From positions 503,454 to 567,453 of the forward strand of contig NZ_LN869529.1 of the NCBI RefSeq assembly GCF_001244995.1: 64,000 bases of DNA, read 5' to 3'. The notes beneath the pieces are model-generated. The model was not told the DNA's origin. It searched no databases and was given only the letters and a program-made list of their open reading frames with translations. Positions within the stretch are counted from its first letter, which is position 1; each line of letters starts with the position of its first letter. Made by a program: the position numbers and the translations under genes. Origin of the DNA: Intestinimonas massiliensis (ex Afouda et al. 2020) (GTDB lineage Bacteria > Bacillota > Clostridia > Oscillospirales > Oscillospiraceae). Below, piece after piece: positions 1 through 64,000 of the stretch.

Positions 1-462
1 AAAGCCGACGCCGGTAAAGCAATCATTGAAGTCTGTAAGCAGATGAACAGCCCCGACCCTATTCCTCTCGGCAAGTACCGAGGGTTTGAAACGGAGCTGC
101 TTTTTAATACCGCAGAGCGAAATTATGAGGTTCGACTGAAGGGTGCGACAAGCAGAAATGTTCCTCTCGGCGATGACGCACACGGCAATATTATCCGTCT
201 TGATAACGGAATTGAGAGATTTGCCGAGAGCTTATCGCTTGCGGAAAATGACCTTGAGAACACCAAAAATCAGTTGGAAACCGCAAAGAAAGAAGTCCAA
301 AAACCATTTATCCAAGAGGAAGAATTGAAAACAAAGCTTGCCCGACTGGACGAGCTGAATATCTTGCTCAATATGGATAAGCGAGAAAACGAAATTGTCG
401 GCGGCGAACCCGATGAGGGCGAAGTGCCGAAGACACGAAAGGAGAAAACCTATGAACGATAA
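1..462 (+). CDS. C-terminal end of a large ICE helicase/DNA methylase-like protein (partial)
   Basis: The reading frame is open to the left edge, so only the last 153 codons are present. The segment has a compact part (GKYRGFETELLF) followed by a helical, Glu/Lys-rich coiled-coil tail. In Tn1549-like ICEs the protein ahead of the DUF3991/TOPRIM gene is usually a very large SNF2-helicase/N6-adenine methylase fusion, and this tail resembles its C terminus. No catalytic motif lies inside the window, so the function rests on position and on recollection of the family. It overlaps the next start by 11 bases. Confidence 0.6.
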   Translation, partial: KADAGKAIIEVCKQMNSPDPIPLGKYRGFETELLFNTAERNYEVRLKGATSRNVPLGDDAHGNIIRLDNGIERFAESLSLAENDLENTKNQLETAKKEVQKPFIQEEELKTKLARLDELNILLNMDKRENEIVGGEPDEGEVPKTRKEKTYER

Positions 463-844
463 AATGACACCCGATAAGGAAAGAGAAAACTGCCCTTGCA
501 GGAAATCAATCATCAACCCTTTTGACGCAATGATGATGGTTGTGGTCAGGAGACTTGATAAAGCATATCTCGAATTGAAAAGAAGCAAACCACCCGCAAA
601 GGAAGCAGAATTTGCTCTTAGAAATGCAAAGCTTTCTTTCTACGGAGAGTTGGTTCGACAGAGCATTGAAACGGTGTTTTCGCCGGAAGAAATCATTGCT
701 TTGTATGAAAACGACGACCTTGCGGGAGGTGCTTGGACTGTTTGGAATGACATCGGCTGCCCTGTTGACAAGATACTTATCATCATTGCAAAGCTCAGTA
801 TCAACGAACCGATACAGAAAGCTGTTGCCGATTTGCTGATGTAG
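452..844 (+). CDS. ICE-conserved hypothetical protein, 130 aa
   Basis: I do not recognise a domain. The start at 452 is chosen because a GGAG ribosome site lies about 10 bases upstream and the gene then overlaps the preceding one, as is usual in this operon. An upstream in-frame start at 395 would lengthen the overlap and add an Arg-rich shadow segment. The protein is mostly helical, with a short Cys pair near residues 13-15 (NCPCRKS). It is flanked by the helicase/methylase tail and the TOPRIM gene, so a role in element maintenance or DNA processing is inferred only from position. Confidence 0.68.
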   Translation: MNDKMTPDKERENCPCRKSIINPFDAMMMVVVRRLDKAYLELKRSKPPAKEAEFALRNAKLSFYGELVRQSIETVFSPEEIIALYENDDLAGGAWTVWNDIGCPVDKILIIIAKLSINEPIQKAVADLLM

Positions 845-860
845 AACGGCGGTGATACCT

Positions 861-1814
861 ATGCCGTATATAGCACCGGAAGTCATAACAGAAGCCAAGC
901 GAATGGACTTATTAACCTATCTCAGAGAGTATGAACCGGGCGAGCTTGTCAAGTTTTCAAGCAACACCTACACCACAAGAACCCACGACAGCTTGAAGAT
1001 TTCCAACGGAAAATGGATGTGGTGGTCGAGAGGTATCGGGGGCAAATCCGCCCTCGATTATCTTATCAAAGTCCGTGGAATGGATTTTGTGCAGGCGGTT
1101 CAGACCATTATGGGAAACGGTTCAGTCAGCTTTCCGACTTGCAAAAATATCAAAAGCTATGAGGAACAGCCTTTGCTTCTGCCCCAAAAAAGCCCCACTA
1201 CCGAGGTGGTATTTGATTACCTTTTCGGGCGTGGGATTGATTATGAAATCATCAACCACTGTTTGGAACAGGAGCTAATCATTGAGTCGCTCCCATATCA
1301 CAATGCTGTTTTTATCGGCTATGACGAGAACAAAGAACCTAAATACGCCGCTTACAGAGCAACAAACCAATCAAGGATTATGGGCGACTGCACCGGCAGT
1401 AAAAAGCAATATTCTTTCCGCCTGACTGCCGAAAACACCGGAGAGGTTCATCTTTTTGAGTGTGCCATTGACCTGCTTTCCTATGCAACTTTGATGAAGC
1501 TGGAGGGCAAAGACTGGCGACAGTTTAACCTTGTTTCTCTTGCGGGAGTGTATTCCCCAAAGCAGAAAATTGAGGACTCGAAAGTGCCTGTTACACTCGG
1601 CAGGCTGCTTGAAAAGGACAAAACAATCAGGCGAATTGTTCTTCATTTGGACAATGATATTGCCGGAAGAAAAGCTACCAAAGCGTTGCAGACTATTCTC
1701 TCAGATAAGTATGAAGTCGTTGACGACCCTCCCCAATACGGGAAAGATGTCAACGATTTTCTTTGTAAACGCTTAGGGATAAAGGATAAAACCGAAAGGA
1801 GTTTTGCACGATGA
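861..1814 (+). CDS. DUF3991 and TOPRIM domain protein
   Basis: The N-terminal half (about residues 40-75, GKWMWWSRGIGGKSALDYL) matches the DUF3991 zinc-finger-like region of primase-related ICE proteins. The C-terminal half has a TOPRIM-like fold with HLDNDIAGRKA (about residue 265) as the acidic metal-binding motif. Such proteins resemble the catalytic core of DnaG primases and are thought to act on the transferred or replicating single strand. The start is set at ATG 861; a GTG at 852 in the same frame would add three residues. The stop overlaps the next gene by 4 bases (ATGA), so the two are translationally coupled. Confidence 0.84.
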   Translation: MPYIAPEVITEAKRMDLLTYLREYEPGELVKFSSNTYTTRTHDSLKISNGKWMWWSRGIGGKSALDYLIKVRGMDFVQAVQTIMGNGSVSFPTCKNIKSYEEQPLLLPQKSPTTEVVFDYLFGRGIDYEIINHCLEQELIIESLPYHNAVFIGYDENKEPKYAAYRATNQSRIMGDCTGSKKQYSFRLTAENTGEVHLFECAIDLLSYATLMKLEGKDWRQFNLVSLAGVYSPKQKIEDSKVPVTLGRLLEKDKTIRRIVLHLDNDIAGRKATKALQTILSDKYEVVDDPPQYGKDVNDFLCKRLGIKDKTERSFAR

Positions 1815-2728
1815 AACTAAAAGAAATCAGAGAAATGTACCCGGAGGGTACGCAGATTGTACTCACTGAAATGGCTGGCGAAAGTCAAATGCCCTATGGG
1901 CTAAAAGGAACAGTTAAGTTCGTTGACGACGCCGGACAGATTCATATGAGTTGGGAAAACGGCAGCTCTCTTGCTTTGAATATTCACGAGGATACCTTTG
2001 AAAAGGTCGAAGCACCGGAGAAGATTTCCGTCATTCTTGTTGAGCCGGGCAGGTATCCGAAACTTATTGAAATCGAGGATACCCTTGAAGCAATGCAGTC
2101 TCTTGTGGAGGGAGATATTGAAGAATATATGCCCTTTGAGGACGAGGTTGCCATCATCTGCAACGAGGAAGGAAAGATGAACGGTATGCCTCTGAACAGG
2201 GCTGTTTATTCCGAGCCTGAAAATGTTGAGATGAGTTATCCGCAGTTGAAAGCTCATTTCCGGCAGGCAGAAAAAGAAAGAAACCACACGACCGGATATA
2301 TTGTTTTTACGGATGACAGCTTTGACAAGCCTTACACAGAAGAACAAAGAACCTATGTTGTCAGCAGTAACAATAAGGCTTTCATTGAGGGTATGGGCGG
2401 ATATTCTATCTATGCTTCTTCCCTTGACGGCTCGGATAAATGTGTGCGACTGGAAGCGTATATGGCTGATGAACACGGCGGCAAGGACGGTTGGAAGATT
2501 GAAAAATGTTATGTGAAAGACGACAGCAACCGTGAAATGCTCGACATTATTGCCGGCAAGTTTTTCATTGCATACGCACCGATTGAGTCGGAAAAGTTTC
2601 TCAGTATGCCGAAAGAACTGGCTCGTAAGTACGAGGAAAAGTTCAAATACCCGGAGAGATTTTACAAGTCTTTGGACGGTATTGAAGCAAAGCCGTATAA
2701 GCCGGTCTCCAAGGATATGGAGAGATAA
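1811..2728 (+). CDS. DUF4314 and DUF3846 domain protein
   Basis: 305 aa. An N-terminal DUF4314-like beta domain (residues 10-60, with GLKGTVKFVDDAGQIHMSW) is followed by a DUF3846-like domain (about 70-140, ISVILVEPGRYPKLIEI then GMPLNRAVY). The C-terminal 150 residues are unassigned. Both DUFs recur in conjugative elements of gut Firmicutes, but no biochemical role is established to my knowledge. It is coupled to the TOPRIM gene by an ATGA overlap and is the last gene before the inverted repeat at 2741-2830. Confidence 0.84.
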   Translation: MKLKEIREMYPEGTQIVLTEMAGESQMPYGLKGTVKFVDDAGQIHMSWENGSSLALNIHEDTFEKVEAPEKISVILVEPGRYPKLIEIEDTLEAMQSLVEGDIEEYMPFEDEVAIICNEEGKMNGMPLNRAVYSEPENVEMSYPQLKAHFRQAEKERNHTTGYIVFTDDSFDKPYTEEQRTYVVSSNNKAFIEGMGGYSIYASSLDGSDKCVRLEAYMADEHGGKDGWKIEKCYVKDDSNREMLDIIAGKFFIAYAPIESEKFLSMPKELARKYEEKFKYPERFYKSLDGIEAKPYKPVSKDMER

Positions 2729-2740
2729 TAGTCAATCTAT

Positions 2741-2830
2741 GGGGCAACCCTGAGTGTCTGCATAATCTTAGCGAGCAGACCATTTATGGACAGGAATGTC
2801 CAAAACGGTACACTCGTTAGGGGTTGCCCC
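2741..2830 (+). other. Long interrupted inverted repeat ahead of mobC/relaxase; oriT or structured-RNA candidate
   Basis: GGGGCAACCC (2741-2750) pairs with GGGTTGCCCC (2821-2830), and inside it GAGTGT (2752-2757) pairs with ACACTC (2810-2815). Two smaller hairpins sit in the interior: CTGC/GCAG, and GGACA with TGTCC. There is no T tract after the 3' arm, so it is not a typical intrinsic terminator. Its place, just upstream of the mobilisation genes, is where many elements carry oriT. An mRNA-processing or attenuation structure is the alternative. Confidence 0.5.
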
Positions 2831-2860
2831 TAATACCCCAAGCAAGAAAGGAGTAAAGCA

Positions 2861-3004
2861 ATGCGGGAGATAGTATTGGTTGCCGCCGGGTTAATCATCG
2901 GCGGCTTTTTCGGAGTAACAACAATGTGCCTGTTTCAGATAAACCGGGACAGGCACTATATTAACAGAAAGGACAGCGATAAAAATGAGCAAGAGAAACA
3001 TTGA
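2861..3004 (+). CDS. DUF3789-like small membrane protein, 47 aa
   Basis: A short gene with ribosome site AAAGGAG about 10 bases before ATG 2861. The product has one hydrophobic helix (residues 4-25, including VAAGLIIGGFFG) followed by a charged tail (NRDRHYINRKDSDKNEQ). Tiny single-pass proteins of this kind, annotated DUF3789, are found just before mobC in related ICEs. It overlaps the mobC start by 20 bases. Function unknown; probably a membrane-associated accessory of the relaxosome or transfer machinery, by position only. Confidence 0.72.
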   Translation: MREIVLVAAGLIIGGFFGVTTMCLFQINRDRHYINRKDSDKNEQEKH

Positions 3005-3326
3005 AAAGCACATTCTGATGAACAAGGCAGAAGCTCAGGATTTGCAGAAAAAAGCAAAGCGGGCGTGTCTTTCCGAAGGCGGTCTTATCCGTTTGCTTCT
3101 CAAAGGATACGAGCCGAGAGAAAAGCCCGACGAAAGATTTTACGATGTTATGCGTGAGTTATCTGCTATCGGGAACAACATCAATCAGCTTGCGGTAAAA
3201 GCAAATTCCCTCGGATTTGTTGACGCACCGCAGCTCAAAAAGGAAGCCGAGCGTTGGCACAAGTTTCAGGCTGATGTGGAGCGTACTTTTTTAAGACCCG
3301 ATAAGAGCGATATGAAATGGCAGTAA
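2985..3326 (+). CDS. mobC: MobC-family relaxosome accessory protein
   Basis: 113 aa. It has a ribbon-helix-helix-like N terminus followed by the MobC signature region (FYDVMRELSAIGNNINQLAVKA, about residues 48-69). In the family MobC binds near oriT and helps the relaxase open the nick site. It overlaps the relaxase start by 10 bases, as expected for a mobC-relaxase pair. This is an assignment by family resemblance and context; both agree. Confidence 0.86.
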   Translation: MSKRNIEKHILMNKAEAQDLQKKAKRACLSEGGLIRLLLKGYEPREKPDERFYDVMRELSAIGNNINQLAVKANSLGFVDAPQLKKEAERWHKFQADVERTFLRPDKSDMKWQ

Positions 3327-4687
3327 GTAAATTGTGGTCGGTCACATCAAGGCTCGGTCAGGTAATCGACTATGCCGCCAATCCCGAAAAGACTGCGACA
3401 GACATTTACACCGAGGAACAGTATCAGGCTCTCCGTGATGTTCTCAGCTATGCAAAGGACGAAGAAAAAACTGAGCGTGAGTTTTTCGTTGAGGGTATCA
3501 ACTGCAATCCGGCGACCGCAAGAGACCAGTTTGTGTCTGTGAAAAAAGCATACGGCAAAGACGATGGCATTCAAGCCTATCACGGATACCTGAGCTTTAA
3601 GGAACAGGATATTTCCCCGGAGCTTGCACAGAAAATCGGAATGGAATTTGCAAACGAAGTGTGGGGCAAAAGATTTCAGGTGGTGGTTACTACTCATCTG
3701 AACACAAAGCACCTGCACTGCCACTATGTAATCAATTCCGTTTCCTTTGTGGACGGTAAGCGATTATGGGGAGACGAAAAAGCGTGGTTCAAGTTCCGCT
3801 TGGTTGCCGACCGTCTCTGTGAAAAGTACGGACTGTATTACAATCCGAACCCGAACCGCAGTAAGCAATCCTCATATTACTACAAGCAGGAACAAGCCGG
3901 TATGCCGAGCCGATACTCCATTACCCGTGACGCCATTGATGAAGCGATTGCACACAGCACTAACTTAAAGACCTTTGATTATATCCTGACGCAGATGGGC
4001 TATGAGCATTGTCTCAGCGACAGCCGAAAGTATTGGACGATTGTTCCGAAAGGATACAAGAAGCCGATACGACTTAAATCCCTCGGAGAGAATTATACCG
4101 AGGACGCAATCAAGCGTAGGCTGACGGAAAATCAAAAGGTTCTCATCGTTCCTTTTGTAAAGGAAACGGTAAGAGTCACACAGTACCGATTGCCCACAAG
4201 AGAACACAAAATCAAAAAGGTCGGCGGACTGTATGGGCTGTATCTGCATTACTGCTATAAACTCGGTTATCTGCCGAAATATAAAAAACAGAATACCGCA
4301 AGGCTTCACTATCTTTTGAAAGAAGATTTACTGAAGCTGGACAAAATCACTCAGGAGACAAGGCTGCTTGGACGGGAGAACATTTCTACCGACGAGCAGC
4401 TTTTCTCATATAAAGAGTCCGTATTGTCGCAAATCAAATCCCTGACTGACGATAGAACGCACCTGCGAAAACAGTTAAGAAGAAATTTGAGTGACGATGA
4501 GCTATCAAATGTCAAAGAGCAGATTACGGCAATCACGAGCAAGCTGTGGACTCTCCGAAAAGAGGTCGGTCTTTGTGATGACATAGCCGAAAGGTCAAAG
4601 GTCATTGAAGCCAACCTTGAAACGGTAAGAGCTTACGAAGAAAAACAAGAACGAAAGGAGCAGAACCGTAATGACAAACGGAGGTGA
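3317..4687 (+). CDS. Relaxase/mobilisation nuclease (MOBP-type)
   Basis: 456 aa. Relaxases of this family nick oriT and stay covalently bound to the transferred strand through a tyrosine. The N terminus carries the motif I region with a candidate tyrosine (LGQVIDYAANPEKT, residues 13-26). The metal-binding motif HLNTKHLHCHYVINS (about residues 128-142) supplies the histidine triad. The C-terminal third is a charged coiled coil. It overlaps mobC upstream and the pcfB-like gene downstream (17 bases). The calls for fold and motifs are firm; the exact MOB subfamily is recollection. Confidence 0.93.
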   Translation: MAVSKLWSVTSRLGQVIDYAANPEKTATDIYTEEQYQALRDVLSYAKDEEKTEREFFVEGINCNPATARDQFVSVKKAYGKDDGIQAYHGYLSFKEQDISPELAQKIGMEFANEVWGKRFQVVVTTHLNTKHLHCHYVINSVSFVDGKRLWGDEKAWFKFRLVADRLCEKYGLYYNPNPNRSKQSSYYYKQEQAGMPSRYSITRDAIDEAIAHSTNLKTFDYILTQMGYEHCLSDSRKYWTIVPKGYKKPIRLKSLGENYTEDAIKRRLTENQKVLIVPFVKETVRVTQYRLPTREHKIKKVGGLYGLYLHYCYKLGYLPKYKKQNTARLHYLLKEDLLKLDKITQETRLLGRENISTDEQLFSYKESVLSQIKSLTDDRTHLRKQLRRNLSDDELSNVKEQITAITSKLWTLRKEVGLCDDIAERSKVIEANLETVRAYEEKQERKEQNRNDKRR

Positions 4688-5465
4688 TGCGGCAGAACAG
4701 GTCGTCAGGCTATCGCTTGAGGGCTTTGAAGTAGCCGCAAAATTAAGCGGAGCGGCAGCAAAGAATATTGCCGTTCTTTTAGTCTCTGTTCTCAAACAGG
4801 AACAAAAAACAAAAGGCAAGGCTCGACTTACCAATATGATTAAATCGGGCAAGGAGCTGAAAGTGTTTTCTATCCCCAACAAGGACTTGAAGAAGTTTAC
4901 CGAGCAGGCAAAACGCTACGGCGTTCTCTACTGCGTACTCAGGGATAAAAACACAAAGGGCGATAATGTACCGATTGATATTATCGCCCGTGCTGAGGAC
5001 GCTTCCAAAATTCAGAGAATCGTTGAGAGATTTGAACTCGGCAAGGTTGATAAGGCTGCTATTGTTACCGAGTCTCAGAAGGCTGTCGAAAAGCGTGATG
5101 CTTTGGAAAAAGACAAGCCGACAAAATCCAAGAACGAAATCATCACAGAGGAAGCAGTCAGAAAGCCTATTCAGAAAGAGGGGTACTCCCAGTCAAACCC
5201 CACAGTCGCCAAAACGGACAAAAACCCTCCGTCAAGGCAAAACTCAGAGCCGGTAGATATGCAAACTGATAAGGGTACTGTCAGCGACAGACAGAGAAAG
5301 CCGTCGGTGAAAGCAAAGCTCGACCGATATAAGGCACAGTCCAAGCAGCAGAAAGAAGCAGAACGCAAAGAGCCGGAGGTATCAAAGCCGGAGGTTAAGA
5401 ACGCCCCGGCACAGACCGTACACCAGCAGCCGAAACCCAAAAGCAAAAATGTGAAAGAGAGGTAA
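4671..5465 (+). CDS. PcfB-family conjugation protein (DUF3801)
   Basis: 264 aa. Residues 1-140 match the PcfB/DUF3801 fold, including the helical segment GFEVAAKLSGAAAKNIAVLL and the KQAKRYGVLYCVL-like strand. Residues 140-264 are a low-complexity Lys/Gln/Pro-rich tail. In pCF10-type systems PcfB contacts the coupling protein and the relaxosome. Here it lies between the relaxase and the VirD4 gene, which fits an adaptor role. Start ATG 4671 overlaps the relaxase end. Confidence 0.85.
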   Translation: MTNGGDAAEQVVRLSLEGFEVAAKLSGAAAKNIAVLLVSVLKQEQKTKGKARLTNMIKSGKELKVFSIPNKDLKKFTEQAKRYGVLYCVLRDKNTKGDNVPIDIIARAEDASKIQRIVERFELGKVDKAAIVTESQKAVEKRDALEKDKPTKSKNEIITEEAVRKPIQKEGYSQSNPTVAKTDKNPPSRQNSEPVDMQTDKGTVSDRQRKPSVKAKLDRYKAQSKQQKEAERKEPEVSKPEVKNAPAQTVHQQPKPKSKNVKER

Positions 5466-5470
5466 TCACA

Positions 5471-6355
5471 ATGACAAACAATTTTACCCCTGCTAAGGCA
5501 GGACAGCAGAGAAACAGACTTTCCAAAGAGGAATACGCCGATAAGATGAAGGCAGAAAAGGAAGCCGTATATCAGATGGCGGACGAAACCGCAAAGGCTA
5601 TCGTTTCCGACCCGGAGAAGTTCAAAGCGTTCCTTGATACGCAGAGCCGTCTTGACCGATATTCTGCGGTCAACGCACTTCTGATTTTCAAGCAGCTTCC
5701 CGAAGCAAGCCAGCTCAAAAACTTTGACGACTGGAGCAAAGACAATGTGAAAATTCAGAAAGGTGCGAAAAGCATTTCCATTCTTGAACCTGTCGAGTAT
5801 GCCAAGAGAGACGGTACGACCGGCATTTCCTACAATGTGAAAAAGGTCTTTGATGTTTCGCAGACCAATGGCAAGAGACCGCCTGCACCTACTGTAAACC
5901 GTGACCCGAAAGCTCTCATTACCGTTATGCTGGATTCTTCCCCGGTTGAAGTGGAAGCCACAAATGAACTTCCGTATCCCAATATGGCGGCGTTTTACAA
6001 CAACGAGGAGCAGACCTTGTATGTGAAGCGTGATGTGGGAGACAGCGTTGCGGTCGCTCAGTGCGTAGCACAGGAACTTGGCCACGCACAGCTCTCCATC
6101 AACAGCGACAGTTACAGCAGAGCGGATATGGGCTTTCAAGCGGTATGTATCGGTTATATGCTTTGCAAGAAGTACGGCGTCGATACACAGAATTTTGCTA
6201 TCAACCGTATTCCTGAGAAGCTTGCCGGCAAAGAGCCGAAGGACATTCGCTATGAGCTTTCCAAAACGAGAAATGCGATGGCGGATATTCACTCCCGTGT
6301 TTCCGATGAGCTTTACAAGAAAAAGCAGGAACGAAGCAAAGACTACGAAAGATAA
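5471..6355 (+). CDS. ArdC-like single-strand DNA-binding/antirestriction protein
   Basis: 294 aa. The first 130 residues resemble the ArdC N-terminal ssDNA-binding domain (DRYSAVNALLIFKQLPEA, then NFDDWSKDNVKIQKGAKSI). The C-terminal half resembles the zincin-like domain of that family, but the expected HExxH reads QELGH (about residue 203), so one metal ligand appears lost. ArdC proteins protect incoming single strands from restriction. The gene follows pcfB by 5 bases with GAGAGG as ribosome site. Probably DNA-binding only, if the missing ligand is real. Confidence 0.75.
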   Translation: MTNNFTPAKAGQQRNRLSKEEYADKMKAEKEAVYQMADETAKAIVSDPEKFKAFLDTQSRLDRYSAVNALLIFKQLPEASQLKNFDDWSKDNVKIQKGAKSISILEPVEYAKRDGTTGISYNVKKVFDVSQTNGKRPPAPTVNRDPKALITVMLDSSPVEVEATNELPYPNMAAFYNNEEQTLYVKRDVGDSVAVAQCVAQELGHAQLSINSDSYSRADMGFQAVCIGYMLCKKYGVDTQNFAINRIPEKLAGKEPKDIRYELSKTRNAMADIHSRVSDELYKKKQERSKDYER

Positions 6356-6364
6356 GGTGAGACT

Positions 6365-6568
6365 ATGGCGAAGGAAGAAATGTATCATATCGCATTGGAC
6401 GATTATGAACACGGCATTATAATCCGTTCTCTCAACGATGAGAAAACAGATTTGATGAACGAAGGGAAATCTACCGATGCGGTGGACGACCTTATCATCA
6501 AGGTCGGAACTGCCCCAAAGAAAAAGTTCAGAGTTATCGAAAAGGAACGCTCCTGTGAATCGAGATAA
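6365..6568 (+). CDS. ICE-conserved hypothetical protein, 67 aa
   Basis: Small charged protein with no recognised domain (N terminus MAKEEMYHIALDDYEHGIIIRS is typical of short ICE proteins preceding virD4). Ribosome site AAGGTGAG lies just upstream of ATG 6365. Its end overlaps the virD4 start by 14 bases, consistent with translational coupling. Function unknown. Confidence 0.66.
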   Translation: MAKEEMYHIALDDYEHGIIIRSLNDEKTDLMNEGKSTDAVDDLIIKVGTAPKKKFRVIEKERSCESR

Positions 6569-8351
6569 CGAAAGGCAGTCTGCTATTATTCTTTCCGTCA
6601 TCGGTATTATCCCGGTCGTATGGCTGGCACTTCTGATTGCACCTTCTGTAAAAGGAGGATTGCCGGAAATACTGCCAAGCCTATTAACAGCGTTCAACAA
6701 CCCATTTCATATTGAGCTATGCGAGGACAGCCTAAAAACTGTCCTCGTTTTGCTTCTCTGCTATGCAATGGGTATCGGGATTTACTTCTCGACACAGAAG
6801 AATTATCGAAGGCGTGAAGAACACGGCTCTGCGAAATGGGGCAACGCAAGAGCCGTAAATAAAAAATACAGACAGTCTCCGGCTTCAGAGAATAAGCTGA
6901 TGACGCAAAATGTCTGTATCGGACTCAATGCGAAGAAGCACCGAAGAAACTTAAACACTCTTGTGTGCGGCGGTTCGGGAGCCGGTAAGACAAGGTTTTA
7001 CTGCAAGCCGAATCTTATGCAGTGCAACACATCATTTGTCATTCTTGACCCAAAGGGCGAAATACTCAGAGACACCGGAAAGCTGCTTGAAAGCAAAGGC
7101 TATGAAGTTCGTGTTCTCGATTTGATTTCAATGGAGAAAAGCCATTGCTATAACCCGTTTGTCTATTTGCAGAATGACAACGATGTGCAAAAGCTCGTGA
7201 CGAACCTTTTTAAGAGTACCACTCCGAAAGGCAGTCAGGCACAAGACCCTTTTTGGGACACCTCGGCTTCAATGCTTCTGCTTGCACTTGTATTTTATCT
7301 TCATTACGAAGCACCCGAAGATGAACAGAACTTTGCAATGGTAATGGAAATGCTCAGAGCCGGTTCGATTGAGGACGAGGAGGACACAAGACCTTCTCCT
7401 CTTGATGAACTGTTTGCGGAACTGGAAATGTCAAATCCCGACCACATCGCTTTGAAGTATTACCGTTCCTATCATTCGGGTGCGGCGAAAACCTTAAAGT
7501 CCATACAGATAACCCTTGCGGCAAGACTGGAAAAGTTCAACCTTGAAAGTCTTGCTTCTTTAACCACCACAGACGAGCTTGACCTCCCATCACTCGGAGA
7601 GAAAAAGGTCGCTCTGTTCGCTTTGATACCGGATAACGATTCCAGCTTTAACTTCTTGGTATCTATCCTTTACACACAGCTTTTTCAGCAGTTGTTTTAT
7701 GCTGCCGACCATATTCACGGTGGCTCGCTTCCCGTTCCCGTCCATTTCCTGATGGACGAGTTTGCAAATGTGAGCCTGCCCGATGACTTTGACAAGATAC
7801 TGTCGGTTATGCGTTCCCGTGGAGTGTCGGTAAGTATTATCTTGCAGAACTTGGCTCAGTTAAAAGCCTTGTTTGAAAAGCAATGGGAAAGTATTGTCGG
7901 CAACTGCGACGAGTTTTTATATCTCGGCGGTAACGAGCAAAGCACTCACAAATATGTGTCCGAGCTTCTCGGCAAGGAAACCATTGATACCAACACTTTC
8001 GGAAAAAGTACCGGGCGAAGCGGTAACTACTCCACCAATTATCAGATTAGCGGTCGAGAGCTTCTTACCCCCGATGAAGTTCGTATGCTTGATAACCAAT
8101 ATGCAATTCTGTTTATTCGTGGAGAACGCCCCGTTATGGATTTCAAGTATGACATCTTGAAGCACCCGAATGTGGCACTTACAACCGATGGAAAGGCTTC
8201 TGCCTATAAGCACGGCGAAGTTACCATCAAACACTCATCAATTTCCGTTCTTTCTATTGACCCGGAAGAACTTCCGGAGGAAAGCTACGGAGAAACCAAT
8301 TACGAGCTTCTGTCCGATGAGGATTTTGAAGTAAATAAAAACTTATTTTAA
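6555..8351 (+). CDS. VirD4-like type IV coupling protein
   Basis: 598 aa from GTG 6555 (ribosome site AAAGGA), which gives two N-terminal membrane helices (about residues 9-28 and 50-70) before the ATPase domain. Walker A is CGGSGAGKT (about residue 134) and Walker B is VHFLMDEFANV (about residue 397). Coupling proteins dock the relaxase-DNA complex at the transfer channel and pump DNA out. An earlier in-frame start at 6477 only adds sequence overlapping the previous gene. Family assignment is firm. Confidence 0.93.
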   Translation: MNRDNERQSAIILSVIGIIPVVWLALLIAPSVKGGLPEILPSLLTAFNNPFHIELCEDSLKTVLVLLLCYAMGIGIYFSTQKNYRRREEHGSAKWGNARAVNKKYRQSPASENKLMTQNVCIGLNAKKHRRNLNTLVCGGSGAGKTRFYCKPNLMQCNTSFVILDPKGEILRDTGKLLESKGYEVRVLDLISMEKSHCYNPFVYLQNDNDVQKLVTNLFKSTTPKGSQAQDPFWDTSASMLLLALVFYLHYEAPEDEQNFAMVMEMLRAGSIEDEEDTRPSPLDELFAELEMSNPDHIALKYYRSYHSGAAKTLKSIQITLAARLEKFNLESLASLTTTDELDLPSLGEKKVALFALIPDNDSSFNFLVSILYTQLFQQLFYAADHIHGGSLPVPVHFLMDEFANVSLPDDFDKILSVMRSRGVSVSIILQNLAQLKALFEKQWESIVGNCDEFLYLGGNEQSTHKYVSELLGKETIDTNTFGKSTGRSGNYSTNYQISGRELLTPDEVRMLDNQYAILFIRGERPVMDFKYDILKHPNVALTTDGKASAYKHGEVTIKHSSISVLSIDPEELPEESYGETNYELLSDEDFEVNKNLF

Positions 8352-8365
8352 CGGAGGAAAACACA

Positions 8366-8725
8366 ATGACTATTTTTAAGAAGAACAACGAAAAGAAAAC
8401 TACTCAGAAGCTGCCTATGACCGGAAAGGTTAAGAAAGGCTTCCGTGCTTACTGCGCCGTAATCGCAGCAGCAACTCTTGTCTGCGGCATGAGCGTTACC
8501 GCTTTTGCCGCAAGCGACCCGATTACCGTAGTCAACAATCTGTCCGATTTCATCTTCGGACTTATCCGTGCCATCGGTCTTATCCTGCTTGGCTTCGGTA
8601 TCGTTCAGGTCGGTCTCTCTTTGAAGTCTCACGACCCGTCTCAGAGAGCCAACGGCTTCCTGACCCTTGCGGGAGGTATCATCATCACCTTTGCCAAGGA
8701 AATCCTGACCCTTATTACCGGCTAA
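8366..8725 (+). CDS. Pilin-like (VirB2/Maff2-type) conjugation protein
   Basis: 119 aa. A positively charged N terminus and a hydrophobic stretch ending in VTAFAAS (about residues 45-50) look like a signal peptide with cleavage after AFA. Two hydrophobic helices follow (FIFGLIRAIGLILLGFGIV and FLTLAGGIIITFAKEIL), the VirB2 pilin pattern. Located between virD4 and virB6 with ribosome site CGGAGGA. A 12-bp hairpin directly downstream may stabilise or terminate this message, so that the structural subunit is made in excess. Confidence 0.82.
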   Translation: MTIFKKNNEKKTTQKLPMTGKVKKGFRAYCAVIAAATLVCGMSVTAFAASDPITVVNNLSDFIFGLIRAIGLILLGFGIVQVGLSLKSHDPSQRANGFLTLAGGIIITFAKEILTLITG

Positions 8726-8744
8726 AAGAACACAGTTATCAAAC

Positions 8745-8774
8745 GGGGCATACCTGGCGTTTCAGGTATGCCCC
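8745..8774 (+). terminator. Strong 12-bp hairpin between pilin and virB6 genes
   Basis: GGGGCATACCTG pairs perfectly with CAGGTATGCCCC around a 6-base loop. The 3' side runs into CTAATCTTAA, not a T tract. It could be a weak terminator, an mRNA-stabilising 3' end for the pilin gene, or a processing site. The virB6 ribosome site AAAGGAGG lies 10 bases further on. Confidence 0.65.
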
Positions 8775-8798
8775 TAATCTTAAAGGAGGTGCAAACAG

Positions 8799-9635
8799 AT
8801 GAGTGATAACTGGGTGGTTCAGAACCTCGAAAATGCCCTTGAAACTTGGAACAGCAAGCTATCGGAAATATGGCAGTTACTAACCACTTCACCGCAGCAG
8901 TTCAAAGGCGGCAGTATTTGGTCGGTAATGGTGAATATCAACGGTGCAGTTCAGGCTATCGGTCTTGCCCTGCTTGTTCTGTTTTTTGTTGTCGGTGTGG
9001 TTCGCACCTGCGGCAGTTTTACCGATGTAAAGAAACCGGAACACGCATTAAAGCTGTTCATTCGATTTGCCATTGCCAAAGGTGTGATTACCTACGGGCT
9101 GGAGCTTATGCTTGCCCTGTTCGACATCGTACAAGGTACGATTTCAACCATAATGACATCTGCGGGATTCGGTACGCCCAATCAAACAACCTTGCCTGCT
9201 GAAATGGTAACAACCATTGAAAGCTGCGGATTTTTTGAGAGTATCCCATTGTGGGCGGTTACTCTTATCGGCGGACTGTTTATCACGGTCTTGTCGTTCA
9301 TTATGATAATGACGGTGTACGGACGATTTTTCAAGCTGTATATGTACACGGCTCTCGCTCCGATACCGCTTTCCACTTTTGCCGGAGAGCCGTCGCAGAA
9401 TGTGGGTAAGAGCTTTATAAAGAGCTATTGTGCCGTTTTGCTTGAGGGAGCAGTAATTGTACTTGCTTGTATCATCTTCTCCCTATTTGCTTCTACGCCG
9501 CCGGTAGTAAACCCTGACGCAGCAGCCGTTACTCAGGTATGGGCATATATCGGCGAACTGGTATTCAATATGCTTGTGCTTGTCGGTGCAGTAAAGATGA
9601 GCGACCGAATTATCCGTGAAATGATGGGCTTATAA
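8799..9635 (+). CDS. VirB6/TrbL-like transfer channel membrane protein
   Basis: 278 aa with about six hydrophobic helices: near residues 50-70 (AIGLALLVLFFVVGVVRTC), 85-115, 155-180, 190-200, 205-230 and 245-265. This is the profile of the VirB6/TrbL inner-membrane channel subunit of type IV secretion. The gene has a strong ribosome site (AAAGGAGG) and follows the pilin gene. Identification is by topology and operon position as well as sequence. Confidence 0.85.
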   Translation: MSDNWVVQNLENALETWNSKLSEIWQLLTTSPQQFKGGSIWSVMVNINGAVQAIGLALLVLFFVVGVVRTCGSFTDVKKPEHALKLFIRFAIAKGVITYGLELMLALFDIVQGTISTIMTSAGFGTPNQTTLPAEMVTTIESCGFFESIPLWAVTLIGGLFITVLSFIMIMTVYGRFFKLYMYTALAPIPLSTFAGEPSQNVGKSFIKSYCAVLLEGAVIVLACIIFSLFASTPPVVNPDAAAVTQVWAYIGELVFNMLVLVGAVKMSDRIIREMMGL

Positions 9636-9649
9636 CGGGAGGTTCTCTG

Positions 9650-9835
9650 ATGAAGAAAAACAAGAAAAATAACGATAGATGGCAGGGCTATACGCCTGCC
9701 GACTGCGACTGCAAATATTGTGTGTACTACGGAGGAAAGAAAAACGGCAATGTAATTTGCCTTGCGGACGCCTGCGTCTGCTCTGATGAAATCCGTCACG
9801 CAAAACAGGCATATCGCAGAGAAAGGAGCTTTTGA
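9650..9835 (+). CDS. Small Cys-rich conjugation-operon protein, 61 aa
   Basis: The product has six cysteines, most in a CDCKYCVYYG cluster and a CLADACVC cluster, suggesting metal or disulfide binding. Basic N and C termini. Ribosome site GGGAGG precedes ATG 9650. The stop overlaps the prgI start (TGATG), so the two are coupled. Function unknown; similar small proteins sit before prgI in related elements. Confidence 0.68.
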   Translation: MKKNKKNNDRWQGYTPADCDCKYCVYYGGKKNGNVICLADACVCSDEIRHAKQAYRRERSF

Positions 9836-10194
9836 TGGAAGTCAAAATTAACCGAGAGATACGAAACTATACAGAGTCAATGTTTTTTGGACTGTCGCTC
9901 AGACAGTTCATTTTTTCTGTTCTCGCCTGTGCGGTAGCGGTAGGACTTTACTTTCTCTTAAAACCGTACCTTGGAACAGAAACCGTATCGTGGGTGTGCA
10001 TTTTGGGAGCTGCCCCTTTTGCGGCTCTAGGCTTTGTGAAATACAACGGAATGACAGCTGAGAAATTTATATGGGCGTGGATTAAGTCCGAGTTCCTTAT
10101 GCCGAAAAAGCTGGTTTTTCATTCCACCAACACCTATTACGAATTGATGAAATCGACAATCGAACAAAAACAAAAAATCAAAAAGGAAAATTGA
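9835..10194 (+). CDS. PrgI-family (VirB3-like) conjugation membrane protein
   Basis: 119 aa. The N terminus (VKINREIRNYTESMFFGLSLRQ) is the PrgI signature. Two hydrophobic helices follow (FIFSVLACAVAVGLYFLL and WVCILGAAPFAALGFV). PrgI/VirB3 proteins anchor the VirB4 ATPase at the membrane. ATG 9835 is preferred over TTG 9832 because the AAAGGAG site is better spaced. In most related elements virB4 follows directly; here an 829-base insertion carrying a nucleotidyltransferase gene separates them. Confidence 0.86.
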   Translation: MEVKINREIRNYTESMFFGLSLRQFIFSVLACAVAVGLYFLLKPYLGTETVSWVCILGAAPFAALGFVKYNGMTAEKFIWAWIKSEFLMPKKLVFHSTNTYYELMKSTIEQKQKIKKEN

Positions 10195-10208
10195 ACAGTT
10201 TTTCGGGA

Positions 10209-10237
10209 TTGACAAGTAAGCATTGTTTAATTATAAT
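10209..10237 (+). promoter_or_regulatory. Consensus sigma-A promoter for the nucleotidyltransferase gene
   Basis: TTGACA at 10209-10214 and TATAAT at 10232-10237 with an exact 17-base spacer. It lies inside a conjugation operon that otherwise shows read-through architecture, so it marks the downstream gene as an independent unit. Confidence 0.78.
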
Positions 10238-10290
10238 AATATGATTTAGCATTAGCTGAATGGACGGCTTGGGAAGAAAGGAGTTTTACT

Positions 10291-10947
10291 ATGTACGAGT
10301 ATGTAAATGACAAACAATTTCTGAGCCGTATGCGTTCTCTTTGTGGAGATATAATGCAAGACCTTTGTCACACATTGAAAGAAGAATATGACATTGGTGC
10401 TTCATTCTACCTTGTGGGGAGCGGTGCAAAAAATCTAATAATGCAAAATGCCAACAGACCTATTGACTTGGACTATAACCTTGAAATCACGAGAATAGAT
10501 GACTGGGAGGATTGTAGAAACATCAAGGAGTGTGTCAGAAAGGCTTTTAATACGGTTCTTCGGAAACACGGATGGAATGACTGTGAAGATTCAACATCAT
10601 CACTAACTACGGAGAAGCGCTGTTTCACTCAGGGCAATGATACAGATTTTTCAATAGATGTCTGTATTGTCTGTGAGGATGTTGACGGCAATTATCACCG
10701 CTTAATTCACGAAAAAACAGGCTTTTCTTATTATGATAAGTATTTTTGGAATCAAGCACCTAATTCAAGGCGACTCAAAGAAAAGGCTGATTATATTAAA
10801 AGCAAAGGCAAATGGGCATTAGTCAGAGAACAGTACAAAAGAATAAAAAACAAGTATTTGACCTCAAATGACTATAACCATTCTTCGTTTATTTGTTATA
10901 TTGAAGCTGTAAACAATGTTTATAACTCAAGAAAGCACTGGGATTAA
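10291..10947 (+). CDS. Nucleotidyltransferase-fold protein (cargo gene inside the transfer operon)
   Basis: 218 aa. The pol-beta-type nucleotidyltransferase pattern is visible: GSGAKN (about residue 47), the metal-binding pair in IDLDYNLEI (about 59-67) and a third acidic residue in FSIDVCIV (about 125-132). No C-terminal domain is recognised; the tail is basic and helical. The gene has its own consensus promoter, ribosome site AAAGGAG and a terminator, and is more AT-rich than its neighbours. It could be an aminoglycoside-nucleotidyltransferase relative, a toxin-type MNT, or a CD-NTase-like enzyme. The sequence does not decide. Confidence 0.72.
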   Translation: MYEYVNDKQFLSRMRSLCGDIMQDLCHTLKEEYDIGASFYLVGSGAKNLIMQNANRPIDLDYNLEITRIDDWEDCRNIKECVRKAFNTVLRKHGWNDCEDSTSSLTTEKRCFTQGNDTDFSIDVCIVCEDVDGNYHRLIHEKTGFSYYDKYFWNQAPNSRRLKEKADYIKSKGKWALVREQYKRIKNKYLTSNDYNHSSFICYIEAVNNVYNSRKHWD

Positions 10948-10968
10948 AACTTAACAACACTAATTTTT

Positions 10969-10998
10969 ATCGTCACTTAATTAAGTGGCGATTTTTTT
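10969..10998 (+). terminator. Intrinsic terminator closing the nucleotidyltransferase unit
   Basis: An 11-bp stem (TCGTCACTTAA with TTAAGTGGCGA, one G:U) is followed by seven T. It lies 26 bases upstream of the virB4 start and would reduce transcription entering virB4 from the upstream operon. Confidence 0.82.
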
Positions 10999-11023
10999 AT
11001 GCAAAAGGAGGCATACAAGAACA

Positions 11024-13357
11024 ATGATTAAAACCCTTACGAACCTGTTAAAGCAGGACAAAGAAAAGTTTGTAGTACCAAAGGGCGTACAGGATTGTAT
11101 TCCCATTACCGCAATTTATGACGACGGCATTTTCCGTGTAGGCAAGGACAAGTATTCCAAGAGCTTTAAGTTCACGGATATTAACTTTGCCGTAGCAAGC
11201 CGTGAGGATAAGGAAGCGATGTTCCTTGAATATTCCGAGCTTCTCAACTCTCTTGACAGCGGAGCTACTACAAAGCTGACTATCAACAACAGACGGCTTA
11301 ACCGTCTTGACTTTGAGAAAACCATTCTTATCCCCGAAACCGGCGATGAGCTTGATGTTTACCGAGAGGAATATAACAAAATGCTTCTCGACAAGGCAAC
11401 CGGTGCAAATGCAATCGTTCAGGATAAGTATGTTACTATCTCTATCAACAAAAAGAGCGTAGAGGACGCAAGAACCTATTTTGCCCGTGTCGGCGCTGAC
11501 CTTATTGCCCACTTTGCAAGACTCGGAAGCAAATGTGTGGAGCTTGAAACCGATGAGAGACTGAGAATTGTCCACGATTTCTTCCGTGTCGGTGAGGAAA
11601 CCGCCTACCACTTCAATATTAAGGAAACGAGAAAAAAGGGACACGATTTCAAAGATTATGTTTGCCCGGATACAATGGAATTTGAAAAGGACTACTTCAA
11701 AATGGGAAACCGTTACGGGAGAGTCCTTTTTCTTCGTGAGTACGCTTCCTATATCAAGGACAGTATGGTAGCCGAGCTTACCGACCTGAACCGCAACCTT
11801 ATGATGTCCATTGACATTGTACCCGTTCCGACCGATGAAGCCGTGCGAGAAGCAGAGAGCAGACTGCTCGGTGTTGAGACGAACATTACCAACTGGCAGA
11901 GAAAACAGAATCAGAACAACAACTTTTCCGCCACCGTTCCTTATGATATGGAACAGCAGAAAAAGGAAATGAAAGAGTTCCTTGATGACCTCACCACTCG
12001 TGATCAGCGAATGATGTTCGCTGTACTCACTATGGTTCATACTGCGGACTCCAAAGAACAGCTTGATAACGACACCGAAGCTCTGCTTACGACTGCAAGA
12101 AAGCATTTGTGCCAGTTTGCCGTTCTCAAATATCAGCAGATGGACGGACTGAATACGGCTATGCCGTTCGGAACTCGCAAGATTGACGCATTCAGAACCC
12201 TTACCACAGAAAGCCTTGCAGTATTTATCCCGTTCAGGGTTCAGGATATTTACCACGAAAACGGCATTTACTACGGTCAGAATGTCATCAGCAAAAATAT
12301 GATTATCGCCGACCGCAGACAGCTACTCAACGGTAACTCTTTTATCCTCGGTGTATCCGGCGGCGGTAAATCCTTTGCGGCTAAGGGAGAGATTGAAAAC
12401 ATCATTCTTTCCTCCAACGCAGATGTTATTATCATCGACCCTGAGCGAGAGTATTCGCAACTTGTAAAGGCTCTCGGTGGTGAAATCATCAATATTTCCG
12501 CAACTTCTCCGAGTCATATCAATGCAATGGATATGAACAAAGAATACGGCGACGGTGCAAACCCGGTTATTTTGAAATCCGAGTTTATAATGTCCCTCTG
12601 CGAACAGCTTATCGGCGGCACAAACCTCGGAGCAAAGCAGAAATCTATCATCGACCGTTGTACGGCGAGCGTTTACAGAGACTATCAGCAGAGAGGATAT
12701 ACCGGTACTGTTCCTACCTTGCAGGATTTTCGTGCGGAGCTTTTGAAACAGGACGAGCCGGAAGCAAAGGAAATCGCCCTTGCTATTGAGTTGTTTACTC
12801 ACGGTTCTTTGAATACCTTTGCAAAGCCGACCAATGTGGATACAGATAACCGCCTTATCTGCTATGACATTCTTGACCTCGGCAAACAGCTTATGCCTAT
12901 CGGTATGCTTGTCGTCCTCGACTCTATTCTGAACCGTATTACACAGAACCGTGCTAAAGGTAAGCAGACATTCATCTTTATTGATGAAATCTATCTCCTT
13001 TTCCAGCACGAATACTCCGCAAACTTCCTGTTTACTCTTTGGAAGCGTGTAAGAAAGTACGGTGCTTATGCTACTGGCATTACGCAGAATGTGGACGACC
13101 TTTTGCAGAGCCATACGGCGAGAACTATGCTTGCAAACAGCGAGTTTTTGATTATGCTCAATCAGGCGTCAACCGACAGAATTGAGCTTGCAAAGCTCCT
13201 TAACATTTCTGACCTTCAGCTTTCGTATATCACGAATGTTGACGCAGGACACGGACTGATTAAGGTCGGCAGTTCGCTTGTACCGTTTGCAAATAAGTTC
13301 CCGAAGAATACGAAGCTGTATAAGCTGATGACAACCAAACCGGGCGAGGGTGCATAA
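11024..13357 (+). CDS. VirB4-like conjugation ATPase
   Basis: 777 aa from ATG 11024 (ribosome site AAAGGAGG). The N-terminal half is the VirB4/TraE accessory domain. Walker A is GVSGGGKSF (about residue 443) and Walker B is FIFIDEIYLL (about 655-664). This ATPase powers assembly of the transfer channel and is the most conserved T4SS component. An upstream in-frame start at 10985 lies in the terminator and is rejected. Following genes are the sortase and CHAP hydrolase. Confidence 0.94.
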   Translation: MIKTLTNLLKQDKEKFVVPKGVQDCIPITAIYDDGIFRVGKDKYSKSFKFTDINFAVASREDKEAMFLEYSELLNSLDSGATTKLTINNRRLNRLDFEKTILIPETGDELDVYREEYNKMLLDKATGANAIVQDKYVTISINKKSVEDARTYFARVGADLIAHFARLGSKCVELETDERLRIVHDFFRVGEETAYHFNIKETRKKGHDFKDYVCPDTMEFEKDYFKMGNRYGRVLFLREYASYIKDSMVAELTDLNRNLMMSIDIVPVPTDEAVREAESRLLGVETNITNWQRKQNQNNNFSATVPYDMEQQKKEMKEFLDDLTTRDQRMMFAVLTMVHTADSKEQLDNDTEALLTTARKHLCQFAVLKYQQMDGLNTAMPFGTRKIDAFRTLTTESLAVFIPFRVQDIYHENGIYYGQNVISKNMIIADRRQLLNGNSFILGVSGGGKSFAAKGEIENIILSSNADVIIIDPEREYSQLVKALGGEIINISATSPSHINAMDMNKEYGDGANPVILKSEFIMSLCEQLIGGTNLGAKQKSIIDRCTASVYRDYQQRGYTGTVPTLQDFRAELLKQDEPEAKEIALAIELFTHGSLNTFAKPTNVDTDNRLICYDILDLGKQLMPIGMLVVLDSILNRITQNRAKGKQTFIFIDEIYLLFQHEYSANFLFTLWKRVRKYGAYATGITQNVDDLLQSHTARTMLANSEFLIMLNQASTDRIELAKLLNISDLQLSYITNVDAGHGLIKVGSSLVPFANKFPKNTKLYKLMTTKPGEGA

Positions 13358-13394
13358 CCCTTGCCCTATTCTGTAAATGAGAAAGGAAACACCT

Positions 13395-14165
13395 ATGAAA
13401 AACAAAATCTATATTGCCATAATCTGTGCTTTCAGCATTGTATTTGCCGTCAGTTCAGGTTTTCTCATCAAGCACTATTATGACTCTGCAAAGCAGGCGG
13501 AAATGTACGACAATCTGATTGAGGTTGTGGAGACCGAGCCTGAAGATACCCAAGAGCCGATGAACTACTCCAAAGAAAAGACCTTTATCCCAGAGTATCA
13601 GGAGCTTTATTTACAAAACAACGATATGGTCGGCTGGATAAAGATTGAGGACACAAAAATCAATTATCCCGTTATGCAGTCAAAGGACAACCCGAACTTC
13701 TATCTGAAGCACGGCTTTGATAAAGCGTACACCGACTACGGCTGTCCCTATGTTCAGGAAAACTGCGATATGGAGCTGCCAAGCGACAATATCATTATCT
13801 ACGGTCATCATATGAACGATGGCTCGATGTTCGCCGGTCTTATGAAATTCAAGGACAAGAACTTTTGGGAAAAGCACAAAACGGTGTCCTTTGATACGTT
13901 GACTGACAGACAGACCTACGAAGTGATTGCCGTGTTCAAAACCGTAGTATATACGGACAGCCCCGACAGCTTCAAATACTATCATTTTATCAATGCGGAG
14001 ACCGATGAGGATTTCACAGCCTATGTTGAGAAGTGCAAGGAACTGTCACTTTACGATACGGGTGTAACCGCTAAATACGGCGACAAGCTCCTGACCCTTT
14101 CCACCTGTGAGTATTCCCGGACAAACGGCAGACTTGTTGTAGTGGCAAAGCTCATTAACGAATAA
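13395..14165 (+). CDS. Class B sortase
   Basis: 256 aa. A single N-terminal anchor helix (residues 5-28) is followed by the sortase fold. The catalytic His is in IIYGHHMNDGSMF (about residue 137) and the catalytic Cys in LSTCEYS (about residue 238), with the Arg in TNGRLVV. Class B sortases cross-link surface proteins or pilin-like subunits to the wall. They are common in Gram-positive ICE transfer operons between virB4 and the wall hydrolase. No LPxTG- or NPQTN-like substrate is visible in the window. Confidence 0.9.
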   Translation: MKNKIYIAIICAFSIVFAVSSGFLIKHYYDSAKQAEMYDNLIEVVETEPEDTQEPMNYSKEKTFIPEYQELYLQNNDMVGWIKIEDTKINYPVMQSKDNPNFYLKHGFDKAYTDYGCPYVQENCDMELPSDNIIIYGHHMNDGSMFAGLMKFKDKNFWEKHKTVSFDTLTDRQTYEVIAVFKTVVYTDSPDSFKYYHFINAETDEDFTAYVEKCKELSLYDTGVTAKYGDKLLTLSTCEYSRTNGRLVVVAKLINE

Positions 14166-14205
14166 CGCAACAGGTGGTTCAGCCTGCATAGGAAGGAGGG
14201 ATTGT

Positions 14206-15915
14206 ATGGCTGATATTAAAACGAAAGACAATGCAAAAGGTACGATACGAACCATAGATAAGGCTGCCGTTGCAACCCAACGAATGAAGCAGGCGTATAT
14301 CGCAACAAAAGAAAAGGCGGAGCGGTCGGTAAATGCCAACAGCAGCTCTGCCGAGGAATATGCTTCCGATAAACTGGAAAGCGGCATTGACGAGGTGGTT
14401 CACGATGGTGCTTATGCGTTTGACAAAGCGGGACGAAAAGGACTTGAAACCACAAAAGAGAATATCCGCACTGCAAAAGACGGTATTCAGCGTTTTAAGC
14501 AACAGCGAGCCGAGCAGTTGTTGAGAAAACAGGCTTCGCAGAATACAAGCTCTGCAATTAAGACTGTCGATAAGGCTGAAAAGACCATTAAGCAGTCGGC
14601 TACTTCCTCCGGAAAGAAAACCATTAAGTTTGCCGGGAAAGAAGCAACGAAAACTGCACAGAAATCAGTTAAGACGGCTGAACAGACTGCAAAGACAGCG
14701 ATAAAAACCAGTCAGCAAGCGGCAAAAGCGGCACAGAAAACAGCTCAGGCGACAGTTAAGGCTTCGCAGAAAGCGGCACAGGCGGCAAAAGCCACCGCCA
14801 AAGCAACAGCCGCTACGATTAAAGCCGCAGCCAAAGCCACCGTTGCCGCAGTCAAAGCAATCATAGCGGCGGTAAAAGGTATTATTGCCGCTATCGCTGC
14901 CGGCGGTTGGGTTGCGGTGGTTGTTATTATTGTTCTATGCCTTGTTGCTCTGATTGCGGGTTCAGTGTTTGGTATCTTCTTTTCAGGAGAGGATTCCGGC
15001 ACGGGAATGTCAATGCAGACAGTCGTTCAGGAAATCAATCAGGAATATGATGACCGGTTGGAGCAGGAAAAGAACTCCGTAAGCTATGATGTCCTTGAAA
15101 TGAGCGGCAGCCGAGCTGTGTGGAAAGAGGTTCTTGCGGTCTATTCTGTTAAAGTGAATACCGACCCCGACAATCCGATGGAAGTTGCTACGGTTGATGA
15201 AACCAAGAAGCAGCTACTGTCGGATATTTTTTGGGAAATGAACGACATTTCTTCCCGAACGGAAACGAAAACCCATACCGAAATCGAAGAAAGCGACGAC
15301 GGACACGGCAATATCGTACAGACCGAAACCACAGTAACCGAAACATTTCTGTATATCACGGTAACGCACAAGACTGTTGATGAAATGGCGGCTATGTATG
15401 GCTTTAATCAAGAGCAGAAAGATTATCTTGCCGAGCTATTGCAGGACGAAAACAATCAGCTATGGTCACAGGTGCTTTACGGTATCGGATACAGCGACGA
15501 CCAAATCGTAACGGTTGCCTTGTCTCAGGTAGGTAATGTAGGCGGTCAGCCTTACTGGTCTTGGTACGGATTTGACTCCCGTGTAGAATGGTGTGCCTGC
15601 TTCGTTTCTTGGTGTGCCAACGAGTGCGGATATATCGACGCCGGTATTATCCCGAAGTATGCCGGTTGTGTAAACGGCGTACAATGGTTCAGAGACCGAG
15701 GACAATGGGCAGACGGTTCGTATGAGCCTTCGCCTGGTACAATCATCTTCTTTGATTGGGAGGGCGACGGTGTAACAGACCACACCGGTATTGTTCAGAA
15801 ATGCGAGAACGGTACAGTCTATACCGTTGAGGGCAACTCAGGCGATACTTGCAGAACCAAAACATACCTGGTTGGAAGTTCTGTTATCTACGGATACGGT
15901 ATTCCGGCATATTAA
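14206..15915 (+). CDS. CHAP-domain cell-wall hydrolase of the transfer apparatus (CD1108-like)
   Basis: 569 aa. Residues 1-225 are a long Ala/Lys/Thr-rich helical region with near-repeats of AQKTA/KASQKAA type, probably coiled coil inside the cell. A single membrane helix (about 240-265, [20 protein letters not shown]) follows. The C-terminal 130 residues are a CHAP peptidase with catalytic Cys in [15 protein letters not shown] and His in VTDHTGIVQ. It would open peptidoglycan locally for the transfer channel. Ribosome site AAGGAGG precedes ATG 14206. Last gene of the + strand transfer block. Confidence 0.88.
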
Positions 15916-15946
15916 AAAAAGATGGCTGCTCGTTCGAGTAGCCATC
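15914..15946 (-). terminator. Terminator between the CHAP gene and the convergent regulator operon
   Basis: A 12-bp stem (GATGGCTGCTCG with CGAGTAGCCATC, one G:U) with a run of T on the minus-strand 3' side (A run at 15914-15920). It serves the minus-strand pair 16788-15954 and may also slow the + strand transcript. Confidence 0.75.
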
Positions 15947-15953
15947 AAGTACA

Positions 15954-16343
15954 TTATTCAAAATCTGTTATTTCTCTATCTTTCAGATAGACATTGTGCG
16001 TGTGATAAGTAAAACACATCAACAAATCGCTGTCTCTATTATCTTTCGCTTCGAACACAGAAAAGTCATCGGACAAGATAAAAATAAGTCCAAGCAGTTT
16101 CTTTATATATCCGTTATATGAAGCATAGTTCATATAGAGAGATGCGGTATATCCGTCATCGTCCTCTATCAAATCTGCGTCAATTTCATAGGTTTCCGAT
16201 AACTCACTGACTGCCCATATAAATTTATCTTTATTAGCTATACGCTTTTCATTGGGGACAGTCCTTCTGTTCTTCCGCATAAAATCAAGAAATTCTTCCG
16301 CTGTCATCGAGTTTTCGTTATCGTCATAATTCTCGTTTTTCAT
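15954..16343 (-). CDS. Hypothetical protein, 129 aa, paired with the XRE regulator
   Basis: Acidic protein with no recognised domain. It starts MKNENYDDNEN and contains a region DDGYTASLYMNYASYNGYIKKLLG that looks like an alpha/beta fold. Its start overlaps the upstream HTH gene by 20 bases, so the two form a coupled unit. AT-rich compared with the neighbouring tet(W). Function unknown. Confidence 0.7.
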   Translation of the reverse strand: MKNENYDDNENSMTAEEFLDFMRKNRRTVPNEKRIANKDKFIWAVSELSETYEIDADLIEDDDGYTASLYMNYASYNGYIKKLLGLIFILSDDFSVFEAKDNRDSDLLMCFTYHTHNVYLKDREITDFE

Positions 16344-16788
16344 TTCTTCTCAATGTAATAACTGCATGGCATATCAAGCCAAATACAAGAGAAAAACAGC
16401 CACCGCCAAATAGTGATGCTCCCCACCCTGCACCTGACATTGTCATAAAACCGCCAACAAAGAAAATACCAATGCCAAGAAATATACCAACACCATAAAA
16501 AAGTCCAATTGCCATATCGTACTTATTAAATTGTCGTTTCTCCTTTTTTTCATATGTTTCCATCTTTGTTATTACCTCCTTCGCAAAATCGTCCATGTTG
16601 ACTCCAAAAAGAAAGCAAATTTTTTTCAACATATTTAAATCGGGTTCATTAACATCTCTCTCCCAATTCGATAGTGCCTGCCGGGTAACATTCAATTCCC
16701 CGGCTAGTTCTTCCTGTGTCATTCCCAATTGTGTTCGCAGATGACGTATTTGCTTTCCTGTTGTAATATTCGTCTGTTCCTGGTTCAA
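16324..16788 (-). CDS. XRE-family regulator with C-terminal membrane segments
   Basis: 154 aa. The HTH lies in residues 12-65 (LGMTQEELAGELNVTRQALS is the recognition segment). Two hydrophobic helices follow (about 93-118, and 125-146 with SLFGGGCFSLVFGLICHAV). A DNA-binding domain tethered to the membrane suggests a one-component sensor. The start is a TTG with ribosome site AGAGGAG. It is co-transcribed with the 129-aa protein downstream. No target is evident. Confidence 0.84.
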   Translation of the reverse strand: MNQEQTNITTGKQIRHLRTQLGMTQEELAGELNVTRQALSNWERDVNEPDLNMLKKICFLFGVNMDDFAKEVITKMETYEKKEKRQFNKYDMAIGLFYGVGIFLGIGIFFVGGFMTMSGAGWGASLFGGGCFSLVFGLICHAVITLRRNEKREL

Positions 16789-16869
16789 AATAGTTTCTCC
16801 TCTCTGATACTGATTTTATCAATGATATTTCGCAATAGCCAGCAATGAACGCTTGCATTGCGCAAGACG

Positions 16870-18789
16870 TTACATTATCTTCTGAAACATATAGCGCACC
16901 TTGTCCAGGCGGCTGTTTGGACGGCGGGGCTGGATGACTGGCTTGCCGACAGCGGCCTGATACCCTTTCAGTTCTGTAAGGCATACGCTCTGCCCGTTGG
17001 TGTAAAAGGCCAGATCAGTACGGTATGCCTGTATACAGCGGGCGGGAATCTCGCCAGTAAAGACAACTTCATCCTTTTTTACCTGGACCGTTTCGATGGT
17101 GGCACAGTATTTCGGTGCATCATGATAAGCCCTGGAAAGATATTCCCGGGGCGCATAGAGGGTGAAGGAGAGATAAGGTTCCAGCAGTTGCGTCCCTGAT
17201 TCCTTCAATGCCTGTTCCAATACAATCGGGGCCAATGAGCGGAAGTCCGCCGGCGTGCTGACCGGACTGTAATAAAGCCCGTATTCAAAGCAAATCTTAC
17301 AGTCCGTTACGTTCCAGCCGAACAAGCCCTGCTCCAGCCCGTAACGGATACCATCCCTGACAGCGTTTTGAAAACTCTGGTTCAAGTATCCCAGCGAAAC
17401 CCGGCTCTCGTATTGTACACCGGAGCCAAGCGGGAGTGGTGTAACAGACAGTCCGATGGATGCCCAAAACGGGTTGGGCGGCACCTCGATATGGATGGTG
17501 TGGCTGGCTGCTTTGAGCGGCCGCTCCATATAAATGACGGTGGGTTCCTTTACCACTGTTTCAAGCTTGTATTTTTCCGACAGCAAAGCGGAAACAACCT
17601 CCAACTGCACCCGGCCCAAAAAAGAAAGAATGATCTCATGGGTGATGGAATCCACTTCGCAACGCAAAAGCGGGTCAGTATCCGCAAGTTGCGTAAGAGC
17701 GTCCAGCAGCCGTTCTCTTTGCGCTGCCGTTTTCGGCGCAATCGTCGTCCGCAGCATGGGGAGGGGGTCCTCGCGCCACCTTTTACGAGGGAGCCGGGTT
17801 TGGTCCCCTAATACATCGTTTAACCTCACGCTGTCGCTGGGAAGGATAACAATTTCACCCTGATAAGCGGTGTCTGTCCGAACAATTTCCCCTTTGGATG
17901 GAATACGCATCTCTGTGATTTTCAGCTTTTCTCTCCCGGCCAGGGCCACCGTATCCCGCAGGCGCAGCGTTCCGCTGTATAACCGTAGATAGACACGCCG
18001 CTGGCCGCAATCGGTGTACTCAACCTTGAAAACGCTGCCGCATAGGGCGGCGCCCCCCTGTTCCCCAATCGGTTGGAACAGCCCTGTCACCGCATCCATC
18101 AACGGTTGAATGCCAAGGCCATTTTTGGCGCTGCCATAATAGACCGGGAACAGGGAGGCGTCTTGAACCCGCTGCTGTTCCTCCCGCGCAAGTTTTTCCC
18201 GGCTGATTGGTTCTCCTGCGATATACTTTTCCAATAATTCATCGTTATTTTCGATGACCGCATCCCATGCTTCTATGTCGGTATTTTCCTCCAGGACTAT
18301 TTCCGGGGACAGCGACACCGTCTGCTTGATGATAATATCGGCGGAGAGCTTATCCCGAACAGACTGAACCACGCTCTGCAAATCAACGCCAGCCTGGTCG
18401 ATCTTGTTGATAAAGATAACGGTGGGAATGTTCATTTTCCGCAGGGCATGGAACAGAATACGGGTCTGGGCCTGCACGCCATCTTTAGCGGAGATCACCA
18501 AGATGGCCCCATCTAAAACAGCCAAAGAGCGGTACACCTCCGCCAAAAAATCCATGTGGCCGGGCGTATCCACAATGTTAACTTTACATCTGTGCCACTG
18601 GAAGGAAGTGACTGCCGCTTGAATGGTAATCCCACGCTGCCGCTCCAAAAACATGGTGTCCGTCCTCGTTGTCCCTTTTTCGACGCTCCCCGGTTCTGAA
18701 ATGGCTCCGCTGGCATATAGCAGGCTCTCCGTCAAGGTCGTCTTTCCAGCGTCTACATGGGCAAGAATTCCAATATTGATTATTTTCAT
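16870..18789 (-). CDS. tet(W): Tetracycline resistance ribosomal protection protein Tet(W)
   Basis: 639 aa, the exact length of the Tet(M)/Tet(O)/Tet(W) group. GTPase motifs AHVDAGKT (residues 10-17), DTPGHMDF (about 74) and NKID (about 128) are intact, and the EF-G-like C-terminal domains are complete. From memory the sequence is near-identical to Tet(W), differing at scattered residues. The protein dislodges tetracycline from the ribosome. Ribosome site GGGAGG lies 7 bases before ATG. GC is higher than the surrounding ICE, a mark of separate acquisition. Expression is likely attenuated by the leader at 18823-19112. Confidence 0.97.
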
Positions 18790-18822
18790 GTGATTGTCCT
18801 CCCTTTACAGCCCCAAAGGGCA

Positions 18823-18863
18823 TAAAAATCCCCAGCAGTAAAATACTTTTACCACTGGGGATT
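18823..18863 (-). terminator. Attenuator hairpin just upstream of tet(W)
   Basis: Read on the minus strand, AATCCCCAG...CTGGGGATTTTT forms a long stem (with GTAAAA/TTTTAC) ending in a T run. It overlaps the end of the 14-aa leader peptide, the arrangement used for translational attenuation of tet(M)-type genes. Confidence 0.75.
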
Positions 18864-18893
18864 ATAAGTTGCGGACATACACATATACAGCAT
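18849..18893 (-). CDS. tet(W) leader peptide, 14 aa
   Basis: The minus-strand reading frame encodes MLYMCMSATYNPQW then stop. The stop falls inside the 5' arm of the attenuator hairpin, so ribosome position can control hairpin formation. Similar short Cys/Met-rich leaders precede tet(M). Confidence 0.62.
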   Translation of the reverse strand: MLYMCMSATYNPQW

Positions 18894-18966
18894 ACACCTG
18901 TTTGTGAGTGCTGTTTTTGGGGATATGTCAAAATTGATAAGGCAAAAGTATTCTTAAATTGGGTAC

Positions 18967-18994
18967 AAAAAACTAAGCCCCTACAAAAGGGACT
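18967..18994 (-). terminator. First attenuator hairpin in the tet(W) leader
   Basis: On the minus strand AGTCCC pairs with GGGGCT and is followed by six T. It sits between the two leader peptides and would end transcription early when leader translation does not disrupt it. Confidence 0.62.
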
Positions 18995-19030
18995 ATCATA
19001 ATCCTTTGTTCCCACTATTTGATTATAGTT

Positions 19031-19054
19031 TTATTTAAGAATACCTTGCCGCAT
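19031..19054 (-). CDS. Upstream leader peptide, 7 aa
   Basis: Minus-strand frame encodes MRQGILK then stop, with ribosome site AAAGGAG 9 bases before the ATG. Its codons GTATTCTTAAAT are complementary to a downstream leader segment, so translation could alter leader folding. Too short to be certain. Confidence 0.5.
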   Translation of the reverse strand: MRQGILK

Positions 19055-19083
19055 ATTTTTTACTCCTTTTCTGGAATAGAATT

Positions 19084-19112
19084 ATTATATCACATCAGTT
19101 TTAGGAAAACAA
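19084..19112 (-). promoter_or_regulatory. Probable tet(W) promoter
   Basis: On the minus strand TTGTTT (19112-19107) and TATAAT (19089-19084) are 17 bases apart. The -10 box is perfect and the -35 box weak. It lies just upstream of the MRQGILK leader, about 300 bases from tet(W). Confidence 0.6.
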
Positions 19113-19151
19113 GTATCTAAAAGAAATTTTTCTTCCCCTTATATGTAACAA

Positions 19152-19343
19152 TCATACCGGCTTCCTAACGTTCAGAATGGTTTCTACTGTCTGCTGCGGT
19201 GTTTGGTTGGAATTGTCCAGCCAAAAGCCGATCCGTGGTGTTGTCTGCATTTTACTAAATACAAATTCAATGTATACAGAAAGAAATATATAAGGAGTGG
19301 GAGGGATTCCGCCGTAGTCGGCATTGTAGGAAAATCCAAAAGT
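19152..19343 (-). pseudogene. Remnant of an unidentified gene (C-terminal fragment)
   Basis: A 63-codon minus-strand frame reads sensibly (NADYGGIPPTPYIF, then GFWLDNSNQTPQQTVETIL) and ends at 19152. It has no start or upstream domain, because a stop at 19344-19346 cuts it. The DNSNQTP segment recalls the end of small P-loop kinases, but this is weak. It lies next to the HxlR fragment, so both look like scars of earlier insertions around tet(W). Confidence 0.35.
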
Positions 19344-19447
19344 TTAGATTTTCTCAAAATGCTTATCTTTTGGTCTTTGGTTCGGAATAGTGTAGTGCTG
19401 GCGGTCTATCTATTGTTTTCGGTTGCTTGCTTCTTTACCGTACATGA

Positions 19448-19690
19448 GCATTACTGCCGGGTACAAAGCGTTTCGGTGAATTAAAAAAATCAATCGGCAG
19501 CGTTTCTCAAAAGGTTTTGACTGCTCAGCTTCGTGATATGGAAGAAAACGGACTCGTTAATCGAAAAGTGTATGCTGAAGTTCCGCCGAGAGTAGAATAC
19601 TCTCTGACAGAATTGGGACAAAGCTTGAAACCTATTCTCGACGCTATGTGGAGTTGGGGCGAAGATTATAAAGAAAAATGTAATAAATAA
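19448..19690 (+). pseudogene. HxlR-family regulator, 5'-truncated
   Basis: The 80 codons before the stop at 19688 read as the winged-helix end of an HxlR regulator (KRFGELKKSI, QKVLTAQLRDMEENGLV, VPPRVEYSLTELG). The first third, with the conserved Cys and the GGKW segment, is missing, and no start codon fits. It is therefore a broken copy, ending at the bidirectional terminator 19695-19732. Confidence 0.72.
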
Positions 19691-19694
19691 CGAA

Positions 19695-19732
19695 AAGACC
19701 GTCAAATCTCAACATTCGAGACTTGACGGTCT
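19695..19732. terminator. Bidirectional terminator hairpin
   Basis: AAGACCGTCAAATCTC pairs with GAGACTTGACGGTCTT (one G:U) around a short loop. It separates the HxlR remnant from the convergent ImmA-like gene. T-rich on the + strand 3' side. Confidence 0.72.
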
Positions 19733-20265
19733 TACATTTTGTGATTGTATTTAAGAAAATCGTTTTGGTGTTCCTGTTTGCGAAGTTGATAGCCCTGTGC
19801 AATCAGCGTATCCACTTTCAGAGCAATCAGGTTTATGTCAGAACACATTGCCCGTGCAATCTGCTGAATGTCATAGCCGTTTTCAATGTATTCCAAAATG
19901 GTGTCGTCCGGGAGCGAAGCCTGAGAAGCGAAGATATTTGCTTCATACTCCATACGGTTCTCTCTCATATCAAAGATGTTGAACTCTTTGAACCCGCCGA
20001 CAGCAACCGCTTCTTGCCTGTGGAGAACATCGTGTCCGATTTCGTGCCATAGCACTAACTGCTCCACGACCGGGTGCATACCGTTTTTAAGAAAAACAAA
20101 GCGGTTCTTCAGAATAACTTTATATGCTCCACGCTGCTTGTCAAAATTTCGGTAGATTATATTGATACCAAGCTCTTTTGCGACCTTGTATGGGTCACGA
20201 GTACCGCAGCGGTCAATGAGCTTGTTTACGATTTTCACAATCTCAGCCGTAGTGTAATACCCCAA
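19732..20265 (-). CDS. ImmA/IrrE-family metallopeptidase (ImmA-like)
   Basis: 177 aa. Zinc motif LWHEIGHDVLH (about residues 72-82, HExxH) and the downstream EYEANIFASQ glutamate match the family. In ICEBs1, ImmA cleaves the repressor ImmR after DNA damage and releases element excision. This gene follows the HTH repressor gene on the same strand, the same order as immR-immA. The start is TTG 20265 with ribosome site GGGAGGTG. Role in this element is inferred from that parallel. Confidence 0.85.
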   Translation of the reverse strand: MGYYTTAEIVKIVNKLIDRCGTRDPYKVAKELGINIIYRNFDKQRGAYKVILKNRFVFLKNGMHPVVEQLVLWHEIGHDVLHRQEAVAVGGFKEFNIFDMRENRMEYEANIFASQASLPDDTILEYIENGYDIQQIARAMCSDINLIALKVDTLIAQGYQLRKQEHQNDFLKYNHKM

Positions 20266-20365
20266 TCCGGCTCACCTCCCATATTATAGTATATCGGATA
20301 TTAACCCTATAATAAATTATAAACTATTATATGTCCCATATATTGGACTTAGTTCACTTCGAGGA

Positions 20366-20776
20366 TTACTCGTCTTTGCGGTATTTCTTCGGGGTGTATT
20401 TTTTATTGTTTTTCTTTGCAATAAGATAGGCTTCCTGAATGGCGTCAACCATTTCACGCATATCCTCGTCAGCCATTTCGCCGCCGGCAAACAGACCGGT
20501 AACTTCTGCAAGCAACTCCTGAGCCTGTCTTGCTCCTCTGCGTCCGTACTTATCCTCTACATCGGCGATGAAAGCGTCGTCCTCAGACAGCAGATAATTC
20601 ACATTTACATTTAAGGATTCTGCCAGCTTCTTATATCTTTCCATTCCTCTCGGACGGGATTTATCATTTTCATAAGAACCAATTATGCGTCGGGTTACGC
20701 CGATTTTAGCTGCCAACTCATCTTGACTCATACCAAGCTTTGTTCTTTCAGCCTTGACTTTTTCACCGAATGTCAT
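20366..20776 (-). CDS. XRE-family repressor (ImmR-like)
   Basis: 136 aa from ATG 20776. The HTH is residues 5-60 (LGMSQDELAAKIGVTRRIIG), followed by a linker and an acidic helical C-terminal domain. The longer frame starting at 20938 runs across the divergent promoter and is rejected. Size and partner (ImmA-like gene downstream) match ImmR of ICEBs1. It faces the Y-family polymerase gene across 148 bases that carry repeats, its likely operators. Confidence 0.84.
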   Translation of the reverse strand: MTFGEKVKAERTKLGMSQDELAAKIGVTRRIIGSYENDKSRPRGMERYKKLAESLNVNVNYLLSEDDAFIADVEDKYGRRGARQAQELLAEVTGLFAGGEMADEDMREMVDAIQEAYLIAKKNNKKYTPKKYRKDE

Positions 20777-20804
20777 TGTGATTTCACTCCTTAAAAGAAT
20801 ATTT

Positions 20805-20888
20805 ACAGTTGAACTACCCATTTGCTCTTGACAAGTACAGTTGAAGTGTATATAATATGAATTGGGAAGTTGAACTACACATAGTGTA
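20805..20888. promoter_or_regulatory. Repeated candidate operators in the divergent repressor/polymerase region
   Basis: GTTGAACTACCCA (starts 20808), GTTGAAGTGTATA (starts 20840) and GTTGAACTACACA (starts 20869) are three direct near-copies. The palindrome TACAC-ATA-GTGTA at 20876-20888 adjoins the third. The middle copy overlaps the polymerase promoter spacer, so a bound repressor would block it. Confidence 0.6.
20828..20856 (+). promoter_or_regulatory. Consensus promoter of the polymerase operon
   Basis: TTGACA at 20828-20833, TATAAT at 20851-20856, spacer exactly 17. Perfect boxes imply strong expression unless repressed, which fits the overlapping repeats. Confidence 0.82.
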
Positions 20889-20924
20889 CACCAAACTACC
20901 CAAAATGTCAAGGGGGTTCTAAAA

Positions 20925-22160
20925 ATGTTACGAAGCATACTTCATTGTGATATGAATAACTTCTATGCCAGCGTCGAATGTATGCTCGACCCCGCATTGA
21001 AGAAATATCCGATTGCTGTCTGCGGCTCTGTGGAGGAACGACACGGTATCGTGCTTGCAAAGAACTACAAAGCAAAGGCTTTTGATGTGAAAACCGGGGA
21101 CGCAGTATGGCAGGCTAAACAGAAGTGCAAGGACTTGGTTGTAGTGCCGCCCCATTATGAGGAGTATATCAAATACTCAAAGCTTGCGAGAAGCGTTTAT
21201 GAGCGATATACCGACCAAGTTGAACCGTATGGTATGGACGAGTGTTGGCTGGATATTAGCGGGACAGAAAGCCTTTTCGGTTCGCCGGAAAAGGTGGCAA
21301 ATGAAATTCGTGAGACTATGAAGTTTGAACTCGGCTTGACGATTTCTGTGGGTGTTTCCTTTAATAAGATATTTGCGAAGCTCGGCTCGGATATGAAGAA
21401 ACCGGACGCAGTAACCGTAATTCCAAAGGACACATTCAAAGAAAAGATTTGGGGACTTCCTGCCGCTGACCTGCTCGGTGTAGGACGGGCAACCCAGCGA
21501 GTGCTTGACAGCTATTGTATTCGTACCATCGGGGATTTAGCGAATACCGACCCTGAGTTCTTACGCAGAAGATTAGGAAAGAACGGAGTAGTTTTATGGA
21601 ACTATGCCAATGGTAACGACCTTTCCCTTGTTGCCAAGAAAGACTTCGTTTCTCCTATAAAAAGCGTAGGACACGGTATAACAACGGTAGCAGACTTAGA
21701 GAAACCGGAGCAGGTGTGGCCCGTGTTTCTCGAGTTAACCCAAGACATCGGACACAAGCTCCGTGTTCACGGACTGAGTGCAGAAGGTGTCGCAATACAT
21801 ATTAGAGACAACACACTCAATACAAGGCAATGGCAGACGAAGATTGCACTTCCTACACAGTCTCCGATGATTATTGCAAAGACCGCTTTTCAGTTGTTTG
21901 AAAAAAGATATGGGTGGAATAACCCTATCCGTTCTGTGACGGTACAAGCCATAAATCTTGTTCCACAAGACACGCCCCGTCAAATAGATATGTTTATGGA
22001 CGCCGCCAAGCAGGACAAATTGGAGCGAATGGAAAAGTGTGTTGAAGAAATCAGACGGCGTTTCGGAAAGGACAGCATAAGGAATGGGGTTCTGTGTCAG
22101 AACCTGCGGCTACCACCGAAAAAAGCTGAAATCACTATGCCGACAGGTATGGTCGGTTAA
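20925..22160 (+). CDS. Y-family translesion DNA polymerase (DinB/UmuC type)
   Basis: 411 aa. The catalytic acidic residues are present in LHCDMNNFYASVEC (residues 7-20) and GMDECWLDIS (about 102-111). A helix-hairpin-helix follows (LLGVGRATQRVLDSY). Near the end QIDMF (about 362) looks like a beta-clamp binding motif. Such enzymes copy damaged DNA with low fidelity. The strong, probably repressed promoter and the ImmR/ImmA pair next door suggest damage induction. Ribosome site GGGGG lies about 8 bases before ATG. Confidence 0.9.
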   Translation: MLRSILHCDMNNFYASVECMLDPALKKYPIAVCGSVEERHGIVLAKNYKAKAFDVKTGDAVWQAKQKCKDLVVVPPHYEEYIKYSKLARSVYERYTDQVEPYGMDECWLDISGTESLFGSPEKVANEIRETMKFELGLTISVGVSFNKIFAKLGSDMKKPDAVTVIPKDTFKEKIWGLPAADLLGVGRATQRVLDSYCIRTIGDLANTDPEFLRRRLGKNGVVLWNYANGNDLSLVAKKDFVSPIKSVGHGITTVADLEKPEQVWPVFLELTQDIGHKLRVHGLSAEGVAIHIRDNTLNTRQWQTKIALPTQSPMIIAKTAFQLFEKRYGWNNPIRSVTVQAINLVPQDTPRQIDMFMDAAKQDKLERMEKCVEEIRRRFGKDSIRNGVLCQNLRLPPKKAEITMPTGMVG

Positions 22161-22172
22161 GGAGGGCTTAAT

Positions 22173-22472
22173 GTGATTGACGAAAAAGAGGTTACGGCTT
22201 ATGTTACGATACCCGACTGCTTTTTGCAGGGGTGCAGCGAAGATATTGTTATCTTCCGTGCGGACGGCGGAAACCATTTTACCGACTACGGTATATATGA
22301 GGGAATGTTCCTGTTCTTTGACCGGAAAAAACGCTTTAAGAAAGGAAGGCTTTCCTGTTACATCAATACTGCCGGAGATGACCGACCTAAGTACAGGGTG
22401 TCGGATAAGAACATCGACGGATACAAGCACTTGGGAAGATTGGTTTTGACTTTGAGAAATTACGAGGTATAG
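22173..22472 (+). CDS. S24/UmuD-like protein lacking the catalytic serine
   Basis: 99 aa from GTG 22173, ribosome site GGAGGG. The region DYGIYEGMFLFFDRKKRFKK (about 38-57) aligns by eye with the LexA/UmuD segment that follows the catalytic serine, and HLGRLVLTLRNYEV fits the family's last strand. Where LexA/UmuD have GDSM this protein reads GGNHF, so the nucleophile appears absent. It directly follows the Y-family polymerase, as umuD accompanies umuC. Inference: a non-proteolytic partner or regulator of the polymerase. Confidence 0.55.
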   Translation: MIDEKEVTAYVTIPDCFLQGCSEDIVIFRADGGNHFTDYGIYEGMFLFFDRKKRFKKGRLSCYINTAGDDRPKYRVSDKNIDGYKHLGRLVLTLRNYEV

Positions 22473-22474
22473 AA

Positions 22475-22726
22475 ATGGAATCCGATAGAAGAAAAGTTTA
22501 TGTTGAAGTAAATGTAACACACAGACCTGATGGGACGGCTCGTCCGAATTTCATCAAGTTTGAGAATGATGAAAAATATGAGATAGACCGTGTAATTCAG
22601 AAATGCCGTGCGGCTTCCACCAAAGTCGGAGGAACCGGTATCCGCTACACGGTACAGATTTGCGGCAAGCCCACATTTCTGTTCGACGAAGAAAACGGAA
22701 AGTGGTTTGTAGAAGCAAAATCCTAA
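22475..22726 (+). CDS. Hypothetical protein, 83 aa, of the polymerase operon
   Basis: Mixed alpha/beta small protein with no recognised domain. It begins 2 bases after the S24-like gene and is followed by the ImmA/IrrE-type gene, so it belongs to the same operon. Contains VEVNVTHRPDGTARPNFIKF and TVQICGKPTFLFDEE. Function unknown. Confidence 0.7.
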   Translation: MESDRRKVYVEVNVTHRPDGTARPNFIKFENDEKYEIDRVIQKCRAASTKVGGTGIRYTVQICGKPTFLFDEENGKWFVEAKS

Positions 22727-22745
22727 TGGTAGGAGGTTTTGTAAC

Positions 22746-23477
22746 TTGAAACATTTATCGAGATTTGACATCGAAGCGATTGCCGACAAGTATGTTCAGG
22801 CATATATGGCACTTCCTGATGTCCGTAACACACAAATATACAGAATTGACCCGGAGCTTCTCTTGGAGAAGGTTCTCGGATTGAATGTCGAATACCAGCA
22901 CCTATCCTATGACGGTAGTATTCTCGGAATGACCTCATTTACGGAAATGGGTGTTCAGGTATTTGAAGATGATGATAACGAAGCCTTTTTCTTTTTGGAC
23001 GGGAAAACCGTTCTTGTGGAAAAGGACTTGAACTTTGACAGCAAGCTGAAAGGCAGAAAGAACTTTACCTTAATGCACGAGGGCAGCCATCAGATATTCA
23101 AGATGTTGTTCCCGCATGATTACGGTGTAACACAGAAATCTGCCGGAGTACATTATTGCAAGGCAAATTCCGAGAGGAATAAGCCAATATCCGATTGGGA
23201 GGAATGGCAGGCAAACACGCTTGGAGCTGCTATTCTTCTTCCTGAAAACCTCATAAAACAAGGAATGTATCTGTTCAGTCTCGGCGAAAAGATTGAATGC
23301 CTGAACAAGATATACTATCCGAGCGTATATAAAAGGTTTGACGCACTTGCCGATTTTTTAGGGTGTTCCAAAAAAGCACTTGCCATACGAATGAAACAGC
23401 TCGGACTACTGAAAAAGGAGTATCTTGATAATCCTTTTGATTTGGTTACGGTTTATCCGGAGGTGAGCGAGCTATGA
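22746..23477 (+). CDS. Second ImmA/IrrE-family metallopeptidase
   Basis: 243 aa from TTG 22746 (ribosome site GGAGG). HExxH is present as MHEGSHQ (about residues 112-118), with a downstream EWQANTLGAAILLP glutamate that fits the third zinc ligand. The C-terminal 60 residues (VYKRFDALADFLGCSKKALAIRMKQLGLL) look like a substrate-recognition or HTH-like region. Larger than the ImmA-like protein at 19732 and not similar in its ends, so a different substrate is likely. Confidence 0.84.
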   Translation: MKHLSRFDIEAIADKYVQAYMALPDVRNTQIYRIDPELLLEKVLGLNVEYQHLSYDGSILGMTSFTEMGVQVFEDDDNEAFFFLDGKTVLVEKDLNFDSKLKGRKNFTLMHEGSHQIFKMLFPHDYGVTQKSAGVHYCKANSERNKPISDWEEWQANTLGAAILLPENLIKQGMYLFSLGEKIECLNKIYYPSVYKRFDALADFLGCSKKALAIRMKQLGLLKKEYLDNPFDLVTVYPEVSEL

Positions 23478-23671
23478 AATCGTTGGAACAAAAGATAATC
23501 GTAAGGTGCAAAAACTGTGGCTGGCGTATTTTCGACAAGGTAACAATGACAACAGGTGTTATTGAACTGAAATGTCCGAACTGCCACAGAGTAGTAGAGG
23601 TTGACCTGTCCCTACGCAAGGGAACGGTCAAGTACAGATTAACAAGAAGTAATAACAGAGCGAACAATTAA
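23474..23671 (+). CDS. Com-like zinc-ribbon protein, 65 aa
   Basis: Two CxxC pairs: RCKNCGWR (residues 11-18) and KCPNCHRVV (about 34-42), with spacing typical of Com-family zinc fingers. Phage Mu Com binds a stem-loop in the mom message and switches on its translation. This gene overlaps the preceding stop (ATGA) and is followed at once by a 240-base structured leader. It may act on that RNA; that link is inference. Confidence 0.7.
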   Translation: MKSLEQKIIVRCKNCGWRIFDKVTMTTGVIELKCPNCHRVVEVDLSLRKGTVKYRLTRSNNRANN

Positions 23672-23676
23672 ATATC

Positions 23677-23819
23677 GGGCAGATGTACCGAGCCACGAGT
23701 CCTTGAGCGAAAGCTCCTGAGTCATCAAATTGCCGGACGCTGAGAATTAAGGGATAGAAATATCCTAATGTTCTTGGTGTCCGGCTTTTTTGTCGCTCCC
23801 GAAAGGAGCAAGACCGTGA
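23677..23819 (+). ncRNA. Structured leader with intrinsic terminator upstream of the sigma-like gene
   Basis: Three hairpins follow one another: GAGC-GAAA-GCTC (23705-23716), a long imperfect stem closed by GCCGGAC/GTCCGGC (23732-23785) with six T after it, and GCTCC-CGAAA-GGAGC (about 23795-23809). The middle one is a good terminator; the others are not needed for that. The 244-base gap holds no open reading frame. It could be an attenuator or a regulatory RNA; no known riboswitch core is visible. Confidence 0.5.
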
Positions 23820-23915
23820 CATATAAGTGGCTGGCATATATCGCCAAGTATCCGTAATCTCCGAATTTTTGATTTCAACCAAATTCAAAAATTCAAATTT
23901 AAGGAGATTACGACA

Positions 23916-24500
23916 ATGACAAAACTTACATTAGAACAACAGGAATTATTATTTGCGAACGACTGCAAACTCATCAATCTGCGGTATGAATACCACGGTT
24001 ACACCGGCACGGAGAAATGGGCGATTGTAACAGAACTGGCGGAAGAAGAATTGTGGGTTAAATACCCTGATGTTATCCGCCGGTACACCCCGTTCATTCT
24101 GCTTTCTATGGCTCAGGGCGAAGTGATTGACGAGTCATACAGAAACAATGATAAGTACGAAAAGCGAGCAAAAAGAACAATCGATGTGTACGGCTATGAA
24201 GATGACATCTCTGAACAGTTCCACCGGGAACTGATTACTCCGTTTGTTGACCCGTTTGAGCAGGCGGAGGAAGAACGGATTGAGGAAGAAAAGGAACAGC
24301 TTCGACAGTTAGAAATTGCAAAAGTCAGAAAGGTATTGGAAATGCTGAAACCCGTTCAGAGAGAAAGAATGATTAAAGCGATTTTGTTAGGTATGAGTTC
24401 AAGAAAAATCGCAAAGGAAGAAGGCGTATATTACAGCGTTGTAGATAAGTCGATTGCCGCCGCAAGAAAAAATTTCAAGAAATTTTATGAAAACCTCTGA
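23916..24500 (+). CDS. Sigma-70-like protein (region 4 type HTH)
   Basis: 194 aa. The last 65 residues are a sigma region 4-like HTH (MLKPVQRERMIKAILLGMSS, then SSRKIAKEEGVYYSVVDKSI). The N-terminal part is acidic and helical, with no clear region 2. Small ICE-encoded proteins of this sort often control late or excision genes. Ribosome site AAGGAG precedes ATG 23916. It sits downstream of the structured leader, so expression may depend on read-through of the terminator at 23732-23791. Confidence 0.75.
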   Translation: MTKLTLEQQELLFANDCKLINLRYEYHGYTGTEKWAIVTELAEEELWVKYPDVIRRYTPFILLSMAQGEVIDESYRNNDKYEKRAKRTIDVYGYEDDISEQFHRELITPFVDPFEQAEEERIEEEKEQLRQLEIAKVRKVLEMLKPVQRERMIKAILLGMSSRKIAKEEGVYYSVVDKSIAAARKNFKKFYENL

Positions 24501-24508
24501 TTTTGGGT

Positions 24509-24574
24509 GTGCATTTTGACCCCCTTTGTCCAAATGAGTGAAGGGGTTATTTCAATTCCGGATACGAAATGCAC
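24509..24574 (+). repeat. Nested inverted repeat upstream of the MazF-like gene
   Basis: GTGCATTT (24509-24516) pairs with AAATGCAC (24567-24574), enclosing a second stem of ACCCC with GGGGT around 24519-24546. No T tract follows. It could be an operator or RNA control site for the gene starting at 24610. Confidence 0.5.
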
Positions 24575-24609
24575 TTTCAAGACTAAATGAACAGAGAGGT
24601 TATACATAT

Positions 24610-25173
24610 ATGCAGAGAAAAGAAATTCAGCGTGGAGATTTATTCTACTACGATTTTGGAAAAAGGGAGGGGTCTGTCCAGTCGGGAGAGAGACCTGTAA
24701 TGGTAATTCAGGCGGACAACTTTAATGCAAACGCTCCGACAATTATTGTTGCGGCTGTTACAGCTGTGATGAAAAAGAAGTATCTTCCTTCACACATCAT
24801 TTTGGGTGAGGACTTCGGTCTGAAGAAGCCGTCAATGGTTCTTCTTGAACAGATACAGACCGTCAATAAGGATGAACTGACAGACTACATTGGTTCGGTA
24901 AACGATGAAAGGCTTTGGAAGCAAATTAACGCAGCTCTTAAAAAGACTTTCGGTTTATGGATTTACAACACAGACAGAAACGGAGATGTTCGTTGCTTAT
25001 GCCCCAAGTGTCTGAGCGACTATATCCACGACCCAAACTATGTTGTCAGGCGTCTTGACCCGTTTGCGAAAAGCAAAGACCACTGCGATAAGTGCAATAA
25101 CAGCGGTTGGGATTACATCGTTTATGACAAACGCACCTCGGTCAAAGGAAAGGGGTGCAGGAATGTCAAATAG
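24610..25173 (+). CDS. MazF/PemK-like protein with cysteine-rich C-terminal extension
   Basis: 187 aa from ATG 24610 (ribosome site GAGAGG). Residues 1-112 match the MazF fold: RGDLFYYDF, GERPVMVIQ, and TIIVAAVTAVMKKKYLPSHI. Residues 130-187 carry CLCPKC and CDKCNN pairs, a zinc-ribbon-like extension not usual in MazF. MazF enzymes cut mRNA. No antitoxin gene is adjacent: upstream is a sigma-like gene and downstream is xis. An upstream in-frame start at 24538 lies inside the inverted repeat and has no ribosome site. Confidence 0.78.
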   Translation: MQRKEIQRGDLFYYDFGKREGSVQSGERPVMVIQADNFNANAPTIIVAAVTAVMKKKYLPSHIILGEDFGLKKPSMVLLEQIQTVNKDELTDYIGSVNDERLWKQINAALKKTFGLWIYNTDRNGDVRCLCPKCLSDYIHDPNYVVRRLDPFAKSKDHCDKCNNSGWDYIVYDKRTSVKGKGCRNVK

Positions 25174-25384
25174 CAGTGAAAAAAAGAAGCGTTACAACAT
25201 TCCTCTTTGGTGTAAACCAAACCTGTCTATTGAGGAGGCGGCAGCTTATTCCGGTATTGGAATGGGAAAGCTTTATGAAATGACGGAAAGTCAGGATTGT
25301 CCTTTTGTTCTTTGGATTGGTAGCAGAAGAATGATTAAAAGGAAAGTCTTTGACGAGTTTATCGAAAGGCAATACTCGATTTAA
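25163..25384 (+). CDS. Excisionase-like protein 1 (Tn916 Xis family)
   Basis: 73 aa. Winged-helix excisionase pattern: IEEAAAYSGIGMGKLYEMTE followed by CPFVLWIGSRRMIKRKVF, ending DEFIERQYSI. Tn916 Xis shares the TIEEASKY and IKRKQFE segments. It overlaps the MazF-like gene by 11 bases, so both are co-translated. First of four tandem paralogues. Confidence 0.82.
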   Translation: MSNSSEKKKRYNIPLWCKPNLSIEEAAAYSGIGMGKLYEMTESQDCPFVLWIGSRRMIKRKVFDEFIERQYSI

Positions 25385-25394
25385 GGAAAAAGTC

Positions 25395-25440
25395 AAGTCT
25401 GCGATGAGCCGATTCGCATAATTGGCTTACCGCAGACTTT
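25395..25440 (+). terminator. Terminator-like hairpin between xis copies 1 and 2
   Basis: AAGTCTGCG (25395-25403) pairs with CGCAGACTT (25431-25439); an inner GCC/GGC adds to the stem. Four T follow. It would limit transcripts passing from copy 1 into copy 2. Confidence 0.6.
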
Positions 25441-25444
25441 TGAG

Positions 25445-25484
25445 TATGCTGTAATCACCAAAGGCAAGGAGGTTACAGCGTATG
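25445..25484 (+). promoter_or_regulatory. Hairpin enclosing the ribosome site and start of xis copy 2
   Basis: GCTGTAA (25448-25454) pairs with TTACAGC (25473-25479), extended by GTAT/ATAC-type pairs into the start codon region. The ribosome site AAGGAGG (25466-25472) lies in the loop. Such folding could hold back translation of copy 2. Confidence 0.5.
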
Positions 25485-25703
25485 TCTGACAAACAACTTA
25501 AATCCAATATGTCGAGTGTCCCAATTTGGAAGAAGATGAACCTTACGGTTGAAGAAGCTTCGGAATATTCGGGCATTGGCACATCAAAGATAAAAGAACT
25601 ATCGAATTGCGAAGATTGTCCTTTCGTTCTTTGGAACGGGGCAAAGCGATTGATTAAAAGGAAACAATTTGAGGAATACCTGTCATCGCAGTATTCCCTC
25701 TGA
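25482..25703 (+). CDS. Excisionase-like protein 2 (Tn916 Xis family)
   Basis: 73 aa. Same pattern as copy 1 (VEEASEYSGIGTSKIKELSN, then CPFVLWNGAKRLIKRKQFEE), ending YLSSQYSL. The IKRKQFE segment is the closest of the four to Tn916 Xis. Ribosome site AAGGAGG is inside a hairpin. Its end lies 13 bases before the start of copy 3. Confidence 0.82.
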   Translation: MSDKQLKSNMSSVPIWKKMNLTVEEASEYSGIGTSKIKELSNCEDCPFVLWNGAKRLIKRKQFEEYLSSQYSL

Positions 25704-25716
25704 TGGAGGTGGTGTT

Positions 25717-25953
25717 ATGGGAAATAAGCAGACTGAATTGAATAATTCAGGTAATCAGGTGGAAACCGTGCCGGTTTGGGTAAAGCCTTACCTTACGATT
25801 GATGAAGCGACCGCTTACACAGGCATAGGCAGAGACAAACTCTATGAGATGACAAGCCGAGAAAAATGTCCGTTTGTTCTGTGGGTAGGAAACAGACGAA
25901 TGATTAAGAGACGAGTTTTTGATGAGTACATTGAGAAAATGTACTCAATATAG
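25717..25953 (+). CDS. Excisionase-like protein 3 (Tn916 Xis family)
   Basis: 78 aa from ATG 25717 (ribosome site GGAGG). Pattern IDEATAYTGIGRDKLYEMTS then CPFVLWVGNRRMIKRRVFDE. Most like copy 1 in the C-terminal half. An in-frame start at 25669 inside copy 2 lacks a ribosome site and is rejected. Confidence 0.82.
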   Translation: MGNKQTELNNSGNQVETVPVWVKPYLTIDEATAYTGIGRDKLYEMTSREKCPFVLWVGNRRMIKRRVFDEYIEKMYSI

Positions 25954-25965
25954 GAAGGAGGGCTT

Positions 25966-26205
25966 ATGGACAACGATGTTTTAGCTTACAGAGTCTTACT
26001 CGAAAAGCGAAAAGAAAATGCTCCCTTTTGGGAGAAGAAGGTTTTAACGGTTGAGGAAGCAGCCGAGTACACCGGTATCGGCAGGACAAAAATCAGGCAA
26101 ATCATAATGAGGGGCGATTGTCCCTTTGCTGTCACTAACGGTGTTCAGGTCTGTGTAATCCGAGACAAATTTATTGATTATCTTGATAAGCAATTTAGTA
26201 TTTAA
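25966..26205 (+). CDS. Excisionase-like protein 4 (Tn916 Xis family, divergent)
   Basis: 79 aa. It keeps VEEAAEYTGIGRTKIRQIIM but the wing differs (CPFAVTNGVQVCVIRDKFID), so it is the most divergent copy. It is the one next to int, with 14 bases between them. Ribosome site GGAGG. Adjacent xis-int is the usual arrangement in Tn916-like elements, so this may be the working excisionase. Confidence 0.82.
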   Translation: MDNDVLAYRVLLEKRKENAPFWEKKVLTVEEAAEYTGIGRTKIRQIIMRGDCPFAVTNGVQVCVIRDKFIDYLDKQFSI

Positions 26206-26219
26206 GGGAGGAAAAAGTT

Positions 26220-27473
26220 ATGCCAAGAACAAAAAGAAAAGACAAATCAAGAGTAGTGCTTCGTACAGGCGAATCACAGAGAGCCGATGGTACATACCAT
26301 TTCAGTTGGACGGACGCCAACCACAAAAGGCGTTATGTGTATGCCAAGACACTTGATGAACTGCGATACAAAGAGGAACAAATCGCAAAAGACAAGAGCG
26401 ATGGCATTAAGGCAGAAGCTCGATACACAACGGTCAATGACATTTATGAGCTTTGGAAGGATTTGAAGCGAGGTCTGAAAAACAACACCTTTGAAAACTA
26501 TAAGTATATGTATGAGACCTTTGTCCGTCATCAGATAGGTTCAAAGACTGTATCTTCTCTGAGAAAAACAGATATAAAGAGGTTCTATAATTACCTTGCA
26601 GACGAACGCCATCTGAAGCCGGCGACCATTGATAATATTCATACGGTTCTCCATCAGATTTTGGATATGGCGGTCGATGATGACTACATCAGGAATAACC
26701 CGTCAAACAATGTGCTCAAAGAGTTGAAACAGTCCCATTGTTTTCAGACCGAGAAGCGTAGAGCCTTAACAAAGCCGGAGCAAGAGTTGTTTCTTGACTA
26801 TTTGAAAAACTCTCCGACATCAAAGTATTGGTATCCGGTGTTTGCGGTTATGATTGGTACGGGACTTCGTGTTGGAGAGGTTACAGGGTTAAGATGGTGC
26901 GATATTGATTTGGAAGAAGGTATCATTGATGTGAACCACACGCTGGTTTACTATGACCATCGTACCGAGGGCAGTAAGCGTGGCTGTTACTTCAATGTTA
27001 ATACGACCAAAACCCCGGCAGGAAGAAGAAAAGTGCCTATGCTCGGTTTCGTCAAAGAAGCATTTTTAATGGAAAAAGAAAGACAGGAATTACTTGACCT
27101 TCATTGTGAAGCGACTGTTGACGGATACACCGATTTTATCTTCATCAACCGTTTCGGACAGCCGCAACATCAGGCAACCCTCAACAAAGCAATTCGCCGT
27201 ATTATTCGTGACTGTAACGATGAGCAGTTGTTGAAAGATGAAAATGCAGAAGTATTGCTCCCGCATTTTAGCTGCCATTCTTTAAGGCATACTTTCACAA
27301 CAAGAATGTGCGAAGCAGGGGTAAATGTTAAGGTCATTCAGGACACGCTCGGTCATAAGGATATTTCAACTACGCTCAACATCTATACCGATGTAACAAA
27401 GGAGCTGAGGAAGTCCGAATTTGAAGGTCTTGACTCCTACTTCAAAAATGAGTATAATAAAGTGTCGGTTTGA
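26220..27473 (+). CDS. int: Tyrosine integrase (Tn916-type)
   Basis: 417 aa, close to the length of Tn916 Int. An N-terminal arm-binding domain, a core-binding SAM-like domain (about 75-160) and the catalytic domain are visible. Catalytic residues: Arg in GTGLRVGEVTGLRW (about 220), HSLRHTFTTRM (about 350-360) and the nucleophile Tyr in TTLNIYTDVT (about 391). It recombines the element ends for integration and, with Xis, for excision. It lies at the element end, as expected. Ribosome site GGGAGG precedes ATG 26220. Confidence 0.94.
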   Translation: MPRTKRKDKSRVVLRTGESQRADGTYHFSWTDANHKRRYVYAKTLDELRYKEEQIAKDKSDGIKAEARYTTVNDIYELWKDLKRGLKNNTFENYKYMYETFVRHQIGSKTVSSLRKTDIKRFYNYLADERHLKPATIDNIHTVLHQILDMAVDDDYIRNNPSNNVLKELKQSHCFQTEKRRALTKPEQELFLDYLKNSPTSKYWYPVFAVMIGTGLRVGEVTGLRWCDIDLEEGIIDVNHTLVYYDHRTEGSKRGCYFNVNTTKTPAGRRKVPMLGFVKEAFLMEKERQELLDLHCEATVDGYTDFIFINRFGQPQHQATLNKAIRRIIRDCNDEQLLKDENAEVLLPHFSCHSLRHTFTTRMCEAGVNVKVIQDTLGHKDISTTLNIYTDVTKELRKSEFEGLDSYFKNEYNKVSV

Positions 27474-27655
27474 CAGATTAAATTGATACGGACTTCATAG
27501 TTGGTGGATAAAAGCATTTACATCATTTACATCAATTCTTACACAAAGCCCCCACGAAACTAATCGAAAATAAAGTAAAGTAGGATTTTGAAAAAATCTG
27601 ATTTGCGACTTATTTTGAACTATGTTGGGTTATAGCAAGAATTGAAACGATGTCC
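27474..27655. mobile_element. Integrase-side terminal region of the ICE
   Basis: AT-rich, no gene. It holds a tandem pair of ATTTACATC repeats (27516-27533) that could be Int arm sites. GC rises sharply at about 27,650-27,660, where the chromosome seems to begin. The exact attachment core cannot be fixed because the other end lies outside the window. Confidence 0.5.
27516..27533 (+). repeat. Tandem 9-bp repeat near the ICE end
   Basis: ATTTACATC occurs twice in direct succession, 43 bases after int. Short direct repeats near element ends are typical integrase arm sites; here this is inference. Confidence 0.5.
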
Positions 27656-27699
27656 TAAATCGTCCCGACCATGAAGCCCCTGGACTGAACACCCTTCGA

Positions 27700-27767
27700 C
27701 AGCATACCGTGGCAGCATGGACCACGGTATGCTGTTGTGCATAAAAGAGGACCGCGCGGGCGCGGTC
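27700..27767 (+). other. Two hairpins in the leader of the trkH operon
   Basis: CAGCATACCGTGG (27700-27712) pairs perfectly with CCACGGTATGCTG (27722-27734). A second stem GACCGCG/CGCGGTC is at 27750-27767. The first is followed by TTGTGCATAAAAG, not a clean T run. These may end an upstream transcript now displaced by the ICE or control trkH. No c-di-AMP riboswitch core was recognised. Confidence 0.5.
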
Positions 27768-27810
27768 TGCCCGGCCCGGCGCCCTCATCCCTCAAGGAGG
27801 CTTTCTTGCC

Positions 27811-29193
27811 TTGCTGAATCGAATGCGAAACCACTTCCGGGATTTCCTCCGGAACCGGCGGAACTTCAACCCTACCCGGATCGTGGCCGGGTCCTTCGGC
27901 GTAATCATTCTGCTGGGAACCCTGCTGCTGATGCTGCCCGCGGCCTCCCGCGACGGTCAGAGCGCCGGGCTGTTCGCCAGCCTGTTCACCGCCACCTCGG
28001 CCTCCTGTGTCACCGGCCTCATCGTGGCGGATACCTGGCTCCAGTGGAGCCTGTTCGGACAGACGGTCATCCTGGTGATGATCCAGTTGGGCGGACTGGG
28101 CTTTATGACAGTCATCACCCTGTTCTCCCTGGCCCTGCATCGGCGCATCGGGCTGTCGGAGCGGCTGGTGATGGTGTCCACCTTGAACCTGAACGACATG
28201 GACGGTGTGGTCCGGATGGTACAGCACGCCCTGATGGGCACCTTCTGCATGGAGGGGGCGGGGGCGCTGCTGCTGTCTCTGCGCTTCATTCCAAAGTTCG
28301 GTCTTGCGGGCGGCCTGTGGCGGGGCGTCTTTCACGGTGTCTCCGCCTTTTGCAACGCGGGCTTTGACCTGCTGGGCGGCTACAGCGGAGCCTTTTCCAG
28401 CCTGGCCGGCTTCAACGACGATCCGGTGGTGCTGCTGACCACCGCCGCACTCATCACCGTGGGTGGGCTGGGCTTTTTCGTGTGGGAGGATGTGCTCCAG
28501 CACCGGCGCTGGAAAAAGCTGTCCCTCTATAGCCGCCTGGTCCTGAGTCTCACCGCGGCGCTCATCTTGTTCGGCGCGCTGTTCTTCTTCGCCGTGGAGT
28601 ACCGCAACCCGGCCACCCTGGGGCCCATGCCCCTGTGGCAGAAGGGACTCAATGCCCTGTTCCAGTCCGTTACCCTGCGCACCGCCGGCTTCGACGCCCT
28701 CGGACAGGGCGGGCTGACCGACAGCTCCCTGGCCCTGTCGGTGATTTTCATGCTCATCGGAGGCTCCAGCGGCTCTACCGCCGGCGGCCTTAAGACCGTC
28801 ACCGTGGCCGTGCTGCTGCTGGCCTTCCGGGCGGGCGTGCGGGGCCGGGAAGAGGTCACCCTCCGGGGCCGGGCCATCTCCCACCGCCGGGTTATGAACG
28901 CCATGACCCTGACGCTGATGGTGGTCTTCCTGTTTATGGTGAGTTCCATGCTTCTGTCCACGGTGGACGGACTGCCCTTCCTGTCCGCCGCCTTCGAGGT
29001 GGCCTCCGCCATGGGGACCGTGGGCCTCACCGTGGGCATCACGCCCGGACTGAGCCTGTTTTCCCGAGGGGTGCTGGTCTTTCTGATGTATGTGGGCCGG
29101 GTGGGCATTCTGTCCTTCTCCATTGCCTTCCTCACCCGAAGCAAGTACCCCGCAAAGATCAAATACCCTACCTTCGATATCATGATCGGTTAA
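27811..29193 (+). CDS. TrkH/KtrB-family potassium uptake protein
   Basis: 460 aa from TTG 27811, with AAGGAGG 10 bases upstream; the next in-frame ATG (27823) is too far from that site. About eight to ten membrane helices are visible with four pore-loop regions (for example TATSASCVTGL, SAFCNAGFD, TLRTAGFD and MGTVGLTVG), each with the conserved Gly of the selectivity filter. This is the membrane channel of a K+ uptake system. trkA follows by 12 bases, so the two form the complete transporter. Confidence 0.93.
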   Translation: MLNRMRNHFRDFLRNRRNFNPTRIVAGSFGVIILLGTLLLMLPAASRDGQSAGLFASLFTATSASCVTGLIVADTWLQWSLFGQTVILVMIQLGGLGFMTVITLFSLALHRRIGLSERLVMVSTLNLNDMDGVVRMVQHALMGTFCMEGAGALLLSLRFIPKFGLAGGLWRGVFHGVSAFCNAGFDLLGGYSGAFSSLAGFNDDPVVLLTTAALITVGGLGFFVWEDVLQHRRWKKLSLYSRLVLSLTAALILFGALFFFAVEYRNPATLGPMPLWQKGLNALFQSVTLRTAGFDALGQGGLTDSSLALSVIFMLIGGSSGSTAGGLKTVTVAVLLLAFRAGVRGREEVTLRGRAISHRRVMNAMTLTLMVVFLFMVSSMLLSTVDGLPFLSAAFEVASAMGTVGLTVGITPGLSLFSRGVLVFLMYVGRVGILSFSIAFLTRSKYPAKIKYPTFDIMIG

Positions 29194-29205
29194 GGAGTCT
29201 GCACC

Positions 29206-29859
29206 ATGAAAACGTTTGTTGTGATCGGCCTGGGCCGCTTCGGCACGGCGGTGGCCACCGAGCTGTGCACCCTGGGCCATGAGGTGCTGGCCGTGGACGG
29301 CCGGGAGGAAAACGTCCAGGCGGCGGCCGACAAGGTCACCCATGCCGTCATGGGCGACGCCCGGGACCCGGCTGTGCTCAAGGCACTGGGGGTGCGCAAC
29401 TACGACTGCGCCATCGTGGCCGTGGGGGACGATGTGGGCAACAGCGCCCTCATCACTCTGAACCTCAAGGAGATCGGAGTGAAGGAGGTCATCGCCAAGG
29501 CCCAGAGCCACGTCCACCGCAAGGTGCTGGAGAAGATCGGAGCCGACCGGGTGGTCTTTCCCGAACATGAGATGGGGGTCAAGCTGGCTCAGGGGCTGTC
29601 CAGTTCCAACGTCCTGAATTTCATCGAGCTGTCTGATGACTACGGCATCGTGGAGCTGGCAGCGCCCAGAAGCTGGGTGGGACACACCCTGAAGGAGCTG
29701 GATGTCCGGGCCAAGTACGGCGTCAACATCATCGCCATCCGGGACGGCGCCTCCCGCCGGCTGGAGGTGGCTCCGGGGGCGGATTACGCCCTGCGCTCCG
29801 GCGACGTTGTGGTCACACTGGGGCGGAACGAGGACATCAACCGGCTCCATGACCTCTGA
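29206..29859 (+). CDS. TrkA/KtrA-family potassium uptake regulatory subunit
   Basis: 217 aa. The RCK Rossmann domain starts VIGLGRFGTAVATEL (residues 5-19; GxGxxG-type nucleotide loop), with Asp of EVLAVDG. A C-terminal TrkA-C domain begins near residue 135. The soluble ring binds NAD(H) or ATP/ADP and gates the TrkH channel encoded just upstream. One copy only, as in KtrA. Confidence 0.93.
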   Translation: MKTFVVIGLGRFGTAVATELCTLGHEVLAVDGREENVQAAADKVTHAVMGDARDPAVLKALGVRNYDCAIVAVGDDVGNSALITLNLKEIGVKEVIAKAQSHVHRKVLEKIGADRVVFPEHEMGVKLAQGLSSSNVLNFIELSDDYGIVELAAPRSWVGHTLKELDVRAKYGVNIIAIRDGASRRLEVAPGADYALRSGDVVVTLGRNEDINRLHDL

Positions 29860-29870
29860 GGGGGATGACC

Positions 29871-30626
29871 ATGGAACGGATCACGAGCCGAAAGAATGAA
29901 CTGGTGGCCCACATCCGTAAGCTCAGCGGCTCCCGCTCCGCCCGCCGGGCGGCGGGGGAATTCGTCTGCGACGGGCCAAAGCTGCTCGCCGAGGCCCTGA
30001 AATGGGGGGCTGCCGTTACGACCGTGGTGGCAGAGGAGGGGACAAGCTTGCCGGAGCTGCCCTCCGCCGTCCGGCGGGTGGAGGTCCCCGCCGACCTGCT
30101 CAGGAGTCTGTCGACCACCGAGACGCCCCAGGGCGTGCTGTTTCTCTGCCGGACCCCTGACCTGGCCCTGCCGGAACGGCTGACCGGCGGGCGGTATATG
30201 GTGCTGGATGGAGTGCAGGACCCGGGAAATCTGGGTACGGTGTGGCGGACGGCCGACGCCTTTGGGGCGGACGGCCTGGTGTTGGTCCACAGTTGCGCCG
30301 ATCCATGGTCGCCCAAGACCGTCCGGGCCACTATGGGGGCCTGCTTCCGCCTGCCCGTATGGGAGGCGGACCTGCACGCTTTGCAGGCCCGGCTGGACGA
30401 GGGCGGGGTCCCTCTGTACGCCACCGCCCTGCGGGAGGACACGGAGGACCTGCGCGCCCAGGACCTGCGCCGCTGCGCGGTGGTGATCGGCAGCGAGGGG
30501 CGGGGCGTTTCGGAGGAGACGCTGGCTCTGTGCGGCAAGACCTTGAAGATCCCCATGCGGACGCGCTGCGAGTCCCTCAACGCCGCCGTAGCGGCGGCGG
30601 TGGTCCTGTGGGAGATGGCCCGGTAG
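29871..30626 (+). CDS. TrmH/SpoU-family RNA 2'-O-methyltransferase
   Basis: About 251 aa. An N-terminal RNA-binding substrate domain (residues 1-90) is followed by the SPOUT knot: LDGVQDPGNLGTVWRTADAF (motif 1), IGSEGRGVSEE (motif 2) and IPMRTRCESLNAAVAAAV (motif 3). All three motifs are intact. It methylates rRNA or tRNA ribose; the exact target is not readable. ATG 29871 is used because the GGGGG site is too close to ATG 29865. Confidence 0.9.
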   Translation: MERITSRKNELVAHIRKLSGSRSARRAAGEFVCDGPKLLAEALKWGAAVTTVVAEEGTSLPELPSAVRRVEVPADLLRSLSTTETPQGVLFLCRTPDLALPERLTGGRYMVLDGVQDPGNLGTVWRTADAFGADGLVLVHSCADPWSPKTVRATMGACFRLPVWEADLHALQARLDEGGVPLYATALREDTEDLRAQDLRRCAVVIGSEGRGVSEETLALCGKTLKIPMRTRCESLNAAVAAAVVLWEMAR

Positions 30627-30646
30627 AGCAAAGAGGAGGTGTTCCG

Positions 30647-31909
30647 GTGTCCAGCCTGAAATACTGGATTTGGCTCGCCACCCGGCAGGGGGCGTCCCCG
30701 GTCCGCACCCTCCGGGTGCTGGAGCAGTTCGGCAGCCCTGAGAGGGCCTACTTTGCCGATCCGGGGGAGTACGGCCTGCTGGCCGACATACCGGACAAGC
30801 TTCGCGCCGCCCTGGCGGACAAATCTCTGGCGGAGGCCGAGCGTATTCTGGGCGAATGTGAGCGGCTGGGGCTGCGGGTGCTGACGCTGCAGGACGCGGA
30901 ATATCCCGAGCGCCTGCGGCAGATTCCCGACCCGCCGGCGGTGCTCTATCTGCGGGGCCGGACCTTTGCCTTCGACGAAGAGGCGGCCATCGCCGTGGTG
31001 GGAGCCCGGGAGCCCACGCCCTATGGGGTGAAGATGGCGGGCAAGCTGGGTCTGGAGCTGGCCCGGCAGGGGGCCTTGCTGGTCTCCGGCATCGCCCAGG
31101 GCCTGGACGCCGCCGCCATTCGGGGCGCGCTCAAGGGAGGCGGGCCGGTGGTCTCGGTGCTGGGCGGCGGTGTGGATGTGGTTTACCCCAGGGAAAACCG
31201 CTTCCTCTACGAGGATGTGGCTGCCGCCGGAGCCCTCATCAGCGAGTATCCACCGGGGACCGGCATCCAGGCCGGTCACTTTCCCGTGCGCAACCGCATC
31301 ATCAGCGGCCTGAGCCTGGCGGTGGTGGCGGTGGAGTGCCGATGGAAAAGCGGCACCATGCGCACGGTGGAGCGGGCGCTGGACCAGGACCGGGACGTCT
31401 TTGCCGTGCCCGGTCCAGCGGACGGCCCGATGAGCGAGGGGCCCAACCGGCTCATTCAGCAGGGGGCCGGTCTGGTGCGGTGCGGCTGGGATGTGCTCCG
31501 GGAGTATGCCGGGCGCTTTCCCGGCAAGCTCCGCAGTCCGGAGCCCCTGCGTCCCGCGGCCGAGGCGGCCCGGCTGGAGACGCCGGAAGAGAAAAAAACC
31601 GAGACAAAAATCTCTGAAACTGACAAAAAACCGGTTGACAAGGTTCCCGAGAGGGCATATATTGACCTAAGTGCGCACCCTGAGGCGCTGACCGACGATC
31701 AGCGCGACGTGCTGGTGGCCCTGGAGGAGCGGCCGCTCCTGGCCGACGATCTGGTGGAGCGGACCCAGATCCCGGCCAGACGGGTGCTCTCCGCGCTGAC
31801 GCTGTTGCAGGTGCAGGGCTATGTGGCGGAGCAGCCGGGCCGGCGATTCAAGGCGCTGGCCCGGGTGAAGATCCCTGAAGTACATTCCGGACGAAAGTCG
31901 TCCGTGTGA
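30647..31909 (+). CDS. dprA: DNA-processing protein DprA
   Basis: 420 aa from GTG 30647 (ribosome site AGAGGAGG). The Rossmann-like DprA domain contains VVGAREPTPYG, SGIAQGLDAAAIRGAL and FPVRNRIISGLS. The C-terminal winged-helix domain (about 340-410, DDLVERTQIPARRVLSAL) is preceded by a Lys/Glu-rich linker. DprA loads RecA on single strands taken up by transformation. It lies directly before topA, a common order in Firmicutes. Confidence 0.94.
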   Translation: MSSLKYWIWLATRQGASPVRTLRVLEQFGSPERAYFADPGEYGLLADIPDKLRAALADKSLAEAERILGECERLGLRVLTLQDAEYPERLRQIPDPPAVLYLRGRTFAFDEEAAIAVVGAREPTPYGVKMAGKLGLELARQGALLVSGIAQGLDAAAIRGALKGGGPVVSVLGGGVDVVYPRENRFLYEDVAAAGALISEYPPGTGIQAGHFPVRNRIISGLSLAVVAVECRWKSGTMRTVERALDQDRDVFAVPGPADGPMSEGPNRLIQQGAGLVRCGWDVLREYAGRFPGKLRSPEPLRPAAEAARLETPEEKKTETKISETDKKPVDKVPERAYIDLSAHPEALTDDQRDVLVALEERPLLADDLVERTQIPARRVLSALTLLQVQGYVAEQPGRRFKALARVKIPEVHSGRKSSV

Positions 31910-31932
31910 AAATAAAACCCTGGAGGTAAACT

Positions 31933-34278
31933 GTGGCGAAATCGAACTTAGTCATTGTAGAATCTCCGGCCAAGGCCAAGACCATCGGCAAATACCTTGG
32001 ACCGGATTATCAGGTCAAGGCGTCCATGGGCCACGTCCGGGACCTGCCCAAAAGCAAGATTGGCGTGGATGTGGAGCACGGCTTCGTGCCGGACTACCAG
32101 CCCATCAAAGGGAAGGAAGAGGTCATCTCCGACCTGAAAAAGGCGGCCAAGCAGAGCGACAAGGTCTTTCTGGCCACCGACCCGGACCGGGAGGGAGAGG
32201 CCATTTCCTGGCACCTCAAGGAGCTTTTGGAGCTGCCCGACGACCGCACTTACCGGGTCACCTTCAATGAGATCACCAAAAAAGTGGTCAACGAGTCCAT
32301 CGCCGCCCCTCGGGCCATCGACCAGGACCTGGTGGACGCCCAGCAGGCCCGCCGCATCCTGGACCGCATCGTGGGCTACCAGCTCTCGCCGCTGCTGTGG
32401 AAAAAAATCCGCCGGGGCCTGTCCGCCGGACGGGTCCAGTCGGTGGCCACCCGTCTGGTGTGCGAGCGGGAGGAGGAGATCCGGGCCTTTCAGCCCCAGG
32501 AATACTGGTCCCTGGACGCCGACCTCAGCCGCATCTCCCCCAATCTGGGGGCCTTCACCGCCGCCTTCCACGGCGCGGAGAAGAAGCAGGAGCTCCGCAG
32601 CGAGCAGGAGGTCCGGACCGTCAGCGACGCCGTGAAGGCGGCCCCCTTTACCGTGAAGAGCGTCAAGCGCCAGGACAAGACCCGCAATCCCGCGCCGCCC
32701 TTCATCACCTCCACCCTCCAGCAGGAGGCCAGCCGCAAGCTGGGCATGACGCCCCGGCGGACTATGGCGGTGGCCCAGCAGCTCTACGAGGGTGTGGACA
32801 TCCAGGGCGAGGGCACCGTGGGCCTCATCACCTATATGCGTACCGACTCCCTGCGCCTGTCTGAGGAGGCCCTGGCGGCCGCCCGGGAGCTGATCATCAG
32901 CCGCTACGGCAAGGACTATTATCCGGACAAGACCCGGCACTACAAGACCAAATCCGGGGCCCAGGACGCCCACGAGGCCATCCGGCCCTCCGACGTGCGC
33001 CTGACCCCTGAGGACATCAAGAAGGATCTGACCAGCGAACAGTACCGGCTCTACAAGCTGATTTGGAGCCGGTTTTTGGCCTGTCAGATGGCCTCCGCCG
33101 TCTATGACAGCGTGGCCATCGAGGTGGAGTCCGCGGGCTACCGCTTCCGGGCCAATCACTCCTCCCTAAAGTTTTCCGGCTTCACCGCCGTGTACGTGGA
33201 GGGCAAGGACGAGGACGAGGAGAAGGTCCAGTCCCCCCTGCCCGACCTGAAGGAGGGGGAGGCGCTGGCGCTGAAGGAGCTCAAGCCCGAGCAGCACTTC
33301 ACCCAGCCCCCCGCCCGGTACACCGAGGCTACCCTGATCAAGGCGCTGGAGGAGAAGGGCATCGGCCGCCCGTCCACTTACGCCCCCACCATCTCCACCA
33401 TTCTGGACCGGGAGTATGTGGTGAAGGAGGGCAAATACCTGCGCACCACCCCGCTGGGGGATGTGGTCACCGGCTTGATGAAAGACAAATTCCCCGACAT
33501 CGTGGACACCGCCTTCACCGCCCAGATGGAAGAGCAGCTCGACCAGGTGGAGGAGGGCAGGGAGAAGTGGAAGGACCTGCTCTCCGGATTCTACGGCGGC
33601 TTCCAGAAGGAGCTGGCCCAGGCGGAGCAGGATCTGGACGGGGAGCGCATCAAGGTCCCCGACGAGGTCTCCGACGTGATCTGCCCCCTGTGTGGACGCA
33701 ATCTGGTGTATAAGTCCGGCCGGTTTGGCCGTTTTCTGGCCTGTCCCGGCTGGCCTGAGTGTTCCCACACCCAGCCCATCGTGGTGGAGATGCCGGGCAA
33801 GTGTCCCAAGTGCGGCGGCCGCATCCTGAAAAAGACCTCCCGGAAGGGGTATGCCTATTACGGCTGCGAGTTTAACTCCAGCAAGGACGACGGAAAGAGA
33901 TGCGACTTCATGACCTGGGACGTGCCGGTGAAGGACAACTGTCCGGAGTGCGGCTGGACGATGTTCAAGAAGTCGGGCCGAGGGTTCAAAAAGCCCTTCT
34001 GCATCAATCCGGACTGCGGTAACTTTACGCCGGAGGACAAGCGGGGCGGCTATCAGAAAAAGCCCGCCGCCGAGCCGGCGGCGGAGGACGGGGCGGGTGC
34101 CGAGCGCGCTGCCGAGGCGGCGGAGGAGCCCAAGGCGGTGAAAAAGGCCCCCGACAAGAAGCCCGCGGTCAAAAAGGCCGCCGCCAAGAAAACCGCTGGG
34201 GCCAAGAAAACCACTGGGGCCAAGAAAACCACCGGCGCAAAGAAGCCGGCGGCCAAAAAGGCCGCCGCGGAGGCATGA
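31933..34278 (+). CDS. topA: DNA topoisomerase I
   Basis: 781 aa from GTG 31933 (ribosome site TGGAGG). TOPRIM begins VIVESPAKAKTIGKYLG and contains DPDREGEAISWH. The active-site Tyr is in ITYMRTDSLRLS (about residue 301). Three C-terminal zinc ribbons are present (CPLCGRNLVYKSGRFGRFLAC, CPKCGGRILKK and CPECGWTMF). A tail of AKKTTGAKK repeats (about 740-781) is basic and probably binds DNA. It overlaps trmFO by 4 bases. Confidence 0.96.
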   Translation: MAKSNLVIVESPAKAKTIGKYLGPDYQVKASMGHVRDLPKSKIGVDVEHGFVPDYQPIKGKEEVISDLKKAAKQSDKVFLATDPDREGEAISWHLKELLELPDDRTYRVTFNEITKKVVNESIAAPRAIDQDLVDAQQARRILDRIVGYQLSPLLWKKIRRGLSAGRVQSVATRLVCEREEEIRAFQPQEYWSLDADLSRISPNLGAFTAAFHGAEKKQELRSEQEVRTVSDAVKAAPFTVKSVKRQDKTRNPAPPFITSTLQQEASRKLGMTPRRTMAVAQQLYEGVDIQGEGTVGLITYMRTDSLRLSEEALAAARELIISRYGKDYYPDKTRHYKTKSGAQDAHEAIRPSDVRLTPEDIKKDLTSEQYRLYKLIWSRFLACQMASAVYDSVAIEVESAGYRFRANHSSLKFSGFTAVYVEGKDEDEEKVQSPLPDLKEGEALALKELKPEQHFTQPPARYTEATLIKALEEKGIGRPSTYAPTISTILDREYVVKEGKYLRTTPLGDVVTGLMKDKFPDIVDTAFTAQMEEQLDQVEEGREKWKDLLSGFYGGFQKELAQAEQDLDGERIKVPDEVSDVICPLCGRNLVYKSGRFGRFLACPGWPECSHTQPIVVEMPGKCPKCGGRILKKTSRKGYAYYGCEFNSSKDDGKRCDFMTWDVPVKDNCPECGWTMFKKSGRGFKKPFCINPDCGNFTPEDKRGGYQKKPAAEPAAEDGAGAERAAEAAEEPKAVKKAPDKKPAVKKAAAKKTAGAKKTTGAKKTTGAKKPAAKKAAAEA

Positions 34279-35585
34279 GCATGGAGCCTGTGAGCGTGAT
34301 CGGGGCGGGACTGGCGGGCTGCGAGGCGGCCTGGCAGCTTGCCGGCCGGGGCGTCCCCGTGGTCCTGCATGAGATGAAGCCGGAGAAGATGACTCCCGCC
34401 CACCACGCGCCGGAGTATGCCGAGCTGGTGTGTTCCAACTCCCTGCGCTCCGACCAGTTGGAGAACGCGGTGGGGCTTTTGAAAGAGGAGCTGCGCCGCA
34501 GCGGCTCCCTGATCTTGGCCTGCGCCGACGCCCACCGGGTGGAGGCGGGAGGGGCCCTGGCGGTGGACCGCCACGCCTTCTCCAGGGCGGTCACCGAGCA
34601 GATCCGCAGCCACCCGCTCATCACCGTGGAGGAGGGGGAGGTGAGGCGGATCCCCGACCGCGGACAGGTCATTGTGGCCTCCGGCCCCCTGACCTCCGAG
34701 GCCCTCAGCGCCGAGATCGAGCGGCTGCTGCCCGGGAGCCGCTATTTGAATTTCTACGACGCGGCGGCCCCACTGGTCACCTTTGACAGCGTGGACATGG
34801 ACCACGCCTGGTTTGCCTCCCGTTACGACAAGGGGACGGCGGATTATGTCAACTGCGCCCTCAGCGAGGAGGAGTACGCCGCCTTTTGGCGGGAGCTGTG
34901 CGCCGCTCAGGAGGCGGAGGTCCACGGCTTTGAGGACAAGAGCGTGTTTGAAGGCTGCATGCCCGTGGAGGTCATGGCCCGGCGGGGGGTGGACACGTTG
35001 CGCTACGGCCCCCTGAAGCCCAAGGGCCTGCGGGACCCGAGAACGGGACAGACCCCTTACGCGGTGGTGCAGCTCCGCAAGGACAACGCGGACGGTACCA
35101 TCTACAACCTGGTGGGCTTCCAGACTCACCTGAAGTGGCCGGAGCAGAGGCGGGTGTTCTCCATGATCCCCGCTCTGAAAAACGCCGAGTTCGTCCGCTA
35201 CGGGGTCATGCACCGCAACACCTACCTGGATTCTCCCCGGCTGCTGGACCGCTATTACCGGGTGAGGGGCAACGAGCGGCTGATGTTCGCCGGGCAGATC
35301 ACCGGGGTGGAGGGCTATGTGGAGTCCATCGCCTCCGGCTTCCTGTGCGCCGTGGAGCTCGCCCGCAGGCTGCTGGACAAGCCCCCGGTGGATTTTCCCC
35401 AGGAGACCGCCCTGGGGGCCCTGGCCCTCTACGTGAGCAATGAGAGCGTTGCGGATTTTCAGCCCATGAACGTCAATTTTGGCATCATCCCGCCCCTGGA
35501 TCACCGGGTCAAGGGCAAGCGAAACAAGAACGCCGAGCTGTCCCAGCGCGCGCTGGGGCTTTTGGAGACCCTGGACTGGACCTGA
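34275..35585 (+). CDS. trmFO: Folate-dependent tRNA U54 methyltransferase TrmFO
   Basis: 436 aa. The FAD-binding N terminus is VIGAGLAGCEAAWQLA (residues 7-22), followed by the TrmFO signature ELVCSNSLRSD and AGQITGVEGYVESIASG near the C terminus. It makes ribothymidine at tRNA position 54 using methylenetetrahydrofolate. ATGA overlap with topA; the topA-trmFO pair is typical of Firmicutes. Confidence 0.95.
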   Translation: MSMEPVSVIGAGLAGCEAAWQLAGRGVPVVLHEMKPEKMTPAHHAPEYAELVCSNSLRSDQLENAVGLLKEELRRSGSLILACADAHRVEAGGALAVDRHAFSRAVTEQIRSHPLITVEEGEVRRIPDRGQVIVASGPLTSEALSAEIERLLPGSRYLNFYDAAAPLVTFDSVDMDHAWFASRYDKGTADYVNCALSEEEYAAFWRELCAAQEAEVHGFEDKSVFEGCMPVEVMARRGVDTLRYGPLKPKGLRDPRTGQTPYAVVQLRKDNADGTIYNLVGFQTHLKWPEQRRVFSMIPALKNAEFVRYGVMHRNTYLDSPRLLDRYYRVRGNERLMFAGQITGVEGYVESIASGFLCAVELARRLLDKPPVDFPQETALGALALYVSNESVADFQPMNVNFGIIPPLDHRVKGKRNKNAELSQRALGLLETLDWT

Positions 35586-35622
35586 AGAACGAGAAATAGA
35601 TGGAACAGAGAGAAGGTATGCT

Positions 35623-36669
35623 ATGAAGATCATCGTGGACGCCATGGGCGGCGACAACGCCCCTGCCTGCAACGTCAAGGGCGCGCTGGACGCGGTGAAG
35701 GAGCTGGGCGTGGAGGTGGTCCTGGTGGGCCGCGGGGAGGAGATCCTCAAGTGCCTCAAGGAAAACGGCGTGGCCGACCTGCCCGCCGGGGTGGAGATCG
35801 CCCACGCAGACCAGGTGGTGGAGATGTGCGACAACCCCGCCACCGCCTTCAAGGAAAAGAAGAATTCATCCCTCACCGTGGGCCTCAATATGCTCAAGGA
35901 GGGCAGGGGGGACGCCTTCGTCTCCGCCGGCAGCACGGGGGCTCTGCTCTCTGCCGCCACGCTGCTGGTCAAGCGTATCAAGGGCATCCGACGGGCGGCC
36001 ATGGCCCCTGTGGTCCCCACCGGAAAGGGGGGGGCCGTCCTCATTGACTGCGGCGCCACGGCCGAGTGCACCCCGGAGTATCTGCTCCAGTTCGCCTTCA
36101 TGGGCTCCTACTACGCCGAGCACGTGCTGGGCCGCCCCGAGCCGCGGGTGGGTCTGCTGAACATCGGGTCCGAGCCCTCCAAGGGTACCGACCTGCAGCG
36201 GGAGGCCTACCAGCTCCTGAAGGGGGCGGGGGAAGCCGGGCGCATCCATTTCGTGGGCAATGTGGAGGCTCGGGAGGCGGTCTACGGCGAGGTGGACGTC
36301 ATTGTGTCTGACGGTTACTCCGGCAACATTTTTCTCAAGACCATGGAGGGCACCGGCGGCTTCCTGGCCCGGGAGCTCAAGGGCATGTTCAAGAAGAACC
36401 TGATCACCAAGTTGGGGGCACTGTGCGTCAAGGACGGCATCTCCCACTTCAAAAAGCTGTTGGATTCCGGCGAGGTGGGGGGCACGCCCCTGGTGGGTAT
36501 CTGCAAGCCGGTCATCAAGGCCCACGGCTCCTCCGACGCCTTTGCCATCAAGAACGCCATCCGCCAGGCGGCCGGCTTCGCCGCCTCCGGACTCATCGAG
36601 GATATCGCGGAGAACATCGAGTACATGCGCCTGCCGGCGGGGGACAAGAGCGGGGCGGCGGCGGACTGA
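35623..36669 (+). CDS. plsX: Phosphate acyltransferase PlsX
   Basis: 348 aa from ATG 35623. It starts IIVDAMGGDNAP, the PlsX signature, with AGSTGALLSAATLLVKRIKG (about residue 101) and DGYSGNIFLKTMEG (about 229). PlsX turns acyl-ACP into acyl-phosphate, the first step of phospholipid synthesis in this lineage. acpP and rnc follow. An earlier in-frame start at 35479 lies inside trmFO and is rejected. Confidence 0.95.
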   Translation: MKIIVDAMGGDNAPACNVKGALDAVKELGVEVVLVGRGEEILKCLKENGVADLPAGVEIAHADQVVEMCDNPATAFKEKKNSSLTVGLNMLKEGRGDAFVSAGSTGALLSAATLLVKRIKGIRRAAMAPVVPTGKGGAVLIDCGATAECTPEYLLQFAFMGSYYAEHVLGRPEPRVGLLNIGSEPSKGTDLQREAYQLLKGAGEAGRIHFVGNVEAREAVYGEVDVIVSDGYSGNIFLKTMEGTGGFLARELKGMFKKNLITKLGALCVKDGISHFKKLLDSGEVGGTPLVGICKPVIKAHGSSDAFAIKNAIRQAAGFAASGLIEDIAENIEYMRLPAGDKSGAAAD

Positions 36670-36787
36670 ACCGTCATAAAAACTGTTTTGGTTGTCTTTT
36701 ATGCAAAAAATCTGCGCCCAGAAGAGGAAAATGGCGCCCGACATCGCATTTTTTCTGAATGGTCCATAAAAAGCTGGAAAATATCTA

Positions 36788-36816
36788 TTGACACTGGGGG
36801 AAAATCTCCCTATTAT
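36788..36816 (+). promoter_or_regulatory. acpP promoter
   Basis: TTGACA at 36788-36793 and TATTAT at 36811-36816, 17-base spacer. It lies 39 bases upstream of the acpP start and gives acpP its own strong transcription. Confidence 0.78.
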
Positions 36817-36854
36817 GTGAGTGTAAAAACATCCCATGAAGGAGTCGAGTCAAT

Positions 36855-37091
36855 ATGATTTTCGAGAAACTGTGCGAGCTCATTTCCGAGCAGTTCGGCG
36901 TGGAGGCGGATACGATCACGGTGGATACCACGTTCGAGGACGACCTGGGCGCCGATTCTCTGGACATTGTGGAGCTGTCTATGGCTCTGGAGGAGGAGTT
37001 CGGCGTCTCTGAGATGGGTGAGGACGAGATCTCCGCCATCACCACGGTGGGAGATTTGGTGAATTACCTGCAGAACAAGCTGGACGCCTGA
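36855..37091 (+). CDS. acpP: Acyl carrier protein
   Basis: 78 aa, acidic four-helix protein. The phosphopantetheine attachment Ser is residue 35 in LGADSLDIVEL. It carries growing acyl chains in fatty acid synthesis and supplies PlsX upstream. Own promoter at 36788 and own terminator at 37121, so it is probably the most strongly expressed gene of the cluster. Confidence 0.96.
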   Translation: MIFEKLCELISEQFGVEADTITVDTTFEDDLGADSLDIVELSMALEEEFGVSEMGEDEISAITTVGDLVNYLQNKLDA

Positions 37092-37120
37092 TTGGAAAGC
37101 GGTATTGGACGACACATGCA

Positions 37121-37147
37121 GGCCCCGCGGAAGCGGGGCCTCTCTTT
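37121..37147 (+). terminator. Terminator after acpP
   Basis: GGCCCCGC and GCGGGGCC form an 8-bp GC stem, followed by TCTCTTT. It separates acpP from rnc; the rnc ribosome site begins 15 bases later, so some read-through is likely. Confidence 0.75.
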
Positions 37148-37164
37148 ATGACATGGAGGAAGAC

Positions 37165-37839
37165 ATGAAGAAGCTGGAGGAAAAGCTGGGCTATTCCTTC
37201 GGGAATCCGGCCCTGCTGGAAAACGCCCTGACCCATAGCTCCTACGCCAACGAGAATCGGGCGAAGGGGGAGACCAGCAACGAGCGTCTGGAGTTTCTGG
37301 GGGACTCGGTGCTGGGCATGGTGGTGGCCGACTACCTGTTCCGCAGCCATCCGGACATGCCCGAGGGGGAGCTGACCCGTACCCGGGCCGCCCTGGTGTG
37401 TGAGGACAGCCTGGTGGAGGTGGCCGCCCAGTTGGAGCTGGGGAGCTATCTGAAGCTGGGCAGGGGTGAGGACGCGGGGGGCGGCCGCAGACGGCCGTCC
37501 ATCCAGGCCGACGCGGTGGAGGCCGTCATCGCGGCGGTCTATCTGGACGGAGGCATTGGCTCGGCCCGGAAGCTCATCACCCGATTCATTCTGACGGACA
37601 ACCGGCGGGAGCAGGGGGGCACCCGGGATTATAAGACGGCGCTCCAGGAGCTGGTCCAGCGGGAGAGCGGTCAGGTGCTCAGCTACCGACTCACCGGCGA
37701 GAGCGGGCCCGACCACGCCAAGGTTTTTGCCGTGGAGGTGGAGTTGAACGGCGCGCCGGTGGGCGCCGGCGAGGGCAGGAGCAAGAAGGAAGCGGAGCAG
37801 ATGGCGGCCAAGGCCGCGATCCAGAAGCTGAACAGATAA
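37165..37839 (+). CDS. rnc: Ribonuclease III
   Basis: 224 aa. The signature NERLEFLGDSVLGMVVADYL (about residues 38-57) carries the catalytic acidic residues. The second acidic set is in QADAVEAVIAAVYLDGG (about 113). A dsRNA-binding domain occupies the last 70 residues (DYKTALQELVQRESG, then SKKEAEQMAAKAAIQKL). It cuts double-stranded RNA, including rRNA precursors. ATG 37165 has GGAGG 5 bases upstream; the frame start at 37105 lies in the terminator. rnc-smc-ftsY is a classical cluster, here interrupted by a transporter gene. Confidence 0.95.
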   Translation: MKKLEEKLGYSFGNPALLENALTHSSYANENRAKGETSNERLEFLGDSVLGMVVADYLFRSHPDMPEGELTRTRAALVCEDSLVEVAAQLELGSYLKLGRGEDAGGGRRRPSIQADAVEAVIAAVYLDGGIGSARKLITRFILTDNRREQGGTRDYKTALQELVQRESGQVLSYRLTGESGPDHAKVFAVEVELNGAPVGAGEGRSKKEAEQMAAKAAIQKLNR

Positions 37840-37923
37840 CCGGAGAGGGGGCCGCCAGGGCGGCGGCCCGGAGAGAAGATGCCACCGCGCAGATCCAAAA
37901 ACAAGGAAGTTGGAGGACACAAC

Positions 37924-39303
37924 GTGGAGAGAGAGAAATTTGCATCCCGGCTGGGCTTTATTCTGATTTCGGCCGGCTGCGCCATTGGTCTGGGGAACGT
38001 ATGGCGCTTCCCCTTCATCACCGGAAAATACGGAGGGGCGGCCTTTGTGCTGGTCTATCTGGTCTTTCTGGTCATCCTGGGCCTGCCCATCATGGTGATG
38101 GAGTTCGCCGTGGGCCGAGCCAGCCAGAAGTCGGCCGCCCTCAGCTTCAACGTGCTGGAGCCCAAGGGGACCAAATGGCACCTGTACCGCTACGGCGCCA
38201 TGGCGGGTAACTACCTGCTGATGATGTTCTATACCACCGTGGGCGGCTGGATGCTGGCCTACGTCTGCAAGATGTTTCTGGGCGAGTTCCAGGGGATGGA
38301 CTCCGGCGCCGTCACCGGCGTCTTTTTCGACATGCTGGCCCAGCCCGGCCCCATGATCGGCTGGATGCTGGTGGTCACGCTGCTGGGCTTCGGCATCTGC
38401 TCCCTGGGCCTGCAAAAGGGCGTGGAGCGCATCACCAAGGTGATGATGACCTGTCTGCTCCTGCTCATGCTGGTGCTGGTGGTTCGCAGCGTCACGCTGG
38501 ATGGGGCGATGGAGGGCCTGCGGTTCTATCTGGTGCCCGACTTCCACAATCTGCTCTACGACGCCGAGGGCAGCTTCATTTTGGGCGCGGCCATCTACGA
38601 CGCCATGAGCCAGGCCTTCTTTACCCTGAGCCTGGGCATCGGCGCCCTGGCGATTTTCGGCAGCTACATCGGCCGAGAGCGCTCCCTCACTGGCGAGGCC
38701 ATCAGCGTGGGGGTGCTGGATACCTTTGTGGCCCTCATCGCCGGGCTCATCATCTTCCCCGCCTGCTTTGCCTTCGGGGTGCAGCCCGACCAGGGGGTGG
38801 GCCTGGTGTTTATGACTCTGCCCAACGTGTTCAACCAGATGCCGTTGGGCAATGTATGGGGCGGGCTGTTCTTCCTGTTCATGTCCTTTGCGGCCCTGTC
38901 CACCATCATTGCCGTGTTTGAAAACATTGTGGCCTTCGCCATGGACCTGGGCTGGAGCCGGAAAAAGGCCATTGTGGTCAACGGCGCGGCGCTGATCCTG
39001 CTATCTCTGCCCTGTGTGCTGGGCTTCAACGTCTGGAGCGGTTTTACCACCCCGGTGGGCAACATCCAGGATCTGGAGGACTTTGTTGTCTCCAACAACC
39101 TGCTGCCCCTGGGCTCGCTGGTTTACCTGCTGTTCTGCACCTCCCGCCGGGGCTGGGGCTGGAAGAACTTTATCGAAGAGGCCGATGCCGGGCAGGGAGT
39201 GAAGTTCCCCAAGTGGGCCCGGGTATATGTCAGCCGCATCCTGCCCATCATCGTGCTGGTCATCTTCGTCATGGGCTACTATCAGAAGTTTTTCGCAAAA
39301 TAA
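37924..39303 (+). CDS. Sodium:neurotransmitter symporter family (SLC6-type) transporter
   Basis: 459 aa with about 11-12 membrane helices. The first helix has the signature GCAIGLGNVWRFPF, including the broken-helix substrate/Na+ site. Bacterial relatives import amino acids with Na+. GTG 37924 with GGAGG 7 bases upstream is preferred over ATG 37879. It lies between rnc and smc; whether it shares their transcript is doubtful, since smc has its own promoter. Substrate is not readable. Confidence 0.9.
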   Translation: MEREKFASRLGFILISAGCAIGLGNVWRFPFITGKYGGAAFVLVYLVFLVILGLPIMVMEFAVGRASQKSAALSFNVLEPKGTKWHLYRYGAMAGNYLLMMFYTTVGGWMLAYVCKMFLGEFQGMDSGAVTGVFFDMLAQPGPMIGWMLVVTLLGFGICSLGLQKGVERITKVMMTCLLLLMLVLVVRSVTLDGAMEGLRFYLVPDFHNLLYDAEGSFILGAAIYDAMSQAFFTLSLGIGALAIFGSYIGRERSLTGEAISVGVLDTFVALIAGLIIFPACFAFGVQPDQGVGLVFMTLPNVFNQMPLGNVWGGLFFLFMSFAALSTIIAVFENIVAFAMDLGWSRKKAIVVNGAALILLSLPCVLGFNVWSGFTTPVGNIQDLEDFVVSNNLLPLGSLVYLLFCTSRRGWGWKNFIEEADAGQGVKFPKWARVYVSRILPIIVLVIFVMGYYQKFFAK

Positions 39304-39316
39304 GGGGCGTGCGCCC

Positions 39317-39350
39317 GGGGACGGACTGCTTCGGCGGCCCGTCCCCTTTC
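39317..39350 (+). terminator. Terminator after the SLC6-type transporter
   Basis: GGGGACGG (39317-39324) pairs with CCGTCCCC (39339-39346), followed by TTTC. It ends the transporter transcript before the smc promoter. Confidence 0.7.
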
Positions 39351-39364
39351 TGCGGGCAAAAGAT

Positions 39365-39393
39365 TTGCAAACCCCTGTGAAACTTGGTATAAT
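39365..39393 (+). promoter_or_regulatory. smc-ftsY promoter
   Basis: TTGCAA at 39365-39370 and TATAAT at 39388-39393 with a 17-base spacer. 38 bases upstream of the smc start. Confidence 0.78.
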
Positions 39394-39431
39394 ACAGTAT
39401 TCATAGCCTCACAGACAGGCAGGTGTAGCAT

Positions 39432-42400
39432 TTGTACTTAAAGGCGCTGGAAATCCAGGGGTTCAAATCCTTCCCCGACAAGACGGTCCTCACCTTCGAC
39501 CAGGATATCACCGCCATCGTGGGCCCCAACGGCAGTGGAAAGTCCAACATCTCCGACGCCATCCGCTGGGTCATGGGGGAGCAGTCCACCAAGGCCCTCC
39601 GGGGCGGCAAGATGGAGGACGTCATCTTCGGCGGTACCCAGCGGCGCAAGCAGTTGGGCTTTGCGGAGGTCTCTCTGGTGCTGGACAACTCGGGCCGCCT
39701 CTTCGACATGGAGGAGAGTGAGGTCATGGTCACCCGGCGGTACTACCGCTCGGGGGAGAGTGAATACTTCATCAACCGCCACGCCGTGCGGCTCCGGGAC
39801 GTCAACGAGCTGTTCATGGACACCGGTCTGGGCCGGGAGGGCTACTCTATCATCGGTCAGGGCAAGATCGACGAGATCCTGTCCGTCAAGTCGGCCGACC
39901 GCCGGGAGGTCTTTGAGGAGGCGGCCGGCATCTCCCGCTACCGCCACCGCAAGGAGGAGGCCGAGCGGAAACTGGAGCGCACCCAGGAGAACCTGGTGCG
40001 CATCAACGACAAGATCGACGAGCTGGAGCTCCAGGTGGAGCCCCTGCGGGCCCAGTCGGAGAAGGCCCGGAAGTATCTGGTCCTCCGGGACGAGCTGCGG
40101 GGGCTGGAGATCTCGGTCTGGCTGGATCAGCTCGACAGATTGCGCTCCAGCGCCCGCAAGCTCCTGAGCGACTATGACAATGCCGTCCGCCAGAAGGGGG
40201 AGGCCCAGCAGGCGCTGGAGAGCCTCTACGCCGCCGCCGAGGGCTACGCTGCCCAAATGCGGGAAAAGGATATGGAGGCCGAGGGCATCCGGTTCCAGAT
40301 GCAGCAGCGGCAGGCCGACGCCAACGAGTGTGAGCGGGCCGTGGCGGTGCTGAAGGCCCGGATTCAGAGCAATCTGGAGAATGCCGACCGGGTCCGGCGG
40401 GAGCTGGAGGCCCAGGAGGGCCGGGCCGGGTCCATCTCCGGTCAGATCGCCGAGCGGCAGGCCCGCCTGACCGAGATCGCCGGAAGGATGGAGGCGCTGC
40501 AGGCCGAGCGGGCCGCCGCCGAGGAGGCCGGCCGGCAGGTCAGCCAGAGCGCCGGGACCCTGCAGGCCGAGCTGGAGGCCCTGCGGCAGAAGGAGGCCGT
40601 GGAGACCGCCTCCGCCGCGGAGGCCAGAGCCCTGCTCTCCGCGCTGGCCGCCGCCGCCCAGGAGCTGCTGGACCGGGACGAGGCGGTGCGGCAGGAGCTG
40701 GCCGAGGGGGAGCAAAAGCTCTCCGTGACCCGGGAGGAGGCCGCCCGGGCCGGGAAGGAGCTGGCCAAGGCCCGGGAGGACCGGGATTCCCTGCTGAACA
40801 TCATCAGCGGCTACACCATGCGCCTGGACAGCCGGGAGAAGAAGGCCAGGGCCGCCGAGGAGGCCCATGTCAAGCTCCAGATGGAGGAGAACGCCGTCGC
40901 CTCCCGCATCCATATGCTCGCCGAGATGGAGAAGCTCTACGAGGGCTACTCCAAGGCGGTAAAGCTGGTGATGGGAGAGGCCGAGCGGGGAAACCTGAAG
41001 CATATCCACGGCCCGGTGGCCGGGCTCATCCATGTGCCCGACCGGTATGCCGTGGCCGTAGAGATCGCCTTGGGGGGCGCTATGCAGCATGTGGTGGTGG
41101 ACAGCGAGGCCGACGGCAAGGCGGCCATCCAGTACCTCAAGCGCCGGGACGGCGGCCGCTGCACCTTCCTGCCCCTGAACACCGTCCGCCCCTCCGACTT
41201 CCGGGAACGGAGCGCGGCTCAGGAGCCGGGCTTTGTGGGCCTGGGGGACGAGCTGGTGGAGTTCGACCCCCGCTATGCGAAGATTATTTCCAACTTGCTG
41301 GGCCGGACGGTAATCGCGGAGGATATGGACACCGCCATCGCCATGGCCCGGAAATACGGCCACCGTTTCAAGATCGTCACCCTGGACGGCCAGGTCCTGA
41401 ACCCCGGCGGCTCCATGACCGGCGGCTCGGTGTCCCGCAGCGCGGGCATCCTGTCCCGGGCCAACGAGCTGGAACGGCTTCAGACCCAGAGCGAGGGCCT
41501 CCAGGCCCAGCGGGCGGAGGCCCAGCGGGCGGTGGAGGAGGCGCGGCGGGAGCGCACCGCCGCCGCCTATGAGCTGGAGACCGCCCAGGCCCAGCGCCGG
41601 GAGCTGGAGGACAGCATCCTCAAGCTGGAGGAGCGGGGCGCCCACTTCGCCCAGATGCTGGAGAGCCAGGAGGCCCAGCGCGGGGAGCTGCGCGGGGAGC
41701 TGGAGCAGATCGAGGCGCGCAGCCGCCGCACGGAGGAGGACACCCGGAATGCCCGGGCGCGCATCCAGGCCCTGGAGGGCTCCGCCGCCGCCCTGCGGGC
41801 CGAGGCCGAGGGTAAGGCGGCCGGACAGGACGACCTGAAGGCCCGGATGGAGCAGGTCAACGAGAACGCCGCGCGGCTCAATCTGGAGCTGGCCGCTCTG
41901 GAGGCCGAACAGGCGGCGTACCGGCAGGCTCTGAGCGAGCTGGAGAGCCTGCGGGCGGACATCACCGGCGATCGGGCGGAGCGGGAGACCATGCTGGCCC
42001 AGTTCCAGGAGAAAAACGGGACCCTCACCGCCCAGATCGGGGAGAAGGAGAGCGTCCTCCAGACCATCCGGGAGGAGAACCGGGAAAAGGAGGAGGCCAT
42101 CCAGCGGCTGAACCAGGAGAAGCTGGCGCTGGAGGGAGAGCGCAACCGGGCGGACCGGGAGAGCCGGGACAAAAATGCCGAGCTTCTCTCCATGGAGCGG
42201 GAGGTCTCGGTGCTGGAGCAAAAAAAAGTGGCCGCCGAGCTGGAAGAAAAGCAGATTCTGGACAAACTGTGGGAGACCTACCAGCTCTCCCACGAGGCGG
42301 CCCGGGCCCAGCGCCAGACGCTGGAGTCGATACCCAAGGCCCAGCGGCGCATCGGAGAGCTGAAGCGCGCCATCTCCGGCCTGGGCAACATCAATCTGGA

Positions 42401-43001
42401 CGCCATCGAGGAGTTCCAGCGGGTCAACGAGCGATACACCTACCTCACCGGCCAGCGGGACGACGTGCAGAAGTCCAAGACGGAGCTGGAGCGCGTCATC
42501 GCGGACATCACCGGCGAGATGAAGGCCATCTTTGCCCAGCAGTTTTCCATCATCAACCAGGCGTTTGGCGAGACCTTCTTGGAGCTCTTCGGCGGCGGCA
42601 AGGCCACCCTGGAGCTGGAGGACGAGACGGACATCCTCAACTGCGGCATCGAGATCCGGGTCCAGCCCCCCGGCAAGGCCCTGAAGGTGCTCTCCCTGCT
42701 GTCTGGCGGGGAAAAGGCATTTGTGGCCATCGCCCTGTACTTTGCCATTCTGAAGGTCCGCCCCACCCCCTTCTGCGTCATGGACGAGATCGAGGCCGCG
42801 CTGGACGACGCCAACGTCACTCGGTTCGCCCGCTATCTGCGCCAAATGGCCGACCGGACCCAGTTCATCGTGATCACCCACCGGCGCGGCACCATGGAGG
42901 AGGCCGACGTGCTCTACGGTGTCACCATGCAGGAGCAGGGGATCAGCAGACTGCTGACCATTAACCTAAACGATGTGGAAGCCGAACTAAAGATCAAGTA
43001 A
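39432..43001 (+). CDS. smc: Chromosome segregation ATPase SMC
   Basis: 1189 aa from TTG 39432 (YLKALEIQGFKSFPDKT is the usual SMC start). Walker A GPNGSGKSN is at residues 33-41. Two long coiled coils (about 170-500 and 670-1010) flank a hinge (about 510-660, with GGAMQHVVVDSEADGKAAI). The C-terminal head has the signature LLSGGEKAF and Walker B FCVMDEIEAALDD. It compacts and separates chromosomes with ScpA/ScpB. ftsY follows 13 bases later. Confidence 0.96.
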   Translation: MYLKALEIQGFKSFPDKTVLTFDQDITAIVGPNGSGKSNISDAIRWVMGEQSTKALRGGKMEDVIFGGTQRRKQLGFAEVSLVLDNSGRLFDMEESEVMVTRRYYRSGESEYFINRHAVRLRDVNELFMDTGLGREGYSIIGQGKIDEILSVKSADRREVFEEAAGISRYRHRKEEAERKLERTQENLVRINDKIDELELQVEPLRAQSEKARKYLVLRDELRGLEISVWLDQLDRLRSSARKLLSDYDNAVRQKGEAQQALESLYAAAEGYAAQMREKDMEAEGIRFQMQQRQADANECERAVAVLKARIQSNLENADRVRRELEAQEGRAGSISGQIAERQARLTEIAGRMEALQAERAAAEEAGRQVSQSAGTLQAELEALRQKEAVETASAAEARALLSALAAAAQELLDRDEAVRQELAEGEQKLSVTREEAARAGKELAKAREDRDSLLNIISGYTMRLDSREKKARAAEEAHVKLQMEENAVASRIHMLAEMEKLYEGYSKAVKLVMGEAERGNLKHIHGPVAGLIHVPDRYAVAVEIALGGAMQHVVVDSEADGKAAIQYLKRRDGGRCTFLPLNTVRPSDFRERSAAQEPGFVGLGDELVEFDPRYAKIISNLLGRTVIAEDMDTAIAMARKYGHRFKIVTLDGQVLNPGGSMTGGSVSRSAGILSRANELERLQTQSEGLQAQRAEAQRAVEEARRERTAAAYELETAQAQRRELEDSILKLEERGAHFAQMLESQEAQRGELRGELEQIEARSRRTEEDTRNARARIQALEGSAAALRAEAEGKAAGQDDLKARMEQVNENAARLNLELAALEAEQAAYRQALSELESLRADITGDRAERETMLAQFQEKNGTLTAQIGEKESVLQTIREENREKEEAIQRLNQEKLALEGERNRADRESRDKNAELLSMEREVSVLEQKKVAAELEEKQILDKLWETYQLSHEAARAQRQTLESIPKAQRRIGELKRAISGLGNINLDAIEEFQRVNERYTYLTGQRDDVQKSKTELERVIADITGEMKAIFAQQFSIINQAFGETFLELFGGGKATLELEDETDILNCGIEIRVQPPGKALKVLSLLSGGEKAFVAIALYFAILKVRPTPFCVMDEIEAALDDANVTRFARYLRQMADRTQFIVITHRRGTMEEADVLYGVTMQEQGISRLLTINLNDVEAELKIK

Positions 43002-43014
43002 AGGAATATGGACT

Positions 43015-43881
43015 ATGGGATTATTGGATAAAATCAAAAAGCTGAACCTCTTTGCCGGCTTTTCCGCCATCGACGACGAGTTCTATGACGAGTTGGAGGA
43101 GGCCCTCATCCTCTCCGACATGGGGATGGACACCACCCTCAAGGCGGTGGAGGAGCTACGGGAGCGGGTCCGGGGCGAGAAGCTCAAGGACCGGGACGAG
43201 GTCCGCGCTTGCCTGCGCCGCGTGTTGCAGGATATGCTGAACGTGGGGGATACCGGCCTGGCGCTGGATACCAGGCCGGCGGTAGTCCTTTTCATCGGGG
43301 TCAACGGGGTGGGCAAGACCACCACCATCGGAAAGCTGGCCGCCGGGCTCAAGGCCCAGGGAAAAAAGGTCCTGCTGTGCGCCGGAGATACCTTCCGGGC
43401 CGCCGCCGCCGACCAGCTCACCGTCTGGTCCCAGCGGGCGGGGGTGGACATCGTCAAGCAGCACGAGGGGGCCGATCCCGCCGCCGTGGTCTTTGACGCG
43501 GTCTCCGCTGCCAAGGCCCGGGGCGCGGACGTGATCCTGGTGGACACCGCCGGGCGGCTGCACAACAAGCAGAACCTGATGAACGAGCTGAGCAAGATCT
43601 CCCGGGTCATCGACCGGGAATTGCCCGGTGCCAGCCGGGAGACCCTGCTGGTGCTGGACGCCACCACCGGCCAGAACGGCCTCATCCAGGCCAAGCAGTT
43701 CCGGGAGTCCGCCGGGGTCACCGGCATCGTCCTCACCAAGCTGGACGGCACCGCCAAGGGCGGGGTCACCGTGGCCATTGCGGACACGCTTCAGATCCCC
43801 GTCAAATATATTGGCCTGGGCGAGGGGATCGAGGACCTGCGGCCCTTCGACGCCGCGGCCTTTACCGAGGCGCTGGTGTAG
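43015..43881 (+). CDS. ftsY: Signal recognition particle receptor FtsY
   Basis: 288 aa: only the NG domain, without the long acidic A domain of E. coli. GTPase motifs: GVNGVGKTTTIGKLA (about 97-111), DTFRAAAADQL, DTAGRLHNKQNLMNEL and TKLDGTAKGG. It brings ribosome-SRP complexes to the membrane. In the same run as smc, as is usual in Firmicutes. Confidence 0.96.
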   Translation: MGLLDKIKKLNLFAGFSAIDDEFYDELEEALILSDMGMDTTLKAVEELRERVRGEKLKDRDEVRACLRRVLQDMLNVGDTGLALDTRPAVVLFIGVNGVGKTTTIGKLAAGLKAQGKKVLLCAGDTFRAAAADQLTVWSQRAGVDIVKQHEGADPAAVVFDAVSAAKARGADVILVDTAGRLHNKQNLMNELSKISRVIDRELPGASRETLLVLDATTGQNGLIQAKQFRESAGVTGIVLTKLDGTAKGGVTVAIADTLQIPVKYIGLGEGIEDLRPFDAAAFTEALV

Positions 43882-43900
43882 CAAAAAAAGGAGAATGGAC

Positions 43901-44617
43901 ATGGCACGAATCGACGGACGGGCCGGCGACGAGCTGCGCCCCATCGAGATCATCCCCAACATCAACAAATTTGCGGAGGGCTCCTGCCTGATCCGCTGCG
44001 GCAATACCCAGGTGCTGTGCACCGCCTCCGTGGAGGAGCGCACCCCGCCCCACGTCCCCGAGGGGGAGGGCTGGGTCACCGCCGAGTACTCCATGCTGCC
44101 CCGGGCCAACCGGGAGCGCTCCAAGCGGGACATCGCCAAGCTGAAGCTCTCCCCCAGAAGCGCCGAGATCCAGCGGCTGGTGGGCCGCGCCCTCCGGGCG
44201 GCGGTGGATCTGGAGAAGCTGGGGCCCCGCACCATCACCGTGGACTGCGACGTGCTCCAGGGGGACGGCGGCACCCGCACCGCCAGCGTTACCGGCGGAT
44301 TTGTGGCTCTTAGCTATGCCCTGCACAAGCTGGTGGAGGACGGCGCTTTGAAGGAGATGCCTCTGCGGACCTGCGTGGCGGCCATCTCGGCGGGCATCGT
44401 GGACGACGAGCTGCTGCTGGATCTGTGCTACGAGGAGGACTCGGCGGCCCAGGTGGACCTGAATTGCGTTATGACCGGGGAGGGGGAGCTGGTGGAGCTC
44501 CAGGGCACCGGCGAAGGCCGGGCCTTCACCGTCGACGAGCAGCGGCGGCTGGTGGACCTGTGCGCCAAGGGCATCCGGAAGGTCCAGTCCATCCAGAAGG
44601 CCGCGTTGGGAGGTTGA
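43901..44617 (+). CDS. rph: Ribonuclease PH
   Basis: 238 aa. Contains RCGNTQVLCTASVEE (about 27-41), the RNase PH arginine-rich region RSKRDIAKLKLSPRSAEIQRL and DCDVLQGDGGTRTASVTGG. It trims tRNA 3' ends phosphorolytically. ATG 43901 has GGAG 8 bases upstream; ATG 43895 is too close to it. rdgB follows by 5 bases, a common pairing. Confidence 0.95.
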   Translation: MARIDGRAGDELRPIEIIPNINKFAEGSCLIRCGNTQVLCTASVEERTPPHVPEGEGWVTAEYSMLPRANRERSKRDIAKLKLSPRSAEIQRLVGRALRAAVDLEKLGPRTITVDCDVLQGDGGTRTASVTGGFVALSYALHKLVEDGALKEMPLRTCVAAISAGIVDDELLLDLCYEEDSAAQVDLNCVMTGEGELVELQGTGEGRAFTVDEQRRLVDLCAKGIRKVQSIQKAALGG

Positions 44618-44622
44618 CCGGA

Positions 44623-45237
44623 ATGAAAGTCGTACTCGCCAGCAAAAACGCCCACAAGCTCCAGGAGCTGCAGGACATCCTCTCCGCCCAGGGCGTGGAA
44701 GTGATTCTGGAATCCGCGGCGGGGGTGGATGTGGAGGTGGAGGAGACCGGGACCACCTTTGAAGAAAACTCCCTGCTCAAGGCCAGGGCCGTTATGGAGG
44801 CCTCCGGCCTGCCCGCCATCGCCGACGACTCGGGCCTGATGGTGGACGCCCTCAACGGGGCTCCGGGCGTCTACTCCGCCCGGTACGGCGGACCCGGCCT
44901 GGACGATGCGGGCCGGTACCGACTCCTGCTGGAGAACATGCGCGGGGTGCTGGACCGGAAGTGCCGGTTCGTCTCGGCCATCACGCTATGTATGCCCTCC
45001 GGCGACATCGTGACCGCCCGGGGGGAGTGCCCCGGCACCCTGGCCTACGCCCCTCAGGGGGAGAATGGCTTCGGCTATGACCCCATCTTCTTCGTACCGG
45101 AGAAAAAAAAGACCTTTGCCCAGCTCACGGCGGAGGAGAAAAACGCCATCTCCCACCGGGGACGGGCGCTCCAGCTCTTCCAGGAGAAGCTGGCGGCCTA
45201 TCTGGCCGGGCAGAAAGAGCAATCAAACAAAATATAA
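44623..45237 (+). CDS. rdgB: XTP/dITP diphosphatase (RdgB/HAM1)
   Basis: 204 aa from ATG 44623. VVLASKNAHKLQELQDIL is the family start, with FEENSLLKARA, IADDSGLMVDALNGAPGVYSA and FGYDPIFF. It removes non-canonical purine nucleotides before they enter DNA or RNA. Follows rph directly and precedes yhbY. Confidence 0.95.
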   Translation: MKVVLASKNAHKLQELQDILSAQGVEVILESAAGVDVEVEETGTTFEENSLLKARAVMEASGLPAIADDSGLMVDALNGAPGVYSARYGGPGLDDAGRYRLLLENMRGVLDRKCRFVSAITLCMPSGDIVTARGECPGTLAYAPQGENGFGYDPIFFVPEKKKTFAQLTAEEKNAISHRGRALQLFQEKLAAYLAGQKEQSNKI

Positions 45238-45246
45238 GGAGTATAT

Positions 45247-45570
45247 ATGGAACTGACAAGCAAGCAGAGGGCCCAGCTCCGGGGAATGGCCAATTCCCTG
45301 GACCCCATCGTCCACATCGGAAAGGACGGCCTCGGGGACAATCTGGTCAAGCAGGCCAGCGACGCCCTGGAGGCCAGGGAACTCATCAAGTGCCGGGTGC
45401 TGGAGAACTCCATGCTCACCGCCCGGGAGGCCGCCGACGCGCTGGCCCGGGCCGCCCGGGCCGAGGTAGTCCAGGTCATCGGGACGAAGTTCGTCCTGTA
45501 CCGCGAGAGCCACAACAAGGAGAAAAAGGACAAAATCGTGCTGGTCAAGGACAAAAGGCGTCCGGAATAA
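45247..45570 (+). CDS. yhbY: YhbY-family RNA-binding protein (CRM domain)
   Basis: 107 aa: LTSKQRAQLRGMANSLDPIVHIGKDGL is the CRM-domain start, with the loop in the GKDGLGDN segment. Such proteins bind pre-50S ribosomal particles. Ribosome site AAGGAG. It leads into nadD-yqeK, matching the Firmicutes order yhbY-nadD-yqeK-rsfS. Confidence 0.92.
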   Translation: MELTSKQRAQLRGMANSLDPIVHIGKDGLGDNLVKQASDALEARELIKCRVLENSMLTAREAADALARAARAEVVQVIGTKFVLYRESHNKEKKDKIVLVKDKRRPE

Positions 45571-45613
45571 TACCTCCGCATGGGAGGGCAGTGAGGAAGA
45601 GGGAGTGTTCGCT

Positions 45614-46831
45614 ATGAAGATCGGCGTCTATGGCGGAACGTTTGACCCGCCCCACATGGGGCATCTCGAGGCGGCCCGGGCGGCCATGGATCTCCTGGGA
45701 CTGGACCGGATGCTGTTTATTCCGGCGGCTGTGCCGCCCCACAAGGTCCTGCCGCCGGAGGCTGCCGCCGCCGGAGACCGGCTGGCCATGGCGGAACAGA
45801 TGGCCGACGGGCTGACCCTCCTGACCGGTCGGCCCGGCTGCGCCCAGGCCGACTCCACGGAGCTGCACCGGCAGGGAAAAAGCTATACGGCGGATACCCT
45901 GGACCAGCTTCGGGAAAGATATCCAGACGATGAGCTGTGGCTGCTGATGGGCACCGATATGTTTCTGACCCTGCAGACCTGGCACCAGCCCGGGCGCATC
46001 CTGGCCCAGGCCCGGGTGGCCGCCTTCGCCCGGGCGGAGTCGGACAGTATGGAGGCGATGGAGCGGCAGGCGGCCTTCCTGCGGGACAGCTACGGCGCTC
46101 AGGCGACCCTTCTCCGTCTGCCGCGGGTCACTGAGGTGTCCTCCACCTTCCTGCGCTCCCGGCTGAGAGAGGACCGGGCTGAAGTCCGGGACCTGCTTTG
46201 GTGCCAGGTATACGGCTCCATCCTGCGCCGGGGCCTCTACGGGGTGAAGGCCGACCTCCGGCATCTAGATGACGAGGACCTGCGCCGCTGTTCCTGGTCG
46301 ATGGTCAAGGCCAAGCGCATCCCCCACATCCGGGGCTGCGAGGAGGAGGCCGTCCGGCTGGCCCTGCGCTGGGGGGCGGACCCGGAAGCGGCCCGCCGGG
46401 CGGGCATTCTCCACGACTGCACCAAGTACCTGGACCTGGCGGAGCAGTTGAAATTGTGTGACGAATATGGTATCGTATTGGATGATTTGGAGCAAAAGGC
46501 GGTCAAGCTGCTGCATTCCAAGACCGGCGCGGCCATCGCCCGCCATGTCTATGGGGCGCCGGACGAGGTGTGCGACGCCATCTACTGGCACACCACCGGA
46601 AAGGCGGATATGACCCTGCTGGAAAAGGTGCTGTACCTGGCCGACTACATCGAGCCCTCCCGTGAGGAGTTCCCAGGGTTGAAGGAATTGCGCCGTCTGG
46701 CCTATGAGGACCTGGACCAGGCGCTGCTGCTGGGCTGCCGGCTCACCATCGAGGATATGGAGGAGCGGGGCGTGCCGGTGCATACCAATACCCTCCAGGC
46801 CAGAGACTGGCTGAAAGGACGTAATCCATGA
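45614..46831 (+). CDS. nadD: Fused NadD nicotinate-nucleotide adenylyltransferase and YqeK HD-domain hydrolase
   Basis: 405 aa in one open frame. Residues 1-200 are NadD: YGGTFDPPHMGHLEAA (nucleotide site), VPPHKV, and TEVSSTFLRSRL near its end. Residues 205-405 are YqeK: PHIRGCEEEA, GILHDCTKYLDL (HD pair) and YLADYIEPSRE. NadD makes NAD precursor; YqeK-type enzymes cut dinucleotide polyphosphates. In B. subtilis these are separate neighbouring genes. ATG 45614 (site GGGAG) is chosen over GTG 45605. ATGA overlap with the LCP gene. Confidence 0.93.
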   Translation: MKIGVYGGTFDPPHMGHLEAARAAMDLLGLDRMLFIPAAVPPHKVLPPEAAAAGDRLAMAEQMADGLTLLTGRPGCAQADSTELHRQGKSYTADTLDQLRERYPDDELWLLMGTDMFLTLQTWHQPGRILAQARVAAFARAESDSMEAMERQAAFLRDSYGAQATLLRLPRVTEVSSTFLRSRLREDRAEVRDLLWCQVYGSILRRGLYGVKADLRHLDDEDLRRCSWSMVKAKRIPHIRGCEEEAVRLALRWGADPEAARRAGILHDCTKYLDLAEQLKLCDEYGIVLDDLEQKAVKLLHSKTGAAIARHVYGAPDEVCDAIYWHTTGKADMTLLEKVLYLADYIEPSREEFPGLKELRRLAYEDLDQALLLGCRLTIEDMEERGVPVHTNTLQARDWLKGRNP

Positions 46832-48369
46832 GCGACGAAAACGGCGCCAAGCCACAGAAAAAAAGAGGCGGAGACCGGCTGATGAAGTCGGAGAAGCTGG
46901 AAAAGCGGCCCAAGGTCCAGCGGACCGGACGGGAGTTGATTCTGCACCGGGTCTATGTTGCCCTGACGGCCGTCTCCGCCGTCATTGTAGCGCTCTTTGT
47001 GCTGTATAACATCCTGGTGGTGAAGCCCACCGTGGGCGGCAGGACGGAAAAGGACCCGGCCGCACCCGGCGCCACGGAAGATGTGACCCAGGCGCCCAAC
47101 CACGTGAAGGGCGACGACGGTGATCGCAAGGAGGACTTCTTCACCTTCCTGGTGGTGGGCCGGGACACGGGCGGCGGCGGTAATACCGACACCATCATGC
47201 TGGTGTCCTACGACGTGCCCAACCAGAAGCTGTCCGTCATGAGCATCCCCCGGGACACCATGGTGAACATCCCCTATGACATCAAGCGGATCAATGCCGT
47301 CTACAACTATTACGGCGGCGGGGAGGACGGCATCGACGCCCTCTACAAGGAGGTCAGCCAATTGGTGGGCTTCCGGCCCGACTTCGAGGTGGTCATCGAA
47401 TGGGCGGGTGTGGGCGAACTGGTAGACGCTATTGGCGGTGTGGACTTCGAGGTGCCCATGCGCATGCGCTATTACGACCCCACCCAAAACCTGAACATCG
47501 ACCTGCAGAAGGGCTACCAGCATCTGGACGGGGACAAGGCCATGCAGCTCATCCGCTTCCGCCACAACAACGACCTGTCCGTGGGCTATGCCGACGGCGA
47601 CATCGGCCGCATCGCCACCCAGCAGGCCTTCCTGAAAACCGTCATTCAGAAGTGCCTGTCCAGCATCACCGACATCGGGACCATCACCCGCCTGGTGGGG
47701 GTGTTCCTGGACAACGTGCAGACCGATCTGACCGTCAACAATCTGCTGTATTTCGGGGAAAAGGCCATTCTGGGCGGACTGAGCATGGACAAAGTGACCT
47801 TTGTCACCATGCCCGGCGACTATAACGGCTACGCCTGGAGCCGCACCTACCAGAACAATCAGTCTTATGTGCTGCCCTATGCCGACGAGGTCATCGGGGT
47901 GGTCAACGAGTATTTCAACCCCTTTCTGGAGGAGCTGACCACCGAGCACCTGGACATCATGTCGGTCAATTCCAACGGGAGCCTGTCCTCCACTACCGGC
48001 GTGGTAGAGGACGCCAAGGCGGCCAGAGCCCCGGTCAAGCCCTCCAAGCCCTCCAAGCCCGCCTCCAGCCCCGCTGTGGAGCCGGTCGAGAGCGTGGAGC
48101 CCCAGGAGACCGGCACGGTGGAGCCCTCCCCGGTCCCGTCGGAGAGCGCCGCCCCCTCCCAGAGTCCGTCGGGCGGCCCCGGCGGCCCCGGCAGCACTGT
48201 TTCGCCCGGCGTGAGCCCCTCGCAGCCGCCGGCGGAGAGCGCCAGCCCGGAGCCATCTCCAACGCCGTCGGAGCGCCCCGGCGTCCTGCCGCCCGTTCCG
48301 ACGCCGGTGGAGACCGGCTCCGCTGGAAGCGGCGGGGAGCAGCCGCCGGAGGGCATCCCCATCTACTGA
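46828..48369 (+). CDS. LytR-CpsA-Psr (LCP) family cell-wall ligase
   Basis: 513 aa. A membrane anchor lies near residues 45-67 (VSAVIVALFVLYNILVV). The LCP domain follows with RDTGGGGNTDTIML, SIPRDTMVNIP and LIRFRHNN, which hold the phosphate-binding Arg/Asp residues. The last 130 residues are a Pro/Ser/Glu-rich low-complexity stalk. LCP enzymes attach secondary polymers to peptidoglycan. It sits between nadD-yqeK and rsfS, overlapping the former by 4 bases. Confidence 0.92.
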   Translation: MSDENGAKPQKKRGGDRLMKSEKLEKRPKVQRTGRELILHRVYVALTAVSAVIVALFVLYNILVVKPTVGGRTEKDPAAPGATEDVTQAPNHVKGDDGDRKEDFFTFLVVGRDTGGGGNTDTIMLVSYDVPNQKLSVMSIPRDTMVNIPYDIKRINAVYNYYGGGEDGIDALYKEVSQLVGFRPDFEVVIEWAGVGELVDAIGGVDFEVPMRMRYYDPTQNLNIDLQKGYQHLDGDKAMQLIRFRHNNDLSVGYADGDIGRIATQQAFLKTVIQKCLSSITDIGTITRLVGVFLDNVQTDLTVNNLLYFGEKAILGGLSMDKVTFVTMPGDYNGYAWSRTYQNNQSYVLPYADEVIGVVNEYFNPFLEELTTEHLDIMSVNSNGSLSSTTGVVEDAKAARAPVKPSKPSKPASSPAVEPVESVEPQETGTVEPSPVPSESAAPSQSPSGGPGGPGSTVSPGVSPSQPPAESASPEPSPTPSERPGVLPPVPTPVETGSAGSGGEQPPEGIPIY

Positions 48370-48405
48370 CCTGCCACACTGGAAAAAGGATAAGGAGAGC
48401 TGTCT

Positions 48406-48768
48406 ATGATGAATCCGAAGGATATGGCCCTGACCATTGCCAAGGCCCTGGACGACAAGAAGGGTCAGGACATCAAGGTTCTGGAGACCGGCGCCCTGAC
48501 CACGCTGGCCGACTATTTCGTGCTCTGCACCGCCACCTCCAGCACCCAGATTAAGGCGTTGGGGGACGAGTGTGAGAAGGTGATGAAGGAGGCGGGAGAG
48601 CTTCCCCACCACATCGAGGGGCACCGGGGGGGCACCTGGGTCCTGCTGGACTTCTCCTCGGTGGTGGTCCACATCTTCAACGACGAGGCCCGGAAGTTCT
48701 ACGATCTGGAGCGCCTGTGGCGGGACGCCGCAGAGCTGGACCTGAGCGAGGTCCGAAAGCCCGACTGA
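48406..48768 (+). CDS. rsfS: Ribosomal silencing factor RsfS
   Basis: 120 aa. Contains DIKVLETGALTTLADYFVLC, ATSSTQIKALGDE and HIEGHRGGTWVLLDFSSVVV, all diagnostic. It binds protein uL14 and keeps ribosomal subunits apart in starvation. Ends the operon; followed by terminators. Confidence 0.94.
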   Translation: MMNPKDMALTIAKALDDKKGQDIKVLETGALTTLADYFVLCTATSSTQIKALGDECEKVMKEAGELPHHIEGHRGGTWVLLDFSSVVVHIFNDEARKFYDLERLWRDAAELDLSEVRKPD

Positions 48769-48784
48769 AATAAAGCTTTATGCC

Positions 48785-48868
48785 GCTGCCCGCTCTGCGG
48801 GCAGCATGGCCGTTTTTGCGTTACGTTTGCGCAGAAAAAAGACCGCGGCACCCGCCGCGGTCTTTTTT
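48785..48868. terminator. Paired terminators between rsfS and the minus-strand regulator genes
   Basis: GCTGCCCGC/GCGGGCAGC (48785-48805) is followed by ATGGCCGTTTTTG. A second stem GACCGCGG/CCGCGGTC (48841-48862) is flanked by A on the left and T on the right, so it can act both ways. Confidence 0.78.
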
Positions 48869-48886
48869 GTGGGGAAGGCTCCCGCA

Positions 48887-49069
48887 TCAGCTCCTGGTAA
48901 AGAGGAAAAGGGGGATGGCGACCATGGCGGATCCCACAGCGGCCAGACCCAGCAGGAAGTGGAACCCCATGTCCTGCTGCGGGTGGAAGCGCACCCACAG
49001 CCCGCAGATCAGCATACAGGTCAGCAGGAACAGGGAGAGCCCACCCAGAAGCCGGAGAAAAACCGTCAT
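48887..49069 (-). CDS. Small two-helix membrane protein, 60 aa
   Basis: Two hydrophobic segments (residues 6-24, and 34-57 with FHFLLGLAAVGSAMVAIPLFL) separated by a short polar loop. It abuts the frameshifted TetR gene, sharing its strand and probably its promoter, so it may be the regulated partner. No family recognised. Confidence 0.62.
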   Translation of the reverse strand: MTVFLRLLGGLSLFLLTCMLICGLWVRFHPQQDMGFHFLLGLAAVGSAMVAIPLFLFTRS

Positions 49070-49632
49070 CTACTCACCTCCCAGAAACAGATCGAGCTGA
49101 GCGTCCAAAAAGGCGGCTGCGCCAGCGTCGCTGTAGATTTCAGGCCCGTAATACCGCTGAAATTCCTCTCCGCGGTAAAAGGCGAGCTGCATGGTATAAA
49201 CCAGGCCGAAGGCGGCCAGCCGGCAGGCCTCTTCCGATTTGGCGGGGCCGAAATGGGCCCGGAGGTCGGGCAGAATATCCAGGGGAAGCGAGATGGGTTC
49301 TTCCAGCAGAAGGTAGGGGATGGAGGCCTGGGTCAAAGCGCGGTATTTGAGCATGGCCAGGCAGACGGGCAGGAGGCGGGCGCGGAGCTGTTGCCGGGGG
49401 GTGCTGCCTGGGGGGCCTCTCCGGCGTGACGGCGAAACTCCGCCGCCACGATCTCATCCACGGCAGCCTTGAGCAGGGCGTCCTTGGAATGGAAGCAGTA
49501 GTTGATCATGGATAGATTGACGCCCGCTTCGGCGGTCAGCCTCCGGGCGGTCAGCTCATCGGGCGGGACGCCCTCCTCCAGCAACCGCCTGGCCGCCTGA
49601 AGAAGTTTTTCTCGGGTGCTCTGCTGTGCCAT
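49070..49632 (-). pseudogene. TetR/AcrR-family regulator, frameshifted
   Basis: The first part (from ATG 49632) is a TetR DNA-binding domain ([35 protein letters not shown]). The ligand-binding half, through SIPYLLLEEPISLPLDILP, continues in another frame and ends at 49070. The frames would join if one base were restored at a run of six G at 49396-49401 or 49410-49415. This may be a mutation, a phase-variable tract or a sequence error. It lies downstream of a perfect palindrome that is probably its own operator. Confidence 0.75.
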
Positions 49633-49642
49633 ATGCTCACCT

Positions 49643-49675
49643 CATATAAAACATGTTTTAAATATGTTTTATATG
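49643..49675. promoter_or_regulatory. Palindromic operator of the TetR-type gene
   Basis: CATATAAAACAT (49643-49654) and ATGTTTTATATG (49664-49675) are perfect inverted repeats 9 bases apart, with an inner AAACATGTTT. They begin 11 bases upstream of the regulator start, the usual position for TetR autoregulation. Confidence 0.75.
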
Positions 49676-49740
49676 ATACCCGCCCGGCGGCGCTGTCAAG
49701 GGAAAAGTGCGGCCTGCCCCGCCTTACTCCGGTGAAATGC

Positions 49741-49769
49741 TTGCAATATCAGCCCATTTCGAGTATAAT
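49741..49769 (+). promoter_or_regulatory. leuS promoter
   Basis: TTGCAA (49741-49746) and TATAAT (49764-49769), 17-base spacer. No T-box or other leader element is visible in the 67 bases between it and the start codon. Confidence 0.78.
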
Positions 49770-49836
49770 AGCACGGAATGTGTTGCGAAGGTGGGAAGGG
49801 TCCCGCCGGACGCCGAACGATAAGGAAGTGCAAACG

Positions 49837-52269
49837 ATGAAGTACGATTTTGCCAGCATCGAGCCCAAGTGGCAGAAAAAGTGGCGGGAAGAAAAGACCT
49901 TTGCCGCGGCCAACGGTGGGGACAAGCCCAAATTTTACGGCTTGGTGGAGTTTCCCTATCCCTCCGGGCAGGGCCTGCACGTGGGCCACGCCCGGCCCTA
50001 CACCGCCATGGACGTGGTAGCGCGGAAGAAGCGGATGGACGGCTATAACGTGCTGTTCCCCATGGGCTATGACGCATTCGGGCTGCCCACCGAGAACTAC
50101 GCCATCAAAAACCACATCCACCCCGCCCAGGTGACCCACGACAACATCGCCAACTTCACCAAGCAGCTCCAGATGTTGGGCTATTCCTTTGACTGGGACC
50201 GGGTCATCAACACCACCGACCCAGAGTATTACAAGTGGACCCAGTGGATCTTCCTTCAGCTCTATCAAAAGGGGCTGGCCTACAAGACCACCATGCCCGT
50301 GAACTGGTGTACCTCCTGCAAGTGCGTGCTGGCCAACGAAGAGGTGGTGGAGGGAGTCTGCGAGCGCTGCGGCGCCCCCGTGGTCCGCAAGGAGAAGAGC
50401 CAGTGGATGCTCAAGATCACCGAGTACGCCCAGCGGCTCATCGACGACCTGGACGATCTGGACTTCATCGAGCGGGTGAAGATCCAGCAGAAGAACTGGA
50501 TCGGCCGCTCCACCGGCGCGGAGGTCACCTTCCGGGCTACCACCGGGGACGACATCGTGGTCTTTACCACCCGGCCTGACACCCTCTTCGGCGCAACCTA
50601 TATGGTCATCTCGCCCGAACACGCCTATGTGGCCAAGTGGGCCGGTCAGCTCACCAATCTGGACGAGGTGCAGGCGTATGTGGCCGCCGCAGCCCGCAAA
50701 TCCGACTTCGAGCGCACCGAGCTGGCCGCCGACAAGGAAAAGACCGGCGTGGAGCTCCAGGGCGTCCGGGCCGTCAACCCGGTCAACGGCAAGGAGATCC
50801 CCATTTTTATCTCCGACTACGTCCTGGCCTCCTACGGTACCGGCGCCATCATGGCTGTGCCCGCCCACGATACCCGGGACTGGGCGTTCGCCAAAAAGTT
50901 CGGCCTGCCCATTGTTGAGGTGGTCCAGGGCGGCAACGTCCAGGAAGAGGCCTTTACCCTCAAGGACGACACCGGCATTATGGTTAACTCTGGCTTCCTG
51001 GACGGCCTGACCGTCAAGCAGGCCATCCCCACCATCACCAAGTGGCTTACCGAGCAGGGCATCGGCCACGAACAGGTGAACTATAAGCTCCGGGACTGGG
51101 TGTTCTCCCGCCAGCGCTACTGGGGCGAGCCCATCCCCATGGTGTGGTGCGACCAGTGCGGCTGGGTGCCCCTGCCGGAGGAGCAGCTCCCCCTGCTGCT
51201 GCCCGACGTGAAGAGCTACGAGCCCACCGACAACGGCGAGTCCCCTCTGGCCCACATGACCGACTGGGTGGAGACCACCTGCCCCCACTGCGGCGGCCCC
51301 GCCCGGCGGGAGACCGACACCATGCCCCAGTGGGCGGGCTCCTCCTGGTATTTCCTGCGGTATATGGACCCCCACAACCAGGAGGCTCTGGCCTCCCGGG
51401 AGGCGCTGGATTACTGGTCCCCAGTGGACTGGTACAACGGCGGCATGGAGCATACCACCCTGCACCTGCTCTACAGCCGGTTCTGGCACAAATTCCTCTA
51501 CGACCTCGGCGTGGTGCCCACCAAGGAGCCCTACAAGAAGCGGACCAGCCACGGCATGATCCTAGGCGAGGGTGGCGAGAAGATGTCCAAGTCCCGGGGC
51601 AACGTGGTCAACCCCAACGACGTGGTGGCCGAGTTCGGCGCTGACACCATGCGGCTGTATATCATGTTCATCGGCGACTTTGAGAAGGCTGCCGCCTGGT
51701 CTGCCAAGGCGGTGAAGGGCTGCAAGCGTTTCCTGGACCGGGTGTGGAATCTGTCCGAGCAGCTCGCCGGGGAAAAGGGCTATTCCAAGGCCAACGAATC
51801 CGCCATCCACAAGGCCATCAAGAAGGTATCCGAGGACATCGAGGCCATGAAATTCAACACCGCCATCGCCGCGCTGATGGCTTTGGTCAACGACTTCTAC
51901 GCCAACGGCTGCTCTCGCGGGGACTACCAGGCTCTGCTGCTGATGCTGTCTCCCTTCGCCCCCCACGCGGTGGAGGAGCTGTGGGAGAGCCTGGGCTTCG
52001 CCGGCGAGACCGGCGGTATGGCCTGCCAGCAGTCCTGGCCCGCCTACGACGCGAGCAAGACCGTGGATGCTGAGGTGCAAATGGCCGTTCAGGTGGGCGG
52101 CAAGCTCCGCGGCACCGTCACCGTGCCCCTGGACAGCGAACAGGACGCCGTGGTGGCCGAGGCTCTGAAGGACCCCAAGGTCCAGAAGTTCACCGAGGGC
52201 ATGGAAATCGTCAAGGTCATCCTGGTCAAGAATAAGCTGGTCAACCTGATCGTGAAGCCGAAGAAATAA
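49837..52269 (+). CDS. leuS: Leucine-tRNA ligase
   Basis: 810 aa from ATG 49837 (ribosome site AAGGAAG). Class I signatures: [17 protein letters not shown] (about 39-55, HIGH) and [12 protein letters not shown] (about 582, KMSKS). The CP1 editing domain lies near 225-420 with [13 protein letters not shown] and a TYGTG-like [12 protein letters not shown]. It charges tRNA-Leu. The 5' extension of the frame to 49633 overlaps the promoter and is not coding. Confidence 0.97.
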
Positions 52270-52277
52270 AAGTCCTC

Positions 52278-52306
52278 TTGACAAGACCTCTTGAATTGCA
52301 TATAAT
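52278..52306 (+). promoter_or_regulatory. rpsU promoter
   Basis: TTGACA (52278-52283) and TATAAT (52301-52306) with a 17-base spacer, 75 bases before rpsU. Confidence 0.82.
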
Positions 52307-52380
52307 AATACTGTTAAAGCCATAAGAATGGCCCTTTCGTGACGGGATTCCCCGCCACTTCGGAGGGAGGGGAAACAACA

Positions 52381-52563
52381 ATGTCGGAAGTTCATGTCAG
52401 AGAGAACGAGTCTCTGGAGAGCGCGCTGAAGCGATTCAAGCGTAGCTGTGCCAAGTCCGGTGTTCTGGCTGAGGTGCGTAAGCGCGAGCACTATGAGAGT
52501 CCCAGTGTCAAGCGTCGCAAGAAGTCTGAGGCCGCCCGCAAGAATCGGAAGAAGTTCTATTGA
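52381..52563 (+). CDS. rpsU: 30S ribosomal protein S21
   Basis: 60 aa, basic. [19 protein letters not shown] is the S21 start and [16 protein letters not shown]-type sequence follows. A strong GGAGGG site precedes ATG 52381. It has its own consensus promoter and terminator, as expected for a ribosomal protein. Confidence 0.96.
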
Positions 52564-52570
52564 GATTTAA

Positions 52571-52600
52571 AGCCCAGCGCCTTTCGGCGCTGGGCTTTTG
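52571..52600 (+). terminator. rpsU terminator
   Basis: AGCCCAGCGC (52571-52580) pairs with GCGCTGGGCT (52587-52596) around a short loop and is followed by T. A second copy of most of this unit lies at 52672-52704. Confidence 0.8.
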
Positions 52601-52671
52601 TCATCCCCGAGCGGTTCCGCCGCAGGCGGGAGCGAGTGGGGACATTTTTGGAGCTTTGCGGGGCAAAGCAT

Positions 52672-52704
52672 CCAGCGCCTTTCGGCGCTGGGCTTTTGTC
52701 ATCC
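52672..52704 (+). repeat. Second copy of the rpsU terminator unit
   Basis: A 33-base segment identical to 52574-52606, including the CCAGCGC/GCGCTGG stem and the trailing CTTTTGTCATCC. The copies are 98 bases apart. The space between them has no gene. It may act as a terminator for the minus-strand gene that follows or be a duplication. Confidence 0.75.
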
Positions 52705-52723
52705 GGCCGGCGGAGCCGCCGGT

Positions 52724-53359
52724 TCATGCCTCGGGCACGGCCCCCATCAGGGAGGAGGTCCACCGGATCAGCGCCTGGTAGCAGGCGTCGCAGTCCGAGT
52801 CATCCAGCCCGGTCTCGGGGTAGAGGCGCTTGAGCTCGGCCATGGTGGCGGCGTAGCAGCCGGAGCGGCGGTAGTGGTCCAGCCGCAGCAGGAAAAAGGC
52901 GGACTTGGCCAGAGAGGCCAGACACCCCGCCGGGTCGTCCCCGTGGAGGTAGCAGTGGCAGGCGGCGTGGTACAGATTGGCCGCCCCAATGTGTACCGCC
53001 GCCGCCGTATCGGCGGGGGAAAAGGCGGGAAGCAGATTCTCCAGTCCGCCGTACAGCGGCTTGGTGTCCAGCACGAGCTGCAGCAGATCATACCGGGGCC
53101 AGTGGAGCAGCTCCTCCCGGCCGCAGAAAAAGCCGCAGGTCAGCCCGCCGTGGGGCAGGGTCCGCAGAAGCTCCCGATAGGCCCGCAGGTCCTCCAGACC
53201 CACCTGGTCCAGCACCACCACCATGTCGATATCGCTGTCCGGTTTGCTTTCACCCCGGCCTCGGCTGCCCTGGATGCCCAAAAAGATCACACGGCCGGGA
53301 AAAGTATCCAGAAGCCGGTGGGTAAACAGCTCCAGCCAGGTGTCCAACTGAAATTCCAT
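52724..53359 (-). CDS. MNT-type nucleotidyltransferase with C-terminal helical domain
   Basis: 211 aa. The nucleotidyltransferase motif is GSRGRGESKPDSDIDMVVV (about residues 30-48), with GS and the DxD pair. The last 100 residues are helical with a HAACHCYLHG segment and resemble HEPN-type domains. In separate MNT-HEPN pairs the NTase inactivates the HEPN toxin; here both parts appear in one chain. Function in this cell is not known. Confidence 0.75.
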   Translation of the reverse strand: MEFQLDTWLELFTHRLLDTFPGRVIFLGIQGSRGRGESKPDSDIDMVVVLDQVGLEDLRAYRELLRTLPHGGLTCGFFCGREELLHWPRYDLLQLVLDTKPLYGGLENLLPAFSPADTAAAVHIGAANLYHAACHCYLHGDDPAGCLASLAKSAFFLLRLDHYRRSGCYAATMAELKRLYPETGLDDSDCDACYQALIRWTSSLMGAVPEA

Positions 53360-53424
53360 GGAATATTCCTCCTTCTCTCAGATTGCTCAGTATAGCAGAG
53401 CGAAGGCGGGATGACAAGGGTAAA

Positions 53425-54198
53425 TTATCTCAAAATTTCAGATAAAAGATCGGAAACCTCCGGATAGAGCAGAAGCGCGTCGGCGATGTCCAGGCTCCGG
53501 GCGGTGTGGAGCTTCTTCCGGATGGAGGCGGCGTCGTCGAAAAGAATGAAGTGGGCTCCGTTCTGACGGTTCATATAGGTGAAGTAGTGAGCGCACAGCT
53601 CGTTGGAGAAAAAGATAACGGGTTCCCGCTCCTGGATGCGCTGTTGGAGCTCTTCCTGGGTGAGGCGGATGCCCTGTCCATTGGGGGAGGGGAGGAAGAA
53701 GTCCTCGGCAGACCGCTCCACCGCCAGGGCTACCCGTGCCGCGCCGTACTGCTGGACGGCCTCCTGAAGCCGCACCTGGAGGGAGCCGCCGGACAGGGCG
53801 GTGGGGATGAGCACCTTGGCCGTGGCGGAGTAACGGCCATACGGCTCCGGGACGTAGAGGGGCCAGCCCCGCTTGGCCAGCAGCGGGGAGAGCCCGGCAA
53901 TCACCTGCCCCAGCAGAGGCAGGTGCCGGTCAAAGTCGCAGATTACCCCGGTATAGCCCCGGGCGGCGCACTCCCGCACCACCTCCTGGCAGAAGGGCGC
54001 AGGGTCTCCCCGGCCGTCGAAGCCGGCGTCGTCGATGAGCATCACGCCGCCCCGAACCGGGACGGGCAGATTGGCCCGAAACAGGTGCGGACCGCCCCCT
54101 ACCCGGTAGGCCATATGGGCCAGCGTGAGGCCAGAGCCCTGCGCCGCCATCATCTCGGTGGGCGGCACCGCCAGAAGCAGGTTGGTTTTTGAAAGCAT
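53425..54198 (-). CDS. Conserved clostridial hypothetical protein, 257 aa
   Basis: I do not recognise a family with confidence. The order of beta strands (MLIDDAGFDGRG, GVICDFD, PLYVPEPYG, PVIFFSNELCAHYFTY, HFILFDDA) suggests a TIM-barrel of the GH18-like or spore-wall type. The start is placed at ATG 54198, because the AGGGGG ribosome site is 9 bases ahead of it; a start at 54207 leaves no spacing. It is divergent from yqeG, which has its own promoter. Confidence 0.7.
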   Translation of the reverse strand: MLSKTNLLLAVPPTEMMAAQGSGLTLAHMAYRVGGGPHLFRANLPVPVRGGVMLIDDAGFDGRGDPAPFCQEVVRECAARGYTGVICDFDRHLPLLGQVIAGLSPLLAKRGWPLYVPEPYGRYSATAKVLIPTALSGGSLQVRLQEAVQQYGAARVALAVERSAEDFFLPSPNGQGIRLTQEELQQRIQEREPVIFFSNELCAHYFTYMNRQNGAHFILFDDAASIRKKLHTARSLDIADALLLYPEVSDLLSEILR

Positions 54199-54212
54199 AT
54201 GGGTCATCCCCC

Positions 54213-54241
54213 TTGTCCATTTTTCCTGAAACTGATATAAT
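54213..54241 (+). promoter_or_regulatory. Promoter of the yqeG operon
   Basis: TTGTCC (54213-54218) and TATAAT (54236-54241) with a 17-base spacer; the -35 box is weaker than consensus. Confidence 0.7.
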
Positions 54242-54281
54242 GCACTCTATGCGGACAAGATAGAAAACATGAGGTGTATCC

Positions 54282-54785
54282 ATGGGATTTTCACTGATAC
54301 CGGACCGGGTCTTTTCCTCTGTGGCGGAGATCAGGCCGGAATGGCTGACCGCGCGGGGGATCACGCTGCTGCTGGCCGACCTGGACAACACGCTGGTCCG
54401 GTACGGACCCGGGGACCCCGCTCCAGAGGTGCTGGCCTGGAGGGAAGGACTGCGGACGGCGGGGGTGGAGTTGTTCCTGCTGTCCAACAGCCGGAAGCCG
54501 GACCGCCCCGGGCGCTATGCCAAACGGCTGGACATCCCCTATCTGGGACACGCGGGCAAGCCTGGGACCGCGGGGTTTGAGCAGGCCATGGCCCGCATGG
54601 GCCGGACCGCCGGTCAGACCGCCATGGTGGGAGACCAGATCTTTACCGATATCCTGGGGGCCAGGCGGATGGGAATCCTGGCCCTGCTGGTGGAGCCCAT
54701 CCAGTTGGCGGGCAATCCGGGGCGCTACCTGCGCTACGCCGTGGAGCAGCCCTTCCGGGCTCTGGGGAAAAGGAGGAGCCGATGA
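54282..54785 (+). CDS. yqeG: YqeG-family HAD phosphatase
   Basis: 167 aa. HAD motifs: LLADLDNTLVRYG (about 31-43, the catalytic Asp pair), LSNSR (motif II) and MVGDQIFTDILGARRMG (motifs III-IV). YqeG proteins are HAD IIIA phosphatases of unclear substrate. It overlaps the next gene by 4 bases (ATGA). Confidence 0.9.
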   Translation: MGFSLIPDRVFSSVAEIRPEWLTARGITLLLADLDNTLVRYGPGDPAPEVLAWREGLRTAGVELFLLSNSRKPDRPGRYAKRLDIPYLGHAGKPGTAGFEQAMARMGRTAGQTAMVGDQIFTDILGARRMGILALLVEPIQLAGNPGRYLRYAVEQPFRALGKRRSR

Positions 54786-55651
54786 GCGTATGGTTCGGCC
54801 CTGCGGGGCTGCCGGACGATTTTCCAGGCAAGAGCTCGGTCCAGGCCCCGGCCTGGCTGGCCTCGCTGGGCCTGGACGCCTTCGAGTACCAGTGCGGCAA
54901 GGGCGTCAACGTGGGGGAAGAGACCGCACGGGCGGTGGGGACGGCCGCGCGGGAGCACGGAATCCGGCTGTCCCTCCACGCCCCTTATTTCATCAACCTG
55001 GCCAACCCCGATCCGGACAGTCTGAAAAAGACCACCGGTTATATCCTGGCCGCCTGCCGGGCCGCCGACTGGATGGGGGCCGGGCGCATTACCGTTCATA
55101 CCGGGGCCCTGATGAAGCGTGCCCGGCGGGAGGCCCTGGACACCGCCATCCCCTCCCTGCGGGAGGTCCTCCGGGCCTGCGACGGGGAGGGCTACGGACA
55201 CCTCACCCTATGCCCCGAGACCATGGGCAAGATCAACCAGCTTGGGGATCTGGATGAGGTATTGGAATTATGCCAACAGGATGAGCGGCTGCTGCCCTGC
55301 GTGGACTTCGGCCATCTCTATGCCCGCTCCCTGGGGGCGGACGAGGGGGAGGAAGCCACGGAGCGCATCCTGGACCGCATCGCCTCCGCGCTGGGGGAGG
55401 ACCGGGCGTCCCGGTTCCACAGCCACTTCTCCAAGATCGCCTTTACCCCCAACGGCGGCGAGAAGGTCCACCTGACCTTCGACCAAGAGGACTTCGGCCC
55501 GGACCCGGAGCCACTGATGCGGGCTCTGGCCCGCCGGGGCTGGAGCCCTACCATCATCTGTGAGAGCGCCGGAACCCAGGCCAGGGACGCGCTGCATATG
55601 AAAGAGCTTTATGAAGGGTTTCTAAAATCGAAAGGAGATCACACGATATGA
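54782..55651 (+). CDS. AP endonuclease/deoxyribonuclease IV-like TIM-barrel protein
   Basis: 289 aa. Endonuclease IV-like pattern: EHGIRLSLHAPYFINLANP (about 56-74), ITVHTGAL, CPETMGK, CVDFGHLYAR and FHSHFSKI. Several of the His/Glu/Asp zinc ligands of the Nfo family can be matched by eye. It may repair abasic sites, though isomerase-type relatives share the fold. It is coupled by ATGA overlaps to yqeG and the M24 peptidase gene. Confidence 0.85.
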   Translation: MSVWFGPAGLPDDFPGKSSVQAPAWLASLGLDAFEYQCGKGVNVGEETARAVGTAAREHGIRLSLHAPYFINLANPDPDSLKKTTGYILAACRAADWMGAGRITVHTGALMKRARREALDTAIPSLREVLRACDGEGYGHLTLCPETMGKINQLGDLDEVLELCQQDERLLPCVDFGHLYARSLGADEGEEATERILDRIASALGEDRASRFHSHFSKIAFTPNGGEKVHLTFDQEDFGPDPEPLMRALARRGWSPTIICESAGTQARDALHMKELYEGFLKSKGDHTI

Positions 55652-56712
55652 ATCATCTGAAACAGATCGCGGCCAAGCTGCCCGAATACGGCGTTGACGC
55701 CATGATGCTCACCAGCGCCCCCGGCGAGTTCTATGCCGTGGGCTTCCACGGGGAGGGCATCGCCCTTGTCGCCGCCGGTGAGGCCTATTACTTCACCGAC
55801 TCCCGGTACATCGAGGCCGCCGAGAAGCAGGTCGCCGGCGCGGCCGTCGCCGTGACGGATCGGAACCGCAACTACAAGGCCATGGTCCAGGAGGTCATCG
55901 ACCGCTGCGGCATCAAAAAGCTGGGCTTCGAGGAGGAATACATGTCCGTGGCGGCCTTCCACGACTGGAAGGAGAGCCTGACCGCCGAGCTGGTCCCGGC
56001 CCAGAAGCTGGTGAACGGGCTTCGGGCGGCCAAGGACCAGGAGGAGATCGCCTGGATGGTCCAGGCCCAGGAGATCACCGACCGGGCCTTTGACGCGATC
56101 TTGAAATTCATCCGGCCCGGCATGACGGAGAAGGAGATCGCCGCCAAACTGGAGTACGACATGCTGCGCTTCGGCGCCCAGCGCATGTCCTTCGAGCCCA
56201 TTGTGGTGACGGGCGCCAACGGAAGCCTGCCCCACGGCATTCCCGGCGACACCGTGGTGGAGCCAGGCAGCTTCCTTACCATGGATTTCGGCTGTGTCTA
56301 CGGGGGGTACTGTTCCGACATGACCCGCACCATCGCCGTGGGCGAGCCCACCGAGGAGATGAAGAAGGTCTACCACATCGTGCTGGAGGCCCAGCGCGCC
56401 GGGATCGCCGCCGCCCGGGCCGGCGTGCCCGGCAAGAGCATCGACGCCGCCGCCCGGAAGGTCATTGAGGATGCGGGCTACGGAGACTATTTCGACCACG
56501 GCTACGGCCACAGCGTGGGCATCGAGATCCACGAGTCCCCCAACGCCAACACCCGGGAGGACACCATCATGCCGGTGGGGGCCGCCGTCTCTGCCGAGCC
56601 GGGCATCTACCTGCCGGGACGATTCGGCGTGCGCATCGAGGATGTGACCATTCTCACCGCCGACGGCTGCATCGATATCACGAAATCCCCGAAGGAACTG
56701 ATAATTCTGTAA
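55648..56712 (+). CDS. M24-family Xaa-Pro aminopeptidase
   Basis: 354 aa: an N-terminal creatinase-like domain (1-125) and a pita-bread catalytic domain. Metal ligands are present: MDFGCVYGGYCSDMTRT (two Asp), HGYGHSVGIEIHE (His), EPGIYL (Glu) and VRIEDV (Glu). It removes N-terminal residues ahead of proline. Start overlaps the previous stop. In many Firmicutes this gene directly precedes efp, as here. Confidence 0.93.
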   Translation: MNHLKQIAAKLPEYGVDAMMLTSAPGEFYAVGFHGEGIALVAAGEAYYFTDSRYIEAAEKQVAGAAVAVTDRNRNYKAMVQEVIDRCGIKKLGFEEEYMSVAAFHDWKESLTAELVPAQKLVNGLRAAKDQEEIAWMVQAQEITDRAFDAILKFIRPGMTEKEIAAKLEYDMLRFGAQRMSFEPIVVTGANGSLPHGIPGDTVVEPGSFLTMDFGCVYGGYCSDMTRTIAVGEPTEEMKKVYHIVLEAQRAGIAAARAGVPGKSIDAAARKVIEDAGYGDYFDHGYGHSVGIEIHESPNANTREDTIMPVGAAVSAEPGIYLPGRFGVRIEDVTILTADGCIDITKSPKELIIL

Positions 56713-56718
56713 AAAGCC

Positions 56719-56747
56719 TTGCAAAATGGGAAAGAATAGGGTAAAAT
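56719..56747 (+). promoter_or_regulatory. efp promoter
   Basis: TTGCAA (56719-56724) and TAAAAT (56742-56747) with a 17-base spacer, 43 bases before efp. Confidence 0.72.
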
Positions 56748-56789
56748 AGCTTAGTTAAATTTCAACTCTACTTTGGAGGATGGATACCA

Positions 56790-57359
56790 ATGCCTACGAT
56801 TACTGCCAGTGATTTTCGTAACGGTGTGACGTTCGAGATGGACGGCCAGGTGATGCAGGTCGTCGAGTTTCAGCATGTAAAGCCCGGAAAGGGCGCCGCT
56901 TTCGTTCGGACCAAGATGAAGAACGTGATCACCGGCGGCGTGACCGAGACCTCTTTCAACCCCACCGCCAAGTTCGAGAGCGCCTATGTGGAGCGCAAGG
57001 ACATGGAGTACAGCTACAACGACGGCGATCTGTACTACTTTATGGACCCTGAGACCTACGACCTGGTGCCCATCGCCAAGGAGACCCTGGACGACTCCTT
57101 CCGCTTTGTCAAGGAGAACATGGTCTGCAAGATCAACAGCTACAAGGGCAGCATCTTCGCCGTGGAGCCCCCCACCTTTGTGGAGCTGGAGGTCACCGAG
57201 ACCGATCCCGGCTTCAAGGGCGACACCGCCACCAACGTGACCAAGCCCGCCACCGTGGAGACCGGCACCGAGATCAAGGTGCCCCTGTTCATCAACCCCG
57301 GCGACCGGATCAAGATCGACACCCGCAGCGGCGAGTACCTGGAGCGCTGCAAGAAGTAA
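56790..57359 (+). CDS. efp: Translation elongation factor P
   Basis: 189 aa, three beta-barrel domains. [16 protein letters not shown] (about 30-45) holds the tip lysine (residue 34) that contacts the P-site. EF-P helps ribosomes stalled at polyproline. The neighbouring M24 peptidase also acts on proline-containing peptides. Confidence 0.96.
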
Positions 57360-57417
57360 GCGCGCCCCCGCGGCCGCGATTGTATGGCCTTTGGCCAAAT
57401 AAAGGAGAATTTCTGCT

Positions 57418-57855
57418 ATGACTATTTCTGAGAAGGTTGCCTATCTGAAGGGCCTGTCCGACGGTCTGAACATCGACACCGAGAAGTCCAAGGAGGGCAA
57501 GCTGATCTCCGTGATCATCGACATCCTGGAGGAAGTCGGCATGTCCATCGAGGATCTGGAGGAGAACGCCACCGCCATGGGCGAGGAGATCGACGCCATT
57601 TCCGACGACCTGTCCGACGTGGAGGAGATCGTCTACGAGGACGACGACGAAGATGACGACGACTGCTGCTGCGACGACGACGATTTCTTCGAGGTGGAGT
57701 GTCCCAACTGCAAGGAGGAGCTCTGCATTGACGAGGACGTGTTGGAGGCCGGCTTCATCGAGTGCCCCAACTGCCACGAGAAGTTCGCGCTGGAGGTCAA
57801 TGAGGATGAGTGCGGCTGCGGCTGTGGCTGCGAGGACGAGGACGACGACGAGTAA
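57418..57855 (+). CDS. CD1247-type acidic zinc-ribbon protein
   Basis: 145 aa. An N-terminal helical domain (KVAYLKGLSDGLNID, then LEEVGMSIEDLEENATAM) is followed by a very acidic Asp/Cys stretch (about 75-95). A zinc ribbon comes next (ECPNCKEELC and ECPNCHEKF) and then a second Cys cluster (CGCGCGC). The N-terminal domain resembles one named after C. difficile CD1247. Function unknown; it lies after efp with its own terminator downstream. Confidence 0.82.
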   Translation: MTISEKVAYLKGLSDGLNIDTEKSKEGKLISVIIDILEEVGMSIEDLEENATAMGEEIDAISDDLSDVEEIVYEDDDEDDDDCCCDDDDFFEVECPNCKEELCIDEDVLEAGFIECPNCHEKFALEVNEDECGCGCGCEDEDDDE

Positions 57856-57875
57856 TCCTGTCCCACCTGTTTCGA

Positions 57876-57915
57876 ACAAAAAGGCCCGGCGCTCCGCGGA
57901 GCGTCGGGCCTTTTT
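57876..57915 (+). terminator. Terminator after the acidic zinc-ribbon gene
   Basis: AAAAAGGCCCGGCGCTCC pairs with GGAGCGTCGGGCCTTTTT around a 2-4 base loop. T-tracts on both strands make it bidirectional. Confidence 0.85.
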
Positions 57916-57979
57916 GATGGGGAAAGGGCGGTACACTTGGTTTTTCGGGTGTAAAAGGATGAAAAAGGAGGGGAGCTCC

Positions 57980-58720
57980 GTGAGAGAAGAAATCCGGGTA
58001 ACGCTGTTGGCCAACGCCGGGGTCCTGCTGGAGGGAGCGGGGGCCCGGCTGCTGATCGACGGCCTCTACGACCCGGCGGGAACGGAGTTCCAGGCGGTGC
58101 CGGAGCCGGTGAAGGCCCGGCTGCTGGCGGGGGAGCCGCCGGTGGACCTGCTGGCCTTTACCCACCTGCACCCCGATCACTTCAGCCGGCGGGAGACGGA
58201 GACTTATCTGGCGCGGAACCGGGTCCGGGGGGTTCTGCTGCCGGAGGACGGCGGACCGCTGGCCGGGCCGGTGCGTCGTATGACCGGCGTGCGGGGGACG
58301 TGGGAGTCGCTGCCTGGCGTGCGGATCACGTGGGTTTCCAGCGGTCATATCGGGCCTCAATATGCCGAGACGGCGCACTTCTGCCTGCTGGCGGAGCTGT
58401 CCGGCATGGGGGTCTTGGTGACCGGGGACGCCGACCCGGAGCGGGGAGAACCCACCTGGCAGGAGCTGGGATGGGCCCGGCCGGATGCGGTGCTGGTCAA
58501 TCCGCTGTTTTACCAGAGCCCCCGGGGCCGGGCCCTACTGCGGGAGGTGCTGCGGCCGGAGCGGGTGGTTTTATACCATATCCCCGGCGCGGACCGCGAC
58601 CCTTGGGGACTGCGCCGGATGGTCCGGCGGCAGTTGGAGCGGAGCCGGGACGAGCCCTACCACCTGTCCGCCCTGTGGGAGTCTCTGGACCGTATGACGG
58701 TCACCGGGCGGGGGGAGTAA
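57980..58720 (+). CDS. MBL-fold metallo-hydrolase
   Basis: 246 aa from GTG 57980 (site GGAGGGG). The metallo-beta-lactamase motif is THLHPDHFS (about residues 57-65). Further ligands are in SSGHIGP and TGDAD. No accessory domain. Substrate unknown. The upstream frame to 57653 lies in the previous gene and the terminator. Its end overlaps the convergent GIY-YIG gene by 20 bases. Confidence 0.88.
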   Translation: MREEIRVTLLANAGVLLEGAGARLLIDGLYDPAGTEFQAVPEPVKARLLAGEPPVDLLAFTHLHPDHFSRRETETYLARNRVRGVLLPEDGGPLAGPVRRMTGVRGTWESLPGVRITWVSSGHIGPQYAETAHFCLLAELSGMGVLVTGDADPERGEPTWQELGWARPDAVLVNPLFYQSPRGRALLREVLRPERVVLYHIPGADRDPWGLRRMVRRQLERSRDEPYHLSALWESLDRMTVTGRGE

Positions 58721-58967
58721 CGCCGCCCCGGGCGATCAGGGCCAGCTTTCCACCCCGGGAGAGCTGCTTGACGGCATATTCCCGGCGCAGGGCGGCGGAC
58801 TTGTCGGGGCAGGCCTCCCGGTAGACCAGGGACACGGGGACCCGGCCCCGGGTGTATTTGGCGCCCCTGCCGCTGTTGTGGGCCGCCAGGCGCCGCTCCA
58901 GGCAGTCGGTGATGCCGGTGTAAAGGGTGCCGTCGGCGCAGCGGAGGATGTAGACCCAGTAGGTCAT
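58701..58967 (-). CDS. GIY-YIG nuclease-family protein (UPF0213/YhbQ type)
   Basis: 88 aa. VYILRCADGTLYTGITDCLERRL (residues 5-27) holds the family motif (VYIL ... LYTGIT), and REYAVKQLSRGGK follows. Small YhbQ-type proteins; activity uncertain. ATG 58967 starts the conserved motif; the longer frame to 59231 runs into the helicase gene and is rejected. Confidence 0.87.
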   Translation of the reverse strand: MTYWVYILRCADGTLYTGITDCLERRLAAHNSGRGAKYTRGRVPVSLVYREACPDKSAALRREYAVKQLSRGGKLALIARGGVTPPAR

Positions 58968-59053
58968 GGCGGGAAGCCTCCCTTGTGCCCCTTTGGGCAG
59001 AATGTTGAAACAAGGAGAAACGGAGTGTCTGCTGCGGTCCGCTGGACCGGGCC

Positions 59054-61183
59054 TCAGACCGGATGCTCCGGACGGATCAGGCCCTTGCGCAGGCAGGCGG
59101 TCAGGTCCAGCTTTTTCGTCCCGTGTTCCCGGAAGGAGACGGAGGCGATGCTGCCCGTTTTGTCCAGGAGAATGCCGCGGCCAAACTGCCTGTGGACCAC
59201 CGCCGCCCCGGGGATGTAATCCTTTTCCCAAAGCGCGACGGAGGATGCGGGGGGCGGGGCCTTCCGGGGCGGAGGGAGAGGCTTCGGCCGGGGCACGGCC
59301 CTGTCTCCGGACGGGACGGAGCCCAAAAGCTGGCGCGCGAAGGTGGAGCCCGGGGCCGGCTCCCCGAACCGGGCGGAATAGGTGAGCAGCTCCAACTGGT
59401 ATTTGGCCCGGGTGATCCCGACGTAGAACAGCCGCCGCTCCTCCTCCAGGGCCTCCCGCTCCTCGGGGGAGAGGGAGCCCTCCTCCTCCGGCGTGTCCAC
59501 CGCGGGAAAGACGCCATCCATCACGTCGATCAGGACCACCCGGTCGTACTCCAGCCCCTTGCTGGAGTGGATGGTGGACAGGACAAGGGGGCAGTCGGGG
59601 TAGCGCTCCGGCCCCTCCACCACCCGCTGGAGCGCGTCCAGCCGGTCCAGCAGGCCCTGGATGCCGGAGGACTGCCGAGCCAGGGAGAGCAGGATGTTCA
59701 CCCGGGCGGCGTCGGCGTGCCTGGCGGACAGGTAGTCTCCGTAGCCCATGTATTTGACAATGCGCTGGAGCGCGGCGAAGCCGCCCAGCGCGGGCAGCTT
59801 GGAAAAGTGGGTCCGCAGGGCCCTCAGGCGGCCCGCCTGCCAGGGCTCGATCTGGCCGCTGTCCAGCAGCACGTCCAGTACCGGCGCGTCGCCGCCGTAC
59901 CGGGCCAACACGTCCTGGAGCACCCTGCGCTTGAGGCGCAGGTCCAGCTTGTAGTAGAAGCGGAGAAAACGCTCCGCGTCCCGGCCGTCCAGGGCAAAGC
60001 GGAGCATGTCAGTCAGATCCCGCACCACCGGGCTGGAGAAAAAGTAGCTCTCCCTCTGGCGGCAGCGGTAGGGGACCCCTTCCCGCTCCGGCAGGTCGAT
60101 CAGCGGCAGGGCGCTGTCGTTGTTGCGGTAGAGAATGGCGGTGGACCGGCTGCATTCCCGGGCGAGCCGGAGCAGATAGCGGTACTGACGGCTGTAATCC
60201 TCCAGCTCCACCACCCGAATGGGCTCCCCCTGGGGGTTGTCTGTGGTCATATGCTTGGCATGGCGGCTCTGGTTGCGCTGGATGAAGGCGTCCGCCTTTG
60301 CTACGATGGACCGGGTGGAGCGGTAGTTGGTCTCCATCAGAAGCACCCTGGCCTCCGGGTAGACGGTCTGGAACTCCAGCAGGGCCTGAGGCCAGGCGGC
60401 CCGGAAGCCATAGATGCTCTGGTCCTCGTCGCCGACCAGGAACAGATTCCGGCTTCGGGCCGCCAGCAGGCGAAGAATCTTGTGCTGGATCTTGGAAGTG
60501 TCCTGGGCCTCGTCCACGCAGAGGTAGGGAAAGCGGGTCTGGTAGTAGGCCAGCAGATCGGGGAAGCGGCGCAGGATGCGGCAGGCAAAGACCATCTGGT
60601 CGTCGTAGTCCATGCGGCGGCTGCGCTCCAACTGCTGCCGATAGGCGAAGTAGACGGCGGGAAAATCCACTCCGTCCAGCCTGATCTCCCGGACCTCTTC
60701 ATCGGTGAGCAGCATGTTCTTGCAGTAGGTGATCCGGGTGCGGACCTCCTTCACGTCCTGATCGGTGGGGTAGTCGCCCCCGGCGGCCATCAGCTCCCGG
60801 ACCAGGGCGGACAGGCGGATCTCGCTGCTCTCCAACTCGAAGGGGACGGTCCCCTTGACCCGGGCGTAGCGGTGGATGATGGACTGGCAGACGCCGTTGA
60901 TGGTGCGGAACGGGAGGGTTTCGGCGTACTCCGCTCCGAAGAAGGAGTGAAACCGGCGCTTCATGTCCCCGGCGGCGGCTACCGTGTAGGTGACGGTGAG
61001 GATATGCCCCGGATCTATCCCCAGACAGTAGAGCATATACCCCAGTCGGGTGACCAGCACGGTGGTCTTGCCGCTGCCCGGAACGGCCAGCAGGAGGGTG
61101 GGCCCGTCCACCTGCCGCACGGCGGCCTCCTGCTGGGGGTTGAGCTGGATATGGAAACTGGATTTGAATTCCTCGTAGGTCAT
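59054..61183 (-). CDS. UvrD/PcrA-type superfamily 1 DNA helicase
   Basis: 709 aa. Motifs: LAVPGSGKTTVL (motif I), VTYTVAAAGDMKRRF (Ia), LCVDEAQDTS (II), LVGDEDQSIYGFRAA (III), TIHSSKGLEYDRV (V) and YVGITRAK (VI). The C terminus has an SH3-like domain (PGAAVVHRQFGRGIL). It unwinds DNA in repair or recombination. Motif II reads DEAQD as in UvrD/Rep. ATG 61183 is chosen because GAGG lies 6 bases upstream. Confidence 0.92.
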   Translation of the reverse strand: MTYEEFKSSFHIQLNPQQEAAVRQVDGPTLLLAVPGSGKTTVLVTRLGYMLYCLGIDPGHILTVTYTVAAAGDMKRRFHSFFGAEYAETLPFRTINGVCQSIIHRYARVKGTVPFELESSEIRLSALVRELMAAGGDYPTDQDVKEVRTRITYCKNMLLTDEEVREIRLDGVDFPAVYFAYRQQLERSRRMDYDDQMVFACRILRRFPDLLAYYQTRFPYLCVDEAQDTSKIQHKILRLLAARSRNLFLVGDEDQSIYGFRAAWPQALLEFQTVYPEARVLLMETNYRSTRSIVAKADAFIQRNQSRHAKHMTTDNPQGEPIRVVELEDYSRQYRYLLRLARECSRSTAILYRNNDSALPLIDLPEREGVPYRCRQRESYFFSSPVVRDLTDMLRFALDGRDAERFLRFYYKLDLRLKRRVLQDVLARYGGDAPVLDVLLDSGQIEPWQAGRLRALRTHFSKLPALGGFAALQRIVKYMGYGDYLSARHADAARVNILLSLARQSSGIQGLLDRLDALQRVVEGPERYPDCPLVLSTIHSSKGLEYDRVVLIDVMDGVFPAVDTPEEEGSLSPEEREALEEERRLFYVGITRAKYQLELLTYSARFGEPAPGSTFARQLLGSVPSGDRAVPRPKPLPPPRKAPPPASSVALWEKDYIPGAAVVHRQFGRGILLDKTGSIASVSFREHGTKKLDLTACLRKGLIRPEHPV

Positions 61184-61204
61184 TCGGTTCCTCACTTTCG
61201 GGAT

Positions 61205-61238
61205 AAAAGCGCCTCAAAGCCGCGGCTTTGAGGCGCTT
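61205..61238 (-). terminator. Terminator upstream of the helicase gene
   Basis: GCGCCTCAAAGCC pairs with GGCTTTGAGGCGC, followed on the minus strand by TTTTATCC. It ends transcripts from the decayed gene at 61783-61242. Confidence 0.8.
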
Positions 61239-61241
61239 GGC

Positions 61242-61783
61242 TTACCCCAGCATGTAGGTCCAGGGGAGGTTTTCCCAGGTGGCTGCGCCGTACTGCCGGA
61301 TTAGCACGTCGGTGAGATAGCGGATCTTCTCGCGCGGGGCCTCGGAGCGGCCGGTGGTCAGCATGGCGTCCAACCGGTCGCGGTTATGCCACAGGTCGGC
61401 CCAGGTTCCGCGAAGGCCTCGGGGTGGCTGACCATGGCATAGCTGGAGGCGAAGCCCTCGGACCCGGAGCCGGCGGAAAAGGGGGCTCACTGGCCGCAGG
61501 AGGCGCTCCAGCCATTGACGATCCGAGCGGTGGAGACCACCATGTGTCCCATCTCGTGGCTGTACTCATAGGGAGAGCCGAAGCCGGTGCAGTAGATGCG
61601 GTCCACCTTGGCCGCGGAGTAGTCGTAGACGTGTTCGCCATGGAAGCCGCCGCCCATGCCGCTGGGCTCGCCGTTGAAGAAGATCCTATCGACGGGGAAG
61701 AGAACGATCTCAGTGGGACGGCGGCTCCACTCTCTCAGTGCCGGAGTGCGCGGGGTCCTGCGCTCTTTATTGTAACGCATCGC
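61242..61783 (-). pseudogene. Decayed peptidase-like gene
   Basis: The minus strand reads through TEIVLFPVDRIFFNGEPSG and SHEMGHMVVSTARIVNG (an HExxH-type site), then meets an in-frame TGA at 61487-61489. The same frame continues APFSAGSGSEGFASSYAM, and a one-base shift near 61405 leads to TWADLWHNRDRLDAML and the natural end. Two lesions point to a dead gene. The family is uncertain; the 5' part may also be missing. Confidence 0.62.
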
Positions 61784-61887
61784 TCCATAAAAAAGCAACC
61801 TTTGAAGGGCGGCAGCCGAAATTACGGCCAGGAGCACAGGGGAATGCCTGCCGAACGGAGGGGGAGGAGAGGGAAAACAACTTTTCC

Positions 61888-61916
61888 TTGACAAGCGGAA
61901 GGGAACTGACTATACT
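61888..61916 (+). promoter_or_regulatory. Promoter of the thiamine operon
   Basis: TTGACA (61888-61893) and TATACT (61911-61916) with a 17-base spacer. The TPP riboswitch begins 28 bases later. Confidence 0.8.
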
Positions 61917-61943
61917 GACAACAACAACTGAATATGGAAAGTA

Positions 61944-62031
61944 GAATTCTAGGGGGACTCCATGCGGAGTTGAGATAGATTAATCTGACCCTTTGAACCT
62001 GATGGTTAAGACCAGCGTAGGGAAGCAATTC
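61944..62031 (+). promoter_or_regulatory. TPP riboswitch (THI element)
   Basis: The conserved core is present: CTAGGGGG, the GTTGAGAT motif, then ACCCTTTGAACCTGAT and CCAGCGTAGGGAAG. GAATT (61944-61948) and AATTC (62027-62031) close the P1 stem. It senses thiamine pyrophosphate and switches off the genes behind it through the terminator at 62062-62098. Confidence 0.95.
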
Positions 62032-62061
62032 GAACAGAACGACATGATTTGTTTGTGGCCA

Positions 62062-62098
62062 AAAGAGTGCTTTTTCACGTGAAAAAGCACTCTTTTTA
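62062..62098 (+). terminator. Riboswitch-controlled terminator
   Basis: A perfect 17-bp palindromic stem around AAAGAGTGCTTTTTCAC and its complement, followed by TTATTTTT. It is the expression platform of the TPP riboswitch. Confidence 0.9.
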
Positions 62099-62130
62099 TT
62101 TTTGCCTGATGAAAGAAAGGAAGATGTGCA

Positions 62131-62760
62131 ATGCAACAGGAAGGCTGCGGCTGCCAGCGGGAGGACCTCCCCTGGTCCGGGCGGGGCACCAAGCTGGATA
62201 TCTCCGGCTGCCGGTTCTCCCTCTATCCCATGGACAGCGATTTTGTCTCCATCATTTTGGGGGCGCTGGAAAAGACCGACACCTCGGCGGTGTGGAGCCA
62301 GTCCGACGCCCTGTCCACCGTCTACCGCGGACGGCTGCCCTACGTGGCCGACGCGGTGAAGGGGCTGTTTATCAACGCCTGGCGGCCGGGCGTCCACATG
62401 GCGCTGGAGGGGCAGTTCTCCAAGGGCTGCCCGGGCGACTGCGACGGGGACAGCCTGCTGGACCGTCAGGGCCCAGCGCCCAACCAGGCGCTGGCGGCGG
62501 AGCGGCACTTTCCCGTGCTGTGCAAGCTGGCCCTGTACCCCATGGGGGTGGGGGACTACATCGACCAAATCGCCCAGGTCTGGCGCATGGCGGAGGACGC
62601 CGGTCTGGCCCCCGTCACCATCCACTATGCCACCCGCATCTCCGGCGACGTCCACCAGGTGTTCGACTATCTGGAGGCGGTCTGCCGCCGCATGGAGGAG
62701 ACCGTCCCCCACTACATCCTGCATTTCACCCTGTCCGTCAACAGCCCCACCCAGGAATAA
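62131..62760 (+). CDS. ykoF: YkoF-family thiamine/HMP-binding protein
   Basis: 209 aa. Two YkoF-like repeats are visible: ISGCRFSLYPMDSDFVSIIL (residues 24-43) and KLALYPMGVGDYIDQIAQVW (about 132-151). In B. subtilis YkoF binds thiamine or hydroxymethylpyrimidine and is cotranscribed with ykoEDC. It is the first gene after the TPP riboswitch. Ribosome site AAAGGAAG. Confidence 0.92.
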   Translation: MQQEGCGCQREDLPWSGRGTKLDISGCRFSLYPMDSDFVSIILGALEKTDTSAVWSQSDALSTVYRGRLPYVADAVKGLFINAWRPGVHMALEGQFSKGCPGDCDGDSLLDRQGPAPNQALAAERHFPVLCKLALYPMGVGDYIDQIAQVWRMAEDAGLAPVTIHYATRISGDVHQVFDYLEAVCRRMEETVPHYILHFTLSVNSPTQE

Positions 62761-62779
62761 CGAGAGGAGAAGATCCATC

Positions 62780-63367
62780 ATGAACGAGAAATACGGCTGG
62801 AAGCTCCAGGAGATCATCCTGGTGGCGATGCTCTGCATCGTTTTCGGCGTCGTCTATCTGGCGGGGGTCTATCTGGCCTCCTTCCTCAGCACCCTGCTCA
62901 CCCCCGTCGGCCTGGCCCCCCTGGCCAACGAGCTCGTCTTCGGCGTGTGGTTCATGGCCTCCACCCTGGCCGCCTACATCCTCCAGAAGCCCGGCGCGGC
63001 CATCGTGGCCGAGGTGCTGGCCGCCCTCATTGAGGTGCTGCTGGGCAACATGTACGGCCCCATGGTCATCGTGGCCGGCATCATCCAGGGCGCCGGCGGC
63101 GAGATCGTCTTTGCCGCGGGCGGCTACAAGAAATTCGACCGCAGGATGGTTTGCCTGGCCTCGGTTGGCTGCTGCATCACCAGCTTTTTGTGGAGTTTTG
63201 TCCGCTCCGGCTACGGCAAGCTGGCCGTTCCCCTGCTGGCGGTGATGTTCCTCATCCGGCTGGTCAGCTCGCTGATTTTCTCCGGCGTCCTCAGCAAGGC
63301 CATCGGCGACGGGCTGGCCCGCACCGGACTGCTCAAGGGCTACGCCCTGGGCCGGGCCCATGCCTGA
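62780..63367 (+). CDS. ykoE: ECF transporter S component YkoE
   Basis: 195 aa from ATG 62780 (site GAGAGGAG). Five to six hydrophobic helices; IILVAMLCIVFGVVYLAGVY (residues 11-30) begins the membrane region. It binds thiamine precursor in the membrane for the ATPase encoded next. It overlaps the ABC ATPase gene by 8 bases. Confidence 0.9.
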   Translation: MNEKYGWKLQEIILVAMLCIVFGVVYLAGVYLASFLSTLLTPVGLAPLANELVFGVWFMASTLAAYILQKPGAAIVAEVLAALIEVLLGNMYGPMVIVAGIIQGAGGEIVFAAGGYKKFDRRMVCLASVGCCITSFLWSFVRSGYGKLAVPLLAVMFLIRLVSSLIFSGVLSKAIGDGLARTGLLKGYALGRAHA

Positions 63368-64000
63368 GCCGCTGCTGGTCGGCCGGGAACTGACCTTCCG
63401 CTATGGAAAGCAGTCGGCTCCCATCTTTTCCAACCTGTCTCTGACGGTGGAGGAGGGAGAGACGGTGCTGCTGATGGGGCCCTCCGGCTGCGGCAAGTCC
63501 ACCCTGGCCTACTGTCTGGCGGGGCTCTACCCCGAGTATGCCGGCGAGCTGGCGGGAACGGTCCGGCTGGCGGGACGGCCGCTGGAGTCCTATGGGCCGG
63601 CGGCCCGGGCACGGACGGTCTCCATCCTCTTCCAGAATCCGGACAACCAGTTCTGCATGGACCGAGTGGACCATGAGGTGCTCTTCGCCCTGGAGAACAT
63701 CAACTACCCCGGCGACCTGCGGGCCCGGATGGACGAGCTGCTGGAGCTGGCGGGCCTGAGGGAGCTGGCCCAAGCCCCCATTCGCACCCTGTCCGGCGGC
63801 ACCAAGCAGAAGCTGGCCCTGTGCACCGCGCTGGCCACCGGCGCAAGGCTGCTCATCCTGGACGAGCCCTTCGCCAACCTGGACCCGGCCTCCTGCGCCC
63901 AGCTCTCCGCCCAGCTCCAGGCGCTCAACCGGCGGGGCCTGACCCTGCTGGTGGTGGACCACCGGCCCGACTGGTGGCGGAGCTTCCTGACCCGTGTGGT
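63360..64000 (+). CDS. ykoD: ABC transporter ATPase YkoD-like (cut by the window edge)
   Basis: The first 213 codons are present and the frame is open at the edge. Walker A is MGPSGCGKST (about 39-48), the Q-loop is LFQNPDNQF, the ABC signature LSGGTKQKLA, Walker B LLILDEPFANLD and the H-loop VVDHRPDW. This is the first of the two ATPase halves of a YkoD-type energising protein. It completes the thiamine ECF system with ykoE. Confidence 0.92.
   Translation, partial: MPEPLLVGRELTFRYGKQSAPIFSNLSLTVEEGETVLLMGPSGCGKSTLAYCLAGLYPEYAGELAGTVRLAGRPLESYGPAARARTVSILFQNPDNQFCMDRVDHEVLFALENINYPGDLRARMDELLELAGLRELAQAPIRTLSGGTKQKLALCTALATGARLLILDEPFANLDPASCAQLSAQLQALNRRGLTLLVVDHRPDWWRSFLTRV

Follow-up and report, generated by a model that had tools for sequence, protein, structure and literature searches.

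The window analysed here, a stretch of 64,000 nucleotides from Intestinimonas massiliensis, contains four small head-to-tail open reading frames (ORFs) at 25163-26205, immediately 5′ of a tyrosine integrase gene, int (26220-27473, + strand), whose product combines a DNA-binding domain of the Tn916 type at its N terminus (PF02920) with PF00589. The four ORFs lie on the + strand and all match the Tn916-Xis family PF09035 (gathering score 22.9 bits) in a Pfam profile search: copy 1 (25163-25384, 73 aa, 69.8 bits), copy 2 (25482-25703, 73 aa, 83 bits, the highest of the four), copy 3 (25717-25953, 78 aa, 65.7 bits) and copy 4 (25966-26205, 79 aa, 54.5 bits). With E-values of 1.8e-23 to 1.3e-14 and scores above the curated cut-off the family match is far beyond chance, and the original prediction of Tn916-Xis-like paralogues in front of int was right in its coordinates and in the family of all four. 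It had named unrelated MerR-like helix-turn-helix proteins beforehand as the contrary outcome; this identity is ruled out because PF09035 is the best model for every copy. Copy 1 is 59% identical to copy 3, 49% to copy 2 and 37% to copy 4 in the pairwise comparisons made with it. Copy 2 does retain the Tn916-like IKRKQFE, as had been read from the sequence, and matches Tn916 Xis [PDB-id: 1y6u] with an E-value of 2.2e-10. Structures were predicted for two of the four proteins, copy 2 (pLDDT 81.1) and copy 4 (pLDDT 75.4), and the top PDB match of both is the winged helix of 1y6u. A search of the source genome with copy 2 (E up to 0.1) recovered only these four proteins and no fifth Tn916-Xis.

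All four copies are under purifying selection. Comparing each with five relatives gives pN/pS of 0.09-0.44 in 19 of 20 comparisons and 0 in the remaining one; for copy 1 the values are 0.09-0.15 in four of five and 0 in the fifth. Orthologues of all four copies are found in the loci L017, L018 and L031 on the Xis tree, where several of the forks have support in the 80s, and four-copy orthologues occur in elements whose int is just 83-88% identical, with pN/pS of 0.13-0.41.

The array lies at the right end of a conjugative element of about 48.6 kb in the 3′ end of lysS. In the source genome lysS occupies C7:479706-482497, and its 3′ end is duplicated after int, at 27663-27678 of the window; these two positions give the length of the element and place its left 21 kb beyond the window. 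The duplicate (+ strand) is the attR core TCCCGACCATGAAGCC, the displaced 3′ end of lysS, assigned from the lysS reading frame and from a same-genus genome (G008), in which an uninterrupted lysS is followed by the DNA that here follows int. The lysS genes of the two genomes score above the NCBIfam cut-off for lysine-tRNA ligase; a flanking ORF (27811-29193) resembles TrkH with a score below the model cut-off. The attL sequence, TTCCCGACAATGA, lies beyond the window near position 1983 of L116, and the same att core follows int in many relatives. The element encodes a relaxase, a coupling protein, a VirB4-like ATPase (the name given to a TraG P-loop match), ParA and ParB (the ParA gene at L116:6237-7061, PF13614) and a tetracycline-resistance ribosomal protection protein of the tet(M/W/O/S) group (16870-18789, - strand; NCBIfam), which we take to be tet(W). 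A streptomycin adenylyltransferase family gene (PF04439; L116:3925-4806, - strand) is present in the left part of the element, beyond the window. No near-identical DNA was found in the plasmids or in the E. coli searched. Relatives of int occur in plasmid and phage records, the best-ranked of each being without annotation.

Repeat finding identifies tandem repeats, TTTACATCA, near the right end (27517-27534, + strand) that are likely Int arm sites, and the right ends of relatives hold a similar motif more often than shuffled sequence does. The original prediction had proposed that the copies may bind different arm sites, compete with one another or control the direction of excision stepwise. 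Arm-type repeats near the right end are about equally frequent with arrays and with a single xis, at 1.88 per end in 24 array ends vs 1.50 in 20 single-xis ends. The motif TTATG, picked by eye and so only a lead, occurs between int and the att core 1.35 times per end at 20 single-xis ends (among L042-L084) vs 0.27 when shuffled; at 24 array ends it is not enriched (0.42 vs 0.31). A strong promoter-like site inside the end of int (TTGACT-17-TATAAT, 11 of 12 positions, 27430-27458) reads towards attR and would read into the left end in the circular form. Elsewhere in the window, genes for an XRE-type regulator and a Y-family DNA polymerase lie on opposite strands at 20366-22160, the listed ORFs overlapping at their starts, and an IrrE-like peptidase gene (19732-20265) adjoins the regulator; the group might be a damage-linked switch. 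A long imperfect inverted repeat (23853-23912), with GGAG in its 3′ arm, stands just 5′ of a sigma-like ORF at 23916 (PF08281, below cut-off), and its pairing is displayed under a sub-threshold RNA model. PADLOC, run on five proteins of the region, gave only weak capP or RmrA matches for the two peptidase-like proteins and a marginal match for the mazF-like protein described below.

The four xis genes are not evenly wired. A PemK/MazF-like gene (24538-25173, + strand; PF02452, 78.5 bits) precedes the array and its 3′ end overlaps the start of copy 1, which occupies the position of the lone xis in close relatives. Where 2 kb or more of upstream sequence is available, 30 of 34 array loci vs 9 of 31 single-xis loci have a mazF-like homologue 5′ of their first xis. 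Copy 1 is not universal, since L012 and L016 are without it although 4 kb of upstream DNA is covered in each, and no mazF was found upstream in the array loci L012, L016, L024 and L038. In 33 of the 37 loci that carry at least three copies, all but L012, L016, L062 and L039, the first inter-xis gap measures 89-145 nt. The 65 later gaps are 49 nt or shorter, some being overlaps, except for two of 84 nt in L034, and the last xis stands 6-15 nt from int across all 39 array loci. In single-xis loci the gap between xis and int is 52-165 nt.

Just 3′ of copy 1 the first gap contains an imperfect inverted repeat, a potential hairpin (TGCGATGAGCC...GGCTTACCGCA, 25395-25439). Across an alignment of 26 gap sequences (the window plus 25 of the 29 unique gaps) 82.1% of cells are standard pairs vs 33-46% when the pairing is slid, and 17 cells are changed on both sides vs 8.4 in shuffles. 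The pattern TGCGA-N5-11-TCGCA found in this repeat between copies 1 and 2 occurs nowhere else in the element. The -35 hexamer of a promoter-like site (TTGGCT-N17-TATGCT, 25422-25450, + strand), from which the copy 2-3-4-int unit may be transcribed, overlaps the repeat; the usual layout is a TTGGCT-like hexamer in the 3′ arm, 17 bases and then TATNNT. This pattern, written post hoc, fits 24 of the 29 unique inter-xis gaps of at least 80 nt vs 2.2% of mononucleotide shuffles; L056, L041 and L030 do not fit and L073 has its match at another place. A generic promoter and terminator scan listed neither a promoter nor an intrinsic terminator at the first gap. No RNA family reached its gathering score in 23000-28000, where the matches are all sub-threshold and the one at the gap is to a microRNA model. 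Another possible hairpin (25445-25482, + strand) would cover the ribosome-binding site of copy 2, with 69.6% of cells paired and a covariation of 0.233 vs 0.210 in shuffles. A looser sigma-70-like pair is seen in 19 of 32 xis-int gaps of single-xis loci vs 12.7% of shuffles. Copies 2-4 are thus placed between a conserved hairpin and promoter-like block, the putative int promoter, and int itself, and are probably made whenever Int is made. The simplest history, read from gene order, would be that copies 2-4 were inserted between int and its putative promoter while copy 1 kept the old place. For copy 1 the claim of ancestry is carried by synteny, not phylogeny, because the ‘first’ copies are scattered in the Xis tree (13 changes) and do not form one clade.

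How common such arrays are was judged from relatives of int, 80 of the 153 found being kept. Two or more upstream Xis (2-6) are present in 39 of these loci, 35 have exactly one and six have none, which fits the expectation that one xis is the usual state. Four of the six loci with none have a partial int and a fifth, L051, has 172 bases upstream; L053 has a nearly whole int, 2.2 kb upstream and no Xis. The arrays comprise two Xis in two loci, three in 13, four in 21, five in two and six in one, the count in L037 being limited by the contig end, as that in L062 may be. Among the six counted in L034 is a single 152-aa ORF with two Tn916-Xis domains (L034:2439-2897), a naturally occurring fusion of adjacent xis genes seen in one metagenome-assembled genome. 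All 39 arrays have an int at least 77.1% identical to the source int and all 35 singles have one at most 75.5% identical. On a tree of int (58 rows after 12 of the 80 loci were excluded for partial int, internal stop or short upstream DNA and identical proteins were collapsed) the arrays form one clade of 24 rows (SH-aLRT 98). A further set of 15 loci with int, from other queries or collections, contained two arrays (78% and 82%) and 13 singles (at most 72%), some of these 13 being near copies.

Genome samples drawn independently of int give a wider view. PF09035 is present in 32 of 197 genomes sampled from the order and in 68 of 393 from the class, with adjacent Xis clusters in five of the 32 and five of the 68 (G000 and G060 are common to both samples). 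Eight clusters were fetched. Four of them, L138-L141, have an int 74-88% identical and are the same array type, L141 being, by its length, seemingly the same contig as L017. The other four are not of this type: L142 and L143 each have three xis beside an int 41-43% identical, and L137 (int 52%) and L144 (int 28%) have two each; these arrays are possibly of separate origin. A wider int tree of 70 rows, built without L137 and with some joins unsure, requires at least three switches between the single and the array state; arrays have therefore arisen or been lost more than once.

The copy next to int stands apart from the rest. Copies 1 and 2 carry the basic wing motif IKRK and copy 3 carries IKRR, and this type of wing is absent from copy 4. 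The different wing that the original prediction saw in copy 4 is real and is a property of the whole int-proximal class: the mean net charge of the wing is +1.25 in 28 int-proximal copies vs +4.86 in 71 other array copies. In the recognition helix the charge is +3.14 vs +0.92 for the same two groups. The first lysine of IKRK is found in none of the 28 int-proximal copies, in all 71 other array copies and in all 31 singles. An extra N-terminal stretch is frequent in the class and in copy 4 is modelled as a helix at residues 3-14 with a pLDDT near 60. On the Xis tree (131 rows, proteins under 60 aa and duplicates excluded) the int-proximal class is one clade with all 28 rows (support 99/98), and it contains none of the 31 distinct single-xis proteins. 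Tn916 Xis, a long-branched row, joins this clade when included, which may be an artefact. Copies outside the class duplicate and turn over in some lineages, and local-duplicate-like pairs are seen in L020 (r2/r3) and L034 (r5/r6). Copy 2 and its orthologues are placed apart from the clade of copies 1 and 3, on short alignments with many forks unsupported. In the independent arrays L142 and L143 the loss of wing charge is not plain: inspected by eye, their last copy has IRRK or IRRE.

Tn916 carries a single xis-int pair, whereas the element here has four xis. Its Xis [PF09035; PDB-id: 1y6u] shares with our copies the family, the winged-helix fold and the position 5′ of a Tn916-type int, but it has a basic wing of which copy 4 lacks most. 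CTnDOT of Bacteroides resembles the locus in having adjacent small Xis-type proteins, Xis2c and Xis2d, both needed for excision; it differs in having another integrase and no four-gene set. The other comparisons follow the accessible text of the cited papers. The Tn916/Tn1545 family integrates at many sites (PMC12084037), whereas our element lies in the 3′ end of lysS with a core common to many relatives. ICEs of the vanG family with tet(W), such as ICE_SsuGZ1_lysS, integrate in the 3′ end of lysS, and members of the family are expected to share more than 40% identity in their relaxase, coupling protein and VirB4 (PMC7168690); they carry a ParA gene (PMC4701971). A vanD ICE in lysS has the repeat TTCCC[g/a/c]AC[a/g]ATGA, which our attL sequence fits, and is described as notably missing an excisionase (PMC10765050). 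Going by these descriptions, the lysS ICEs and our element share the lysS 3′-end site, a tet(M/W/O/S)-group gene and ParA; the accessible text of PMC7168690 and PMC10765050 mentions no xis array. The tripartite ICEs of Mesorhizobium also have several winged-helix directionality factors per element, RdfS, RdfG and RdfM, of which RdfS activates other rdf promoters, but there three factors serve three integrases (PMC5882170) and here four copies stand beside one. XisF4 and Cox act on phage promoters as repressors or activators (PMC7379572).

Diverged copies that recur through a branch of related elements suggest different jobs. Taking this together with the homology, the gene order, the restriction to a clade, the purifying selection and the charge shift, we tentatively favour, at a little less than even confidence, an excisionase module made up of several paralogues with a division of roles, carried by a conjugative element that integrates in lysS. 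Copy 1 would be the probable ancestral, usual excisionase, expressed with the upstream mazF-like gene, and copies 2, 3 and 4 would probably be co-produced with Int from a promoter that we infer, as we do the co-expression itself, the DNA targets and all functions. Copies 1-3, which retain the basic winged-helix surface of Tn916 Xis, would probably act by bending the DNA of the element ends. Copy 4 would represent an old re-specified class in which most of the basic wing is gone, the recognition helix has become more charged and an extra N-terminal stretch is present. It would most likely bind a different site, either the palindrome at the putative promoter of the int operon, as an autoregulator, or only one element end, and so set the amount of excision by Int and the other Xis proteins. 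The view that the paralogues are unlikely to be interchangeable thus stands, on the family, the models, the purifying selection, the charge shift and the copy 4 clade; the picture of four equal tandem genes does not, since copy 1 goes with the mazF-like gene and copies 2-4 with int, with the hairpin and promoter-like block between them.

Four other readings were considered. The copies could be excisionases that substitute for one another, maintained because a higher dose of Xis raises excision, as the local-duplicate-like pairs and a copy number ranging from two to six would allow. We think this unlikely in view of the int-proximal class, a single clade with an altered surface, and of orthologues of all four copies recurring at 83-88% int identity with pN/pS of 0.13-0.41. 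An antagonist is also conceivable: copy 4, having lost the basic wing residues, having a predicted N-terminal helix (residues 3-14) and being tightly linked to int, could form mixed complexes with other Xis or with Int and lower excision when Int is made. The charge gained in its recognition helix suggests instead that copy 4 has kept DNA binding, and such an anti-excisionase likewise seems improbable.

Copies 2-4 might act as transcriptional regulators only, and not as directionality factors. Excisionases can regulate transcription, as the accessible text on phage Cox and on RdfS describes (PMC7379572, PMC5882170), and the conserved inverted repeat overlaps the promoter-like site, but copies 2 and 3 retain the basic Tn916-type wing and we regard a purely regulatory role as distinctly unlikely. 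Least probable to us, and very unlikely, is that the extra xis genes were captured from other elements, so that the element is excised by, or excises, co-resident relatives. The place of copy 2 and its orthologues outside the clade of copies 1 and 3 would agree with this, as would a lysS site that is common to other ICEs in the accessible text of PMC7168690 and PMC10765050; yet none of the 31 distinct single-xis proteins falls in the copy 4 class, and many forks of the tree are unsupported on its short alignments.

Direction control by tyrosine integrases is usually taught as one Int with one Xis. Neither the Xis family nor its fold nor the insertion site of the ICE is new. No description of diverged Xis sets next to a single integrase, recurring throughout a clade, was found in the literature searched, which covered few subscription papers and others in part; the original prediction had allowed that the array might already be characterised in a known ICE. 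The arrays carry a warning for annotators: small xis genes can easily be overlooked, or several taken for one. A vanD ICE in lysS is described, in the accessible text, as having no excisionase (PMC10765050). It is possible, if doubtful, that some ICEs swapped a single excisionase for a division-of-labour set, part made with an upstream operon and part with Int, with one old paralogue turned regulator or end-specific partner. More than one origin of such sets is possible, given the changes between single and array that the int tree needs, and mixtures of Xis would then perhaps be a general direction-control strategy among ICEs of the lysS site and their relatives. With several diverged Xis next to one Int, this branch of gut ICEs offers a natural test of how the wing, the helix and the timing of expression contribute to direction.
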